From Symbiodinium sp. CCMP2592 (taxonomy: Eukaryota; Sar; Dinophyceae; Suessiales; Symbiodiniaceae): DNA of 64,000 bases. Below, piece after piece: positions 1 to 64,000 of this stretch. Position 1 is the stretch's first letter. Every line of letters begins with the position of its first letter. The stretch covers positions 1,419,881-1,483,880 of the forward strand of contig CAJNDT010002001.1 in the NCBI GenBank assembly GCA_905221615.1, written 5' to 3'. Under the pieces are notes generated by a model. That model did not search any database and was not told where the DNA came from. It was given only the letters and a program-made list of their open reading frames with translations. The position numbers and the translations under genes are program-made.

Positions 1-2
1 AG

Positions 3-2369
3 GTGGAAAACACCGTGAAGCAGCTGCTCTACATGGCCGGCGCCAAGGACATTCGAGGCTCATATCCGTGACTCGGCTTTGCTTGGCTCCGACGAGGTCG
101 TTTTGATTGGGCAACTATGCTGTTTCGACAGAGCTGTCAGTTGAACGGCAATTCCACGGTTGTGATGCTAGCTGGCAGCAAGAGTGTCCACGGCAGTCGA
201 AACCGCCTTGCTAGTCAGTATTGCTTGGCCAAGCCGGTGGAAGAGGAAAACGATGAAACAGAGGAGTGACAGCGGTCAAGCAACAAGCTCAGCTAGTGTG
301 GTACAAGTAGCTTCTCTTCCTATGTGGTTGGCGGTAGCCACCATTTTGGAAGGATTGGTCAAGCTGTGAATTTGTTGCTGTGCGTTTCAAGGTACACCTT
401 GATCGTGTGGACTTTCAACCCTCCGACTGCGGCGGTCGCTGAGACATGGCCTGCTGCCTCAGTGGTGATCCACAGACAGACTACCAAGAGCGTGTTCCAT
501 CGAGCAGTGACCAGGATCAACTGGCAAGGACATCTCCCAGCCTGAAGTGAGTTTTCTAAGTTTGTGTGTGAAATTCTGCTGATGTTGCCGTCATCACTAT
601 CGGAATGCATGGCTCGGGTTGTACTCAGTGATCTGTGCAAGTCCCGGCATTTTCTGCTTGGGTTCCTGGAGAGCTGTGGACTCATGCTGCGTGGGAAGAA
701 CAGGGACGGTCCAGGGTTTCGAAATCAGGCGGATTGACACCTTCCACACTTGGACGGCCGAGCCAGATACAGCTCTGGATGAGACTGAGGCTCGTACTGT
801 GAGAAGCTTTGGTGACATCCCCTCCTCGCAATACTCAATTTTTTGCCCCGGCCCTCGCTCGCCCCATGACAAACTCAACAGCGGCAAGACTCGATTCGTC
901 ACAAGAGATCTGGATGTGGACAGTTCCTCGGCTACAATGTCAACAACCAGCTGAACATCTTCCAAGTGACGACTCTCAGATGCAGCCAGGAACTACTAGT
1001 TAGTTGATTTTGGCCCTCCGGAAGCTTAATCCCCCAACTTGGAGAGCCCGTTCTTGTGAGCAGCTGCTTTTCGTTCCGCAGAGATTTGGCGCCCTGCCAG
1101 CAACCACGGGTGGATCCTGCCATGCTTGATAGGTCGTCGATTCCTCTGTCGATTCATCGTGCAGCCTTTTGACGCACGATTTCAACATGTGGGTGGTTGT
1201 CAAAATTAGGGTCCCTTTTTGGGTACCCTATATATTATTAGGTGCCGTATCTTAATAAGGACCCAAAAAGGCATAATTTTGGCAACCACCCATGTAAGCT
1301 TGGAAGCGCGGGGCTGAAGGATGGCAAGGCACATGCAGCGACCTTTAAAATGGCAGGACCAGCATCAGCTCCTCCGTCGTAAGTTGGGTGTTGCGCGACC
1401 TTTCCATGTTTTGGAACGTTGCGGGTATGACTCACCGGAGGGCCTTCTAAGCTCTGATAGCACTATAGATCAGTGTTCTTGATAACGAATCTACGACAGC
1501 TTTGATTCTGAAAGCCTTGCCATAATACGTCGCCTTCCCACGCCGATATATGCTATTAAGATAACTGCGGATGAAGCAACCTGGTTCTCAAGGAACTCGC
1601 TGAATGTCTTCAACGGCAACACCAAGGCCCTTGCGTTTGAATCTTCTGTCGCTTGTTTGCCAGCTTACATTTCGTCGACCCGGCAATTTCTTCACCACTG
1701 ACCACCGGCTGCAGCTGCGTTGTGTGAGCTGTGAGCGGTAACCGCGAGAAGCATGACTGCGCCGTGTGGATTGGTCAGACAGGAAGATCACGCATAGCGA
1801 GGTCTAGCAACGGGAATCGTAGCTTGTCAAGTTAACATGATGACAACCTTGTTCACCACGCTTGGATGGAGCTATCTTGATTGAGTGGTTGATCGGGCCA
1901 TGTCGTTCGAGCTCTTGTCGCATGCCAGGTCAATGATATCGACATTCTGTTGAACTTCCCAGATCCCATGAAGGACGTCAGCCTGGAAACTGGCACAGTC
2001 AGCAAGTTGCATCAAAGCGCGGAATTGCTTAAGCAGCCCCGTCGGTGCAGGGAGGACTAGGGAGGAACAGCATTCTCTGAGAAAGAGACGGTTCATCGTG
2101 ATGAATCGAAAGACAAGGACGACGACGAGATCTTGATTGTTGGTCTGTGCCTTACGCAACATGTGCGCATCTGGAGTGTTACCATCCTTGTCATGGCCAT
2201 GGCACCTTGTTTCTTGCTTTGCGGTCTTTGTTGGCACAACCTGTGCATATCGTTGCTGGTGACGGTTGTGGTGGGGGACGGCGCAGCGCCACTTGCGCTG
2301 ATTTCTCTTAACCGTGCATTCGACGCACACGCACGTGTTTGTGGAGGTAGTGCTGCGGAGACTATTTAA
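3..2369 (+). CDS. Putative multi-exon gene A, 3' part (secreted or membrane protein, unrecognised)
   Basis: I do not recognise the product. Candidate exons on the plus strand, each in good codon context after an AG: 3-57 (VENTVKQLLYMAG...), 132 to about 245 (SCQLNGNSTVVMLAG...), 393 to about 530 (YTLIVWTFNPPTAAVAETW), 715 to about 905 (GFEIRRIDTFHTWTAEPD...), 1593 to about 1700 (NSLNVFNGNTKALAF), 1929 to about 2000 (VNDIDILLNFPDPMKDVSL), and 2071-2369. The last exon runs to a TAA and holds an acidic segment (KDKDDDE) followed by hydrophobic stretches (WSVTILVMAMAPCFLLCG and LCISLLVTVVV). This suggests an ectodomain followed by a C-terminal membrane segment. The 5' end lies outside the window. 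A palindromic mini-element sits in the intron-like space at 1191-1291. Exon borders and phases are not all reconciled, and some exons could belong to separate genes. Confidence 0.35.
1191..1291. mobile_element. Palindromic mini-element, family G, with 4-bp target duplication
   Basis: The ends are inverted repeats: GGGTGGTTGTCAAAATTA on the left, and the complement of TAATTTTGGCAACCACCC on the right with one mismatch. ATGT lies directly outside both ends (1187-1190 and 1292-1295), as expected for a 4-bp target-site duplication. The interior has no open frame. Size, ends and duplication fit a non-autonomous DNA transposon (MITE-like). The same ATRT-type duplication and GGG terminus recur in family B. 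Confidence 0.7.
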
Positions 2370-2572
2370 TGCACTGCACGGCTTCAGCTTGTCATAACAA
2401 ACTGCTACGATGGCGCGGGGTTAAGCTGCGATGCTGCTTGTAACAGTATGCTGGCTGCAGGCCCTCGTGGCTTTAACCTCATCGGAAACCCAGAGCTGGC
2501 AAATTGCAACGAGTCGACAGCTCAGATGTCGCACACAGGCGTGGCATGGTAGCCAGTGCGAGATGCAGAATA

Positions 2573-2607
<35 letters not shown>

Positions 2608-2610
2608 GTT
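2573..2610. repeat. (TA)n/(CA)n microsatellite
   Basis: An uninterrupted TA run passes into a short ACAC run and then degenerate TATG-like sequence. Open frames crossing it translate to alternating Ile-Tyr and are not genes. Confidence 0.9.
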
Positions 2611-2759
2611 GTATATGTATATATGCGTATATCTGCACACAAGCATTAATGTGGTTTCCTGATTATTAACCCCCCCAAACAAGAACAGACTCCATAATAA
2701 TCATAGCGTGTTTGCGCGCCGGGGTCGAAGTTATTTGGGGGCCGGGGCTATCAGTAATT

Positions 2760-2793
2760 AGTAGTACAGTAGTACAGTAGTACAATAGTACAG
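2760..2793. repeat. Short tandem repeat AGTACAGT
   Basis: The unit GTAGTACA is repeated about four times with one substitution. Confidence 0.8.
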
Positions 2794-2942
2794 ACAGGAC
2801 CAGGGAGCTCTTTAAACCTGTAAACCCTAAGCCTTAAGTCTGGCTGGCTGGCTATCTCTCTCCTTTATCTTGCCTGTTTCTGTCTCTCCTCTTCCAGGGC
2901 GTCACTTTGTAGTAGGGGTGCTTCTGTACCTAAACCTTAGGG

Positions 2943-3070
2943 CGGGACGGGTTTTAGGACTATTGAGGGGTCTTTATTATTGTGTGCAGGCCGAGTTTAG
3001 CTCTATTGAGGGGACCTTTTATTTTGTGTGCCGGGCCGAGTTTAGCTCTATTGAGGGGACCTTTAATAAT
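2943..3070. repeat. 45-bp tandem repeat, about three copies
   Basis: The copies start near 2943, 2991 and 3036. Copies two and three share CCGAGTTTAGCTCTATTGAG and the following bases exactly; copy one is diverged (TTTTAGGACTATTGAGGGG). Each unit contains the core TTTAG.CTATTGAGGGG.C, which may be a distant derivative of the telomere-like repeat. Confidence 0.75.
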
Positions 3071-3256
3071 CAGCAGCCCGCATTACATGCGTAAACATAT
3101 ACTACTTATCTGTGTGTCTGTCTGTCTATCTACCCATATATATATATATAGATATGTATACAGGTGCTGACCATAGTCAATAGCTTTAAAAGCTTACCAT
3201 TCCGTCTGCTTTATATAGTGTATATATGTGTATGTGAACACAATGCATTATGTCTC

Positions 3257-3258
3257 TC

Positions 3259-3306
<48 letters not shown>

Positions 3307-3324
3307 TCTCTCTCTATATATATA
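3257..3324. repeat. (TC)n microsatellite followed by (TA)n
   Basis: A CT run of about 55 bases with one interruption (TCCC) is followed by TATATATATA. Confidence 0.9.
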
Positions 3325-3668
3325 GGTAAGTTTCTACGCATCCACGAAGCTTTTGCTTATCAGAGCTCTGAGTTGTTACGCTAAAGGAGATGTAGTTGGG
3401 AGAGTTCCTTGCCCTCTGACAGTTCCCGGACACGTAGCCCGTCCATGACCCTGGGCTTCTTCAGGGTTGCTTGTCATCAGGATCCTCGTGGCTTAGTGTC
3501 CATATTACGGGTCCACATATGCTGTAGCGATAGAGAAGAGAGTTCTGTACATTACCCTATAATCCCTGGACATGTCTGACATATTCTGCCCATGACATAT
3601 TCTGAACCCGTACACCGCATTGTAGTTATTGAAGCCCCTACATTTGGAGGGCTTCCATAAGGTAGAAG

Positions 3669-3753
3669 CCAGAAAGTTGAAATATGATTATCCTAACCCT
3701 TCTATGGTAAATTATAGGGTATCCTACCATGAAACCATATTCCAACTTTCTGG
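3669..3753. repeat. Palindromic mini-element, family J
   Basis: CCAGAAAGTTGAAATATG at the left end is answered by CATATTCCAACTTTCTGG at the right end, enclosing about 50 bases that are themselves partly self-complementary. No open frame. Only one copy was seen in this window. Confidence 0.55.
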
Positions 3754-4192
3754 AGTTCCCTGTATAGCCTCAGGTTCCGATGGGTGGATGGTGTTCAGCT
3801 GCCAGCCACCGGCGAGCCAGGCACAGTGAAGACTTCCATTGTGTTGAACTACTGTATGAGCTGCAAATCATTCGTTCTAGTGATCTAGTAACAGCTGTGG
3901 GAACACACGTGGAAGTGAGCAGAAAGAGTGGCGGGAAGATGCAAGGATGCATGGCTATGTGCTGTCGGGGTGTGCTACCCTTCTTGAACAGTGGCTGACA
4001 AGAGTTCCATGTACCAGTTGGGCAGCTTGATGTCACGTGGACGGTAATTAGTCAGCAAGCTGTCGAGTCGTCACACACCTCTGCTGCGCGGTAGGCAATG
4101 CGCCAAAGCCAGATATCAAGGTTTGACCTCGAAGCGCAGTCTCTGCACATGTTACTTTTTCATTAGCACAAGCATGTGTATCCCTTTTCCAG

Positions 4193-5779
4193 GTTGCACC
4201 TGCGATCCTCAGGGTTTCTGTACCATCCGCAGCTCGGCATCGCATCAAGAGATGTACGCGCTGGGCAGTGTCCGAGGCGACTGCGTAATTGCGCAAGAGG
4301 TAGGTTGATGGGGCTGCCACGAGCCTTCCGCGTTTACAGTTTAGAGTATCTCAGAATGCGAAGGCATTCCAACTTTCGAGGTTTCCCAGTGCATGTGCTG
4401 GCCAACCTGAAAATCATGCATATATTGACACATGTGCACGCACTAGTTATCTATCTGTCTATATATCTACATGTGTATCTCCACAGCTGTCTTGCACTCC
4501 AAGCTAGCTTTTCGATCTGGCCAAGGTTGGCAGATCGACGAGTCGCGGGATCCGGCATATCCGCAGAACGAGGATATCCACTTCAAGGCCGAGAGTTTTA
4601 ACCACGAGAATTTTTCCGGTAAATGTCAGCTGTGACTGTGTGTATCTTCATCCACATCTGCAATGTGGTCCGCGCCTGCCGGCACGTGGGGTCAATAGGC
4701 CGTGGCTAAGCCTACTATCGGACAAGGGGCAAGATCAAGATTACTGGAAGAATGCTGTTGGAGTTCTCCTTGTTTGCTAGCTGCATCCGCGTCAAGGTGC
4801 AGGTTTCTACGTCTTCTCACTCAGCCTTGACTGCCAAACGTCTTAGCCAACTGCCAACATGAAACATCATTCAGGTGGCTACGACAAATCCGTCTCAGAC
4901 GCCGTTCTTGACAGATAACTACTGGAAGGCTGGCCGTGCAGTTGCTTTGTGCCCTGCTGGAGTTCGTCATGAAAATACTAGACTACTGCAGCTGTTGATG
5001 TTCAATAATGGGGCATAGTGGGAACCGGCCCGGAATGCCTTGACGTAGTGCACTAGAAGGGGGGAACAAGACACTACCACATCCAAGAGCTCTTTGTGCG
5101 GCCTCTGCACCACAGAAGTCTTTACACTGCTTGGTGCTTTTCCTTTTCCTTTGAGGCGTCCCACGTGAAAGCGGCCGTGGTCAAGTCTTCTCACATCTAC
5201 CGGGGCTGGGACATCAATCCACAGCTGGAGAACGTCTTGCCGGCATGATTTGTGGCTCGCAGGTTAATCTCCAGCGGCAGCACCGCAGCACGCCGCCTTA
5301 AAACTCCTACTTCGGTCTTTGCTTATGTTGGTGTCTCAGCACATTCTCGGCTCCGCAAAAGTGAAGCTTGAGCACGACAGGTTGACATTAAACTGGTCGG
5401 CAATGACTATGCTGCCGGGAAGACATCAGACATTGAAGTTACGCGCTGCCCTCAGCGAGCCTTTCGCAGTGTCTTATATAGTTCCAGAGAAACCGAATCC
5501 GCGAGCATTTCCTCGCAAACGTTCCATGTGCAGGTCGAAGCTCAAGGTTTCTTCCGGGTTTCGTTTGTCGTGTAATTAGCCCCGCATGACCGCAGTTGCG
5601 GAAGCCAAGTCTCGGAAATCCGTTTGGAAGACAGGTTCACTCCTATTACCGACGCTGACACCATCTACATCGAGGCATATTTCATCAGAAGAACCGCTTC
5701 CCGTAGGCGGTTGCGTTGTGCCAAGGGGGTCGTCAGGCATCGGGAGATCGATCGACAGCAGTTTACAGGAGTTCACTGA
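4193..5779 (+). CDS. Putative multi-exon gene B (unrecognised)
   Basis: I do not recognise the product. Candidate plus-strand exons: 4193-4299, after a pyrimidine tract plus AG and before a GTAGGT donor, Cys-rich in one frame (GCTCDPQGFCTIRSSAS...); 4487-4618, ending at a GTAAAT donor (product includes WQIDESRDPAYPQNEDIHF); 4875-5018 (VATTNPSQTPFLTDNYWKAG...); 5156-5248 (KSSHIYRGWDINPQLENV), after a strong pyrimidine tract; 5381-5575 (VDIKLVGNDYAAGKTSDIEV...); 5635-5779 (FTPITDADTIYIEAYFIRR...), ending at TGA. High GC3 and AG|G acceptors support coding. Phases do not all join cleanly, so one or more exons may be missing or miscalled. It may continue gene A or be a separate gene of the same style. 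Confidence 0.4.
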
Positions 5780-6676
5780 AGACATTGGCACAGACATGCT
5801 ATCTGGCAACGGTGCACTGATGCCCGCATGTTTTGCATGTATTTCCAACGCTGATGAACTTACGTAGTGTGCATATGCACATCTACACTCTACACGTATG
5901 CATTCACATACATGGGCCGCAGCTTTTCTAATCAAGTATACGATACAACATAGGAAATACAATGAGGGTAAAAAGAAGACGACGACAGTCTATAAGTTCG
6001 TGTAAAGCTGAGTTGTGTATATGCACAGTATGCTACGAGAATAAGAAGGTGTATGTAATGCAAGACGATGCCGATAACAAACGGCAAAACCATACCACAC
6101 ACTGTAGGCAAAAAACAGTATGTGTTTCAAGAGTATATGCAACCCAACGCAAGCAGTTGTATGTGCATATACATACATGCATAGATACGTTTTTGCATGC
6201 ACACATACGTACATGCATGCACGCGCATTCACGCTTGGATTCTGGATTATACATTACATATGTTTCAAGTTTTCATACTTCATCCCAGACGCTTGCATAC
6301 GCCGTGCAGGCTATCTTCCCTACGCAGTTCAGCTTCGACCAGTCGACTGCACGAAGCTTAGACGCTTTTGGCACACCTAAAGTTCGGATCATACAAAGTT
6401 GGGGCCCTAAACCCTGAACCCACAACCGGCTGTCGGGAGGTGAACAGCTGACGAAAAAGAAGGCTTTTAAAACAATCCCTTTGAGGAAGCTCTTGAGTCG
6501 TGGCATGTTTTAGCCGCCTTTCTGGCCTCGCTGCCGTGTGTTGACGTTGAAGTTGTTCGTGTGGTTCCCTGGCCTTCTACATTGTGTGTTCTGCACGATA
6601 CGCCAGTCGCCGTATGCTATCACTATGATCTATATACATTATACATGTTGCATCACTAAACTCAATCCTAAACCCT
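5780..6676. other. Gene-poor spacer upstream of the LINE
   Basis: It contains AT-rich TATG/CATACG-like simple sequence around 6130-6260. A possible short exon lies near 6326-6380 (FSFDQSTARSLDAFG, after an AG). The overlapping 80-150 residue open frames on both strands here have no consistent codon bias. A CCTAAACCCTAA motif at 6667-6679 lies at the LINE insertion point. Confidence 0.4.
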
Positions 6677-6692
6677 AAGCCTTAAGTCTCAG
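6677..6692 (+). repeat. LINE target-site duplication, 5' copy
   Basis: AAGCCTTAAGTCTCAG here is repeated exactly at 15492-15507, directly after the A run at the LINE 3' end. The leading AA may belong to the A tail in the second copy, so the duplication is 14-16 bp. Confidence 0.8.
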
Positions 6693-7022
6693 GCGTTCTG
6701 GCTCGCATCGCGTAGTTTCCCCCGGGTCCGCGTTGCGCTGCCTCAACCCTAGTGTGGACGTGTTCCCACGTGCGGGCTTTCTGCTGTACCTGGACTGGAG
6801 GCAGTTAGCCAACATTCCCCGCTGCGGGCGGCTGGAATATCTGCGAGGCAGATACGAGGTGGATGCGCATCTCCTTCCACCAATTTTTGATCTTCTTTAG
6901 CTTCCTCGGCTTCTACCACGCCGCGACCGACTTTTTCCCAGGCTCGCCGAGCCAGGGAACCAGCTTGGCATCGGCTACAGAGAAAGCGAAGAACTCGGGC
7001 CAGAGGGGTTCTTCGGTCTTTT

Positions 7023-8168
7023 GTGGAAGGCTTGGACACGCCTCGATTGCAGGTGCAACAGGCGTTGACAGCCCTAGCTGGACACCACAGCAATCCGACG
7101 ATTGCAACGCAGGCGGCAGCCAAACTGGCAGGACAGATGGCTACTCCATGGCGATGTGGACCATGCGGCCTCACCAACAAAGCTTCTTCAATGTTTTGCC
7201 CGGGGTGTGGCAAGCATTGGAAGAAGCTTTGTGGCAACCAGCAGGCCCCTTATGTTGGCGAACCCTGGGGCGGCGGATGGCAGCAACCCAGCAGGCGACC
7301 CGCTCAGGATACCTGGCAGCAACCGCCGTCACCACGAAGCCGACGACCGAGATCGCCTCGAGGCAAAGGACAGGGCAAAGCCAAAGGCAAGCAAGATGGC
7401 AAAGGCAAGCCCGACAAGGGGGCTATCCCAGCCACGGCGCGCCCAAGCATCGATCAACTGCCCAAAGCCCCACAGCTGCCGGCGGTACCCACGCCCAAGA
7501 CGGGGGCAGGACCGGGTGGCAGCCTCGAGGACAGAAAGCTCAATGCCTTTCTGGACCAGCTCTCCAAGCAGGAGGATCTTCCGCAATCCGTGCTCGATTT
7601 GATGTCAAAGGCGAATGGCACATCGGTGCAGGAAGAGACCCGGGTGCTTCACAAGCTTGTGAAGCAACGATCGACGGCTTCCACGACCCTGGCTCAATTG
7701 CAGAGGGATCGGGCTTCTTTCGAGGCCTCGTGGGCTTCGTACAGCGAGAGCCTACTCAAGCTGTTGACCGAGCAATTCCAGACCCGACAGGAAACCCTGG
7801 AAAAACTGGACAAGGCACAGCTGGAATGGCAGGAGCAACTTCGGATTGTTTCCAGCCAGATCAAGCAAGCCACAACCGACAGTGGCGAGATCCAGGCCAT
7901 TGGCAGCTCCGACTCGGACGAGATGGACGAAGAGGTGGAGGATGCAGAGACCTGTGCCGCGAGACAGGAACAAAAGCGGCAGCAAGTGGCTGGCCAACAT
8001 GCTCAGATTCTGGATGCACTACAGAAGGTCCAGCAATCAGCGAACGAAGGTGCAGGAAAGCGCGAAGGGTCGCGCACACCGCGCCGGAAGAAAGACAAAC
8101 CAGGCCAGCTCACAGATACAGCCGGCCCAGCCGATGGCAAAACTGGCGAACAGCAGCCTTTTTGCTAG
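7023..8168 (+). CDS. LINE ORF1: RanBP2-type zinc finger, coiled-coil protein
   Basis: Probable RNA-binding ORF1 protein of the LINE. Counting from the GTG at 7023, residues 43-65 form a textbook RanBP2-type finger: W-x-C-x2-C-x3-N-x6-C-x2-C (WRCGPCGLTN...FCPGC). A Pro/Arg/Lys/Gly-rich basic linker follows (about 90-135), then a long helical, Gln/Glu-rich region likely to form a coiled coil (about 220-290), an acidic patch (DSDEMDEEVEDAE) and a basic tail (RRKKDKPG). The frame is open upstream to a TGA at 6888-6890 without any ATG. The first ATG is at 7137, just before the zinc finger, so the true start is uncertain: ATG 7137, a non-ATG start, or trans-splicing. It ends at TAG 8166-8168 and overlaps ORF2, which lies in the -1 frame. 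Confidence 0.75.
   Translation: MEGLDTPRLQVQQALTALAGHHSNPTIATQAAAKLAGQMATPWRCGPCGLTNKASSMFCPGCGKHWKKLCGNQQAPYVGEPWGGGWQQPSRRPAQDTWQQPPSPRSRRPRSPRGKGQGKAKGKQDGKGKPDKGAIPATARPSIDQLPKAPQLPAVPTPKTGAGPGGSLEDRKLNAFLDQLSKQEDLPQSVLDLMSKANGTSVQEETRVLHKLVKQRSTASTTLAQLQRDRASFEASWASYSESLLKLLTEQFQTRQETLEKLDKAQLEWQEQLRIVSSQIKQATTDSGEIQAIGSSDSDEMDEEVEDAETCAARQEQKRQQVAGQHAQILDALQKVQQSANEGAGKREGSRTPRRKKDKPGQLTDTAGPADGKTGEQQPFC
8156..8168 (+). other. ORF1/ORF2 junction, possible -1 frameshift site
   Basis: ORF1 ends with codons CAG CCT TTT TGC TAG. The run CCTTTTTGC contains five T, on which a tRNA reading TTT could slip back one base and continue into the ORF2 frame (reading on as LLGSYTCLSD). It is not a canonical X_XXY_YYZ heptamer. 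Termination-reinitiation or internal entry are alternatives, but the first ORF2-frame ATG after the junction is hundreds of bases downstream. Confidence 0.35.
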
Positions 8169-11100
8169 GCTCGTATACGTGCCTCAGTGATGTATGCGAG
8201 CCGTTCCTTGCGGAAAGGATCCACAGCGTCCAGCGGGAAACGGACTATGTGGACCTTCTCCATGCACAATTTTACGCATGTTCGCTGACCCTCACGGTCA
8301 GCCAGCCAGACCGATACCCGGATCTTCCTGATCCCCGCGTTGCACCCTGTGACCCTGTGGACGACGACTGGGCTTGCATCGGACAGTTGGAAATGCTTCC
8401 TTCCACCTTCCAAGTTCCTCCTTGCAACATGGCCACTGCAGGAGTTGAGCTTGATGCGGTGGGAGGCGGTAGGACCCTGTTCGCTGCCAGCCCGACCGAT
8501 CGTCACAAGAGGCCAGGAATTCTGAGAGCTACTTCTGTACATAGCGATGTACAGGCTGTTAGGCTGTACAAGCAGGTCTCTTTCTTGGAGCACTCGCAGG
8601 TTGAGCAGTTTGCCCCTGGCAGCAGACTCCCTCCTAATCTCCCCGCCGGAGGTGACCCTCCGAACGCTTCCAAAGTCGTTCCTCCTCAGCCCTTGCCGCC
8701 GGGCTCTGACCCAACGACACCGCCACGTAAGGTTGCTAGGGATGGTTCTACTAGAAGCCCTGGACAGATTGCTATCCTTCGTGCAGAGGCGGTCCGAGTA
8801 CTGCCCGAGGAGCTGCGAGCCGCTCCCATCTTCCATGCCCCTGTGCATCAGTTTCCATGGGGCTCTCAGCAATCTGGCCCTTCCACGGCCTATACTGTGT
8901 TTGACCACTCTAGGCACGTGACTGTCAGCCGATGTGCTCCTTTTTCCAGTTTGGCTGAGATAGTTGCACTGTGCATCACAGATGCACCTTTTCAGGTAGT
9001 GGCAATTAAGGTTCTGTCTGACCCACTGCCAGGCCTCCCGCAGCCTCAAATCGTGCTTTGCGAGGCGGGCCGGCCACCCCAAGAGCTGCCTATCCCTTGG
9101 GATCTACGGCCTCTCAGTGAGAACATTCGGACCCTACGACATTACAGCCGCCAAGGCCAAATTGATGCACTGACCCTGGCGCAAGCCCATGTGCGCTCGG
9201 CCAACCTAGTGCAGCAGGTTGCAGATGGCACCCTCGTTGTGACTGACGCCCTAGGAGTGATGCTCCCACAGCTCCCGGCCAACTTGCATGTTGTCCAGCA
9301 TTACCGGGTGACTTTCGATGATACTATAGGCCCTGCCAATCTTGCTCCAGCAGAGGCCAGCCGCTCCGCTACCACTACCACAGTCACGGCTGCACGCGTT
9401 TTGGCAGCTGTGCAGCAGCCACCGGGCGTCAGGCTTGTGCTCCTTAGAGGCAGTGTTGCGCATAGCATCGAGGTTGGAGGCAGGCTCAACTTGATAGACC
9501 CCTTCCTGCTCAGGCTGATAGAGCGCCACGTGCAAGACCGACCTGTCAGCAATGAGTTCTCTTTGGTGCTTGCGCAGGCCCTCCCTCCGCGCCTTGGATA
9601 TCTCCAAGAAGTTATTGTCCTCCTCCAGGAGGATCCCTCCGGAAGCGAAATCTGTTGGGATGCGCGCTTCCTTGGGCATTCCCTGCAGACCTGTGCACTT
9701 AGCCAACATCAGCGTACGCAGCTTCTGCTCAGCCCTGAGTGGCAGGCCGCAGGCTGGGCACTCTCAGTTAATGGAGCACCTGATGTGCACCAGCCCAGGA
9801 ACTTCTTTTCGGGTGATTTTGTTCAGCCTTTTCAGGGGCTCCACACACCGGCATGCACTCCAACCAGCTGGGCCCTTGAGTTGGCACCGGCACTGCAGCC
9901 TCTGGTATGGCCGCTTCGGCTCTCTGATGGAGTCCGCCATCTTTTTCGGGCCCTGCGGCAGCGCAGACAACAGATGGGCACCCACTTCCTTGATGATGGG
10001 ATCATTCGGATCCTGGGCCCTACCCATGGCCCAGTCAGACTCCGCACAGGGACCCATGCCAAACCCGATGAAGCTATCCTCCGGCATGCTCTACAAAGGC
10101 TTGCAGGCTTTCCGGCGCAACTGACCTTTGTGCCCACGACTCACGGAGGAGAGACGGAGACTGTTTTCACAAGCTCCTGCCCTAATTCGGCTTGCAATAC
10201 CGTGCTGACACCTGCTCCGGGATTCAGAGGGCATTTCATTGTCTTGATGGCTGAACCAACGGCCGTTGCCCTCAATGGCGTCCCTGCCGAGCCGGACACG
10301 GTCCTTCATTCACAGACGAATTTCGGTCCGGGTGACGTCTTTATTGGGGCCCAAGATCGCAATTTCATGCCCGAGCCTGATACCAGTGAGCCGGAGCAGG
10401 CACTGGCATCCACCGCCGACGCCATGGGCCTTTTGCAAACCAAGGCCACAATCCAGCGACGGGCAAATAAGCCTCCAGAGCGGCAGATACCGACGCCTTT
10501 CGGGCGCAGACGCATACCTGAGCCTGAGCCACAACCTTCTGCAGCCCACCCACAGTGCATCTGCCTAGACGAGTGTATCCCCCCAGAATCCACTCCCCCA
10601 GGCTTCCATGTGCGACTCGGAGCCAACGAGGAGATGCTGCGAATGGCCTTTCAGGAATGCCACCTTGCGGGCCTTTGTGCTTCTCTTGCTGGCATTGAGC
10701 TCCCTGAAAAAGTCCAGAGCTTCATGCGGGCTATGCCGCCCGCTCTTTCAGCACCCTACGATGCCTTACAGTTCTACACTGATGGCTCCTTTTACCCTGC
10801 CTCTGCCACCAATTCAGCCGCCGCAGGTTGGGCCGTGTGCGTTGTTGGCTTGCAACAAGGCCAGTGGCGATGGGTGGGCTACTGCGCTGCACACGCACCT
10901 ATTGCAGGATCAGCAGCCACCTTCGACACGGCAGTCCGCTCCTCTTTTGAACCCGAGCTAACTGCGGCTGTCGTTGCTTTGGCCTTTGTTTGGCAGTCCG
11001 CCACACCGGCCATGATCGGGTTTGACAATGAGTCAGCGATGCAGATAGCCACGGGCGAGGCGACACAGGCCGTCCCTACCGCACTTGCCCATGCTGGAAT

Positions 11101-14100
11101 GGCAATCGCCCACCTGCTGAGGGTTCAGCGAAGGATGCCTTCCAGGCTGCACATTCCTTCGCATACCGGCCACGTTTTCAATGAACTCGCAGATTGCATA
11201 GCAAAGCACTACGCGCGCAGCCTGGACACCTCCATGGTGCCCTACAACCTTGTCACTGCCAGCAGACAGGATGTGCTGCCCTGGCTTGCTTTTGCATCTA
11301 ATATGTGCCGGGATCTTCCTTATGTAGGAGCCGATGGGGTTCTTGCATCCACCAGTGCCGTCGAAGCCCCACTGACCCACCTGGGCCACGGCCACGATTT
11401 TGTTGACGAGCTCCCGCAGCAGTCCGCCAAAGTCAGCCTCAAGGTCGCAACATACAACAGTCTAACTTTGGCGTCCATTCTGCAAAAGGAAAGCTTGGAT
11501 GCTCAGTTTGCTGCAGCTGGCCTCTGCCTAATCGGCATCCAGGAAACTCGGGCAGAGTGTACTGGACGGAGCTCCACAGCCCACTTCCACGTGCTAGCAA
11601 GCCCTGCTCAAGCAGGAGCTGACGGCTGTCAGCTGTGGCTGTCAAAAACTGAGCCAGTTGGGCACGATAAAAAAGGCGCGATTTACTGGGATCCGGGCAC
11701 CTTCGCCATCGTTTGGGCTACTCCCAGAATTCTAGTGGCTACGGCCCGGGCCGCCTCCCTTTGTTTTGCGCTCATCACTGCTCATGCGCCCACATCAAAA
11801 GCTTCAGAACAAGAATGCAAAGATTGGTGGGCTGAACTCCAGTCGGCCTTTCGGAGAGCCCCTGCCAACCACTGCCCCATTTTAATGGTGGATGCAAATG
11901 CTCATTTCACCTGGAGCCCAGCAGCGCCGGGACCTGCCACAGCACTCAATCATAATGCGGAAGCCTTCGCAGCGCTTCTCCATGAGCAGCAACTTGTTGC
12001 GACGGCCAATTCGATGTCAGATGGCAGCAAGATTGAGAGCTGGCTTGGACCCCTCCAGCGGCCTAAATGCCTGGACTACATTGCCTGCCCTGATTCTTTG
12101 CAACAAGGCCTTGAGGTGCTAGGCTGTCTTGCCGACTTTCATGGGCAAAATGACCTTGACCATCGCCCTGTGCTCGCCAGAATTTCCTTCCACAGGCAGG
12201 TGAGGCGAAGACGAGCGCGGCCAAGGCTTGATACCAAAGCCATGCTCACGCCTTCTGGCCGGGCAAAACTTCGGCAAATCTACGACCGCCTTCCTCACTT
12301 CTCTTGGGATCTCCCGGTGGACCACCATCTTAGGCGCCTCAATGAGTACCTCATGGCAGCCCTTCTACGAGCATTCCCTGCTCAACCACAAGGGCCCCGG
12401 TCTCCGGTTATCCAAGAAGCTACCTGGCAGCTCGTGTGTGACCGTCGCGCTGTGCGCAGAGAGCTGCATGCCTGTGCTTCTCAGCGCCGCCAGCGCCTTC
12501 TTGCCGCTACTTTCGCTGCCTGGGCGCGCAACACGACGCCAGCAGATGATAGTTTAGCCTGCATGTATGAGGCTCTCCTTGTCACACAGCTCCGCGACAT
12601 CTCCGCCAGCATCCGGCGCAGGACACGTGAGGATGCGACAGTTGCCGCGCGGCAACTCATCAAGGAAGCCAGGGCCCAGGGGCCGGAGCAGCTCTACCAG
12701 GCCTTCCGCAACGTGCTCCGCCAGGGACGCAGATATCGACCTCCGGCGCTCTGCCCTTGCATTAAAGGCGCCGAGGCGCATCAGAACGATCCCTACCTCA
12801 TGCTGGGGAGAAGCTTTGCGAGAGCTGAACGTGCCCTTGAGTGCAGTGCTGCGGACATTCACACTCAGCCGGTCCCAGCGCCTGAGGCTTTCCTAGAAGC
12901 AAGCCGTGAACTCACCCTTTCGGCCCTTGCACATGGTTACGGCCGACTGCAGTCCCGGCGTGCCGCTGGGATCTCAGGCATACCACCTGAGGCTCTCAGC
13001 GGCGACGCCCTCGGAGCGGCTGCTGCCCATTACCCTGTGCTGCTCAAGGCACAGGCCACCGGCAAGGCACCGGCCTTGTGGCGCGGTGGCAGAGCAGTGC
13101 CTATACCAAAGCCCTCCAAGTGCCCCAGTGACTTGGCAGGGTGGAGGAGCATCATTCTCCATGAGGCGTCGATGAAGGGCGTCTGCAAGGCGCTGCGCGC
13201 ACCATTGGTGCAATGCCTTGAGAGCCTCAGGTCGGCAGGCCAGTGCGGCGGGCGACCCAAAAATCCACTTCACATTCCCATGGCTTTAGCCAAAGGCTTT
13301 GCCCGCCTGGCCAGGGACGCTGGGGTCAACTGTGCTCTGCTTTTTGTGGACTGCCGAGCAGCATTTTATGCCACGGCACGACAGGCGCTTCTGGGCCAGG
13401 AAGGTGGCGACACTGCTGACTTCCTCCAGCGTCTTGCTGAAGATCTTTACGACAGCCAGGAGGATCGTCTTGCCTTCATTGCTTCCACAGTCGGCCCTGG
13501 ACTCCTCCAGCAACAGGGAGTTCCCGGCCCCGTCCGCAGAGTCCTTTCAGCTATGCTGCAAGGGACGTGGTTTAGCATTGCAGGCCAGGGTAAAACCCAC
13601 TTCTTCAGCACTCGCACCGGAACGGCCCCTGGCAGCCCCATTGCAGACATTGAGTTTCAAATCCTGTTTGCGGGAGCCATGAATAGGCTTGAGGAGAAGG
13701 TTCAAGAGGTCTGCAGGGATATAGGCGCTCGTGCCAAAAACCAGGCAAACCTGGACACCCTGCTTGCCGTTCCGTTCCCAAGTTGGGTCGATGATCTGAC
13801 AATTCCCCTGGCGTCCCCAAATCCAGACCACTTGATCGATACTGCGATCTTTGCGGTCCGGGAACTTGTCAAGGAGCTCCGAGCCCTCGGTATCGAGCTC
13901 AATCTTGATCCAGGGAAGACGGAAATCGTGCCAATGTTCCGAGGGCCACGCAGCAATGCGGCCAAGCGTACTTGGATCTGCGAGAGTGGTGCCTCCCTTA
14001 GGGTGGACCTGCCAGATGGCACCTGCATCCAGGTTGGCCTCACCGATGCCTACGTCCACCTAGGCTCTCGCATAGAGGTCGGTGTCTCAGATCTGTCTGA

Positions 14101-15439
14101 CATGAAGAGACGGGCATCCTTGGCCAGAGAAATGACCGGCCCACTGGGCAAATTGTTTCGCAACTCCGAACTCACCGAGACCGAGCGAATACATTTGCTC
14201 CAGTCCATGCCCATGGCCAGATACAAGCACGGTGCTGGCATGTGGTCACTGGAGACTCGCCAAGAAAGGGACCAATTTGTTGCGGCCTACTACGAGGCAC
14301 CGCGACGTCTCTTCAGAGCTATTACGGGCATGTCGGTCAAGGGCCTTTCCAATTTGGATGTCGCGACCCTGCTCGGCTTAGCTACGGCGGAGGAGATGCG
14401 ATGGGCGGAAATGCTACGCCTGGCAGCTTGGATCTATGCCGAGGACAACGCTGACCTGAGCAATCTTTGGTTTCGAAATCATGTGTGGCATGCTGACCTA
14501 CAGCAGGCTTTTGACGCCGTTGGAGCCGCACTTGGTCAGAGTGGGGAGAGCCTGCGAGGGGACCTCCGGGCTCAACCTGATACTGCAAAGATTCTCATCC
14601 GGCGCTACCTCCGCCACTGCAAAAAATGCCGCCTACTTCTCAAGCCTGCGCGACACAAGCAACTCCGTGCCTTGCAGGCGGCGCAAGCGGCAGGATGCAT
14701 CTTTGGGCGACTTCCCGGATGCACCGATGGCCGCGCGTCAGCTTTTGCGTGCCCCACCTGTGCGCAGAGCTTTGGCTCCACGGCAGCCTGTGCGGCACAC
14801 CAGCGCAAGGTGCATGGACTGCCTGCCCGTGCCACTGCAGTTGCCGACGGCAGCATGTGTCAGAGCTGCGGCACCGAATTCTGGACGACGGCGAGATTGC
14901 GCCAGCATCTTAAAAAGGCTGCGCGTTGCCTGCGGACCTATGAAGAGGCCGACATCACCCACTCTGTTTGCGTGACCGGCCCGGCCCGGGCATGGCAGCC
15001 AGCCGCCAAAGTCCACGGACCGAGCCCCTGGTGGGCCACCATGGACCCGCCACCTACGGTGCCTCCTGCCCCGGTTCCGCGCACACCGTGGCGAGCCCCT
15101 CTCGAGAGGCTCATGCAGTGCTTTCACCGCAAGTCTACGGACCTCACTAGCGCAGTAAACGCAATCCTCCAAACCCGTGCTTTCGATGATCTAGACTGCG
15201 AGGATCTGCCGATTATTGTGCTCCAGGAACCTGCTAAGTTCCGCGATCTTGTGCTGGTTTTGGCACGGATTGCAAATTTTGGACGAGCGCAAAGCGCCGT
15301 CACCGTTGGCAACGGACATTGGACAGCGTACTTTTGTGCAGATCGCTACATCCTCTGTCCCAATACCATAGGACCCCCAGGAGAGCTGCTCGCAGCCCTG
15401 GATGGGCTCCCTGACGAATGGATGCAATGCATCCACTGA
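8162..15439 (+). CDS. LINE ORF2: RNase H, EEP endonuclease, reverse transcriptase, zinc-finger polyprotein
   Basis: Enzyme of target-primed reverse transcription. The frame is open back to an ATG at 6863, but 6863-8160 overlaps ORF1 in another frame and is probably not translated as ORF2. Residues below count from 6863. About 434-1300: unrecognised region. 1303-1455: RNase H with D1307 (YTDGS), E (FEPELTA), D (FDNESA) and D1444 (NELADCIAK). 1528-1775: EEP nuclease with N1532 (ATYN), QETR, TAHAP, VDANAH, CLDYI and DHRPV (H1767). About 2070-2420: reverse transcriptase with motif A FVDCRAAFY (D2163), motif B GTAPGSPIAD, motif C WVDD (D2310, D2311) and motif D LDPGKTEIV, followed by a thumb. 2629-2695: two zinc fingers (CPTC-H-H and CQSC-H-C). 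C-terminus: unknown domain with NGHWTAYF near 2819. Stop TGA 15437-15439. No internal stops. Confidence 0.9.
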   Translation: MLGSYTCLSDVCEPFLAERIHSVQRETDYVDLLHAQFYACSLTLTVSQPDRYPDLPDPRVAPCDPVDDDWACIGQLEMLPSTFQVPPCNMATAGVELDAVGGGRTLFAASPTDRHKRPGILRATSVHSDVQAVRLYKQVSFLEHSQVEQFAPGSRLPPNLPAGGDPPNASKVVPPQPLPPGSDPTTPPRKVARDGSTRSPGQIAILRAEAVRVLPEELRAAPIFHAPVHQFPWGSQQSGPSTAYTVFDHSRHVTVSRCAPFSSLAEIVALCITDAPFQVVAIKVLSDPLPGLPQPQIVLCEAGRPPQELPIPWDLRPLSENIRTLRHYSRQGQIDALTLAQAHVRSANLVQQVADGTLVVTDALGVMLPQLPANLHVVQHYRVTFDDTIGPANLAPAEASRSATTTTVTAARVLAAVQQPPGVRLVLLRGSVAHSIEVGGRLNLIDPFLLRLIERHVQDRPVSNEFSLVLAQALPPRLGYLQEVIVLLQEDPSGSEICWDARFLGHSLQTCALSQHQRTQLLLSPEWQAAGWALSVNGAPDVHQPRNFFSGDFVQPFQGLHTPACTPTSWALELAPALQPLVWPLRLSDGVRHLFRALRQRRQQMGTHFLDDGIIRILGPTHGPVRLRTGTHAKPDEAILRHALQRLAGFPAQLTFVPTTHGGETETVFTSSCPNSACNTVLTPAPGFRGHFIVLMAEPTAVALNGVPAEPDTVLHSQTNFGPGDVFIGAQDRNFMPEPDTSEPEQALASTADAMGLLQTKATIQRRANKPPERQIPTPFGRRRIPEPEPQPSAAHPQCICLDECIPPESTPPGFHVRLGANEEMLRMAFQECHLAGLCASLAGIELPEKVQSFMRAMPPALSAPYDALQFYTDGSFYPASATNSAAAGWAVCVVGLQQGQWRWVGYCAAHAPIAGSAATFDTAVRSSFEPELTAAVVALAFVWQSATPAMIGFDNESAMQIATGEATQAVPTALAHAGMAIAHLLRVQRRMPSRLHIPSHTGHVFNELADCIAKHYARSLDTSMVPYNLVTASRQDVLPWLAFASNMCRDLPYVGADGVLASTSAVEAPLTHLGHGHDFVDELPQQSAKVSLKVATYNSLTLASILQKESLDAQFAAAGLCLIGIQETRAECTGRSSTAHFHVLASPAQAGADGCQLWLSKTEPVGHDKKGAIYWDPGTFAIVWATPRILVATARAASLCFALITAHAPTSKASEQECKDWWAELQSAFRRAPANHCPILMVDANAHFTWSPAAPGPATALNHNAEAFAALLHEQQLVATANSMSDGSKIESWLGPLQRPKCLDYIACPDSLQQGLEVLGCLADFHGQNDLDHRPVLARISFHRQVRRRRARPRLDTKAMLTPSGRAKLRQIYDRLPHFSWDLPVDHHLRRLNEYLMAALLRAFPAQPQGPRSPVIQEATWQLVCDRRAVRRELHACASQRRQRLLAATFAAWARNTTPADDSLACMYEALLVTQLRDISASIRRRTREDATVAARQLIKEARAQGPEQLYQAFRNVLRQGRRYRPPALCPCIKGAEAHQNDPYLMLGRSFARAERALECSAADIHTQPVPAPEAFLEASRELTLSALAHGYGRLQSRRAAGISGIPPEALSGDALGAAAAHYPVLLKAQATGKAPALWRGGRAVPIPKPSKCPSDLAGWRSIILHEASMKGVCKALRAPLVQCLESLRSAGQCGGRPKNPLHIPMALAKGFARLARDAGVNCALLFVDCRAAFYATARQALLGQEGGDTADFLQRLAEDLYDSQEDRLAFIASTVGPGLLQQQGVPGPVRRVLSAMLQGTWFSIAGQGKTHFFSTRTGTAPGSPIADIEFQILFAGAMNRLEEKVQEVCRDIGARAKNQANLDTLLAVPFPSWVDDLTIPLASPNPDHLIDTAIFAVRELVKELRALGIELNLDPGKTEIVPMFRGPRSNAAKRTWICESGASLRVDLPDGTCIQVGLTDAYVHLGSRIEVGVSDLSDMKRRASLAREMTGPLGKLFRNSELTETERIHLLQSMPMARYKHGAGMWSLETRQERDQFVAAYYEAPRRLFRAITGMSVKGLSNLDVATLLGLATAEEMRWAEMLRLAAWIYAEDNADLSNLWFRNHVWHADLQQAFDAVGAALGQSGESLRGDLRAQPDTAKILIRRYLRHCKKCRLLLKPARHKQLRALQAAQAAGCIFGRLPGCTDGRASAFACPTCAQSFGSTAACAAHQRKVHGLPARATAVADGSMCQSCGTEFWTTARLRQHLKKAARCLRTYEEADITHSVCVTGPARAWQPAAKVHGPSPWWATMDPPPTVPPAPVPRTPWRAPLERLMQCFHRKSTDLTSAVNAILQTRAFDDLDCEDLPIIVLQEPAKFRDLVLVLARIANFGRAQSAVTVGNGHWTAYFCADRYILCPNTIGPPGELLAALDGLPDEWMQCIH

Positions 15440-15491
15440 GGACATGCATGCCTGATGAGTGCACTCAACGAGTCCGACCATCCCCACAAAA

Positions 15492-15507
15492 AAGCCTTAA
15501 GTCTCAG
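15492..15507 (+). repeat. LINE target-site duplication, 3' copy
   Basis: Exact repeat of 6677-6692, immediately after the A run of the LINE. Confidence 0.8.
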
Positions 15508-15939
15508 ACCTTTTTCCCTATCCCGAGTCCTCAGACGACAACCTTTGAGCCTAGTCGATCTTGTCCACCAGGTGGCCCTGCCATATGACATCGATGGCCA
15601 GAGCAGCAGACTCGGCGTCTCTGACTGGGCCTACGGCCTTCTTTGGGTGGTACTCGTAGGGATTAGGGTTTAGGGCCGTTTAGGGTTAGTGTTCGGCCAG
15701 ATAAAGTGTGGGTCCTGGGTTCACCTGTTTACCTGAAGCCAAACCCGAGCAGTGCATCTTGCAGAGGGTCCCTTCTCACTGCCTGCAGGCACCCTGTGCT
15801 TCCAGGTCTAGGGAATCGATGGCTCGAATGCATCCACCAAGCACCTGGCTTTGTGGCCCAGGTGAGGGCGCGACTCTCATCATCAACCGTGGAGGCTGAC
15901 TGGATGCGACATTACAACCATAAGTAGCGGCGCATTTTT
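15508..15939. other. LINE 3' flank with telomere-like motif
   Basis: TTAGGGTTTAGGGCCGTTTAGGGTTA occupies about 15662-15688, longer than background. An open frame around 15706-15927 is possible coding (ends ADWMRHYNHK, after an AG at 15859) but not convincing. Confidence 0.4.
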
Positions 15940-16248
15940 ATGAGTTGGCTGAAAGGAAAGCAACAATTCGCACCAGCACAGCCTGCCACGACAGCAACAT
16001 TATTCACCGTTGCATTGGCGACAGTCACAAGCAGATTCGGAGATCGTATAGGCGACAAGGCCTGCACGACAGTCAAACAGATGCTGAAAGGATTCTTCAC
16101 TGATATTAATGTATGCGGACAGCAAAAGTGCGCCAGCATTTTGCAATCCTTCTGTCAGCCTTCCGGGCCGGCATTACGGCCACCATCCGGATCAACACGG
16201 TGCGCCTCGGGCGTGCGGGTGGACAGCAGCGTGCTCAGAATTCAGTAG
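15940..16248 (+). CDS. Candidate exon, unrecognised protein
   Basis: An open frame with natural-looking composition (ATLFTVALATVTSRFGDRIG, ACTTVKQMLKGFFTDINVCG, CASILQSFCQ). A hydrophobic stretch near residues 20-35 followed by several Cys suggests a secreted or membrane-associated protein. The last 30 residues are Pro/Ser/Arg-rich and may lie beyond a splice site. No start or acceptor is fixed; the ATG at 15940 is the first in frame. Function unknown. Confidence 0.4.
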   Translation: MSWLKGKQQFAPAQPATTATLFTVALATVTSRFGDRIGDKACTTVKQMLKGFFTDINVCGQQKCASILQSFCQPSGPALRPPSGSTRCASGVRVDSSVLRIQ

Positions 16249-16325
16249 AAGGGGATCGAGACGCTTGACGAGCTCTGCCCTAGACCCTGTGCGCGTGCTT
16301 GTGTTGCTGCTGTTGGTGCTCTCAC

Positions 16326-16362
16326 GTCACCACCACCACCACCACCACCACCACCACCACCG
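16326..16362. repeat. (CAC)n microsatellite
   Basis: About twelve CAC units. It creates poly-His, poly-Thr, poly-Gly and poly-Trp artefact frames. Confidence 0.95.
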
Positions 16363-16967
16363 CTGCCGACGGCTTTTGCTACTACGACGAAAGTGTCCAG
16401 GATGCTTACTCCATTGTGTGAATGCCCAACCCCATGCTGTGTCAACTAGCAAACAACATTTGCGCTCCAGTTCCTGCGTGAGACTCTCACGACATGCTTC
16501 TGCCATCATGGGGCAACGCTAGCCGCTAGCAGAACATCACGGCTAACTCAGGACTCGGTTCAATCTGATCACGTACAGAGACGAGACGCGAACGGAGAAG
16601 AGGGCGTCGAACTCAGCTGCCGAAGTCACAGAGGTAGATGGAGGCAGACGATGCAGCAGCTTGATCCTGATTTATAGTACTTAACCCGTAAACAACTGCA
16701 GCCCGTTCCTGTGCAGGAGGCATAGCACAGGAACCTCATCTCTCAGCGCTGCTTCGAAAGAAGATGATCTCCATGATCGCTGCCTTCTGCGGTATGTTGA
16801 GCTAGCCCAGCTAGCCAAACCGAATCCCCAACCACATTCGTTCGAACTGAATACCGAAGAAGAGAAGTGCACAGCCTTAACTGAACCAGGTGAACCTTAA
16901 TCTCCAAAGCTCTACTACAAGGACTTACATTCTGATTAACACTCCGCGCGGAGAAACTAGACCGCCT

Positions 16968-17114
16968 ATGTCAGGCTTAGCCCCCGTCAAGCGAACCCAC
17001 CCGGCACCTCCAAAGGACGAGAAGTTGGATTTCGATGGTGGTTTCCGACTGCCTGGCCTGCCCGGGCCCCGGCGAAGGGAAGCTCGGATCAGCGACTACA
17101 GTTACTCAAGCAAG
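16968..17114 (+). CDS. Candidate first exon (unrecognised)
   Basis: Starts at ATG (MSGLAPVKRTHPAPPKDEKL), continues with a Pro/Gly/Arg-rich stretch (FRLPGLPGPRRRE) and ends with ISDYSYSSK directly before a GTACGA donor-like sequence. Reading through the donor gives a stop 30 bases later. High charge and Pro content suggest an intrinsically disordered N-terminus. The next exon is not certain; 17384-17690 is the nearest candidate. Confidence 0.4.
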
Positions 17115-17383
17115 GTACGACGACAACCAGAACCGATGAAGTAGTCAAAAACAGCCTGCATTCCTCTCTTCTATCTGCCCAACAGACGCAAAAACAAGCC
17201 TTACTGACTTCAGGACATCGCTGTAGAGTTGGTTTCTTGAAGATTTATTGGTTCCGCAAGATAGAATCCAGCTCCTTATCTGAGAACTCCAATTGCAGCG
17301 GCTCCGCTCGTGCTGGGTTTGTACAGGGCGACTGGTGAATCTGGCAATCTGCAAGAGCAGCAAGTATTGCAGGGTTTTCATGG

Positions 17384-17893
17384 GTGGAGGCATCCCCTTC
17401 GAGGCATCAAGATCGACCAGTGCGTGAGACCACAAAACCCCGGCCCCTGCGCCGTCTTCGTTCAGACATGCGCTCTTTTGAGCCAGACCTTAGGGGCGTG
17501 CATTGCGGCGAAAGACTGAAACAACCACGGCTCCCTGGATTCGTAGATTTTCCACCCCCCCAACTGCCGACCGCCCGCCACAACGAAGCTTCCGAAACGG
17601 AAGGCCCTCCAAACAAGACTCCCAAAACCCGGCTTAGAACACCGCCCGCCCAACTTCCGTCAATGCCCTTATCAGGCAAGCCCGAGTCCATAATGTGGCA
17701 TACGATGTTATGCTATGCTATGCCTTACTATGTTGTTATAAACCTTATCCGATATTATATGGTAATACAGCCTGAAATGCCCAGGATCACGGTGCAGGGC
17801 ACTCCCGTGCTCAAGAGCCAGCCAGACACTCAGGAGATGATTTGGAATAAGTTTCGGGCATGTATGTTTTGCAGACCTTCACATGGCTGGTGA
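17384..17893 (+). CDS. Open frame, possible Pro-rich exon
   Basis: A 169-codon plus-strand frame. The first two thirds (17384-17690) are Pro/Arg-rich (FVDFPPPQLPTARHNEASET, RTPPAQLPSMPLSGKPESIM) and could be coding. The remainder (TMLCYAMPYYVVINLIRYYM) comes from degenerate TATGCTATG-like sequence and is probably not. It might follow the exon at 16968-17114. Confidence 0.2.
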   Translation: MEASPSRHQDRPVRETTKPRPLRRLRSDMRSFEPDLRGVHCGERLKQPRLPGFVDFPPPQLPTARHNEASETEGPPNKTPKTRLRTPPAQLPSMPLSGKPESIMWHTMLCYAMPYYVVINLIRYYMVIQPEMPRITVQGTPVLKSQPDTQEMIWNKFRACMFCRPSHGW

Positions 17894-17899
17894 AAGCAG

Positions 17900-20340
17900 A
17901 CAAGCACATCACTGCGCCGTGCGACTTCACATCAAGAGTTGGTTGGTTAGGGCAGTGACTGAAACTTACGCACATGCATACAAGACCGTCATCTTCGCTT
18001 CCAAACTGTTTTCCTTGGTGGTCATATCAAAATCAAAACTGCAGTGTAGTGTAGCATCGTATCTGATTGGGATTGTTGATCGACCTTGTGGGCCGCTAGG
18101 GTCATGGGTGGTTGGAGGTCCTGGCTGTAGAGCTACTGTAGCAGGGTTTTCCGCGGCTTTGTGGCGTTCAGGATATAGGGTATAGGGTTCGAGGCAAGTA
18201 AATCCTAAACTAAAGCCGGAAGTCTGTATGTATGTGCATGTGTCTGTATGCATGTGTATGGATGTTCATGCTCGTGTGTGCATGTGTATGTATGTGTCGG
18301 TCGGTGTCGGTGTGCGTGTGTGTATGTGTGCATGCAAGCATGTCATTGTGTGTGCTTTTCATTTCGGTTGGCACGAACGGGTTAACGCTGAGTACGACTG
18401 CTATGTTGCTATCATCCTGACTGTGGCCGAGGTACCAGGTTGCGGCAGCAGCAAACCCTGTCAAGCAGCTCTTCAGACCACGCGTCTTGGAGGACTGACA
18501 AGGGAGGGAGGGCCGGGTCATGGGTCGAAGTCAGCGGGAACGGAAAGGCCAGCTCAGACATCTTAGGAGCATGGGAGTTTGGTGGTTGCCTCGTGCATCA
18601 CACGGCGGCCATCAGCCGTGTAAACGGGCTTTTAGACGCCGCGCTGTCTCAGGATGCTCAAGCTGAGTTCACGCTCTCCTTCACGCGGCCAGTCCAGGCA
18701 TCTGAACGGTCGGCAGCTTACCACCCGTTGATCCCAAACTCCAGTGCTTAACACAATCACTTCTTCATGATGCATGCTAGAAGCAGCGACTGCAGCAGGA
18801 TTGACTGTCGAAGCCTCTTGCTCGAAGCGAGGCTCCTCATCACGTGCCAGGGTCAGGCACAGTACCAGCTCAAGCACGGAGCTCGGGAACGCTTTTTCTG
18901 CCTAGACCTCACAATGTCTCCGTCCGGAAGCTTAAGCCATTGGCTGCCCTAGGCAGTCCCCTTTTGTCGTCATCGGCATCGGCCAGATCGAAAACCAAGC
19001 CGGGAGCCCGGACAGACCCCAGAGGTGTTAATCAGGAAGGGCGAGCCTCAACTGTCGACGGTAGTCTAGGGGGGGTTGGCAGATCTGAGAGGTTTCCGGT
19101 GCAGTTGCTGGTTTCTACAAATGCTACAGATGCCCGGGTGCTTTGCTCGCTTCAACCTGGGCGCCGTCCGGCTGCCTTGTTGTCATTTGTGCAAAACCCG
19201 CGTAGTGCAAAACCCCATAGGGGCATGATTACCCGCATCCGCTGGCTGCAGCTTAAGACCCGCAAGGCGACATCAATGGAACAAAGCATGGTACAGAGCT
19301 GCGGAATATGTAGCTTCTAAGTTGTGCTGTTCGTGTCTTTGTATACACATCTACAGCATGATGCCGAGGTGGAGATCGACTCCTTTGGCACGCTTCGGGT
19401 GCCCCGCGAAAGCGTGTAAGACAGAAACCATCGCCAGCCAGAGCTGAACCTTAGCATTGGTGCTCCTTTAGTCCTTAGTCTGGGAATTATAGTACTTTGG
19501 GGCATATAGTGTTTAGGGTTTGGGGAGCTCTTGCTGCTTGTCATTCGGGATCGGGCGCTTGAGCCTGCCGGCTGTTTTGATGCTACCAACACCCACGCAC
19601 GATCGCTGTGATAATTTACTCGTCGTGCTCAAGGCTGCCCTGAACTGTCACCGTTGTCCAGCTAAAGAGTCCCTCGGACATGAGTTTTGTTCAGATTTGG
19701 TACGCACTGGCTGGCGAAATAGCAGTTCTGAATTGACACGTGGGTGTAAGAAATAGCAACGTGCTGAGTGACTGTTAGGGGCAGCTGGCAAGATGGCTTG
19801 GACTTGTCGTCTGAAACACCAGCTTGAGTATTCCCAACAGCTTAGGAGTGAGATCTGGGAGTTTCTGGTGTGTGCAGGCGACGCTCAAGCCCGGACGTCC
19901 AGCAACGGAAGTGGCCCTGCAGGCTGGGTAAGGAAGTGATGAAAGGGTGGTCTTGAGCTTGAGACCTGGAGACCTGAGAGGCCGATACGCCTTACACCAT
20001 CATCATGTGGGTCAGGGCCTCGCTCCTGACTCCTGCACGAAAGTCACTGTGTGCCCTGGGACCGTGTGGCTCCACAGTAGGTGGTTGGTAAATCCACCTA
20101 GACAGGCACCATGCTGCCAGCACATTTTCTGAACAGCTGCCTTAAGTTTGTTTGCCTCCTCGGACTTCCGGAAGCGCGACTCAATGCGCGACGAGGTTCT
20201 ACCCATCCAGGGTGCCAACACTTGGCGTTTCGACACCAGCGACGGCGGCTCGCTGCCCACGAACACCAACGATGGCGACCTTGATGGCCCGAGCCTCCCA
20301 GAGAGAGAGAGAGAGATCTTGTAGCTTCTTAGGTTCTACC
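17900..20340. other. Gene-poor stretch with (TG)-rich repeat
   Basis: Degenerate TATG/TGTG simple repeat at 18225-18350. An open frame at 18844-19320 on the plus strand has a stretch that could be coding (SERFPVQLLVSTNATDARVL) but no clear borders. GAGAGA run at 20300-20315. Otherwise I see nothing supported. Confidence 0.35.
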
Positions 20341-20344
20341 TATA

Positions 20345-20434
20345 GTCTCCCTTGTAGTTCCTTTTTGGGGGTTACCTGATAGGATCCTACATATAAAATT
20401 TGCTCAACCACAAAAAAGGAACTACAATGGAGAC
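20345..20434. mobile_element. Palindromic mini-element, family A, copy 1
   Basis: GTCTCCCTTGTAGTTCCTTT at the left is matched by the complement of AAAGGAACTACAATGGAGAC at the right, around a loop containing ACCTGATAGGATCCTA. The loop motif TTACCTTATAGGATYCTAA recurs in the family A copies at 40105, 42136, 56384 and 58513 (reverse). Confidence 0.65.
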
Positions 20435-20556
20435 TGCAGTGACTCTAGGATAGGTATACTAGAGGTCTACCTAGAGCCGAGAGTGTCAGAGTGGAGCTCG
20501 CGACTCCTCTGAACTCCCATCTCCCTCGGAGCCTCCCGCGGACTCCACTTACCCTT

Positions 20557-20634
20557 GGTTAGTAGGGAATGGAGGAATGGGGTACAGTTTTAACTACTAT
20601 TCAATTACTACCATTCTTCCATTCCCTACTAACC
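20557..20634. mobile_element. Palindromic mini-element, family H
   Basis: Inverted ends GGTTAGTAGGGAATGGAGGA and TCCATTCCCTACTAACC enclose about 30 AT-rich bases, giving a hairpin of nearly 25 paired bases. A related fragment (CCATTCCCCTATTCCCTACT) is at 29367-29386. Confidence 0.65.
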
Positions 20635-21266
20635 CACGGTAAGCCCAGGCTTCTATCCCGTGGAGCAGATGGTTCTCGGAGTTGAGGCCAGATCAGGGGG
20701 GCGCCTCCTCTGGCTGATCCGATACAGCACCAGCTCTTGAACTGCGGCCTTTGCGGCTTCCGATTCCATGACGCTGCTACTTGTGTCCTATGGAACACAT
20801 GTAGTCCGCACAGCCATAAAAAAGGTCACATGGTATCCCTCTCAGATGGCAGTAGTGGGTTGTCTAGATCTCTCCTCGGAACCTAGAGCTTCCGTCACAC
20901 CCTTGCGAGCTCGAAAGGCCGTGCGAAGTCCGCCTAAAGCTGTGGCAACTCAGCTGAACTGGCGCGGGAATCCATAGTTTTGTTCCACACCCTATTTCGC
21001 CGGGCTCTGGGCTTTGGCTTTGGGGCTTCCGCTCCTTTGCGGAGAGTGCGCAAGACAGGATGCGATTGCGGGTTTATTACCGCCGCACATTGTTGCCTGA
21101 TTAGAGTGATTCGGGTCAGCGCCGATGCGACGATGCTTTCCATGAGTTCAAGTGGTCTCGACCAGACTATACTCAATTCTGCATCCAGGTTGATGTCATT
21201 CTCAACATCGACGCCGGCAGCGCCATCGTTCGGGACAGATGGTGAACGCACTTAGGGCTTGAGCGT

Positions 21267-21268
<2 letters not shown>

Positions 21269-21304
<36 letters not shown>
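21269..21304. repeat. (TA)n microsatellite
   Basis: Eighteen uninterrupted TA units. Confidence 0.95.
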
Positions 21305-21305
<1 letters not shown>

Positions 21306-21696
21306 GGTACGTAGAATAGCCCTGGCATGAGGCAGGCGATTACTGAAGTTTGGTGCACCCTTCCTGAGAGAGCGTCGGTTCCCGAAGAAACGCGATCTGG
21401 CTGTCGAAGTATGTGGAAATTGCACTGGCGTAGTGGGATAAACAGCCCCCTCCCCCAAATCTATGAGCTCCTAAAAACGCGGAAGCTTTAGGCCGCGATG
21501 TAGAGAACAAGTCCAAGATTGCGGAGGAGCTCATCATCATTGCTCCTCCCAGCTTCCTCTTCGACGAGAGCGCGGGTGGATGCGGTAACATGTGCTTGCC
21601 CGGGGCTCAAGGTGACTCAAGGCTCCGAGACGATTTTGAGAGCAAAGCTTTGAGGTGGGACTCATGGTAGTTGTATGTGGTACTAGAATAGGGTTT

Positions 21697-21772
21697 TGGG
21701 GCCCATTATACTATCATTATATTAAGGAGCCACCAAAATAGTATTGGTAATTACATGGCCCCTTGTAGCAGT
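21697..21772 (-). mobile_element. Palindromic mini-element, family D, copy 1
   Basis: GGGGCCCATTATACTAT on the left and AATTACATGGCCCC on the right, with CCACCAAAATAGTATTGG inside. Reversed, it aligns with copies at 57177-57246 and 62496-62566 (shared GGGGCCTTAATAATTACC, ACTATTTTGGGGG and TATAATGGGCCCC). Confidence 0.6.
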
Positions 21773-22829
21773 TTTGAAGGTTCTGTTGTCTCTGACATCT
21801 GTCGAAGTGCATGGGGTCCCAAGAATTCCGCAAAGATTTCAAAGGGGTGTCGGTGGGTTTAGGCTCGATGGCTTCTTAGAGACTTCACGATCGGTCAGAG
21901 TTTCCGACTTCGTTCCTTCGCTTTCTGCATTTGCAAGACTTACCAGTAGGCTCCACGTGTTCCGCGTGCTTCGAGTTACTGCTCCTCCAACGGCGATGAA
22001 TCCGTTAGCACTCTGCAGTTCTGTCTCATCCTGCAGCAGGAAGAGTCTGTAACGTACTCACGTGTGGTTGAAAGATCTTAGCAACGGAAGCAAGACTCCG
22101 ACCGTTCACATCCTTACGATTGCAGTACTTGCGCGCCTGCTTATTGCGACTGCGACAAAATAGCTGCTACTGTAGCATAGCAGTCCGTCTGGGCGTGGCG
22201 ACAAAACTCTCTTTCTAGTGACGTCAGTCAGTCGGTCAGTCAGTCTGTCATTAAATCAGGCAGGCAGTCATAGGAACACCATTGTTCGGACAGTGCGCTG
22301 CCCCAAACGTTTGAGTTACCCGGTTGCATCGCAATGCCAGTGGACGTCAATTCGGGTATCCCGTTACCAAGGCCTGGCGAAGCACTGAGTTCGACCAGCC
22401 GAAGGTGCCAAACCCAGCCCAACTCAGCTCGGCTGGGTCCGCACGATCGTGGCCTACTCGACATAAACATGTAAGTTGTCTTCGCCTTGGCTGCTTAACC
22501 GTCGGAGCACCTGGGCTTTGGCGATTGAAGTCTCAATGTCCGTACAGGCTACTAGCAGTAGAAACTAGACTTTGTACCCGGATGCATTCACCCATGCTCC
22601 GATTTTAATGTGAGAGCAGGGTCCAAGTAGGGTGGGTCGACCGGGGCTTACTTCATAGCTGGTGCGATCGAGGTCCAGCGTAAGAGAACAACCTGCGTGT
22701 TTGATGTAGGTTGTCAACATCATCGTAGTAAACGTCAGCTGTTGAAAGCTCGTGCAGGTTCTGAAACTGCAGGTGCAGGAGATCTCTTGCATGCAGTTGA
22801 AATGTCGTAGGCATCGCCAGTATCTTCCG

Positions 22830-22984
22830 AAGTCTACATAGCTGAGGGCCATCATATCAACCCGAAACCCCCAACCCTTAGAACACTGGGCCGGTGCCTT
22901 GTTTGTTGGATCAAGCGTCTCTCCTCTTTCAAGGACGGCCACGATCCAGTCGCCCACGGGCGAACCGCTGACACAGCTGCGAAA
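22830..22984 (-). CDS. Candidate minus-strand exon (unrecognised)
   Basis: After a TTTCGCAG acceptor on the minus strand the frame reads SCVSGSPVGDWIVAVLERGE and continues with LDPTNKAPAQCSKGWGFRV. Paired Cys, Trp-Ile-Val-Ala and high GC3 look like a real ectodomain exon, comparable in style with the exon at 24844 on the other strand. A second possible piece of the same gene is at about 22620-22680 (DRTSYEVSPGRPTLLGP). Confidence 0.35.
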
Positions 22985-23339
22985 TCTCAAGCCACAGTGC
23001 CCAGATGCTTTCAGGCAACAGGTGAGGACCTGTAGTCAGGGCTTGCATTTTCCAGACCATCTGTTCGGCATTTCGTTAGCGTGAATCCGATAAAGGAGTT
23101 GGGGATTCGGGGAGAAGTTTGGGATGTCTGTGGGTGTGTGTGCTTTCCACCACCAATGGTTTGTGATACAGAAAGAAAGTTTGCTAGGACAGTCGGAATA
23201 GTGCCCGCGAGTCACAGCCACGAGGGGCATGAAAGGCGTGTCGCTCAAAGCAAGGGTGCTGGTTCTCGTGCAATATATACTGTTTGCTCTCTAAGGGTGC
23301 GCGTGCTGACGCCCGCCCAGACGCCCAGCAGTGCCGAAC

Positions 23340-23873
23340 TCAGATTTTCGCGTTGCCGTTGGCTCGGGCAGGCTGCACGAGGTTGGCAGGACTCTGTCGC
23401 ACTCGGCTTCGAGTTGAAGCAAGACTGTTCGTCGCTTTTTTATGAGCTGCAGGCATCTGCAGCATCTGCAGGATTGCTACTTGAGCGAGCTTAGTTGCAG
23501 CAGTGCTTGAAACTGTCCCTGGTGTCAGGCGTGACCTGGTACGTGGAAGGACGTGGCCAAGGTGCCGGCACAACTGTCGGCTGGGGAGAAGGCCTGGGGA
23601 GCAGTTGTGCACACGGCTGATCGGAGAATTGTTTTTGCGCAAGTCGTGAGAGCAAGTATGCAAGCCGTCTTCGATAAGTCTTAGCATAGCATTGGCAAAC
23701 CGTGGGAGGGGCGTGGGGTTGGCCCATTGGCGCAGCAGGAAATAATCCCTGTAGCCGTAACCACGTAAGTAGGAGTATACGTTGTAGTCTATAGGAAGCA
23801 TTGATAGGTAGTCTTTTTGAACATGTTGTAGGGTCGACAATGCGTGAAGTTCAAATCTTAGTCTCAGAGTCAT
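23340..23873 (-). CDS. Open frame, 177 codons, unrecognised
   Basis: Minus-strand frame from ATG. The central part looks natural (LPIDYNVYSYLRGYGYRDYF, LLRQWANPTPLPRFANAMLR, LIEDGLHTCSHDLRKNNSPI). No domain recognised, and no signal peptide is obvious. The C-terminal third is Arg/Ser/Thr-rich and may be outside the true gene. Overlapping plus-strand frames are less convincing. It could also be two exons. Confidence 0.3.
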   Translation of the reverse strand: MTLRLRFELHALSTLQHVQKDYLSMLPIDYNVYSYLRGYGYRDYFLLRQWANPTPLPRFANAMLRLIEDGLHTCSHDLRKNNSPISRVHNCSPGLLPSRQLCRHLGHVLPRTRSRLTPGTVSSTAATKLAQVAILQMLQMPAAHKKATNSLASTRSRVRQSPANLVQPARANGNAKI

Positions 23874-24171
23874 GGTCTTCCGAATGAGGCCGGATCAAGT
23901 TTCGTGTGCAAGCTTGGACCTGGCAGTGGGAGGGTTGACAAACCTGGCATTCAGAGAGCTACTTCAGGAATAAATCGAAATCGATTTAATTGTACTCCTT
24001 CAACTGTACCAATAGACCCAGAACCCAGAAATCTATATTAAAAATAGGGGGCCCTACATCAGATTCAGAAGGGCATCGCGCCCCGCCTTCAATCCTGATC
24101 AACCCTGGCCACTAACCCACAAGCGCCCGACCACGACGACCTCGTTGTTCTAGTCACTTAAAGGCTCATGG

Positions 24172-24263
24172 GAGTTAGTAACTAGGGTTATAATTAAGGT
24201 GACTATACTTATAAGTACTTATAACCCCAATTCAGGTACTTATAACCTTATACTTACTAAGAC
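24172..24263. mobile_element. AT-rich palindromic mini-element, family F, copy 1
   Basis: GTTAGTAACTAGGGTTATAA and ACCTTATACTTACTAAGAC enclose repeated TACTTATAACC motifs. Related sequences at 53462-53562 and 57360-57473 share AGTACTTATAACCCCAATT-like cores. Confidence 0.45.
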
Positions 24264-24499
24264 CCAGGATCCTCCAAGTACATTCCCGGATTTCGTTCTG
24301 CAGGCCCAGGTTTCTTCGTGACGCAGATGGCCGGCACAAGTGTCATGTGACCTCAGCGGGGGCAGAGCAGCCAGGGCTTTAAAGAGGGTTTTCGGTTTCG
24401 ACTGAATGCCCATTCCGACTACGTAGGACGGGTCTGAGGTTGATGGTGGTGACGATGGTCATCCTAGTAAAGGTGGATGTCGATGATGTAATATGGCCG

Positions 24500-24560
24500 G
24501 TGGCGATGGTGGCGGTGGATTAGGATGATGACGATGATGATGATAGCAGTGAGCATGGTC
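24500..24560. repeat. Degenerate GATGATG microsatellite
   Basis: Imperfect GAT/GGT triplets, the source of artefactual His-rich and Asp-rich frames. Confidence 0.7.
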
Positions 24561-24843
24561 ATGCTCACGCACAACACGAAAAAATGTTTGTTTTCCTTGA
24601 AGGCAGGAAGAACGGCTCGCTTCAACTCGAAAACTGAACCCACCACACCACGAGGTACCCGGCCGTTGCAACCATTGCACAGGCACAGATTGTGCATGGG
24701 CCTTAGCTTTTAACCGCAGGATTGGAGACAGCATCGGCAGTTACGGCAGAGCGGTCAGCCAGGTTGCAGTGCACCAGCAGGGTTGCCCCTTGAAGCTTTC
24801 TCCTGGTCACTGCTAGCCGAACTCAGCGTTTACCTTGCTGTAG

Positions 24844-25039
24844 GTTCACGTTTGCTCTGAACATCAACGCCGGGAATCAGATCAACATCGAAGCTCCACC
24901 GGGCTTCATTCTGACTTGCACCGGCCTCAGTCGTACGACCCAAGCTTGCTGTACTTTCCAATGGACCAGCTTCTTGCAAGCGGTGATGCGCCGGCAAAAC
25001 CAGGGGATTTGCAGCACTTCTGCAACAAGAAGACTCTGA
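24844..25039 (+). CDS. Candidate exon of an ectodomain-type protein
   Basis: After a GTAG acceptor-like site the plus strand reads FTFALNINAGNQINIEAPPG and continues FILTCTGL. The pattern (beta-strand-like hydrophobic alternation, APPGF, Cys) resembles candidate exons at 393 (YTLIVWTFNPP) and 5635 (FTPITDADTIYIEAYF). It suggests a repeated domain in a large secreted or membrane protein family; this is inference from pattern only. A following exon is possible at about 25085-25160 (ALKQISLPGGKHGPEK). Confidence 0.4.
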
Positions 25040-25629
25040 ACCCCTAGACCGTTGCAGCCCAGGCTCCACAGAAGGGGCACTCAAGCAGATCAGTCTCCCC
25101 GGCGGCAAGCACGGACCCGAGAAATGCCATGGTGCTACGCTTCTGAATCCTCGAAAAAGTTCCTGACACAGCGTGCGGAGACCCTTTAACCAACCCAGTT
25201 TGGCCAGTGTCGTGCCTGAGACCTTACTTTCGGCCGGATAACTCCATCCAAGAACCATCTACAGAGGGGTTCTTCGGGTGCTTATATCGTGATAGGCTAC
25301 CTTCCTAGGCATCAGGTCCAGGTCGGACGCTGCAGTCTTGCAGCTTGGAATTGGACGAGCCTGTGGGCCCGGAGATCTATCTCGATCGTCAAGCTTTTCT
25401 GCCTGTCGATTGTAGTGTTCTTGCTTCCGAACACAGGTGTCTGCCCTAAGCTAACAGAGTGGTATGAACAGGGAAAGTCCCAACATGCTGCAGGCCTGAC
25501 TGCATCGATGACCCCTTGCAGATCCGTTTGGCCGTGATCTCGGAAGCAGCCACCGCAAGATGAACTTGACAACCCCATGTGATGATTCTCTGAGATCTGG
25601 CAGAAGGGAGCCTTGCCGCTTTACTTTAC

Positions 25630-27315
25630 CGCTCATAGTTTACTTGAATAATTAAGGCTTCTGTGAGTGTTGTGTTGAACCCCAGACCTGCATTGGCAAT
25701 GTTGGTATGCACGGGGCTGCACGGGCATGTTTCTGCGACTCAGGGCACGACGCTGACAGCCGACCAGTATGCCTTCGCCCCAGTGCCTTCGCTTGTCACG
25801 CGCAGCCCAGGCCATTCTGAGATGGATGTAGAACCGTGTTGTTCTTCTGTTCATAGCCTCATGGCTCAGATGATCAGTGCCAAGCAACCCTGAGAAATCA
25901 GTTACTAAACGCAATTTTCCGTTCCCCACGCACTCTCTGGCTACAGCCCTAGGTACTGTACCGAGAGCGCTCCCGAAAAGAAGCTTCGCTATCCCTTCAT
26001 GAGATGTAGATTCGTAGGATCCATACAACATAGAGTTCAGGTTTTATTTGCGTGTAGATCTAAGGTTTTGGGGGTGTTGGGGCTTCAACTTTAAGAAGGT
26101 TGGGAAGTACGTACTACCCGCAGCCTCATGCCTACAATCCGCCTATAACTCCAGAAAGGGATCTCAAGTTGATGGGAGACGCCGACGCTTGTGTGGTCAC
26201 ATGTATATTCGACATACACTGTTCTGAAATTCATCAAACTAAAGTATCCGAATGATGCCCTAAAATACCCTATACTTTTAATCATTTCTCGAAAAAATAC
26301 ATCCATCGTAATAGTTATGATGCTACTAGTTTTAATATAACATTTAAGTTCACGGTATAGCAATTAATAATCGTAACTAGAATATTACCAATAATAGTGA
26401 TGCCCTAATCATACCTGAGGCCTTCTCTTTGCTCGTGGACTTGCCGCCGGACGAGCCTCGTGCCCGGGAGCTCAGATTCCCCGCTGCTCTTTGCGACCCT
26501 GACAAAACCCGAATACCGGGGTTGATGATATAAATCCTGCATGACCCATAAATAGGAATATACCATAATTCCCGTAGTTTAGGGTCCTTAAGGTAATGCA
26601 GGGTTAACATCATCGACAGTAGGACCCTCCTTGTGCCCTCAAGTAGGGGTATATGGTCCCAAATAATGGGTACTTAGGGTCTAATGGAGGGTAGATGGAG
26701 GGTCTAGGTATAGATGCATATACCCCAAGACCCTGTTTAATTGTTGAGGCCCCTATATGAGAATTAAGAATCCTAGGGCCAAAGTGCTAATCAAAATGAG
26801 CTTAAAACCTAAACACAGCCGATCAATCCTGCACTCTACTGGATGTTTGCGAATTTGGGCAAATGCAGCTGGCAGCCGACAGTAGCATCTTGAACGACTT
26901 CGTGCACATCTACCCGAACTTGTATATGTGCACGTGTAGAGGCATGCGTAGACGGTGCGTGTGCGTATTTGTGTGCAGTGGCCCATGTGTGAGAGTGCAC
27001 GAGAGAATGGATCAGTAAAGTATCGGACGATGAAGGGTTGGTCATGTTTGTCGTTTGTTAGATTGCGTCTCTGTGTTCCCATGTAAGCCCGAAGGCCGGT
27101 TCTGTGCATGGACAGCTTCATATTGGTGCAGATGTATAGGTTGAACATGTGTTTGATCAGCTTTTGCACAGGACCAAAAATGCTTTATTTTTGGGTTTTA
27201 CCAGCCAGCAGTCGTAGTACTTGCAAAGACAACTGAGAGTAGTAACAATAACATATCATAACTTATGACCATAATCATAATAATCAGAGCGCTAGTGATA
27301 GTCGTAGTAATAATC
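25630..27315. other. Gene-poor stretch
   Basis: AT-rich in 26230-26420 and 26520-26760. Possible mini-element remnants: 26545-26620 (AGGAATATACC...TTAAGGTAAT) and 26640-26740 (AGTAGGGGTATATGG...GCATATACCCC). No coding sequence supported. Confidence 0.4.
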
Positions 27316-27333
27316 ACGGTAGTAGTAGTCGTC

Positions 27334-27385
<52 letters not shown>

Positions 27386-27491
27386 CAGCAGTACTAGCAG
27401 TAGTAGCAGTAGTTGTCGTGGTCGTAGTCGCAGCAGCAGCAGCAGCAGCAGCAGCAGGGGAAGGAGGAGGAGGAGGAGGAGGAGGGTAGGT

Positions 27492-27575
<84 letters not shown>

Positions 27576-27668
27576 ATTGTAGCCCTAGCAGTAGCAGTAG
27601 CAGTAGCACTAGTAGTAGCAGTAGTAGTAGGAGGAGGAGGAGAAGGAGGAGAAGGAGGAGTAGTATTG
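27316..27668. repeat. (TAG)n / (CAG)n / (AGG)n compound microsatellite
   Basis: TAG triplets with CAG, AGG and TCG variants over about 350 bases. It gives long poly-Val and poly-Leu artefact frames. Confidence 0.95.
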
Positions 27669-27716
27669 GGAAACGTAACAATTTGCTAGTAACTAGCTGC
27701 TAGTAAGAAGAAAGAT

Positions 27717-28620
27717 GTGATTCGTTGGTTGTGTTACGATTTGGTGCTTTATGCAAGTGGTTCTTTGGTGCGACGCACAGTAATCAGCAGTGGAAGAAAT
27801 CATGAAGGTGTTCTCAAACTTAGTCGTCGACATGCCGTCGTGAGTCTGTTCAACTCGCATCCGCTGAGTGCCTGCAGTTTTGTTGGATGCTCACTCGTCG
27901 TGCGCAGCAAGGACAACACTTTCAGTGTCATCGTCAGAGACCAGGACCATCTGGCTGAGACTTGCGACTGTCTTCGTAGTGTATTGCAGACGTACTTCCG
28001 ATGGAATTTCATGTCTCGACTCATCAATCGCGTAAGAACGCTTGAGAAATCAGCTGATTGCACCGAACACTTGCCAGTCCTCCCGTGAGAACCAAAATTT
28101 GCACGTGCCCTTCGGGGTCCCTTTCTCGAGCAGTCTTGCATCTCGGATTCGAGCAAACTGCCGATCTCTTCGGGCAGACATGTGCCAGGACGGCGGTGTC
28201 GTCGATGCAGCGTGCCCTCCCGTAGCTAATACCGTCACGTGATCGAAGCGCAAGTGTGGAAGAGCGAAGAGTGCATCCGGCGGTGCGAGGGCAAGGTTCA
28301 TTCCCACTGATGGGGAGAAGGAGGCTCATGATCCTGTTGGTTTTGCAAGCTTTGCGTCCTTTCGCTTGTCGTGTATTCCGGAGCTTTCACACATTCCCGA
28401 TCAACGAGCAGGAATCTCACGCGGACACCTAAGAAGAGACCAGCTCTTCCCCCGCCGGGTCAGAAGTGGACTTGTGCTTGGGGTTTGGAGGTACTCCATT
28501 CAGGGCAAGCCCTTCGTGATTATGGGCGTCACCGACCCCTACCTTGATTGGTCCGGCTCCCAGCTATGCGTGAAGGGTGGGCTTCATCAGCATCCCCCGG
28601 AAAGCACGGCCCGAGGCTAG
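27717..28620. other. Region with ambiguous open frames
   Basis: A plus-strand frame at 27717-28088 (HLAETCDCLRSVLQTYFRW) and a minus-strand frame at 28050-28307 (LALAPPDALFALPHLRFDHV) could both be exons. A plus-strand frame at 28366-28620 is similar. None has borders that decide strand or phase. Confidence 0.25.
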
Positions 28621-28824
28621 GCCATGTTTCGGGTTTAGTGATAGCGTTTAGGGCACCTCGAGCTTTCGGTGCACAGTCTCCCAGGGCCGTACATACTCGG
28701 TTTAGCCAAAGTCAGGTACCTAGAGTAATACGCACTTGTAAATGTCCCCGCAAATCCCGAAGCCTAAGCGCCCTCAAAACCCTACAGTAAGCATTCTAGT
28801 CTGCAAAAGCTTGCAAAGGCCCTT

Positions 28825-29005
28825 AAAGGTTTCCTCTTGAAGGATCCCTTAAAGGAACCCCTACAGGATTCTTTAAAGAAGCCCTTGTACACAGGATTCC
28901 TGAAAGCATCCCTTTAAGGGTCCCTTAAAGGATCCCTTAAATGCTCCAATAACGGCTCCCCTAAAGGCTCCCTGAAAGGATCCCTTAAAGGATCTCTTGA
29001 AGATG
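28825..29005. repeat. Degenerate tandem array of an AAAGGATCCCTT-like 12-14 bp unit
   Basis: The motif GGATCCCTTAAA and variants (AGGAACCCCTACA, AAGCATCCCTTTAA, AGGCTCCCTGAA) recur about a dozen times. The unit is close to self-complementary. Confidence 0.75.
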
Positions 29006-29126
29006 CAAAGGTCGCAGGCGGAGCCAGGGCAGCGGACTCAAATTACGACCTCCGGCTGCAGCTCAGAGCGACTCTTTTCTGTCGCGGATCCAGAGATTCG
29101 GGGCTCTAAGGACTCATAAGACTAGA

Positions 29127-29202
29127 GGGACCCTAATATAGCACCCGTAATAGTAGGATATTTATTATAATGATCCCAAAATAAGGTACACCCTATTTTC
29201 GG
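29127..29202. mobile_element. Family B mini-element, diverged partial copy
   Basis: GGGACCCTAATATAGCACCC, AGTAGGATA.TTATTATAA and CCCAAAATAAGGTACACCCT match the interior of the intact family B copy at 56610-56710, but the GGGAGTTTCCGAAA ends are missing. Confidence 0.55.
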
Positions 29203-29385
29203 ACTAGGGGCTTTTTTGGGGCCCAGAGACCATACTACGTAGGCTTTTGGGCTATTTTGATCCCCAGGGAGAGATCCAGGGCATCGGGTTGAGGGTTTCG
29301 GATTTGGACGTGTTAGACGAAGGATCGCTATAGTTCCTATGTAATCCCCAATAGTAATCTCCGTAATCCATTCCCCTATTCCCTA

Positions 29386-29555
29386 CTAAGCACCAGACAG
29401 TGGTTTGAGAGTTGTGGTTGATTCAAGGCCGTTGTCGGTGATCGTGTTATCATCCTCTGCCTCCTGCGCGTTGGATATGCGGACATTTGTGATACCCCCA
29501 TAATTGTGGACCCTGAGATTGATCAGTAGAAGGACTCCTGAATCGTATCCCTGAC
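29386..29555 (-). CDS. Candidate minus-strand terminal exon
   Basis: After CTTGCAG on the minus strand the frame opens two bases before a codon boundary and reads QGYDSGVLLLINLRVHNYGG, then ITNVRISNAQEAEDDNTITD and LESTTTLKPLSGA, ending at a stop. The splice-like border, opening phase (as in the gene at 31.6-35.2 kb) and composition support coding. Function unknown; perhaps a beta-rich ectodomain. Confidence 0.4.
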
Positions 29556-29879
29556 CTGCAAGCTGGCACCACCGCATGCCCGAGCGCAGGATCGGGCTGA
29601 CGTTTACCGGGACTACCCCCAATGTCAAGGTGGGACTTTGCTTTCACGTTTTCGCCACCCGGAGCCTTGTCAGCTTTCAGCATGTCAAGACACAGCTTGG
29701 ACATGTTAGGTAACTGTTAGGCAAATTAAAGAAGGAGTTGGTATGAGTTCGGCTAATACGTCAGCAAGCTGGGACTTGTGAACTTCCTCAGTCAAACTGT
29801 GAAAGGCAAGACATCCCTGCGGTTGCATTCAATCCGGATCGTCTCTGCTGAAAGCCAAAATCAACGGACACATCATGTT

Positions 29880-30600
29880 AATCGTGACTGATGACTCATG
29901 ACATACATGGTGGTTTGCGGTCCAGGCACTGCGGCTGTAGGTGTTGCGATTGTTGGGGCCGGGTCCAGCGATGAACTGGGTTGGTTCGTTGACGCCCATG
30001 TTTGGACGGAGGAGGTGAATTTGGCCCCTCACCGGTCGTGTCGTTCGCAGGAACGGTACCCCAGTATGTTTCGGGTATGTAACCCGCCATCCGAAGTGAG
30101 CTGTATTGCTACGTACAGTTTTCAAAGGCTGAAGGCGGATGTTGGCTCGGTGCGGTCTGTGCTTGCTTGCTGTCGTGCAGGCGGTGTTGATCATGCTCCC
30201 AGAGCGCTTCATTCACGATGTCCAGACTCCAACGGACGTGCAAAACATCAACAAGTCTGCGACCCAGATGTCATTGACGATGGTTCGTACTGCTGGCATG
30301 TAACATGATCAGTGTGATCAGGCATCCACTAGGATGGTTCGAGTGCGTACTGACCTGCGAGACCGGCACAGGCAGTTCCCAGTGGCAGCAGGGTCGGATT
30401 GGGCAGCTCCCCCAGAGATTCTGATCCGATGTCCTCGAGGAGCCAACCAAGTAGCTGAGCAGATGCAACAGGGCCAGCGCAGAGACTGAAAGGTTGGTGA
30501 TCTTGATGGTTCGCCGGTGAAGGGAGATTGCGGCGATCAGCGCGTTTTGAAATCTCTGCGTCAATGTAGATGGTTGCGACGCGGAAATCAAAACAATGTG
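29880..30600 (-). CDS. Possible further minus-strand exons
   Basis: Stretches that could be exons of the gene ending at 29386: about 29900-30080 (QIHLLRPNMGVNEPTQFIAG), about 30340-30450 (WLAPRGHRIRISGGAAQSD) and about 30490-30590 (FQNALIAAISLHRRTIKITN). Phases and borders are unresolved, and plus-strand readings of the same DNA are also open. Confidence 0.2.
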
Positions 30601-31192
30601 AGTGATGTTAACGATGGAGGCCTGCGGGAGTTAGAAGTAAGTTTGAAGCTGAAAGTGATTGCGCTGCCAAAAAATAGTTAGGTACCATCACATCCATCAT
30701 CATCACCATCACCATATCATCATGATCATCATCGTCGTCGTCTCAAAAAGGATTACATGTAGCTGGCTTTGTTTTGATTGTGCTGTCGCCAGACCACTCA
30801 GGCAGACACCCAGTACACCGATCGTATCAAGATATACCTGGACGACACTGGCGGTGGCCAGGCCATTGATCCAGGCGAGTATCGGCCAGCATCCCAATTT
30901 ATCTCCAGACTTCAACGATAGGGTTTCCAGATTTGTGTCCTCGGGGTGCAACAAAATTACGTGCTCAGGATTGCCTTGAATGTTGGATCTGTGCAGTGTA
31001 CAGCGATCAGCCTGAAGTATTATTAGCGACGACCACAGGCTTGGGTTACGCACAACTGTATGGCATTCACAATGCACCTTGCACGCACTGTGTGTGGCCG
31101 CGTGCTTGACCCAGGTTTAGCTTTCCGGCTTTGGTGCCACCGAGCATGCTGCGACCTCAGAACTGTGATGCTGTCTGGACTTGATTCCCTAA

Positions 31193-31290
31193 GGCTCCAT
31201 GTACCCATATAGTGTATACTTAGGCTTAAAGTACCTATATAGGGACCCCTTTAAGGCTTAAGTATCTACTATATAGAAGTACATGGAGCC
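31193..31290. mobile_element. Palindromic mini-element, family E
   Basis: Perfect inverted ends GGCTCCATGTAC and GTACATGGAGCC, extended by AA/TT outside. The interior carries ATATAG and TTAGGCTTAAG/AGGCTTAAGTA motifs that fold back. No open frame. Confidence 0.65.
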
Positions 31291-31607
31291 TTTGGGATTA
31301 CTATCTCTCGGCAGCTGATGCTGTGCGGCCTTCCCGCGGACGGCTGAGCACCTTCCTCGCTTCAGCAGCCTGCTGTTCCACTGGCAGGTCCAACAACAAT
31401 TACTGGTCCATTTCCCTGTGGCATCCTCAGTGGCCCGGGTAATTACTTATGGTTTGAGTTTCGACATCCTAGTGTGTAAATCCATCGCATCGCCGGGAGA
31501 CGTCAAAACATTCGATCGTGGCGACCCGTCTTCTCTCAAATGCTGCATGTGCATTACGAAGAGCACTCGTGCCGTAATGACAGGGTCTTGATCTTTCGCT
31601 TTTGCAG

Positions 31608-34600
31608 GTGCTTCGATCGGGATTGTCAACAACCCGACGGGCAGCACCCTGCTCAGAACTGGTGTTGCAAAGATGCAAGTCCAACACTGTCAGACCTCGT
31701 CGCATGGGCTAGCTAGAGCCGCATCGTGTGAAGGTACATCATCGTGAGTTTCCCCATCGCGGGCTTCCAGCTTTACGAACTGTCACAAGAGGCTGGCTAC
31801 ATGTTTGTTGTTAAACACCAGGTCCGGTGCGAGAGTATTTCGGCGGGAGGCGATATGAACAGTTCAATATGAACATTGCGGGTGTCCGGGTGCAGGCTAT
31901 TAACAAGAAAGGAGACAAGACTAGCGTGCGGTTCGCTCTGTACAGCTGAACAGGCCATATCAACGAAGCTGGTATCAAGATTTTGTAGACAAGAGAATCG
32001 GTGGCGGCGACAATACTCAGCATGAACTTTATTTCATAGTATTGCTGAACAGTGCGCTGCAAACATACGTCTTCGAGCTCAATTTCAGATTGTTGGCATA
32101 TGTGCCAGCACGTACTACTGCCCATCTCGGAAATCGAAGATGCTCACATCTTAAGCTCACACCTAAATCCTGTGACTCAGAGATCCCAATACCCCTTAAT
32201 TCAGGAATATACCTTAAACAATAGTATTAAGGCCCCTATTATTGAAGGTCTATTCCTTAATTAAGGGGTATTGGGTTCTCTGGGGAAAGCTCATGAATTC
32301 CCGGCCTCAGACGCTTCGGGTCACTACGAACTTCGCCCCGCGCAGAGCGCGCCTTAGCGGAGAGGCGGGCTTGAAACTAAGGGTCCTGACAGGCGCATGT
32401 ATTTATGTATGTATGATGTATGTATGTATGTATGTATGTATGTATGTATGTATATATAAATATGTGTATACACATATATCCGTAGATATATACATGTATA
32501 TACGTCTACGTGGACTGGGCGTGCTTCGGGCTTTTGAGGTTGTGCATCTGCCTGCACGGCTTCGGGTTTCGGATCTTCGCATGTCGCTTTTTAGGAACAG
32601 GACAGAGGGTTCTGAGGTTTCAGACGGCTTCCCAATGCAGGTGTGGAAGCGCCGAAGCGATTCAAGGGGTCGGAGTCAGATTTTTAGAGTTCGGTTTGGG
32701 TCTCATACTGCGAGTTTCCAGGTCCCAGAACCGTTTAGTATTTCCGGTCGTAGCGCTATTGCTCTCACAATACCGTCATTTTAGTACAGCATCGTTATTG
32801 TGAGCAATCGGTTTGTTCTTGTCTCCTTGCAGGATATGGTACGGTTTCACCAAGTTTCGATTCCGCAGGGAGGGATGTTTTCCAAGTGAACTCGGCTGTT
32901 GCATGGCGGTGGTCTCTGACTGGCTGACGATTCGGAACACATCGGAGCGCTCTCGAAAGTAAGGTCCGGTTTACATCACTCTGAAGAATGACCATGACAT
33001 GTTGCTGCTTGATTTCCGTGACAACTGATGATGGCTAGGGTTCCCGTAGAATTCGTGTGCGTGTTTAGAGTACTCGTATCATCCAGAAAACATGAGAAAA
33101 ACACGACCGGCCCTGAAGGTGTTCATCCCACTATTTGCGTTCATCCTCCTGTTGCTCAGACCGTTGTACCGGCCTCAGTGGCAGAGCTCCCGAGAGCCGC
33201 TTCAGATGGTGGACATAGCAACCTTTCGAGTGACAAGAAAACGCTTTTGGCTCGGGTTACTATACCTGGATTTAAGGATAGCCGGATAGCCACGACGAAA
33301 TTCATACAGTGAGAAGAAGCATAGCTACAAGAACACGAAATACAGTATATTCGTTAGACCAACAACGACCTGTGCAAGCTTGTCATAAAGTTGCTGTTGC
33401 CCGAGTAGTTGAGCTTGCGATTAAGCTGCTGGCGAGACTTGCATTTACTTACAATGACCCTCATCATGCTTAGGACTGATTTTTGTCAGTTGGCAGTCTC
33501 ACTGCCCGATGACAGCACATTGAGTCGCAGCTGGATTAAGAATAATCCTTTCCATTACCTTTCAACTTCAACCGCTTGCCGCGCAGTCTCAGTTTGTAGA
33601 TGAACTGACTGGCTTCAGCATTCAATGTGCGGGGAACATTTACAGACAGAACGAGGAGAACATTCGACGAGGGACCGGCGAAGAGGAATGGCTTTCCTTT
33701 GGGGCTGCAGACTCAGAGATCCCAACACCCCTTACTTAAGGAGTATACCTTAAACCATCATATTAAGGCCCGCATTATTTAAGGTATATTCCTTAATTAA
33801 GGGGTATTGGGTTCTCTGGGCAGGGCTAAGAGCATCAATCTCACGCGCATACCCTGCCGCGGACACTAGCTCACGGCAGACAGCCTGACACCCTAAACCC
33901 CTAAACCCCTAAACCCCTAAACCCTAAACCCATGTGAAGCCCTCGCGAGGCGATAAGATGCAAGCGCAGCGTCTCACCTGCCAAGTGGCGCCAACGGCGC
34001 CAGAACCACAGCCCAAGAGCGCTCAGCTTCCGTTAATCGTGAACCTGAGCAATTCAGAAGGCAGGTTCTTTATCAAAGGAATTCCGCCCTACCCAGAGCC
34101 TGAACACATGTATTCATGTCAAAAGTTACCATACTGCAGATGGGTGTCCAACTCGTCGTCGCATAAACCGCTGACCATGGCAACTCGCACCAGAGCCTAC
34201 CACCAGTCTACCACTCCTTCTCAGTTGCTGGCAGTTAGAAAGCGATTTTTTTTCACTTGAGCAGCCCCCTCCAGTCAAAAAGTCACAGCCCAAGAAACCC
34301 TGGCAGCTTACGATAAAAGACGGTGCTGCTGTTGTCTCGTGCACGAAGTGACTAGGATAAGCCACGTCGCTGTAATGTAAAGCCTTGTGCCACAGAAGCT
34401 GAGCATCCGACAGCTATCAATTCCTGATGCTTCCATTTCCTTAACCAGTGTTCTGAGCGGCGTATTTCTTGAGACGCTGGTTGCTTCTATTGCCTATGCT
34501 GTTTACGGGGGAGAACCCGAAGATCATGCTTGGAAGTGGATGCGGAAGGGAATTCGTTGCACACCAATTGCGCAGTCTCGCGTGTCGTGTTAAAGCAGTG

Positions 34601-35158
34601 GAAGCGTAGGGCTACCATCTACGAGAGACTGCAGATTTGATTTGCAGAGTCTTTTCTGATTCCAGCAAGTGAATTAGAATGAATGCAAGAGGATGAGAAG
34701 GAGGACAAGTTGCCTCACTGGCTCATTAGTCAATGTTGACTCCCGGACTGTCCCAGTCCTCGAAAAGAACAATTTGTTTGGCTACGACGGCTGCGTGCCT
34801 GGGGCCGCTTTGACTTTGGCCGAGACTATGCTGCGGATGGCTTCCTACTAGTACTTCAGCTACTTTGCCTTCCTCGGGAAGCCGCTGCTTTCAAGCACGC
34901 ACGAGTTGTTAGTGCTTTCAGGTGCTTGCAGATGTAGCCTTCCGCATAACGCTATCTGGAGACACGGTCAGGGCCCTCAAGTGGCTGTCAGAGACGCCCC
35001 CGAAGCAGTGCACGGCAGTCCGTTGCAAGATTTTCTTCACTGCCGAGGCAGGAAGTAGGAACAGGCAGCTGGCACCTCGCTCGCAGCCTAGGGTATCGCG
35101 ACTAAAAGTGACTTTTGCGAGAGGTCGGCGAGGGTGCCACGGCACAGTCTCACTCTGA
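31608..35158 (+). CDS. Putative multi-exon gene C (unrecognised, phase-consistent exons)
   Basis: Candidate exons: 31608 to about 31690 (ASIGIVNNPTGSTLLRTGVA), 31822-31949 (PVREYFGGRRYEQFNMNIAG...), 32833-32927 (YGTVSPSFDSAGRDVFQVNS...), 33119-33312 (VHPTICVHPPVAQTVVPASV...), 33587-33712 (SQFVDELTGFSIQCAGNIYR...), 34730-34851 (NVDSRTVPVLEKNNLFGYDG...) and 34922-35158 (VLADVAFRITLSGDTVRALK...). Five of the seven begin with two bases before the first full codon after an AG, so they share one splice phase, which chance frames would not. Several reach stops soon after, so true donors lie upstream of those stops. The fifth exon runs directly into mini-element C copy 2. No known domain recognised; the composition suggests an extracellular protein. 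Confidence 0.45.
32178..32282. mobile_element. Palindromic mini-element, family C, copy 1
   Basis: Inverted ends CAGAGATCCCAATACCCCTT and AAGGGGTATTGGGTTCTCTG (one mismatch) with TTAAGG-rich AT sequence between. About 85% similar by eye to copy 2 at 33713-33818. Both are preceded by GACT. Confidence 0.75.
32400..32480. repeat. (TATG)n microsatellite
   Basis: GTATGTATGT units pass into TATATA. Confidence 0.9.
33713..33818. mobile_element. Palindromic mini-element, family C, copy 2
   Basis: Same ends and interior as copy 1. It begins exactly where candidate exon 33587-33712 stops looking like coding sequence. Confidence 0.75.
33889..33931. repeat. Interstitial telomere-like array (CCCTAAA-type)
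   Basis: CCCTAAA and CCCCTAAA units, five to six copies. Confidence 0.9.
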
Positions 35159-35221
35159 GGGAAAGAGGGCCGGAGCATGTCCAGAGCCAGGCGAGTGCCT
35201 GTACCAGCCTCCTGACATATA

Positions 35222-35335
35222 ATGTTATGTTATATTATATATATATATACGTATATATCTGTGTGTGCGTGTGTCTGTGTGTCTGTGTGTTTGCGCGTGT
35301 GTCGATGTTCAGACACACACACACATCCACATGTG
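35222..35335. repeat. (TA)n / (TG)n / (CA)n microsatellite
   Basis: TA, then TGTG with CTG variants, then ACACACAC. Confidence 0.9.
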
Positions 35336-36642
35336 TGTAGAGTGTTGGCACGTGTGTTTATTCATTCATTAGTTAATTACACGAATGACAGTGGACTGCA
35401 GCGACAACGACGACACAATTGTAGCTGGGCAGCCGGACCACATCCTTCACACAGGCGAGGCCCTAAGGGCCGTAGGCAAGTCCGGAATATCTTTGCGTGT
35501 GCCAAAGAAAATGTGGGGTTCAGGGTTTTGCGTTTAGAGGGCAAGGTACGCATCACCCTCGTTCCAACTTTCTGAGGGCATGAGCATGACCCGGTTGACC
35601 CGTTTCGTTTGCAAACTCAACGCACTTTAGTTGACCAGTCCAGATGAATATAACTCATTGTACTGTTTTAGTGCATCCGAATGCCTATGGAAGTCGTTCT
35701 TGACTTCTGAGGCTATTCTGGTTTGGGGGGAAGTTTTGAAGCATCTGCAAAGACACATGAAGTGCTCCAGTACCATCAGCATCGGCATCTGCGCGAGTGA
35801 CCACGACGACTAGCCGTCCAATGTGCTTAGCGTAGTTGACGGGACCGCGCGGCAGTTCGATGCTTGGATTTAAAGTATGATGCAAGTCTATTTCTGGGGA
35901 CTCTAGCACGTGTGTGTCATCCGTGTGCCCGCTGAGCATACGTAACAGTCCAGCTTCTGCCAGTGCTGATGAGGCTTGAGCACTCGCCGTTTTCCCGGCC
36001 ACAGCTTAAACTGTATAAATTCAGCGCCTTTTCCGCTCCCTGGACGAAGAAGGACCCCTCGCCTGGCGACCTCAGATGTTCCGTGGCCCAACAAGATCCC
36101 TGCCCTCCGGCCTCGGAGCGCCACACAGCCGACCCAAAGACCCAAAGCCGCCAAGCCCTCAGCCCTGAACTCCGACGGAACCCCAAGAAGTCAGCTGTAC
36201 CATACGGGGGCCCTAGCGCTTAAAGCCGGGCGATGGACGATGACCTGGAGCGCGCTGCGCGAAAGCATCGCCTTCAACAACGTCATGGCGCGATTCGAGC
36301 CGGAAACTCAGGGCGATAGAATCATAATACGAATACAAATGAATTTTATCATACTATATACGAGTAACGAATTATATATTCATTGTGTTGGTATAATACT
36401 ATCATCATAACCTAGTACTGGATTCAGAGGTCGGCTTAGGCTTTGGAAGGTGCTGGGTTGTGTCCATAGCCGCTTCTCAGAGATTTATTCAGGGATAATG
36501 TTTCTTGGCTAGCTTTTGTTCATTTTTGTGCCATTGGCATCGTACTTGTTTTTTGCTCTGTTTCTCTTTAGTCTTGTCGCCGTTAAAAACCAGTGTTGCG
36601 CTTTTGCACTTATCGTTGTCATTATTCTCGCTACTCTGCAGG
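35336..36642. other. Mostly non-coding, one weak open frame
   Basis: 35631-35813 on the plus strand could encode ILVWGEVLKHLQRHMKCSST in frame with TAG, without a clear start or acceptor. AT-rich at 36310-36420. Nothing else supported. Confidence 0.3.
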
Positions 36643-36822
36643 TTCCCCGGGGAGGACAATGAAGGTTTACGGATGGGGTCAGATGCCTGTTCTACGGGTC
36701 AGGGGCGAGGAGGGTTTAGTTTGAACGGGTTTGGTTATGTTCATAATTGCTTCACCTGCCAGGCCAAAGTGCTTAGGAGTGACGCGGCGAAAGCAGGAGA
36801 AAGCGAGGTTGAAAAGGTGTAG
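36643..36822 (+). CDS. Candidate exon (unrecognised)
   Basis: After CTCTGCAG the frame reads FPGEDNEGLRMGSDACSTGQ, then GGFSLNGFGYVHNCFTCQAK, and ends AGESEVEKV before TAG. The acceptor-like pyrimidine-rich region upstream is good. A second candidate nearby (about 36996-37096) encodes an acidic C-terminus (LAGDDQDDETKEEALPL) in one frame, but an equally open frame there is basic. Confidence 0.3.
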   Translation, partial: FPGEDNEGLRMGSDACSTGQGRGGFSLNGFGYVHNCFTCQAKVLRSDAAKAGESEVEKV

Positions 36823-37099
36823 TTGACGATTCAGGCTTTCTTCCTGGGATCTCAGGGTGAGCCACCTCAAAACCCGAGGCAAAAGATAAGTCGCCCTAGT
36901 CCTCGGCCGTAAATACCAAACCGCAGCAGCAGGAATCAGACTCTCCCTGGCGACGACTTTTACTCTGGTAGTCCCTTGTTTGTTTCTGCCTTGAGGCACA
37001 GCAGAGGCAGCGGCTGCAGGAGGAGCAGAAGAAGGCACTCGCCTTGCAGGGGATGACCAGGACGACGAGACAAAGGAGGAAGCACTACCCCTGTAGCCT

Positions 37100-38366
37100 C
37101 CTTCCTGTTTGGGTCCACAGCTTTGCCAGCCTGCAAGGCTGCTTTGGACGTCTCCCCTGCGAATGCAGGCCGCAGGGTTTTCGCTTGAGAAATTGAAGCG
37201 AGTTTATGGGCGTCTCTTCCTTCGCGGCCTTTTATCAGCTAGCGACATACTTTGCAGATGCCGTGGCTTCATCGAGCAGCCGACCGGCCAACCCCGCAGA
37301 GCAGGCTCAGGCTGGGTCTCTGGTAAGCAGGCCGAGGCAAACGACCGAAACTCAAGGAATGCACTGTAGTTTAAGTGTTGCGTAGTTTTAAGTTGCAAGG
37401 CTACCGGCAGTGCCTCTTGCAGCAGGAACTGCTGCGCGATGCAGCGCAATCATCTTCAGTTACCAGTGTTCACTTCTTGACATCTCGTCGGTTTCAGGGA
37501 TTTCCTCGAATGGACATCTACACAAAAGGATCCGATTACGGGTGCATGCATGCATGAAACCTGAAAGCAGCTCGTGCACTCTCTGATTCCGGATCATGAG
37601 TGGAACTGAGCTGATGCACAGTGGCTGACAGTGTTCGATCAGAAAAGCTTATCGGTTGTGAGTTTCAAGTCGCGGAGGTTCGTGTTCGACCTGTGCGATT
37701 CATGTCTCATGAAGAGCCTAAAAGGGGAGCACAGTGCCCAGAATTTCTCGCATGCCCATATAGCCTGAAACGCAGAGCTGCCCACAGTCAATTGTCCAGT
37801 GCTTACCCTCTAAACCCTAAAATCTTAAGTCCATTTGCTCGCATGAAAGCTCGAGCGTCTTGGCAGGATCAATCTCGCACTTGTAGGTTTGTAGGCCCAG
37901 CCAGTCCGAATCCGATCCCGGCATCAGTTGCGCAACAACATCTCTTGAGCACCTGCTACACCAAGCAGCCCATCCGTTAGCAGCAGCAAGTTACGTCAAC
38001 AGTGTCGCAGGGTACAACGCATATACACAAAATTCTTTGGGCACGAACTTAGCCTCGACCATCTTTTCGTTTCTTGGGTACTAACTTAGCCTAGACCATC
38101 TTTCCGGCATGAGGGTTCTTTGACACATCCAAAGACGTTGTGTTGAATTCATCTTCATCCGCGGCTTGCGTCAGAGCCTCAGCTTCCTGGCTGTCGGTTG
38201 AATGTGGCGTCATCTTGTCTACGAAAACCATCAAATGAAGTCCCATAGTCTGCTAGTGGTTATGGAGAGTGTGCCTTAATATTGTATGCACATCTACGTG
38301 CTTGCAGCGGCTGTGAGTTTCGAGCGACTACTTTTCCAGCTTGTGCTGGAGTGCACTACCACAACT
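37100..38366. other. No supported gene
   Basis: Short open frames only (for example 37621-37980 on the plus strand). CTCTAAACCCTAAAATCTTAAGTC at 37809-37832 resembles the telomere-like motif next to the LINE insertion point. Confidence 0.35.
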
Positions 38367-38459
38367 AAATGCTACTGCTGCAGCTGCTGCTACTGCTACT
38401 ACTACCACCACTACCACTACAACTACCACTTCCGCTACCGCTGCCACTCTACTACTACG

Positions 38460-38501
<42 letters not shown>

Positions 38502-38526
38502 GCTACTGCTACTGCTACTGCTACTG

Positions 38527-38571
<45 letters not shown>

Positions 38572-38591
38572 CTACTCCTACTACTACTACA

Positions 38592-38627
<36 letters not shown>

Positions 38628-38740
38628 GCTACTGCTACTGCTACTGCTACTGCTACTGCTACTGCTACTGCTACTGCTACCACCACTTCTACTACGACGA
38701 CCACTACTACGACCACTACCGCTAGTACTAAGCAGCTGCC
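38367..38740. repeat. (CTA)n / (CTACTG)n / (CAC)n compound microsatellite
   Basis: About 370 bases of CTA triplets with blocks of CTACTG hexamers and CCTACT. All reading frames are open on both strands; these are artefacts. Confidence 0.95.
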
Positions 38741-38939
38741 CCAAACCCCAGCTCTAAGCCGTGAAGCCCAGATCCAAAGCCACATTCAGCAAAACCAAAG
38801 TCTAAAGCCCTCGGCGCCAGAGACACAAGAACCACAAGCCACACATCCCCTGCCAAGATCCGCATGCCATGCGCCTCCCAGAGCAGGTTGCCGCATGGAG
38901 AGTTTTTTCATTTCTCTTGCTGGGCTTGTGGTGTATAGT

Positions 38940-38990
38940 CCCCTGAACCCCAAACCCTAAAGCCCTAAGGGTTTAAGCAGTTTAGGGTTG
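38940..38990. repeat. Short telomere-like motifs
   Basis: CCCCAAACCCTAAAGCCCTAAGG followed by TTTAAGCAGTTTAGGGTTG in inverted orientation. Confidence 0.6.
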
Positions 38991-39159
38991 AGTCATTGGG
39001 TCATTGAGGGCCTGAGGGTTTCTCCTTGGGTTTTTAGGTTGAGCTTGCGGCACTTAGGCTGATCTTTCCGAGAGTTGAGTGGGGTTCCAGACTTCGAGCA
39101 ACAGGGACGCGTTTCAAAGCCAACTGGGCGTGGGGTTATTTGCATGCATGTATGTGTGT

Positions 39160-39330
39160 GTGTATATATATATATATATGTGCGCACATGTAACATGTAC
39201 AGTTTCCTATGTAGATTATGCAGTATGCTATGTATGTAAATATACTGTATGCAACATTATATATATATATATATATATATGTATATCAGGAAATTGTCTA
39301 TGTCTATATATATATATATATATATATTAA
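39160..39330. repeat. Three clustered (TA)n microsatellites
   Basis: TA runs at about 39162-39180, 39257-39281 and 39304-39328. Confidence 0.9.
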
Positions 39331-39454
39331 CATATTGAATTGTGTATTTGTTGTGGCAACATGGCTTTGCAGGCGCGAGACTCGGTTTCTGGAGCGCTTT
39401 CTCTTTCAGGACCAGCCAGAAGACTCGCTGCAATCAAAAGCCAAACATGTAGCA

Positions 39455-39610
39455 CGCCATTGTCATCACCATCACCGCCATCACTGTCACCACCATCACC
39501 ACCATCACCACCATCACCAGCATCATCACCAACACCACCATCACCACCATCACCGTCACCTTCATCATGATCATGATGATGATCATCATCGTTATTATCT
39601 TCATCATCGC
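39455..39610. repeat. (CAC)n / (CAT)n / (GAT)n microsatellite
   Basis: CACCAT-type triplets, then GATGATGATCATCATCG. Poly-His and poly-Met frames arise from it. Confidence 0.9.
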
Positions 39611-40104
39611 CACCGGTATCATTAGCACTATCGAGTCTACTCTCGCGGTATTGTTATGCGGTCATTCGGTTCGAGGGGAATGCCTCGAATCAAACCTATG
39701 GGAACTGCATGTGTCATGGCCGCAGGCGAGTCCGCAAGCGGAATGGGCCGAGCTCTCAGCCAAATCGAGAGCTCGCGATTTCTGTTTTTTGAGGCACCTA
39801 AACCGTATACATCTCAAACCTGTAGACCATAAAACCCTTGCCCCAAACCGTGAACGCAATCCCTAACCCCTTTGCAAACCCAGCCACTGGGCCATCCTGC
39901 CCATCGCTACCGGAGCAGCGCAACGCCCCCTTGAGTCCACATGCCTAGGCACGTAAACGATGACTTCCAGACCCGAGATCCCAATGAAACCCGAAAATCT
40001 TCAAGAGCAAAGTTCGTAGGTGCCGGAGAAGGCTGTCTGCGCCATTCGCTTCCACGTGCGGCTGGTGGGCAACTGGGGTCATGCGCGATTACAAGTTACC
40101 CAAA

Positions 40105-40182
40105 GGCCCCGTAGTAGTTCCTTTTGGGGATTACCTTATAGAAATCTAAACATGAACCCCAAACAGGAACTACTTTGGGGCC
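40105..40182. mobile_element. Palindromic mini-element, family A, copy 2
   Basis: GGCCCCGTAGTAGTTCCTTT at the left, the complement of AACAGGAACTACTTTGGGGCC at the right. Loop TTACCTTATAGAAATCTAAA. Confidence 0.75.
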
Positions 40183-40379
40183 TGTGGGTAGTTTCTACAG
40201 CTGTAGACGCAAGCGAATATCAGTCTTATCATCAGTGCGTAAGTTCGACATCGTCAGTCTAGTTGATTCTGGAGTCTCCCGAAGTGCAGTTCCTGGGCAG
40301 CTTTTCAGTCTGTTTCGGAGTCTTGCGGTTTCGGTTTTTGTTGAGATCGGGGTGGCTGAGTACTCTGAAGTTTAAAAGG

Positions 40380-41695
40380 ATTCTGGGTTGCAGTGAGAGT
40401 TTCTAATTCGGCCCCTGTTACCTGCGAGCAATGTTCAGACCGAAGGGGAGAGGATCACATCCTCATTGAAAGCGTAGTTGTGTGTGTGTGTGTGTCTTTG
40501 CAATAACAACGACAGGTAATTACTTCCGTCCGACTTTACAGTGCTTGCGTCAGTTGTCTTCAATGATTCCAGGCCCAGTGGCGGTGGCCACTATCTGCAA
40601 GCCCTTCCGAATACCACAGTTTTCGAAGGGAATGTGACATCGCTACGATTTTTTGCTATTGCCTGATCCCATGACCCTCCATACCCATGTAGCACTACAT
40701 CAAGCTTTCCAGTCAGCCTTTACCCAAGCTATCGGGCATCCTACAGGTCAGCTTGTTGTTGGAGAAGTTGGACCTTCCCTACGCACAGCTCCAGGTGGCC
40801 ATGTGGATTTTAATGTAATGAGCTGCCCGTTAGCCGGCAAGGGTCAATCAGTCGTGGAAGCACATCGATTAGCCGCGGCCTCCGCAGTACCGCGCATGTT
40901 TCTAGCATAGGTCATCGCCGTGCTGATTTGGATATGAAGTGCAATCTGGTGTAACTATGTGCCTGTGAGCTGCAATTCGCATTGCAGACCTTATCGTGTC
41001 GATTCCCGGCAAAGCTATGCACAACAACATGAATTGAAACTTCTCCTGATAGATCCTACTGGCCCTCAAACCCTAAGAACCCGTCCGGAGTTCTAGTGGA
41101 CCTCTACGTCATTCACTCTTGATCCCCTGGGTCTCTGCAGCGGGTTGCATGTCAGGAGCTGCGTGTGAGCTGCCGACGGGGATGCAAGGTCCACGCGTCC
41201 ATCAATGAGGGTGAGGCCAGGTGTTTCGGGTTCAGAGGTCCTGAAGATCAAGATCCTACTATGTATGACCTATTTTGGGAGTCCAGTAGCTTACCCTCCA
41301 AAAGATGCCGCAGCATGATCGCTCCCCTCAGAACGGGTGGTGGGTTGTTACTCAGGTGCACCCTAAATTCCAGTCAGGCTGCAGTTCTCCCAATGGTCCA
41401 ATATCTGATGCAAGAATGGCTCATGTGTGGATATGAGGCTGCCGGGTTTGGTGGAAGTGGTGATAAGAGTGTTTTTTTTTCGGGGGCAGGGCCGGGGAAG
41501 GAAGGGATTAGTTTGCGGGATTTATAGATCTTTGGCTGTGACTTTCGGCTGTTAAAGGGGTGAGACATGGGACTTCCTTCGATGTTAGGATGAGTAGTCA
41601 CGTCGGATGCTGTCGAATGCCTGCCAGACGTGCAGGTTTGGCAGACCTCCCCAGGCCAGCAAGCTCTGATCTTTCTTGCTTGGCACGTGCCATAT
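40380..41695. other. No supported gene
   Basis: A (TG)n run lies at 40479-40494. Plus-strand frames at 40653-40910 and 41165-41527 have no clear borders; the former includes a natural-looking stretch (GHPTGQLVVGEVGPSLRTAP) and might be an exon. Confidence 0.25.
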
Positions 41696-41780
41696 GGGGG
41701 TTTCCGAAAATAGGGGACCCTAATATAGTACCCTAAATAGTAGGATCCTTATTCTAGGGGCCCCAAAATAAGGTACCCGG
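41696..41780. mobile_element. Family B mini-element, copy with decayed right end
   Basis: The left end GGGGGTTTCCGAAAATAGGG is intact. The interior matches family B (TATAGTACCCTAAATAGTAG, CCCCAAAATAAGGTACCC). The right terminal repeat is replaced by GGGTTCCGGGACTC. Confidence 0.65.
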
Positions 41781-42045
41781 GTTCCGGGACTCGAGTCAGC
41801 ATCTTCCAGGGCTCCACTGAGACTCTGTCAGAGCCGCCGGGTTGAGGGTTTATAGGGACCCTAAACCCTATAAGCCCTAAACGCACAAATCGAGAAGTGT
41901 ACCAAGTTTCGAAAAAACAATCCCTAAACCCTTCCGCTTCTCTACTTAATGTTGCGTATCCGCATCTCTCTGATTCCGAGATAGCGCTCCGCAAGTCACG
42001 TGAAGACTGGGAGCGATGGCCTCGTGACATAGAGTACCCATATAT

Positions 42046-42130
42046 GGGGGTAGCTTATTTTGGGGCCCCTAGAATAAGGATCCTACTATATAGGGTACTA
42101 TATTAGGGTCCCCTATTTTCGGAAACCCCC
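42046..42130 (-). mobile_element. Family B mini-element with ATAT duplication
   Basis: Reverse orientation. GGGGGTAGCTTATTTTGGGG begins it, TTTTCGGAAACCCCC ends it. ATAT flanks both sides (42042-42045 and 42131-42134). A family A copy starts at the next base. Confidence 0.7.
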
Positions 42131-42135
42131 ATATA

Positions 42136-42215
42136 GGCTCCATAGTAGTTCCTTTTTGGGGACTACCTTACAGGATCCTAAGTAGGAACCCTCCAAAAGG
42201 AATTACTATAGAGCC
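42136..42215. mobile_element. Palindromic mini-element, family A, copy 3
   Basis: GGCTCCATAGTAGTTCCTTT at the left, AAAAGGAATTACTATAGAGCC at the right (complementary with few mismatches). Loop TACCTTACAGGATCCTAAGT. Confidence 0.75.
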
Positions 42216-43753
42216 CATGGCTCTCTCACTTGCCTCAGTTGGGCTCTACCGCTCAGTGGAGCTGCACTGCCCTTTGTGGCTCTTCGGCTGCAGCCAACGT
42301 CGGCAAGATGCCGCGCTCTAGAGGTTGTCAGGGATGAACTTGAGCAACGTGTTCCTCCCTGCAAAACTATTGTGTTCTGATCCCAAATTCACGACACAGT
42401 GGGGGCTACGGCTGCGGCTATAAGCTGCCTGATACTCCTAGCCGTGGTCACTATGTCTGAGCTTTCCCAGATTGAGAAGAAAGAACAAGTATATCGAAAC
42501 AGTGAACCCCAAGAATTGGAGAGCAAAGAGGGACTCCATTGCCCATGGGTCTGGCGTGTGATAGTGTGGTGACATTGGTGGGGCTGCTATGTGTTGTTCG
42601 TCTGGAGGGCCGGTGTCAAACTTAACAAAGGCACAGCGAAGCCACATGTGACATGAGCAGCCCCGCAGATTTGAAGCATCCCGTTGTCTTGTTTGTTAAA
42701 TGAAGAGCGATGATAACGCATCAAGCTTCAACGTGTGGTGCCACTGGTGATTCTAATGCATTCCAAGAAGCAGTCAACAGTTTCGGGGTTCCTTATTCGA
42801 GTTAAATTGTATTATGATGAGCCCCAAAACCCTATTCTAATAAATGGCAGAAATTGGCAGCACTCGAACTTCAATCGGACTGCCTACAGACAGTCAACGG
42901 AACAAGGCGATTGACGGCATGTTGAGCCTGTTTTTTCCATCCCGGTGCAGCCAGACATGTGTAAACACGAAGCGCATTCTGAATTGGTGTTGACTTTGTG
43001 ATTATTGCAAGCATTGTGACTATTGCAAGCAAGCAGTATTCAACTCGAGCCGACTTAAGATTCAGCACGGCTCACTCCAATGATACCCACTTGATCCCAC
43101 TTGTTGCACCTAGCATGCTTGTTGTGGTTATCATTGTTGTTGTTTTTCGTTTTATTCGTGCTCTCGTTGTGACGTATCAATTCAGGTTTGTGTTTTGTTC
43201 TGCTCAAAGCAACAAGTGCGCAGAACATACTTGCAAAGAGGCAATACAAAAAAACATAACATGCATTAGTTAGTAAGTAGTAGAATCGCATTCTATCAAG
43301 CAACATCGATGGCAGTAGCAGTTACCTTTTCCTAAGCGATGAACGCAAGGACAACTTCCACCCACATAGTAGTACCAAAAGGACGTATACCATAATCATC
43401 CTCACCACCATCATCATCACCATCATTCTCATTCTCATCATCACCGTCATCATTCCCATTCTCATGCTGAAATTAGCATTCACACGAGAGCCCTCCAGCC
43501 AGCAGCATGCACTCGTAGGCTTGTCGCAATATCCTTTGACGATGCAATGCCCTGTTTGTGGCCCAAGCTAGAGCAGCGTGGACTACGGACTTTGAAATGC
43601 AGTGAATTGAAATCTGCAGCCAACGGGACTTTCCAACGATTTCATGAACCAAGAGGGCTTTGCGCTTGGGTGGGCTAGCCCCTGGCCATGTGCCGGCATC
43701 CCGGCTTCAATTGCACAGTCATAGTCCGCATATTTGTGAAAGGCGTGTGAGCC
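42216..43753. other. Upstream region of the PP2C gene, no other gene supported
   Basis: Open frames are short. A CAT/CATT microsatellite lies at 43393-43465. No TATA-like or other promoter motif can be called; dinoflagellate promoters are poorly defined. No trans-splice leader sequence is evident upstream of the ATG. Confidence 0.35.
43393..43465. repeat. Degenerate (CAT)n/(CATT)n microsatellite
   Basis: CATCATCACCATCATTCTCATT-type units. Confidence 0.75.
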
Positions 43754-44677
43754 ATGGGCAACTTGTGCCCGTGCTGTGGAGCACGGGAGAAAGATCCACC
43801 CTTGCTGCCAGACTACGCCTCGGGTGGTAATTCTCAGCACGGGTTTGCCCTAGCAAAGAATGACAGAGTGCGCATGGAAGACGCTGTATCCATTAGCGAT
43901 AATGTTGCGGGACGCGCCTGCTTCGCTGTGTTCGATGGGCACGGAGGCGAGAAGGCAACAGTACTAGCCAAGCAGTTCCTGCCACTACAACTGGACAAGC
44001 ATCTGGAACAAGGGAGCAGCAGAGAAGAAGCCGCACATCAAGCGTTCGCAGCAGTCGACGAGCTGATGCAGAAAGAGCTGGAAGAGGAGGCTAAAGTTTT
44101 GACAGCCGGTACTTCGTCCGGAACAGTTGCCTGCATTGCGCTCCTTCAGGAAGACGAGCTCCTCCTTTTGAACCTGGGGGACTGCAGAGCAGTTGTATGC
44201 GAGAACGGAAAGGTTGGCACAACGACGCGAGACCACCACCCCGACAAGAACGATCAGGAGAAGCAGCGCTTGGAGGAGCTCGGCGTCTGCGTCGAGGGCG
44301 GTTACGTCGATGGGAAGGTACAAGTCTCTCGGGCCCTTGGGGACATTGTGGACAAGACAGGACAAAAGATCCTGGGCCTCAGCAACACACCTGACGTGAC
44401 CAGCATCGAGGTTAAGAAAACGACAGAATTCGTCATCCTGGCCACCGACGGAGTCTGGGACGGCTTGCGCGAGCAACTTGCTATCACCACCGCCAGGAAG
44501 GTCTTGCGGGAGAGCAAATCAGTAGAGGAAGCTGCCAAAGCAGTGCTGGAAGCAGCTGGCAAGGCTACGAAGGCCGACAACGCAGCAGTGATTGTCGTGG
44601 CGCTCAACATCCCAGAGCCGCTCCCTAAAAGGGATGCGCCCCCGAGCCGATTCCGGCGGAACTCCAAGACGGAGTGA
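43754..44677 (+). CDS. PP2C-family protein phosphatase, single exon
   Basis: Metal-dependent Ser/Thr phosphatase (PPM/PP2C), 307 residues, ATG to TGA without introns. Motifs in order: RMEDA, FAVFDGHGG (metal-binding Asp), AGTSSGTVACIAL, NLGDCRAVV, DHHPDKNDQEKQRLEELG, VQVSRALGD, PDVTSIEV, ILATDGVWD (metal-binding Asp) and KADNAAVIVVAL. The DHHPDK loop is the family's D.KP/D.HP segment. All core residues seem kept, so it is probably active. Its length is that of a minimal catalytic domain. The N-terminus MGNLCPCCG is a strong N-myristoylation context (Gly2) with Cys5, Cys7 and Cys8 as palmitoylation candidates, predicting membrane anchoring. A short basic Ser/Arg tail (SRFRRNSKTE) could be regulatory. 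Being intronless among exon-rich genes, it could be a retroposed copy, but no A tail or leader relic is seen. Confidence 0.93.
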   Translation: MGNLCPCCGAREKDPPLLPDYASGGNSQHGFALAKNDRVRMEDAVSISDNVAGRACFAVFDGHGGEKATVLAKQFLPLQLDKHLEQGSSREEAAHQAFAAVDELMQKELEEEAKVLTAGTSSGTVACIALLQEDELLLLNLGDCRAVVCENGKVGTTTRDHHPDKNDQEKQRLEELGVCVEGGYVDGKVQVSRALGDIVDKTGQKILGLSNTPDVTSIEVKKTTEFVILATDGVWDGLREQLAITTARKVLRESKSVEEAAKAVLEAAGKATKADNAAVIVVALNIPEPLPKRDAPPSRFRRNSKTE

Positions 44678-45070
44678 TGCCATGATGCCATCGATTCATG
44701 TTTCAAGTGCATGCCATAGATGCCTCGCAGGTCTATGCCCGCTGTTCCACGAGGCATCGCCACATTCGCCACCTAACCATTTGAAGGAATTTGACAACAC
44801 AGGCTCCTCCGACCCCTGCAAAAGATCCACAGGATGCATTTTCCAGCAATTTCGGGGCAATGGAGTACCAACCGCTCAATCCCAATCTCAGGTTTCAAAC
44901 GTGACGCACCATCACAAAACCCCGTTTGTCCTCTCACGATCTGCAGGATAGAGGCTCTGAGCTTCGATATTAAACATTTGATAAAGAGTTCTGGCGTCTA
45001 GGTTGGCGGACTTAAGCCGTGGGGTACCGGTTAAGGGGAGTTGAATGCTACCCCTAAACCCTAAATTGAA
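44678..45070. other. 3' flank of PP2C
   Basis: No AATAAA near the stop (dinoflagellate genes often lack it). CCCCTAAACCCTAAATTG at 45051-45068 is a short telomere-like motif. Confidence 0.35.
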
Positions 45071-45107
45071 CCCCCCCCCCCCCCCCCCCCCCCCCCCAAA
45101 CCGCCGA
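45071..45107. repeat. Poly(C) run, 37 bases
   Basis: An uninterrupted C tract, next to CCCTAAA motifs on the left. Its exact length could be an assembly effect. Confidence 0.9.
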
Positions 45108-45179
45108 GAGTGCCGCCGACCATTTTACATGGGCTCCTCGAGGCTCGGACCGAGGACCCTGGCCGAGTGTCCCATCAGA

Positions 45180-45392
45180 AGGGTTTTGGGGTTTTAGGGT
45201 TTAGGATAATTTGGTGTTTTAGGGTTTAGGCTTTAAAATATTTTAGGGTTTTAGGGTTTAGGATATTTTAGGGTTTAGGGTTTAGGACATTTTAGGGCTT
45301 TAGGGTTTAGGATATTTTGGGGTTTTAGGGTTTTAGGGTTTAGGACATTTTAGGGTTTTAGGGTTTAGGGTTTTAGGGTTTAGGGTTTAGGG
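45180..45392. repeat. Interstitial telomere-like array (TTTAGGG-type)
   Basis: Degenerate units (TTTTAGGG, TTTAGGA, ATTTTAGGG) over about 210 bases, G-rich strand on plus. Confidence 0.9.
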
Positions 45393-45767
45393 GCGCGAGG
45401 ACTGTAGTGATGCCGGCCAGCCAATAGCCTCTCTGACCTTAGAATCCCTCATCGTTGTGGGACTTGGGTCTGACTTGGGGGGGGGTCTGGCCAGTCCTAG
45501 AAGGGGACCTGCCCCAACTTCCGGAAGCTTGGTCATAGTTGGGTAACATCTTACATTTTTGGGGGTACTTAAACCCAATAAGGAATAGAAATTAAGATTT
45601 TTAATCCTATCCCAACCATGAACTAGGAAGAAGGTTTTAGGGGCCCAGGGCCTCTTGGGCCGTCGCGGCCACCGCGTGCACACTGTATACACATCCTAAA
45701 CGGGCGGGTCGTTCTGGGCAGTGTTCACTGTCACACCGGGGCGACCAATGCCATTTATCAGGCAGCT

Positions 45768-48278
45768 GTGATCCAGTTTGCACGCTCATGCCCGAACAAA
45801 TGGCGTCAATACCCTCTCCTTCTTGGATCAGATGCGAATGAAGAACCAACCTGGTTTGCGGGGGAGAACGATAGAGGAGAACTTGCAGGAGGGTCGAGTA
45901 ACCTCAATGAGCTGACCCATCAGCTCCAAGAACTTGGGGTGAGACCGATACCGCCTCGTCAAACGCAGTGGTCTGTTCCCACTCACTTCCCGAGAGACTC
46001 ATCTCGAAGAGGCAGACAGATCGACATCATGTGGGCGAGATCGGTGGAACTTTCGGATGTCACCATTGATGCGGATAGGCGACATGTTGTAGGAACTGAC
46101 CATGCTTTAGTCATGTGTGATCTCTTCTCGCGGAACAGCTCGTCCTTCCAGTGGGGCAATGATTCAAGGCCTCGCTTCATAGTTGGAGAAGTTCCGCATA
46201 CTGAGATTGTGGATGTTGAGGATGTCGTCCAACTGGCAAAGAGCTGCACCCGACCTCGACATGCACTGTCCTATCAGGACCCGCCTGAAGTCAAGGACAT
46301 GATTCGTGCTGCCAAGCAGAACAACGACCCCAAGGCCTGGAAAAGGGTTCACAAAGTACGACGCCGTGCCCGACGTGATTGGGAGAATGACCGACTCTCC
46401 AAGATCCTCCATGGGGACTGGTTCCAATACCGTGCTCTTCAAAGTGAGCGGACCAGACGACGAGGATGGTGGGGCCGCATGCTGGAGAACAGGTCGTCCA
46501 CCGAGAACACAGCGCTTGTTCAGCAACATCTTGAGGCCAAGCTTGTGAATGAGTATGGCGATGACTGGGACGATCTATTGCAACAGCAAATTGATGCCAT
46601 TGAAATTTGGGATGAGTTTGTTGTCTTCACGATTCTGGAAGCACGGGGGGTCTTACAAGACATGAAAGTCGCGAGTGCAGTTGGGCCAGACGGGATCAGC
46701 GTGTCGTTCTTACGAGCTGCAATGAGTGATGACTGTGTGGGGCCTCAGATCTTGGAGCTCATCAATCATATTGTGAGGAACCTGGAGCTACCTGCACACT
46801 GGGATGACAATTTCTTAGCTCTGCTCGCCAAGTGTGATATTCCAACGAGGGCGGGTGACTTGAGGCCTATATGCATTAGCTCTGCCTTTCATAAGATGAT
46901 CACCAAGATGGTCTGCAGCCGAACCCTTCCACTGCTTCGCACGGGATCCAAAATCTCTGGGTGCGGCAAGGGACGACAGGCAGCTGATGTCATCGGGGCA
47001 GCCACCAGAATTCGGGACGTCACGCAGGAATGGAAATTGGGGACCCTGTTGTGCAAACTGGACATCTCAGGTGCGTTTGATAGGGTCGACAGGCAGAAAA
47101 TCGTGGAATTTCTGAAAGACAGACTCGCTCATCAAGATGTCGACCACGAGCTGCGATACCTCATGGCCCAGCTACGCACGTACAGCTTGATAGGACAAGT
47201 GCCGGGAGGACAAGAGATTCGACTCAGACCCAACATTGGTATAAAACAAGGCGCTCCCGAGAGCGCGGAGGTGTTCGGACTTGTCATGGATGCGATTCTC
47301 ACTAAACTCGTCAGCCATTCTAAGTGGCAGGAGTTTGGGGCGATTTTTCCAGGCTTGGATCTTCCTCTCGTGTTCTATCAGGACGATATCTTTGTGATCG
47401 AGAGCGAGCTCGGTCGCCTGGGAAGAAGGATTAACGTTCTCGAGAAATACCTGGCTCAACATGGGTTGAAATTAGCTGCGGAGAAAACGAAAATCATTGC
47501 TTCGGGCGAATACCGTGGTGCCAGGAAAGTTCGAGTGGGTGACAATGTGTTTGAGATTTCGGCTCCGACTGAGTCTGTCAAAGTGCTGGGTGTCTCCTTC
47601 TCCCTGCAAGCCTCGTCCAGCCAACAAGCCAGAGAACTGCTACAGCGTACTCGTGCAGCTGCAGCTGTGCATAGAGGACTCCTTCGCGGTCGGGCGAGTT
47701 GGGAGAAGAAGGCCAACATGATACGCATCCTGGTTGAATCGCAGTTTGCCTGGACAGGTGGCGCCCTTCATTGGGCCAGTGAGGATCTACGACAAGCCAA
47801 CACAATCCAACTGCACACGTTGCGGAGCTCCTTTCGGATTGGACGACAATCTGGGGAGAGCTGGCAGGAGTGGAACTCTCGCAGTCTCCGTCAATGTAGG
47901 GCTTGGCTTGCAGCTACCTCCCGACCTAGGTGGTCCACTAGCATCCTCACGTTGCAGCACACGCTCCATGGTCACTGGGCACGAAGGACAGAGATGCTTC
48001 CCACGGGTCGTAAGGTCCCTTGCCTCACTATGCGAACACTTTCATGGAAATCCACGCAATGGTGGCGAGAGCAACAGCTACTAAGTGATACCGTTGGAGC
48101 CCGTCATCCTGGGCGTTTCTATGCCAGCAATGTCGAAAGACAACTGTCGGATGCGCACGGGGTGAAATGGGCTGAACTCGCGCAAGACCGCCACAGATGG
48201 TCTCGTGAACGTGCGGGATACCTAGCCATGTGGGATGTTAAGTGGTGTAAGGGGCGACAGTTGGCCCTTCGCTACTAA
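45768..48278 (+). CDS. LINE ORF2, partial: EEP endonuclease C-terminal half plus reverse transcriptase
   Basis: 836 codons from a GTG. The frame continues upstream at least to about 45690, so this is not the real start. EEP motifs left: LLGSDAN (residues 18-24), RQIDIMW (about 86) and GTDHALVMCDL (Asp111). The N-terminal EEP motifs (N and E of the active site) are absent. RT: LRPICISSAFHKM, motif A KLDISGAFD (D432), motif B GIKQGAPESAEVF (about 491), motif C FYQDD (D539, D540) and motif D AEKTKII. Thumb and C-terminal region continue to TAA 48276-48278. There is no zinc finger and no RNase H. Sequence in all motifs differs from the LINE at 6.69 kb, so the two are separate lineages. The RT is uninterrupted, but with half the endonuclease gone the copy should be non-autonomous. 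Confidence 0.85.
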   Translation: MIQFARSCPNKWRQYPLLLGSDANEEPTWFAGENDRGELAGGSSNLNELTHQLQELGVRPIPPRQTQWSVPTHFPRDSSRRGRQIDIMWARSVELSDVTIDADRRHVVGTDHALVMCDLFSRNSSSFQWGNDSRPRFIVGEVPHTEIVDVEDVVQLAKSCTRPRHALSYQDPPEVKDMIRAAKQNNDPKAWKRVHKVRRRARRDWENDRLSKILHGDWFQYRALQSERTRRRGWWGRMLENRSSTENTALVQQHLEAKLVNEYGDDWDDLLQQQIDAIEIWDEFVVFTILEARGVLQDMKVASAVGPDGISVSFLRAAMSDDCVGPQILELINHIVRNLELPAHWDDNFLALLAKCDIPTRAGDLRPICISSAFHKMITKMVCSRTLPLLRTGSKISGCGKGRQAADVIGAATRIRDVTQEWKLGTLLCKLDISGAFDRVDRQKIVEFLKDRLAHQDVDHELRYLMAQLRTYSLIGQVPGGQEIRLRPNIGIKQGAPESAEVFGLVMDAILTKLVSHSKWQEFGAIFPGLDLPLVFYQDDIFVIESELGRLGRRINVLEKYLAQHGLKLAAEKTKIIASGEYRGARKVRVGDNVFEISAPTESVKVLGVSFSLQASSSQQARELLQRTRAAAAVHRGLLRGRASWEKKANMIRILVESQFAWTGGALHWASEDLRQANTIQLHTLRSSFRIGRQSGESWQEWNSRSLRQCRAWLAATSRPRWSTSILTLQHTLHGHWARRTEMLPTGRKVPCLTMRTLSWKSTQWWREQQLLSDTVGARHPGRFYASNVERQLSDAHGVKWAELAQDRHRWSRERAGYLAMWDVKWCKGRQLALRY

Positions 48279-48604
48279 ATCTTTACCAGCTCGAAGTGCG
48301 AGGCGAATGAAACCGGCTGTATTCCAGCAGGCTGACCACCTCAACTCTCGAGTTGACAGGGCGAATTTCGTGAACCTTCATGATGGATGTGTCTTGCCTT
48401 CTTTGCATGTCTTGGCGCCTCCATGTACATCTTCGAGTTCACATGTTTTCACATTCAGTTTGATGATAAGATCACACCATGTGCCGCCTGAACCTGCTCT
48501 TTCTCTGCGAAGCTTAGAACTTTGCAACCAGCAACTTCCGACCAAAGCTACTAGGCTCGAGGTATCTTGGAAACCTTGCTTTTGGCCTCCTTTTCTTCGT
48601 GTTC

Positions 48605-51124
48605 ATGGCTCGCCTTGGCGCTGGAACCTGGCTTGTAGGCTGGCTGCTCCTGGGCGACGTGGCCGGTACGACGAGTGCACCCTTGCCGGCTCCTGCCCTG
48701 CCCGGCTCAGAACATCCTGTTCTACCTGGCCCTGGACTTCATGCTGCAGCTCCTGTACAAGCTCCGGAACAACCTCAAGGACTACCACCTGCTCTACCTG
48801 GCCCCGCACTTTCAGTTCTCCCCGGCCCTGGACTTTCTGCTACTACTCCTGTACAAGCTCCGGGACAACCTCCTGTGACAGCATCATCGTCCTCGTCGAC
48901 TCCTCCCACACCTTCGGTCGGGACTCAACCTACTCTTGGCCAGCCGTCGTCTCCTGCGTGCTCGACGGCTGCTTTAGCTGACCGCTGTGACAACCCTCCA
49001 AGTGCACCTGCCACCAATCGGCAGTGGACGGCTGCAGAGGTTGCGATGGTGGCTGCAGAAGCCTGGGGAGAGGTTGAGTGGAGTGGATCCAACACCTACG
49101 TCTGTGCGTGGGACGAGAACATCAGCCTTGCCTTGCACAAGGAAACCTTGGAAGAAGTTGAAGAGTGGCCCTGGCCAGACAGGGTAAACCAGGCCACTGT
49201 TCAGCCTCATCCGTCGATGTCCACATCGGCCTCTTCGTCATGGGAGATGCCGACAACTCCGCCTTTGCCTGAAAGCATGCCGGTCCCCTTTGACATGGAT
49301 CGTCCGTGCACTCCCCTGCCACAAGCACAGAACAAGTTGCACGAGGGTGAAACAAGTGCGAACTGGTGGGAAGCAGTGAGAGACAAGCGGCAACTACGTG
49401 GACAAGCAGGCCCCCGACTTCCTTCCGGTCAAGGCCAACACGCCGAGGATGTGGGATTCACCTCTCGGTTTGGAACTGTGCGGGAGGGTCGCGACCGATG
49501 GCACCATGCAGATGGAACAGTGCGCAATCGCAGGCGGGAGAGACTCGCGAGTGAACAACACGAGGATGCCTTGAGGGTGGATACTGTCGGCGTTGTGAAC
49601 ACCTCAGCGGGAAACCAATGTGAGGCCACTTCGTCTTCTACCTGCACGGCCTCCTCGTGGGCGACTCCTACCTGGGAAACTGCTTCGTCATCTACCTGCA
49701 CGGCCCCCTCGTGGGTGACAACGCCTTCTACATGGACGGCAAACATCTCGGCACCCTCGCCAGGGACTTCCGACCCGACGGCATGTGATGATGTGGCTGG
49801 GCAGAATGATGAGACAACGGACCGGAGAGAGGAAGAGATACTCAGCTTTCATGTCACGGGAGCCTCCTTTTCGTCTACGGGAGGAGCTCAAGTTCATGCA
49901 GTCACATTCTATGGGGAGAAGTTTCGCGTGGCGGCTGACCCCCAACAGATGGACCCTGTTCAGGACGACTCAACTACTGCGGGGGAAGAGGGCGATGATG
50001 TGGAGGAGGAGCATGATGGTGGCACAAGCTCGGACTCTTCCAACGCAGGCTTCTATCGCCAAGGAATATGGGTACCAAGACCGCGTACAAAAGAAGAGAT
50101 GAGGAGACACCAAGGAGGACGCGGAGCTCAACGCCTCAAGAGACGGCACGAACGCATGCAACAATATCTTGAAGGCAACTGGAAGCCCTCTTGGTTGGTG
50201 ACATACATGAAGGAGCGAGATGCCAGAAGGGCAGCTGGAGTACTTCCTCAGCTTCCTGAACATCAGGAGATGGAGCAAGAGCAGCCTTCGCATAATCCTA
50301 CTGTACTTGCTGTTGACCTGCAGCCGGAGAACACGCCGGAGACCTTGACTACCCTATCCTCAACTACGAGTCGAAGCAAGCGTGAGGCATTCAGTCCAGC
50401 CGAAGTACACCACGCGCGCGGAGACTGGAATGATGATCAAGCCCCACATGAAGAAAGCTTGGAATGGGGGACAGCTTCCTGGAGCTCGACCTGGTGGAGT
50501 TCTTCTACCCCCACGGCCTCTACAAATTCTACGACATCTTCATGGTGGACATCCTCAGATACTGCAACGTCGTCGTCGTGGTGGACAACCGAATGGGATA
50601 ACTGGCCACAGCAGGGACAACAACCCATGACGGAGGCGTTCCCCAATGCCTGGAGTGTTCCCTGGGGATATGGACGTGGGCAAGGCTGGAACTGGCAGGA
50701 AACCTCTACGTCCACGACCAGCACGAGCCAGGTCCTGCCGAACTTTGGTTTGTTTCCAGAAGTGAGACCCGCCCGACCTTACAGAGAGGACAATCTCATG
50801 GCACTTCGAGACTCTGAAATGGCGCTGCTTCAAGAGCATGGCGTCACGGGTGGAGTCATCCGCCGAGTTAGTGACCTACTACGTGCACTTGACGATCAAC
50901 AGGAACGGGGACTAGGACCAGAGAGTCGTTGGGCACTTGCTCGCAACCTTGACAGAGTAAATGAAGCGCTTCAGGCAATGACGGGCATAGTTCATGTCCT
51001 TGGACGTCGCCTTCGACCACGGGGAGTTCTACCAGTACAACGGATTCCCGCAAGGGAAGTGGATCGACTTCGGGATTCGTCACTTCATGTGGGGGCGACA
51101 GTTCGGGTATATGTTACGAGATAG
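48605..51124 (+). CDS. Long Ser/Thr/Pro/Trp-rich open frame (unrecognised)
   Basis: About 840 codons. The first ATG (48605) gives MARLGAGTWLVGWLLLGDVA, resembling a signal peptide. Then come Pro/Ala/Gly repeats (LPGPGLHAAAPVQAPEQP and LPGPGLSATTPVQAPGQP), Ser/Thr/Trp-rich blocks (SSSTCTASSWATPTWETASS; SSTWWSSSTPTASTNSTTSS; TSSSWWTTEWDNWPQQGQQ), a charged block (RRHQGGRGAQRLKRRHERMQ) and a more ordinary C-terminal segment (LRDSEMALLQEHGVTGGVIR; ALARNLDRVNEALQAMTGIV). After about 50990 the frame looks disrupted and the continuation is in another frame (50994-51998), suggesting a frameshift. No known domain. It could be an accessory ORF of the LINE, an ORF1-like protein of another element, or a decayed host gene. 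Confidence 0.45.
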   Translation: MARLGAGTWLVGWLLLGDVAGTTSAPLPAPALPGSEHPVLPGPGLHAAAPVQAPEQPQGLPPALPGPALSVLPGPGLSATTPVQAPGQPPVTASSSSSTPPTPSVGTQPTLGQPSSPACSTAALADRCDNPPSAPATNRQWTAAEVAMVAAEAWGEVEWSGSNTYVCAWDENISLALHKETLEEVEEWPWPDRVNQATVQPHPSMSTSASSSWEMPTTPPLPESMPVPFDMDRPCTPLPQAQNKLHEGETSANWWEAVRDKRQLRGQAGPRLPSGQGQHAEDVGFTSRFGTVREGRDRWHHADGTVRNRRRERLASEQHEDALRVDTVGVVNTSAGNQCEATSSSTCTASSWATPTWETASSSTCTAPSWVTTPSTWTANISAPSPGTSDPTACDDVAGQNDETTDRREEEILSFHVTGASFSSTGGAQVHAVTFYGEKFRVAADPQQMDPVQDDSTTAGEEGDDVEEEHDGGTSSDSSNAGFYRQGIWVPRPRTKEEMRRHQGGRGAQRLKRRHERMQQYLEGNWKPSWLVTYMKERDARRAAGVLPQLPEHQEMEQEQPSHNPTVLAVDLQPENTPETLTTLSSTTSRSKREAFSPAEVHHARGDWNDDQAPHEESLEWGTASWSSTWWSSSTPTASTNSTTSSWWTSSDTATSSSWWTTEWDNWPQQGQQPMTEAFPNAWSVPWGYGRGQGWNWQETSTSTTSTSQVLPNFGLFPEVRPARPYREDNLMALRDSEMALLQEHGVTGGVIRRVSDLLRALDDQQERGLGPESRWALARNLDRVNEALQAMTGIVHVLGRRLRPRGVLPVQRIPAREVDRLRDSSLHVGATVRVYVTR

Positions 51125-51998
51125 CATGGAGGTCTATCTTTCGATCTCGCTGCAACCAGGAGAAGGGGAAGGAGAAGCTGTTTCGCCGCCGTCCCAAGTG
51201 AACTCTGACGAGGAGGGTTCAGCAGCTAATGGGGGAATGGCTGAGCGGACCCGCTCACGATCTAGATCGAGAACCAGAGATGGCCGGCCTTCGTCAAACC
51301 ACAGTTCCGGCGCTCCCTCAGACTGTGACAGCGAGTGGGCGCTCAACTCTGAGGGCGAAATGCAGCATATTCCTGCCTCCCAACCTGGCGACCCCGTGAA
51401 TGGTCCTCCCCCTCCTGTACCTGTCAACCTACCTGTCAACCTACCTGCGGGCGCTGTCACCTTACCACCGACCGGAATCTGGCGGGAGCCTGAAATGGTG
51501 GAGGAGGAAGAGATCACGGAGCCAATGGGGGAAGTTACCACTACTGGGATGACTTCGGCGAGTCCGACTTCGACCTCTACTACTTCCATAACCCAGTGGT
51601 GGGCCATGGTGAAGAATGACGAGCTCCCTTGGCCTCTCAATGCGACGGATGATGGCCATCTACCTGCTTGCTGGTGGAAGGGGACAGGTGACTGGATGGA
51701 TAATTTGCTCGGTGAGACTGTATCCCTGATGCAGCTGCAGGGAATCACTTTGGTCCAAGGATTTCGTCCTCGACAACCTCTACGACATCTACCACCTCCT
51801 CCGCTCCGGCAGCAACTGATCAGACTGGTGGCAACCGTCCGACTTGGCCCGCAGACCATGTTCGTGATTGTGTCAACACTGGCATGGTGCAAGGCACGAG
51901 GATTGACACCATGGAAGCGATTCGACGTATGCTCGACCGGCAGCGAAGGCTTATGCACATGGACCGCTTACTTCGTGACGCTGTGGAGGAGGCCCTAG
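50994..51998 (+). CDS. Continuation frame with SR-type repeats, frameshifted
   Basis: The frame from about 51120 contains RTRSRSRSRTRDGRPSSN, PVNLPVNLPAG (a 12-base tandem duplication at 51421-51444), STSTTSITQWWAMVKNDELP and WWKGTGDWMDNLLGETVS. From about 51755 the natural reading moves to a third frame (STTSTTSTTSSAPAATDQTG; MEAIRRMLDRQRRLMHMDRL; DAVEEALGWLQVPPF) that ends at about 52051. Two frame switches in 1 kb indicate a decayed gene, or an assembly error, rather than an intact CDS. The upstream 50994-51110 part of this frame overlaps the previous ORF and is probably not coding. Confidence 0.35.
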   Translation: MSLDVAFDHGEFYQYNGFPQGKWIDFGIRHFMWGRQFGYMLRDSMEVYLSISLQPGEGEGEAVSPPSQVNSDEEGSAANGGMAERTRSRSRSRTRDGRPSSNHSSGAPSDCDSEWALNSEGEMQHIPASQPGDPVNGPPPPVPVNLPVNLPAGAVTLPPTGIWREPEMVEEEEITEPMGEVTTTGMTSASPTSTSTTSITQWWAMVKNDELPWPLNATDDGHLPACWWKGTGDWMDNLLGETVSLMQLQGITLVQGFRPRQPLRHLPPPPLRQQLIRLVATVRLGPQTMFVIVSTLAWCKARGLTPWKRFDVCSTGSEGLCTWTAYFVTLWRRP

Positions 51999-52142
51999 GG
52001 TGGTTACAAGTACCCCCTTTCTGCGGTACCAATGAATGCGGGGATGCTTGAGCGCAACATCCTTGGAACCGTGACGCACGAGTCCACCTATGGTTCAGGT
52101 GCCTCTTCGTCTGCAGAGACTCACTGGGTGTCCAATCCGTAA

Positions 52143-52823
52143 GTGGTGTTGCAACCTGGTTTCCCGACTTCTACTGCCGAGGTAGCCCAGGTCTTGCCGC
52201 AGGCGCAACCCCACACGGTGCAGGGCTATCGTCGACGTGCCTGGAGGACTCACATGTCCAACCTCCACAGAGGCGAAGGCCGAGAGCCACCCGTTGGACA
52301 CTGGCGTCCGGAGGACGACAGAGAGCTGGTCTTGGTACAAGGTTCACCTGAAATGCCGATCCCGAATTGGCCCGATGGTGAACTTGTTCCTACTACACCG
52401 TGGACGGGTCTACCTGGCCGTAGTGGACGTCGACGTGGACGTACTGCTCGCCCACGACCACGATTGGTACGGGCGGGCACGGAACCTCTGATGGAACTGG
52501 TATCGCCCTCTTCGGCTCAGTCCTCGTCGGCTACTCCATCTTTGTCTGTACCTGCACTTCATGGTCCCCACGCGACTTCTGGTCACCTTGCTCCTGGAGA
52601 TGTTGTACTACCTGCACAAGCTGATTCTGGTCTACCTCATCCTGGCGATGCTGAACTACCTGTTCGGCCTGGACCTGTCGTCTCTGTTCCTGCCGATTCA
52701 GTCCAAGATGCTCGTCGTCGTCTTTCGCAGGGAGAGGATGTACCCTCACGTAGAGGTCGATCCAGAGAGTCAGCTCTTGAACGGGATCGGAGTCGGAGCC
52801 GTGATCGAATCGATGCGGATTGA
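52143..52823 (+). CDS. Pro/Ser/Arg-rich frame ending in an SR dipeptide block
   Basis: About 226 codons (GTG at 52143). It contains GRSGRRRGRTARPRPRL, a Pro/Ala/Gly block (LHGPHATSGHLAPGDVVLPA) like the start of the 48605 frame, and the C-terminus SRESALERDRSRSRDRIDAD. It may be the last part of the same long gene after another frame change. The A run at 52966 follows 143 bases later. Confidence 0.35.
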   Translation: MVLQPGFPTSTAEVAQVLPQAQPHTVQGYRRRAWRTHMSNLHRGEGREPPVGHWRPEDDRELVLVQGSPEMPIPNWPDGELVPTTPWTGLPGRSGRRRGRTARPRPRLVRAGTEPLMELVSPSSAQSSSATPSLSVPALHGPHATSGHLAPGDVVLPAQADSGLPHPGDAELPVRPGPVVSVPADSVQDARRRLSQGEDVPSRRGRSRESALERDRSRSRDRIDAD

Positions 52824-52965
52824 CCTGGTTGTGAGTCTGCACACTGAGAGGGATAGAGTGAACTTTCTTTCGATTGTCTTTTGGGCAGCCCAGTGCAAGC
52901 CCCGTTTGTGTGGCAGGCTGTGATCCTGCTTTGCTCTGCGGAGTGGAGAAATGGCCATTGCACTT

Positions 52966-52976
52966 AAAAAAAAAAA
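52966..52976 (+). other. A-tail-like run at the 3' end of the second retroelement
   Basis: Eleven A directly followed by TACCCCTAAACCCT, where the telomere-like array begins. It marks a probable retrotransposition 3' junction. Confidence 0.6.
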
Positions 52977-53285
52977 TACCCCTAAACCCTCTAAACCCCA
53001 AACTCTTCCCCTGAAGCCTAAACCGCTAAACCCTAAACCCCTGAACCCTTAAACCCCCAAACCCCCAAACCCTCAACGCCTAAACCCTTAACCCTAAACC
53101 CCTTAATCCTAAACCCTGAAACCCTAAACTCCTAAACCCCAAACCCTTCCCTTGAAACCCTAAACCCCTAAACCCTTCGTCGACGGCTGGTACCTCAGGC
53201 GGGAAAAGGAGCTAAACAAAAAAAACTAAACCCCTAAACCCCCAAACCCTTCCCTTGAACCCCTAAACCCCTAAACCCCTAGGAG
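52977..53285. repeat. Interstitial telomere-like array (CCCTAAA-type)
   Basis: Highly degenerate CCCTAAAC and CCCCTAAAC units with CTTCCCTTGAA interruptions that recur three times (about 53005, 53148 and 53248), so part of the array has been duplicated in larger blocks. Confidence 0.9.
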
Positions 53286-53430
53286 TGTCTGTCAATAGGA
53301 AGAGTCAGGTCCCGGCTGTGGACTGGTGCCCTGGCGCGGGGAGCCGGGGAGTCGGAGGCGCCTTGATGTTTACTTGGAGTATAAGGGGTTCCTTAAGGGC
53401 CCCTTTAAAGGGATCTATAGGATTCTATAA

Positions 53431-53760
53431 GGGTAGAGGGTTTAGGGTTTGGGGGACTTAGAAACTGGCTAATTTAGGGACTTACAAGTACCATAACCCC
53501 AATTAGGGTCCCTTTTGGGGTACTTATAAGTCTACTTACTAACTACTTACTAAGTCCCCCGACCCCCCAAGTAGGGGCTTTAGGGGGCCTTCAGGCGTTT
53601 TGAAGGTTGGGGGTTATAGGGTTTAGGTTGTTGTTAGGGCTTTAGGGCTTTAGGTGTTTTGCTGGGTTTGGAGTTTTAGGGGTCTTCCGGTTTTAGGGTT
53701 TAGAGTTTCAGGTTGAAGGGTTTTAGGGTGTAGGGGTTTAGGGGTCAAGGGGGCTGTATC
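53431..53760. repeat. Telomere-like array, opposite orientation, with mini-element
   Basis: TTTAGGG-type units at 53431-53455 and 53590-53750, interrupted by family F-like AT-rich sequence (53462-53562) containing AGTACCATAACCCCAATTAG and TACTTATAAGTCTACTTACT. Confidence 0.75.
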
Positions 53761-53847
53761 TGCTTCACGGCTTGGTGGTTTTTGGTGGTTCATGGCGGTG
53801 TTGTTTACGCAGCTACGATTTCAAGTTTCGGGGTAAGGGTTTAGGGT

Positions 53848-54225
53848 GTGCAAAGCTCTGGAATTCAAGCCGAAATGGGTACACAGGTTGCAATTGTGGT
53901 TGAGGCATGCAAGGGCATGTTCTCCCAGCATGGAGTGGCAGGAGTGCTTCTTGGGCTTTCCATCGGCCTGTACGGTCAACATGCATGTGGAAATTTGCAT
54001 CCAAGTGAAGGCCTGACAGCAGGATTGGACTTCTTCCCTCGCATTGCTGATGAGATGAATTCTGTTGCACTCGTGCAATGGCAGTCGTCCAGAGTTTACC
54101 CATCCTTGTTGCATATGTGTCGAGAATATTTGCGTTCATCTGAATCTGCAAAACCTCGCGGCTCTGGTTTCGCGGCAGTGCTCAAAATCACGTCTCCATT
54201 GCACCTCTGTGCCGTGAATTCATGA
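53848..54225 (+). CDS. Open frame, 125 codons, possible gene
   Basis: GVAGVLLGLSIGLYGQHACG, LHPSEGLTAGLDFFPRIADE and MNSVALVQWQSSRVYPSLL look like natural protein. The start is uncertain (53848 is not preceded by a recognisable signal). No family recognised. Two further plus-strand frames follow closely (54238 and 54406). Confidence 0.3.
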   Translation: MQSSGIQAEMGTQVAIVVEACKGMFSQHGVAGVLLGLSIGLYGQHACGNLHPSEGLTAGLDFFPRIADEMNSVALVQWQSSRVYPSLLHMCREYLRSSESAKPRGSGFAAVLKITSPLHLCAVNS

Positions 54226-54237
54226 ATACCACTGCAC

Positions 54238-54402
54238 ATGATTGGAGCCATCATGGTGTTTCAACATCTGGACGCACGCAGACCTGTCACTGTGCAGCAT
54301 CAGGAGATGCCGGTTCCTGCAACTACCCTCTGCCTCAGCCGGCAAGAGCGAGAGCTCCTGGACGAGGTGGGGGTGCCAGAGGGGGCTAGGACATGGTTTT
54401 AA
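54238..54402 (+). CDS. Small open frame, 54 codons
   Basis: ATG to TAA: MIGAIMVFQHLDARRPVTVQ, then HQEMPVPATTLCLSRQERE and LLDEVGVPEGARTWF. The second half is charged, has high GC3 and looks coding. It may be an internal or terminal exon of a gene with the neighbouring frames rather than an independent small protein. Confidence 0.3.
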   Translation: MIGAIMVFQHLDARRPVTVQHQEMPVPATTLCLSRQERELLDEVGVPEGARTWF

Positions 54403-54405
54403 AGC

Positions 54406-55083
54406 GTGAATATGGATGACCGTCCCGAGTTGGGGCTGTTTAACATTGGCAACTCTTACGTATCTATTCGTGTCTACTTTGTAGCGGCTCAGCACTTCGC
54501 TTCATTCCCCAAGAACCTTGTGTGGAAGGTGGAGATCCACAGCAGCGCAGGGCTGCGGCACTTGGCACACGCCTCTTCGCACCTTCACGACGCACGAACC
54601 CGCCCCCGGCCGTGCATGTTGCTGTGCACATTGGAATTTCAGATCCGGGCCTGTGGAGTGGGTGCTCGTATGACGTGCATTGGCCTCTCTCGTTTTTTAG
54701 ACAGTGGTTCTTCGTGTAAGCATCCTACGAATCCTACGTCTATTGCATTCTTGTTCATGGTCGCACTCTCGACCGGCTTGCGGAGCGTTACGGCTCATAT
54801 CATAAACTGCAGCTGCACAACCGCACCGGACGCAGGAACATTCGTAGTGTGCAGAGCGCATAATAATATTATGCGCCTGCGTGCAAACAAGGACTGCCCC
54901 AGAGCGCGTGACGTCTCCATAAGCGGCATCACGCAAAAGACCCGACCTTGCAGACTGCTGTTGCCAAGCTCCGCTGGCTGCTTTCATGTTGTTCCTGCAA
55001 CCGTAGCTCGCCATGTCCTCAGACGTCACTTTGAGCCGCCAGGAGCAGCTTGGCCACGATTCAGAAACCCAACCGCTATCTAG
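54406..55083 (+). CDS. Open frame, 225 codons, partly plausible
   Basis: Starts four bases after the previous stop. The first 50 residues look natural (MDDRPELGLFNIGNSYVSIR; YFVAAQHFASFPKNLVWKVE). Further on another frame is better (IGISDPGLWSGCSYDVHWPL at 54630-54690), so the long frame is probably a composite of an exon and non-coding sequence. Confidence 0.25.
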   Translation: MNMDDRPELGLFNIGNSYVSIRVYFVAAQHFASFPKNLVWKVEIHSSAGLRHLAHASSHLHDARTRPRPCMLLCTLEFQIRACGVGARMTCIGLSRFLDSGSSCKHPTNPTSIAFLFMVALSTGLRSVTAHIINCSCTTAPDAGTFVVCRAHNNIMRLRANKDCPRARDVSISGITQKTRPCRLLLPSSAGCFHVVPATVARHVLRRHFEPPGAAWPRFRNPTAI

Positions 55084-55508
55084 TCATAAAGCCCTAGAGC
55101 CTAAACCGCCTCCGTTTCTGCTTACCCGACTCTTGCTGACTACAGAGCGTAACTAAGAGTCTATAGCGTCTGGGCTCTTCTCTCCATGATGTGCTGGGAT
55201 GACTTCCCGTGATTGGCCATCCTTATTCGACATTGCTTGGACAAGAAATCCCTCCCACCTTTCACCAAGCTCGTGTGGAGAAGTCTGCTTGAAAGTGCAT
55301 GAGAGCTCGGAGTTAGCTGCAGTTGCTATTTGAGCAGCCTCTATTGTGCGATCTTCGCTAGTCAAGGCTTCATGTGTCGTTCGGCTCCTAACAGTGACAT
55401 GTTCGATGCGCGAGAAAACCAAGCTGTGTGTGCCCTGCCAGCGGCGATGTCAAAAACGAGAGTGTGGCACAAAAGTCGGTTTTGTCAGAGTTACATCTCT
55501 GTATAATA

Positions 55509-55659
55509 TTGCTGCTGCTGCAGCTGCTGCTGCTGCTGGAGCGGTTGCTGCTGCCGTCGCTGTCGCTGTCGCGGTCGTTGTTGTGGTTGTGGCTGTGTTG
55601 TTGTTGTTGTTGTTGTTGCTGCTGGTGCTGTTGCCGTTGCCGTTGCTGTTGCCGTTGCT

Positions 55660-55708
<49 letters not shown>

Positions 55709-55755
55709 CTGCTGCTCTTGCTGCTGCTGCTGGTGTTGTTGTTGTTGTCGTCATC
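55509..55755. repeat. (CTG)n / (TTG)n / (GTCGCT)n compound microsatellite
   Basis: Blocks of CTG, TTG, GCCGTT and CTC triplets over about 245 bases. Poly-Leu, poly-Ala and poly-Cys frames are artefacts. Confidence 0.95.
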
Positions 55756-56086
55756 CTGGCCGTCACCACCATAAACTGCGTCATGGTCATTATCGCCATC
55801 GCCCCGTTGCCATCATCACGAGGAGGAGTTTATTGGTTTTTCCATGAGTTTGTACTTGCCACACAGTCACTACATCTGCTCTTACTACCATGTTTCCTGC
55901 TGTCTTTTGCAGCCGACCGAAGGCACAGCCTCGCAGTTCTTTTCGAGGGCATCTACCAGGGCGTCCGACAGGCACTTGGGCGTCCTCTGGGATGTGAGCT
56001 TAAAGCGGCAAGTGGGAGCTTTCGCATGATGCGGGCTTAGAAGCGGCTTAGAGGGTTCAGAGTTGAGGAGTTTCGATAAGGACTGA

Positions 56087-56383
56087 ATGGTTTCAGGGCT
56101 CAGGTTTTGTGGTGATAGCCACATAAGACGTAGTTATACCTCTGCTCACAAGAAGCCAGATGCCACCCAAGACAGTGAATGGAGCAAATCCATCGCCCTG
56201 CACCCGGTCCCGCCTGAGGTGGCGGAGTGTGCGCAGAAGCTACAAGAGCTGCTGCCCCATGAGGCGTGCATTGTGCTTGTTCGCGCATCACGACTAAAGA
56301 TATGGCGATGTATTGTGCGACAGGATTCTCGATCGTTTCTCTTGTGGTATGATTTCAATGAGGCGAGGTCAGCCGAGCCCATA
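56087..56383 (+). CDS. Candidate exon interrupted by a mini-element
   Basis: From about 56150 the frame reads KPDATQDSEWSKSIALHPVP, PEVAECAQKLQELLPHEACI and VLVRASRLKIWRCIVRQDS, then FLLWYDFNEARSAEP. High GC3, charged and hydrophobic alternation typical of a globular protein. Coding character stops exactly at the start of family A mini-element 56384-56462. No known domain. Confidence 0.4.
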
Positions 56384-56462
56384 GGCCCCAAAGGAGTTCC
56401 TTTTTGAGAATTACCTTATAGGATTCTAAATATGAACCCCAAAAAGGAACTACTTTGGGGCC
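56384..56462. mobile_element. Palindromic mini-element, family A, copy 4
   Basis: GGCCCCAAAGGAGTTCCTTT at the left, the complement of AAAAGGAACTACTTTGGGGCC at the right. Loop TTACCTTATAGGATTCTAAA. Best-preserved family A copy. Confidence 0.8.
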
Positions 56463-56609
56463 TCAGCCGAGAGCTTCAGCTGGGTCAGGCCGACTCGCCA
56501 CTCTCCCCTTCCAGAATCTCACTGCCGCAGCTACCTGTGCGTCGCAAGGCCAGGAGTGCTCGCTCCATGCTTCGAGTAGTTGAGAGGTTTGCCAGTACAG
56601 TAGCCATGT

Positions 56610-56710
56610 GGGAGTTTCCGAAAACAGGGGACTCTACCATAGCACCCTAAATATTAGGATCCTTATTATAAGGACCCCAAAATAAGGTACCCCTAATTTC
56701 GGAAACTCCC
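56610..56710. mobile_element. Family B mini-element, intact, with ATGT duplication
   Basis: Ends GGGAGTTTCCGAAA and TTTCGGAAACTCCC are perfect inverted repeats. ATGT precedes (56606-56609) and follows (56711-56714). The interior contains TAGCACCCTAAATATTAGG and CCCCAAAATAAGGTACCCC. No coding capacity. Confidence 0.85.
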
Positions 56711-56904
56711 ATGTCAACATGTAACTGCACATCACACACTGCTGGCCTGAAGCGCCTCCGTTTTCAAACGGTCCTCAAACGCGAGTTGGGGGGTTTCGGG
56801 ACTGAGGGTGCAGCTTTTGGATGGGAGGCGAGCCGAATGAGCGACCAGACCGTACCCTAGCCTGCATCACCTGCGCCTGCGGTTCGTTTCTACAACCTAA
56901 ATAT

Positions 56905-57014
56905 GGGGGTTTCCGAAAATTAGGGGTGTACCTTATTTTGGGGTCCTTATAATAAGGATCCTACTATTTATGGTATTAAGTATACACTAGGGTCCCCTTA
57001 TTTCGGAAACTCCC
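56905..57014 (-). mobile_element. Family B mini-element with ATAT duplication
   Basis: Starts GGGGGTTTCCGAAAATTAGG, ends CTTATTTCGGAAACTCCC. ATAT at 56901-56904 and 57015-57018. The interior is the reverse of copy 56610-56710, with an insertion near TATTAAGTATACAC. Confidence 0.8.
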
Positions 57015-57176
57015 ATATCGAAGCTGTTTATAGCCCCTGTGCCTTGCCAGGGTTCCCACGAGTCGACAGGCATGGGCCATGTTTTGCAGTGAAGTTCAGG
57101 CGTAAGGGTGCGGGTCGTCGTGCCTTCAAAGAGTGATAGCACCAGGAACAGCGACGACAGCGAGCACAGTACTACA

Positions 57177-57246
57177 GGGGCCTTAATAATTACCAATGCT
57201 ATTTTGGGGGTTCTTTATAATTATAAGAATTGCAGTATAATGGCCC
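57177..57246 (+). mobile_element. Palindromic mini-element, family D, copy 2
   Basis: GGGGCCTTAATAATTACCAA, GCTATTTTGGGGGTTCTTTA and GTATAATGGCCC. Aligns with copies at 21697 (reverse) and 62496. Confidence 0.6.
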
Positions 57247-57359
57247 TAACAGTAGCAGCAACGATAGGTGATAGTGCGATGAGGGTCCCAAAAATTCTCA
57301 CAGGGTTCGAGCCTTGCCCTTCCGCTCCGTGAAGCCGGCCAAACCCAACTAGAAGGATG

Positions 57360-57473
57360 CTACTTGGAGGTTCATGGGTAGTTATACGTGGGGTTATAAG
57401 TAAGGTAACCATAATTATAACCCATATTAGGACGTATAACTCCACTTATAACCACCTATGAACTTCCAAGTAG
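57360..57473. mobile_element. Palindromic mini-element, family F-like
   Basis: CTACTTGGAGGTTCATGGGT at the left, the complement of ACCTATGAACTTCCAAGTAG at the right. The interior has repeated TTATAACC/GGTTATAA motifs. Confidence 0.7.
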
Positions 57474-57519
57474 GAAAGGCAGGGTTAGTTGGTGTGCTGT
57501 CTCCGTCACTTCGGAGCAG

Positions 57520-57602
57520 TAGCACTGGAGTTAGCAGTAGCGGTAGCAGTCGGCGGAGGAGCAGTAGTAGTGGCAGCAGCAGCAGCAGTAGTAGTGGCAG
57601 CC
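57520..57602. repeat. (AGC)n/(AGT)n microsatellite
   Basis: AGTAGCGGTAGCAG-type triplets with a pure CAG block at 57575-57590. Confidence 0.85.
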
Positions 57603-58047
57603 GGAGTAGAACTACTAAGTTACTAGGAGGACGGCGAGGAGGAGGTGTACGTTGGCCAGCCTTATTTGTGTTGTATTTTGTACCGGTATTTACGATGGTT
57701 TCGCAACCTCCCCCAACTCCGACTTCAGTGTGTGCTTCGTGACCTGGGTTGTTAGACTGTCACTTTTTCACTCTCACTGTTTGTTGCCTGGGGTTGTCTC
57801 ACGTTCGGCATGTTTTTTGACGTTCAGACAAGTGTTCGCATGCCTGCAGTGTCTCGCTTTGCAGGGTTTTCTTGCTTCCAGTATCTGCACGATTGTTTTT
57901 TGAGGAGGGGCAAACCGTACTGTCGTGATGTCCGAATAACAACACAATCCCGAGCTGGATTTCGGACGTCTGCAAATTCGAAATCGTTGCAAACAACATG
58001 CCCAATACTTGGGTGATCAAGACGATTTACTAATTTACATGATCACG

Positions 58048-58104
58048 ATCGCGATGATGATGGTGGTGATGATGATGTTGGCCGTGATGATGATTATGAT
58101 GATG
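58048..58104. repeat. (GAT)n microsatellite
   Basis: GATGATGATG with GGT and GTT variants. Gives a poly-Met frame. Confidence 0.85.
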
Positions 58105-58211
58105 ATCTCCGCCCATGACCTGCGCCACTGGCAGGAGGGCGAAGTGCACCTCGGCAGCTTCATCCCTTACTTACAGTTCTGCATGTGCAGCACATCAGGG
58201 CACAGTTTCGA
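58105..58211 (+). CDS. Candidate exon next to a microsatellite
   Basis: Reads ISAHDLRHWQEGEVHLGSFI and PYLQFCMCSTSGHSFE with almost every third base G or C, ending at a GT (GTTTAA, which would be a stop if read through). The 5' border is unclear because the GAT repeat abuts it. Unknown function. Confidence 0.35.
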
Positions 58212-58229
58212 GGTTTAACGCTCTGGACA

Positions 58230-58507
58230 TGTTGCTCGGAGTTCCGGGCCATGGCGTCTCTGTAAATGCACAAATTGAAGTTATGCCACCGGAAAGATGC
58301 AGCATGCCGACAGTGTCCCGATCAGCAGCTGAAGGTCCCAGAGACTTTGGCTACATAGAAAAGCGCAGGTTCAAGAACCAATACCTCCCGATGGCAGCTA
58401 TTCCTGAGAAGCGCACCCTCAAGCAGCATGTACACATTAGGCCACACATTAACAGGAAACCCTCTGCAGACCTGGAGTGTTGCTTCGTGTCGCACGTCCT
58501 TTCATAG
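58230..58507 (+). CDS. Candidate exon (unrecognised)
   Basis: Frame open from 58115. The natural part reads LDMLLGVPGHGVSVNAQIEV, MPPERCSMPTVSRSAAEGPR, DFGYIEKRRFKNQYLPMAAI and PEKRTLKQHVHIRPHINRKP before TAG at 58505. Basic C-terminal half. It ends just before family A mini-element 58513. Confidence 0.35.
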
Positions 58508-58512
58508 CAAGA

Positions 58513-58606
58513 GTCTACCCTAAGGCCCCTTTCTGTGGTGCACATTTAGAATCCTATAAGGTAATCCCAAAAAGGAGCTACTACTGTATGGGGCCTTGGG
58601 GTAGAC
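58513..58606 (-). mobile_element. Palindromic mini-element, family A, extended copy
   Basis: GTCTACCCTAAGGCCCC at the left and GGGGCCTTGGGGTAGAC at the right extend the usual family A ends. The interior TTAGAATCCTATAAGGTAAT is the reverse of the family loop. Confidence 0.7.
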
Positions 58607-59609
58607 TTCAGCCTGACAAGCCTGATCCTCTGGCTGCGGTCTCCTCAGGCGAGCATCCGAAAGCAGGTGAGCTTCAAGGGAGATCCCCAAGCGGCTGCCT
58701 CGGAGCAGCGAGGGATCCGGGGAAGGGTATATCTGGGGACACAAACGAAGATGCTGGTGCTGACGGTGATGGTGATGATGATGATGATGCTATTTCGCGA
58801 GGATGACAGTGTCTGTGGTCTGTGGTGAGGAAGACAAAAAGACTGGGATGAGAGCAGCTTCGCTTGCCCTTGGTGTGCAGAAGAAGGCCACAAGACAAAG
58901 AAAGCCGCAATCCTTTCGAGAATCTCTTGGCACTCTGTGCTCTTGTGCAATGCCGGGACTGGACCACAAGGCATGAAGCACATCAGACCAAGGATCACTC
59001 ATGAAACCGCCAAAAGAAGCGCTCAAATGTCCCGCACGCCGGATCCTCGACGTCCACAGTCCACTTACAGATGCTAGCAGCAGCATACAACGACGAGCCA
59101 TCGTGACTGTCAGACTTGGCGTGGTCTGGAAGGGCCGAGGTGCACAATCGACTCTATGAAAGTCCTCAGGTGTCCTCAGGTTTTGAGCCTCCAATCTAGA
59201 ACACCTCAAGCCACGCAGCAACGCCGTAAATGGAAGCAGCCTGGTCATGAGGCAGAAATTCAAGGGTCAATGGTCCTGGAAACCTACTCATGTTCTGAAC
59301 ATTGAGAACGAATCCCTGTCCGCCCTCCTAAAGCAGATAGAACAAGCGAGGACAAATCGCCCGACGTTGAGGTTGACTCAGGCGGGGTTTGCATATTGAG
59401 AGGGAGTGGGGGGGGGCATGAGTGTGGCATCGGAGTGTTCGTCCATCCAGTTCATGCTGTTGTTTATGAAATCCGGATGTGGAGTGGGACATGCTATTCC
59501 TCAGTATGACAGCCATCGTCACTGAATCGTCTCCCACGTTCCGTATGCAGTGGTCGTCGTACCTGCAGAACTGATTGTTCTTATTGTTGTCATGATTCTT
59601 ACTAATACT
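58607..59609. other. No supported gene
   Basis: A GAT microsatellite lies at 58760-58795. A minus-strand frame at 58790-59263 (LPFTALLRGLRCSRLEAQNL...) is open for 157 codons but its codon use is not convincing. Nothing else seen. Confidence 0.3.
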
Positions 59610-59699
59610 AACAGTAGTAGTAGCAGTAGGAGGAGGAGGAGGAGGAGTCAATAGGTAGCAGGTAGTAGCATGTAGTAGTCAGTAGGCAGTAGCAGCAGG

Positions 59700-59993
<294 letters not shown>

Positions 59994-60189
59994 AGTAGTC
60001 CTCGTCGTTGTGGTCGTCGTCGGCGTTGCGGTCGTCGCCAAATATAAAAATTCCCGGCCCCCGGAATTTCGCGGCTTCGGGACCACAATTGAAAATAAAC
60101 GAAGAACATTAGGGGGGCCTAGGATTGTTTTTGTTTGAGTAGAGCCAAGACTACAGCAGTACGAATCAAACCTGCAGTACCAGAGCTTT

Positions 60190-60270
60190 GGGGTTTAGGG
60201 GTTTAGGGCTTAAGGTCTAGGACCTAGCGCTTAGGGCTTCGCTTGAGGGCTAGGGTTTAGGGTTTAGGGA
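60190..60270. repeat. Interstitial telomere-like motifs (TTTAGGG-type)
   Basis: GGGGTTTAGGGGTTTAGGGC and GGGTTTAGGGTTTAGGGA with degenerate units between. Confidence 0.85.
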
Positions 60271-61019
60271 GGCTGACTGCTTGCTCTACAGCCGGAAAGG
60301 CTGCGCAGAAAAAGGTCATTGTTTACTTGTCTGAATGCCTGGCTCAATACTGATTACTGTCAATCCGACTCATACCCGGACGCCCCCCCCCCCCCTAACA
60401 CTAAAACCAAATCCAGGAAATGAGTTTTTGTATTAGGGGGATTGGGGGGAGGGCGTTTTGATATAAGGGGGAAGGGATTATTGGTAGTAGTGATCGTTGC
60501 ATTGGTTCACAGCAGTAGCAGAGGTAGCAGTCTACGCCGTACTTCTAGTCGTCATTCGTCATTGTCGTTGTCGCTGGTTTGCCGCAGCAGCTTTGGCAGT
60601 GGTACTGGCGGTGGTACTTGGTCCGGGCTGTCGGTGTGGAATGCGACGATGTACTGTTTCGAAATTCCTATTGCTGCCGTGCCCCCGGCACTGATCTCTG
60701 GCTTTGTGCTGGTACTTGCCGCCAACAGCGCTGATGACCGTTAGCCGGCCTTATGCTATCCCTGGTGTCAGAACTAGGCCACTATTATTAGTACTATTAG
60801 TATTATGAGTATGATTAGTATTATTAGTATTACTATATAATAAGTGCAAGGACTGGCCAACTCCACGACTTTTCCACTCACGGTTTAATCCCGTCCTCCA
60901 ACTGCCAGACGTCCACTTGATCTTCGAGGGAAGCAGAGGCCCGCTCATGTGATTCATGAGGCGTTTCAGCTTTTTGAAGCAGTAATTATGCACTAGTTAT
61001 ACCATGCAGGTTTGCACAG
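60271..61019. other. No supported gene; simple repeats
   Basis: Poly(C) of ten or more at 60386-60396, AGTAGTGATCG-like triplets at 60484-60500, and ATTAGTATT trinucleotide-like repeat at 60784-60838. A 100-codon frame at 60442-60744 is low-complexity. Confidence 0.4.
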
Positions 61020-61200
61020 CAACAACAACAGCAACCAGGTTTGCACAGCAACAACAACAGCAACAACAACAACAACAACAATAATAAGTATTGCTACTAC
61101 TGCTACTACTGCTACAACTACTCCTTCCTGCTACTGCTACTGCTACTGCTACTGCTACTGCTGCTGCTGCTGCTGTTGCTGCTACTGCTGCTACTGCTAG
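61020..61200. repeat. (CAA)n / (CTACTG)n / (CTG)n compound microsatellite
   Basis: A GGTTTGCACAGCAACAACAA segment is duplicated in tandem (61009 and 61038), then CAA, TACTGC and CTG blocks. Confidence 0.9.
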
Positions 61201-61202
61201 CA

Positions 61203-61583
61203 CCACCGCTCTCAATTGCTGCCTTCGCGGGTGCTGATGGCTGGAGCCACTGCTTCGATTGCCAGGTGGGTCTGTACCAGGAACACCTGGTAGCACACAC
61301 TTACCTACTCGGCTTCCCATCGATGCACGAAGTCCGCGCGGCACTGAGATTTTCTGCCCGGTTTCCGGCTTTAAGGAGGGGGAGACAAGCATGTGTTGAT
61401 AGGCTCCTTGTTGAACTTAACAGTTCAGGGCCCTGGGTCCTACATGGGATAACTATAGTCGAGAACCGTCAAAATCTTGCGGTCACGCGACTGCGAGGCT
61501 TGGTCGGACAGTCAATGTTTCGCAAGATCGATTTCCTGCCTTCGGTTGGCAACTCACGACCAGTGCCCGGCTGCTCCGCCTGA
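61203..61583 (+). CDS. Candidate exon or gene fragment after a microsatellite
   Basis: SIAAFAGADGWSHCFDCQVG, LYQEHLVAHTYLLGFPSMHE, VRAALRFSARFPALRRGRQA and CVDRLLVELNSSGPWVLHGI, then NRQNLAVTRLRGLVGQSMF and a Pro-rich end before TGA. Continuous natural-looking sequence for over 100 codons. The same frame is open through the upstream CTG repeat (poly-Leu), which could be part of the exon or not. Family not recognised. Confidence 0.35.
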   Translation, partial: PPLSIAAFAGADGWSHCFDCQVGLYQEHLVAHTYLLGFPSMHEVRAALRFSARFPALRRGRQACVDRLLVELNSSGPWVLHGITIVENRQNLAVTRLRGLVGQSMFRKIDFLPSVGNSRPVPGCSA

Positions 61584-61654
61584 GATCTGGGGTTTTTCTG
61601 TGCTGATAGAAAAAGTGCAGCGGAGGACCACCGTTTGAAGCTATTTACGATGTT

Positions 61655-61775
61655 TACTAGTCTTACTGTTCTTACTGTTATTACTGTTATTACTATTATT
61701 ACCATTATTATTGCTATCACTATTATTAGTATTATTAGTATTTTTAGTATTATTAGTATTACTAGTATTGCTATC
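61655..61775. repeat. (ATT)n/(ATTAGT)n degenerate microsatellite
   Basis: TTACTGTTATTACTATTATT and ATTATTAGTATTATTAGTAT. Confidence 0.85.
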
Positions 61776-61899
61776 ATATACTACTAAACCGCCAACCTGG
61801 AATCCTTGCCCAACCCGTCAGCTCTCTTCCCAGCCGGAAGTGCTCGGATGCTCCAGGAGTCGCCGTTCCTCCGTGTTCTCGGAGCCGTGTTGCTAGCTG

Positions 61900-62043
61900 C
61901 AAGGGTTTAGGGTTCAGGGGTGAGGGTCCTTCCAATTCGGTATTTAGGGTTTAGGGGTTGACGGTTTGGGGTTTTGGGGTTTTGGTTTAGGGTCTTGGGG
62001 TTCAGGGTTTTGGGATTTGAGTGTAGTAGGGTTTAGGGTTTAG
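61900..62043. repeat. Interstitial telomere-like array (TTTAGGG-type)
   Basis: GGGTTTAGGG, GGTTCAGGG and GGGTTTTGGG variants over about 140 bases. Confidence 0.85.
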
Positions 62044-62234
62044 CAATACTTGGCGCAACATGGCATGTGGTCCATGCACAGAGCACGCGCCATGCTGTTC
62101 GGCAGTAGACGGTCTCGCTGTGCTGGCGAAGACCTGAAGTCTACATCTACACGTCCACGGAAGCAGGACTCTCTGGTGATCAGCAAGTCGATGGCGCCAG
62201 GGACAGCGCCTCTTGGCCGTAATGATCAGCTGCA

Positions 62235-62675
62235 TTGGCAACTTTAAGCGCCAAGCCTTGTAAGCCACCCGGCCACCCCAGTCTTGTGTCAAAGACGCGT
62301 TTGTGTCTTCGACTCCCAGAAGGTCTTTCTAGGCTTTCTGGCTATTGCCGAAATTTCGAGTCTAGGGGCGACATGCCCAAATCTCTGTTCGAACCGATCC
62401 TGGTGAAGACTGTAAGGTCCAAGACCTGGAGTTTCACTCCAAAGGATACCTGGGCCTACGAGGACGATTCAGGCCATGGTGCATGGCTGCAATACAGGGG
62501 CCTGAATAATTACCTATACTATTCTGGGGGGGTTCCTCATTATGCTGACAGTATAATGGGCCCCAAGACCCTAATTTTACATGCTAAGGCCCCTATCTTA
62601 GGGCTGCGGACGTCTGAGGACGTTTGCTGCGATAGTCCAGGCACAGTGTGTCAGCATCATCCAGTTCTTCCTTAG
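62235..62675 (+). CDS. Candidate exon carrying a mini-element insertion
   Basis: LVSKTRLCLRLPEGLSRLSG, NFESRGDMPKSLFEPILVKT and TWSFTPKDTWAYEDDSGHGA look like real coding sequence (about 62280-62495). Family D element 62496-62566 follows, and the frame stays open across it to TAG 62673-62675. The part after the element (TSEDVCCDSPGTVCQHH) may or may not be coding. Unknown function. Confidence 0.35.
   Translation: MATLSAKPCKPPGHPSLVSKTRLCLRLPEGLSRLSGYCRNFESRGDMPKSLFEPILVKTVRSKTWSFTPKDTWAYEDDSGHGAWLQYRGLNNYLYYSGGVPHYADSIMGPKTLILHAKAPILGLRTSEDVCCDSPGTVCQHHPVLP
62496..62566 (+). mobile_element. Palindromic mini-element, family D, copy 3
   Basis: GGGGCCTGAATAATTACCTA, ACTATTCTGGGGGGGTTCCT and GTATAATGGGCCCC match copies at 57177 and 21697. 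It lies inside an open frame without closing it. Confidence 0.6.
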
Positions 62676-62679
62676 GAGT

Positions 62680-63100
62680 CATTTTCCTGTTTGTACTGCA
62701 TCATAGTGAATACAAACTTAACGGATTCTGAAAGGAGGCTGTTTTGGATCTAAGTATGGGTTTACGTGAGGAGCTTGTAAAAGTCATGGTGAGTCATCCA
62801 TCTATGCAAATGATTACATTTACTACATCGCTCTTCGTGCATAGATTTATTTGTGTTTTCCTGATCTGTCGATTGTAAGTACATGATATCTATGTAACTA
62901 GGTAAAGTTACTCTTTGTTAACAACTTACATAGTACTCATGACTTTACATATTGTTGAGCACATGCAAGCATGCATGAATGCATAGACACAGATTGCGAA
63001 ACTACGATGAGTTGGGCAGCATACCTGCGGCATCCTTCATGTGGTGTTGAACCTGATAGACGGTTTGGGCTTTAAGACTTTTTGGCGGGGTTCGGGGTGT
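62680..63100. other. No supported gene
   Basis: Moderately AT-rich single-copy-looking sequence. TTTACATAT-like motifs but no open frame worth calling. Confidence 0.4.
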
Positions 63101-63161
63101 ACGCTTCAGGTTTAAGGGTTTGAGGTATTGGGTCTTTTTTGGGGTTTCAGGTTTCAGATTT

Positions 63162-63289
63162 ATGAAAAAAGGAGCCAGTAAACAAGTCCCGCCGGCCCAC
63201 TCGACAGGTGATGAGGAGGATGAGTTCCAGAACTTCCTAGCTGCTCAGATGAGTTTGATGCCCACACTGGAAGGGCTCGACTTCAAGCG
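63162..63289 (+). CDS. Candidate exon with GT donor
   Basis: ATG at 63162: MKKGASKQVPPAHSTGDEED, then FQNFLAAQMSLMPTLEGLDF and K, ending at GTGAGC (read-through gives TGA). It could be a first exon, or an internal exon with an acceptor upstream (TTTCAG at 63145-63150 and 63152-63157). Acidic, hydrophilic. Joining to the next candidate exon requires a phase change or a missing exon. Confidence 0.4.
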
Positions 63290-63351
63290 GTGAGCGTTTT
63301 GAGTCATCTTGCAAAGATGAACCCGAAGACCTTTGAACCTTGGGCAAGCAC

Positions 63352-63489
63352 ATGGTTTCAGCGGCATCGACTACGACCGAGGAAGACTGTGCCGAGAAGT
63401 ATGCCAAAAAGCCGGATCATACTCCTCGCGGCGCGGTCGCAGACGAGCGGCAATCGTATTTGTCTCTTTCTGCCCTTTGTGAACTCAAG
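63352..63489 (+). CDS. Candidate exon with GTACGA donor
   Basis: 46 codons: MVSAASTTTEEDCAEKYAKK, PDHTPRGAVADERQSYLSL and SALCELK, followed by GTACGAG. The ATG at 63352 could be a start, or the exon may begin after the AG at 63347-63348. GC3 and the donor give good support. Function unknown; the gene probably continues beyond the window. Confidence 0.45.
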
Positions 63490-63658
63490 GTACGAGCTCA
63501 GGTCCCTATGACCATGTAGACTGCATAGCTCACAGCTCTCAGTTTACAGTTCTTCGCGATCTCTCTGTGCATTGTACTAGACGGCATCGGGTTGGTTTGC
63601 AACGTGCTTGCAGCGTAGTGAGTCCCATATGTGTGGCACCTCGTGCGTCTCCAAACCA

Positions 63659-63700
63659 GTAGGGTTTAGGGTTTTAGGGTTGAGGGTTTAGGGTTTAGTC
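63659..63700. repeat. Interstitial telomere-like motif (TTTAGGG-type)
   Basis: TAGGGTTTAGGGTTTTAGGG and two further degenerate units. Confidence 0.85.
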
Positions 63701-64000
63701 CCGCAGCTTGCTTGTCGAGTTCTACTGCAAACTGTCAAACTGTGCTGAGACATCCCTGAGCTGACTCCGAGCAAGGCTCCTACCGCCTTGGGTTGACTCA
63801 AACTCAAAGACCAAAGTTCTATGATGACAATGCTAGCGTTTAGGTCCTGCTATGGTTTCGCAGCACAAGGGAGCATGCATGTCAGGAGGAAAGTCCCGGC
63901 TTTCAGTGCCAGACACCTGCTGACACAAGGTAAGGGCTGATGGGAGGCAATATTGCACTGTAGTATGATTAGCAACTGTTTGCCGGTGTCTTGGCACTTC
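63701..64000. other. Window end, nothing supported
   Basis: No open frame or repeat of note was seen. Confidence 0.4.

Follow-up and report, generated by a model that had tools for sequence, protein, structure and literature searches.

LINEs of the I group carry an RNase H of their own, which lies behind the reverse transcriptase (RT), and the telomeric elements TRAS1 and SART1 of Bombyx belong to the R1 clade. Plant L1 also carries its own RNase H, placed at the C-terminal end of ORF2 in both plant and oomycete L1, and the reason why non-LTR elements acquired this domain is termed enigmatic (PMC5348765). In oomycete Utopia, the RNase H lies upstream of the RT, a position termed unique in the source, which describes an archaeal-type RNase H (D-E-D-R-D), a restriction-like endonuclease at the C terminus and target-specific insertion into U2 snRNA genes (PMC4640811). 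TRAS1 and SART1 are LINEs in the insect (TTAGG)n telomeric repeats with A-tailed junctions, where the TRAS1 nuclease nicks TT^AGG, and the excerpt of the source mentions no upstream RNase H for them (PMC7265360). SymbioLINE-Dnmt from Symbiodinium has two ORFs, an RT and target-site duplications, but its ORF1 contains a DNA methyltransferase and it has no poly-A tail; a figure legend in the same source lists Exo_endo_phos, RVT_1 and RNase_H, where RNase_H may be that of the LINE or only of DIRS elements (PMC5890265).

Element limits and reading frames

The window, the whole 64,000-nucleotide stretch of Symbiodinium sp. CCMP2592 DNA analysed here, contains on its forward strand what is very probably a full-length, recently inserted and divergent dinoflagellate APE-type LINE with the order RNase H, APE, RT and zinc fingers, inserting at CCCTAAA tracts. 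The 16-bp target-site duplication AAGCCTTAAGTCTCAG is exact at both ends (6677–6692 and 15492–15507, + strand), thus placing the element at 6693–15491 (+), in agreement with the end of homology with a 95% copy (L009). The preliminary description of a full-length LINE at 6693–15493 therefore holds as to completeness, while the end lies 2 bases earlier.

ORF1 (7137–8168, +; 343 aa, from first ATG to stop) matches proteins in relatives (46% in L012, 39% in L014 and 31% in L023), and region 6957–8165 is under selection in the ORF1 frame, as codon-position changes against the 95% copy are 3.5/1.0/8.3% at positions 1/2/3. By eye, it contains a CxxC...CxxC zinc-finger-like motif, a basic region and a coiled-coil-like part. 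A DNA methyltransferase, as in SymbioLINE-Dnmt, was sought in ORF1 and gave no Pfam match for 7023–8165 up to E = 10.

A frame of 2858 codons is open from 6863 to 15439, which the preliminary description read as one uninterrupted frame carrying all domains. The frame is indeed open, but its first ~430 codons overlap ORF1 and, as 6957–8165 is selected in another frame, are no evidence of ORF2. A start of ORF2 at the beginning of the long frame was thus rejected, and ORF2 is taken from the first ATG past the ORF1 stop (8393–15439, +) within an open frame starting at or before 6863; its third-position excess is evident over 8264–15436 (3.0/1.6/12.2% at positions 1/2/3 against the 95% copy). The N-terminal region of ORF2 (8699–10282, +), to which no function is assigned, is kept in an alignment of 11 members; some of its parts match twice in relatives, and it has no confident match in Pfam.

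The short 3' UTR (15440–15491, +) ends in A residues, and its core TGCA...GTGCAC...G(A/G)GT is largely conserved among 11 aligned members. The window copy and its relatives are A-tailed, unlike SymbioLINE-Dnmt (PMC5890265). RNAalifold predicts a 5-pair helix without covariation. An alternative 4-pair hairpin, picked by eye, has one pair with both partners altered in 3 of 11 sequences, and its score is reached by 10 of 500 shuffles; a hairpin in the 3' UTR is suggestive only. The DinoSL 21-mer has 217+212 exact copies in the genome and 0 in the control, and the 64-kb window lacks the DinoSL motif even with up to 3 mismatches allowed.

Domain order of ORF2

ORF2 of the window LINE encodes an RNase H, an EEP (APE-type) endonuclease, an RT and then two zinc fingers, the order given in the preliminary description and borne out here by Pfam on cut pieces, by profiles and by independent HMMs. 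The family sample comprises 17 frames, the window and 16 relatives from the same genome, scored out of 2007 first-look candidates and chosen as the best whole-protein matches, a choice favouring complete domain sets. Against Pfam, the whole 2858-aa protein gave sub-cut-off matches alone, zinc fingers among them, with no match to an RNase H, nuclease or RT. As whole-protein searches of Pfam and PDB and single-domain searches of PDB yielded nothing useful, profiles were needed. The HMM check proposed earlier was carried out on cut pieces, which match PF00075 (E = 0.0023, spanning 3–139 of 141 positions), PF14529 (E = 0.00092), RVT_1 (E = 0.0011) and zf-C2H2 (E = 0.0012–0.007), all under Pfam's own cut-offs. 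HMMs that leave out the window family and draw on other LINEs and on cellular RNases H detect RNase H in 17/17 frames, APE in 17/17 (E up to 0.06) and RT in 16/17; the best hits follow the order RNase H, APE, RT in all 16 frames with all three domains, and RNase H precedes APE in 17/17, as opposed to the position behind the RT in I-group LINEs.

The RNase H domain (10715–11317, +) is identified by Pfam, a PDB profile search, an independent HMM and alignment with E. coli RNase HI. Its catalytic codons begin at 10781 (D), 10955 (E), 11024 (D), 11162 (H) and 11192 (D), and the D-E-D-H-D set is invariant in 13/13 aligned members (13 of the 17 frames, four near copies being left out), where Utopia has R in place of H (PMC4640811). 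PF00075 matches all 13 at E ≤ 0.1 (best 2.7e-9), and the RNase H profile retrieves from PDB 2kq2, an RNase H-related protein, at 8.4e-6, and entries named as RNases H from 0.0011 on. Together with the independent HMMs (17/17), these matches support the original assignment of the upstream domain as an RNase H, of RNase HI type. Each frame contains one copy by the window family's own profile.

The EEP endonuclease (11414–12217, +) is supported by PF14529 on the cut piece, by alignment and by the independent HMM, and contains the EEP motifs YN, QETR, DANA, DY and DH. Its profile is weak against PDB, where an exodeoxyribonuclease at 0.02 is the only match. The independent APE HMM, built from three sequences, detects the domain of L015 and L024 at E = 0.05–0.06, and in L014 it has a further weak match (E = 0.15) ahead of the RNase H. 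The RT (12740–14182, +), detected by RVT_1 on the cut piece, a PDB profile search and the independent HMM, contains FVD at 13343 and W(V/M)DD, replacing YADD, at 13784; its profile matches the RNA-directed DNA polymerase 8c8j (6e-6), the LINE-1 ORF2 protein (1.6e-5) and R2 (0.056). As a LINE, the element thus combines an RT with catalytic aspartates (FVD, WxDD) related to LINE RTs (LINE-1 ORF2 in PDB), an EEP/APE ahead of the RT (Pfam and independent HMM; weak against PDB), and a target-site duplication with a 3' A tail.

The two C2H2-type zinc fingers (14750–14929, +; 14750–14815 and 14858–14929) rest on the sub-cut-off zf-C2H2 matches and on conserved columns, whose Cys/His residues are invariant in 9 aligned members. 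A search of 14201–15436 for a second nuclease found none in Pfam at E values up to 10, although weak domains may escape such a search. In contrast to the C-terminal restriction-like endonuclease of Utopia (PMC4640811), the window family has its APE before the RT.

Occurrence and origin of the upstream RNase H

In the same genome, the RNase H is upstream in 40/40 of the same-strand RNase H–RT pairs found. An RNase H before the RT therefore does not set this lineage apart, as was first proposed, since these pairs and oomycete Utopia (PMC4640811) share it. Two pairs read further upstream both have the order APE–RNase H–RT, which in L040 is above Pfam cut-offs, while L041 and L042 are LINEs of this genome without RNase H. 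L040 and L043 resemble the window family in having one frame with RNase H upstream of RT, but differ in the RNase H lying between APE and RT, the canonical YADD RT, the (GA)n 3' end, a 3' flank without CCCTAAA units and their distance in the RT tree.

An unrooted RNase H tree was built from 13 window-family and 14 other RNases H (this genome and bacteria), where L054 was read from an annotated gene and L051, a long row, was dropped. The 13 window-family sequences form one side of a 100/100 branch. The earlier suggestion that the RNase H was acquired separately or the domains reordered is compatible with this branch in both its forms, which the trees do not separate. We give roughly even chances to the family being an undescribed non-LTR clade, seen in one dinoflagellate genome, that gained an N-terminal RNase H for itself and whose APE came to target telomere repeats independently, in a genome where every LINE found with both RNase H and RT has the RNase H first. 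Alternatively, and somewhat more tentatively, the RNase H may have lain between APE and RT in the ancestor shared by dinoflagellate LINEs, as in L040, and later moved ahead of the APE in the window lineage with no separate acquisition. Such a move is favoured by the 40/40 upstream positions, by the DEDHD set common to both LINE types and by RNase H profiles of the window family and the other LINEs that detect each other; against it, the window-family RNases H sit on a long stem beyond the 100/100 branch and the RTs of both LINE types are far apart too (100/100), and on the other side of that RNase H branch the RNases H of L040, L043 and L046 join bacterial-type ones, at 89/89 only. As the trees are unrooted with long branches, such a move stays compatible with them. 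The window protein gave no pattern match in viral contigs, and the RT alignment gave 43 pattern matches in viral and 100 in genome contigs, of which 0 were confirmed in either.

Whether acquired or moved, the RNase H domain is under purifying selection, with codon-position changes of 2.0/1.5/16.4% at positions 1/2/3 against the 95% copy. This strong third-position excess and the invariant catalytic residues of 13 members make it very unlikely that the domain is a decayed or structural, inactive RNase H fold, a reading to which the weak single-sequence Pfam score would lend itself.

Insertion at telomere-like repeats

Telomere-like CCCTAAA repeats surround or adjoin the window LINE and those of its relatives that were examined; TTTAGGG is the dinoflagellate telomere repeat (PMC11453091). 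Directly 5' of the insertion point in the window lies a short telomere-type tract, CCTAAACCCT (6667–6676, +), with insertion at CCCT^AA. Duplications are present in 11/12 elements examined (9/10 relatives, plus the window copy and L009); one was searched for in L015 and none found. In three of the 11 (L011, L016 and L019), the exact nick position is hidden by tandem repeats, and in L011 and L016 the duplicated stretch, as read, has no preceding CCCT. The unambiguous duplications (n = 8) all start with AA after CCCT, i.e. CCCT^AA, a context to which 104/4941 (2.1%) of the [CGT]AA sites elsewhere in the window belong. At least two CCCTAAA-like units occur in 12/12 readable 5' flanks, each taken as 75 bases with the duplication counted in, as compared with 302/20000 (1.5%) random 60-mers; for L012, the 5' end was assigned when its CCCTAAA surroundings were already known. 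As only 9/18 of the 3' flanks have at least two such units, and those of the window copy and L021 none, a short upstream tract may suffice.

That CCCTAAA is merely common in the genome, with the association reflecting open or A-T rich sites instead of APE specificity, is most improbable: the window does hold many CCCTAAA-like arrays, and exact heptamers cover 0.8% of it, but the 8/8 sites and 12/12 5' flanks far exceed the 2.1% and 1.5% above, and none of three other-LINE 3' flanks (L040, L042 and L043) has CCCTAAA units. Compared with known systems, the target differs from the U2 snRNA genes of Utopia (PMC4640811), while the nick phase, as inferred from junctions, matches the TT^AGG type of TRAS1, and the orientation deduced from the junction is likewise that of TRAS1 (PMC7265360). 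We found no description in the literature of an element combining an upstream RNase H with CCCTAAA siting.

Proposed mechanism and significance

A nick by the element's own APE would fall on the G-rich strand, at TTT^AGGG; the resulting TTT end could then prime on the A tail of the RNA, as in target-primed reverse transcription, and the RT would copy the RNA. The RNase H in the same protein would remove the template RNA, allowing second-strand synthesis. Its place before the nuclease would need only a different protein packing, leaving the chemistry presumably unchanged.

With many RNase H-before-RT LINEs, two domain orders and LINEs lacking RNase H (L041 and L042), this genome is a natural test set for the role of RNase H in second-strand synthesis. 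An APE-type LINE targeting telomere repeats in a TTTAGGG protist would be a second case beside insect TRAS1/SART1, and would connect LINEs with the interstitial telomeric tracts of dinoflagellate genomes in a way open to testing. If the reading as a distinct clade is true, these elements may have contributed to the maintenance or spread of interstitial CCCTAAA tracts in this genome.

Domain organization of the window family

The window element keeps 2858 codons open in the frame 6863–15439. None of the three enzymatic domains (nuclease, RNase H, RT) was detected in Pfam and PDB searches with the whole 2858-codon protein; when the protein was cut into pieces the expected families were matched, all under the Pfam curated cut-offs: RNase_H (10715–11317; E = 0.0023, spanning almost the entire profile), Exo_endo_phos_2 (11414–12217; E = 0.00092), RVT_1 (12740–14182; E = 0.0011) and C2H2 fingers (E = 0.0012–0.007). 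These matches are co-linear and bear out the domain assignment of the preliminary description, which had placed RNase H upstream of the endonuclease in an intact LINE; as they lie under the cut-off, relatives were needed to support it.

Relatives were sought in the 1.098-Gb assembly containing the window, where the 17 scored of 2007 first-look candidates gave 27 matches in 17 elements, namely the window element, one 95% copy (L009) and 15 others, whose best piece is 34–59% identical to the window element. Frames of 2222–3757 codons are present in 13 of these 15, and in the 95% copy the long frame is interrupted by two stops, of which one falls inside ORF2. The 16 loci retrieved as relatives, taken together with the window element, include near copies (L015–L017; L019–L021; L009 and the window element), so that about twelve distinct lineages are represented.

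RNase H and APE were aligned from 13 of the 17 frames and RT from 11. The RNase H residues D-E-D-H-D are invariant in all 13 aligned members, each of which is matched by PF00075 (best E = 2.7e-9). Against PDB, the RNase H profile reached an RNase H-related protein at E = 8.4e-6 and proteins named as RNase H from E = 0.0011, the RT profile matched LINE-1 ORF2 proteins, and the sole match of the APE profile was an exodeoxyribonuclease (0.02). Independent HMMs trained solely on cellular RNases H and on LINEs of this genome outside the family (14 RNases H, 3 APEs and 9 RTs; E-values refer to a 17-sequence database) recognized RNase H in 17/17 frames, APE in 17/17 (E up to 0.06) and RT in 16/17, the RT of L010 lying in a different frame. 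The best matches were always ordered RNase H, APE, RT; L014 has a weak additional APE match (E = 0.15) upstream of RNase H, and the family's own profile finds one RNase H domain per frame.

Reading frames and selection

Between the window element and its 95% copy, codon positions 1/2/3 change by 3.0/1.6/12.2% over 8264–15436, and by 2.0/1.5/16.4% in RNase H. Over 6957–8165 the pattern of change fits another frame, that of ORF1 (7137–8168, + strand, from the first ATG), which is matched at the protein level in L012 (46%), L014 (39%) and L023 (31%). The ORF1 and ORF2 frames are both open across 6863–8168 (about 430 codons), and the first ATG for ORF2 past the ORF1 stop is at 8393. Since single frames of 3411–3757 codons occur in six relatives, ORF1 may be fused to ORF2 or reached by frameshifting. 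ORF2 also contains a long conserved N-terminal region (8699–10282) without a confident Pfam match, portions of which match twice in relatives, suggesting a repeated domain.

Other RNase H-bearing LINEs of the genome

Scoring covered 150 RT places out of 5731 candidates and 150 RNase H places out of 553, and yielded 40 same-strand pairs within 6 kb, near copies included and one opposite-strand pair excluded. RNase H is upstream of RT in 40/40 and downstream in none, with an offset of 748–806 bp in 39 pairs and 4449 bp in one; the majority of scored RT places have no scored RNase H alongside.

A second kind of dinoflagellate LINE (L040, 1586–5299; L043; L045–L049) has RNase H ahead of a canonical YADD RT. 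L040 contains APE (2.7e-11), RNase H (3.7e-19) and RT (5.2e-38) in that order, each above cut-off, L043 has a partial APE followed by RNase H and RT, and both terminate in (GA)n. RNase H precedes RT in the same frame in L045–L049, where the region read comprises these two domains, and no RNase H match was found in the APE-RT loci L041 and L042. A 1909-codon frame at L053 (G000:C502) carries RNase H followed by zinc-finger-like motifs. L050 (G000:C5051:1856607-1857029) has a 181-aa frame very near ordinary RNase HI (E = 7.1e-45), falls with bacterial RNase HI in the RNase H tree, and would be either a bacterial-like gene of the cell or a contaminant.

In the RT tree, a 100/100 branch separates the 11 RTs of the window family from nine other LINE RTs. 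Its 13 RNases H likewise lie on one side of a 100/100 branch, opposite eight LINE-like RNases H (including that of L052, a locus without a visible RT), L053 and five bacterial-type sequences, and the RNases H of L040, L043 and L046 join the bacterial type (89/89). Both trees are unrooted, with references from the same genome plus bacterial-type RNases H and without Repbase, and are compatible with either acquisition or reordering of RNase H.

Insertion into CCCTAAA tracts

The target-site duplications of the window element and its 95% copy start with AA immediately after CCCT. Upstream pieces were retrieved for ten further elements, nine of which have duplications (11/12 counting the window element and L009), none being found for L015. 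Those of L011, L016 and L019 lie in tandem arrays that preclude exact reading, and CCCT does not precede the matched stretch in L011 and L016. All eight remaining duplications read CCCT^AA; given the A tail, the true nick position could be as much as three bases beyond this point. Elsewhere in the window, the only source of the site and flank background, CCCTAA accounts for 104 of 4941 [CGT]AA sites.

The 5' junctions were read in 12 elements, that of L012 being placed with its context already seen; that of L015 was not read, and those of L010, L014, L018 and L022 were not found by motif. At least two CCCTAAA-like units occur in 12/12 5' flanks (the 75 bases upstream of the element, counting the duplication), compared with 302 of 20000 random 60-mers, which are shorter than these flanks. 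On the 3' side, at least two units occur in 9/18 flanks and at least one in 16/18, the window element and L021 having none. Counting either side, 15/19 elements have at least two units, the remaining four being read on the 3' side alone. Such units are absent from three 3' flanks of other LINEs. The window itself contains interstitial telomere-like CCCTAAA/TTTAGGG arrays at 45180–45392, 52980–53281, 53611–53743 and 61943–62043.

Other features of the window

A 91-bp inverted repeat (96.7%; 41689–41778 and 42048–42138), with diverged copies at 56603–56692 and elsewhere, looks like a small mobile element. The 21-base dinoflagellate spliced leader has 217 + 212 exact copies in the genome (reversed control, 0), which supports a dinoflagellate as the source, and was not found in the 64-kb window.

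Comparison with known systems and proposed mechanism

The open-access literature surveyed yielded no earlier account of LINEs ordered RNase H-APE-RT or inserted in telomere repeats in dinoflagellates; the legend of the domain figure in PMC5890265 names RNase_H. Symbiodiniaceae LINEs are described as probably left over from an ancient expansion (PMC8045281), and those bearing a methyltransferase as old and active (PMC5890265). Oomycete Utopia resembles the window family in having RNase H upstream of RT, and differs in its restriction-like nuclease and R-type RNase H (PMC4640811). The telomere repeat of dinoflagellates is given as TTTAGGG (PMC11453091), the TRAS1 nuclease is stated to nick TT^AGG, and an A tail is present at SART1 junctions (PMC7265360); the nick phase of TRAS1/SART1 is the same as that of the window family's junctions.

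Alongside the observed domain order, catalytic residues, selection and junctions, we propose a scheme in which RT would recognize the conserved 3' UTR, where a hairpin is weakly indicated. APE would nick TTT^AGGG, the TTT end would prime on the A tail, and RNase H may then remove the template in cis.
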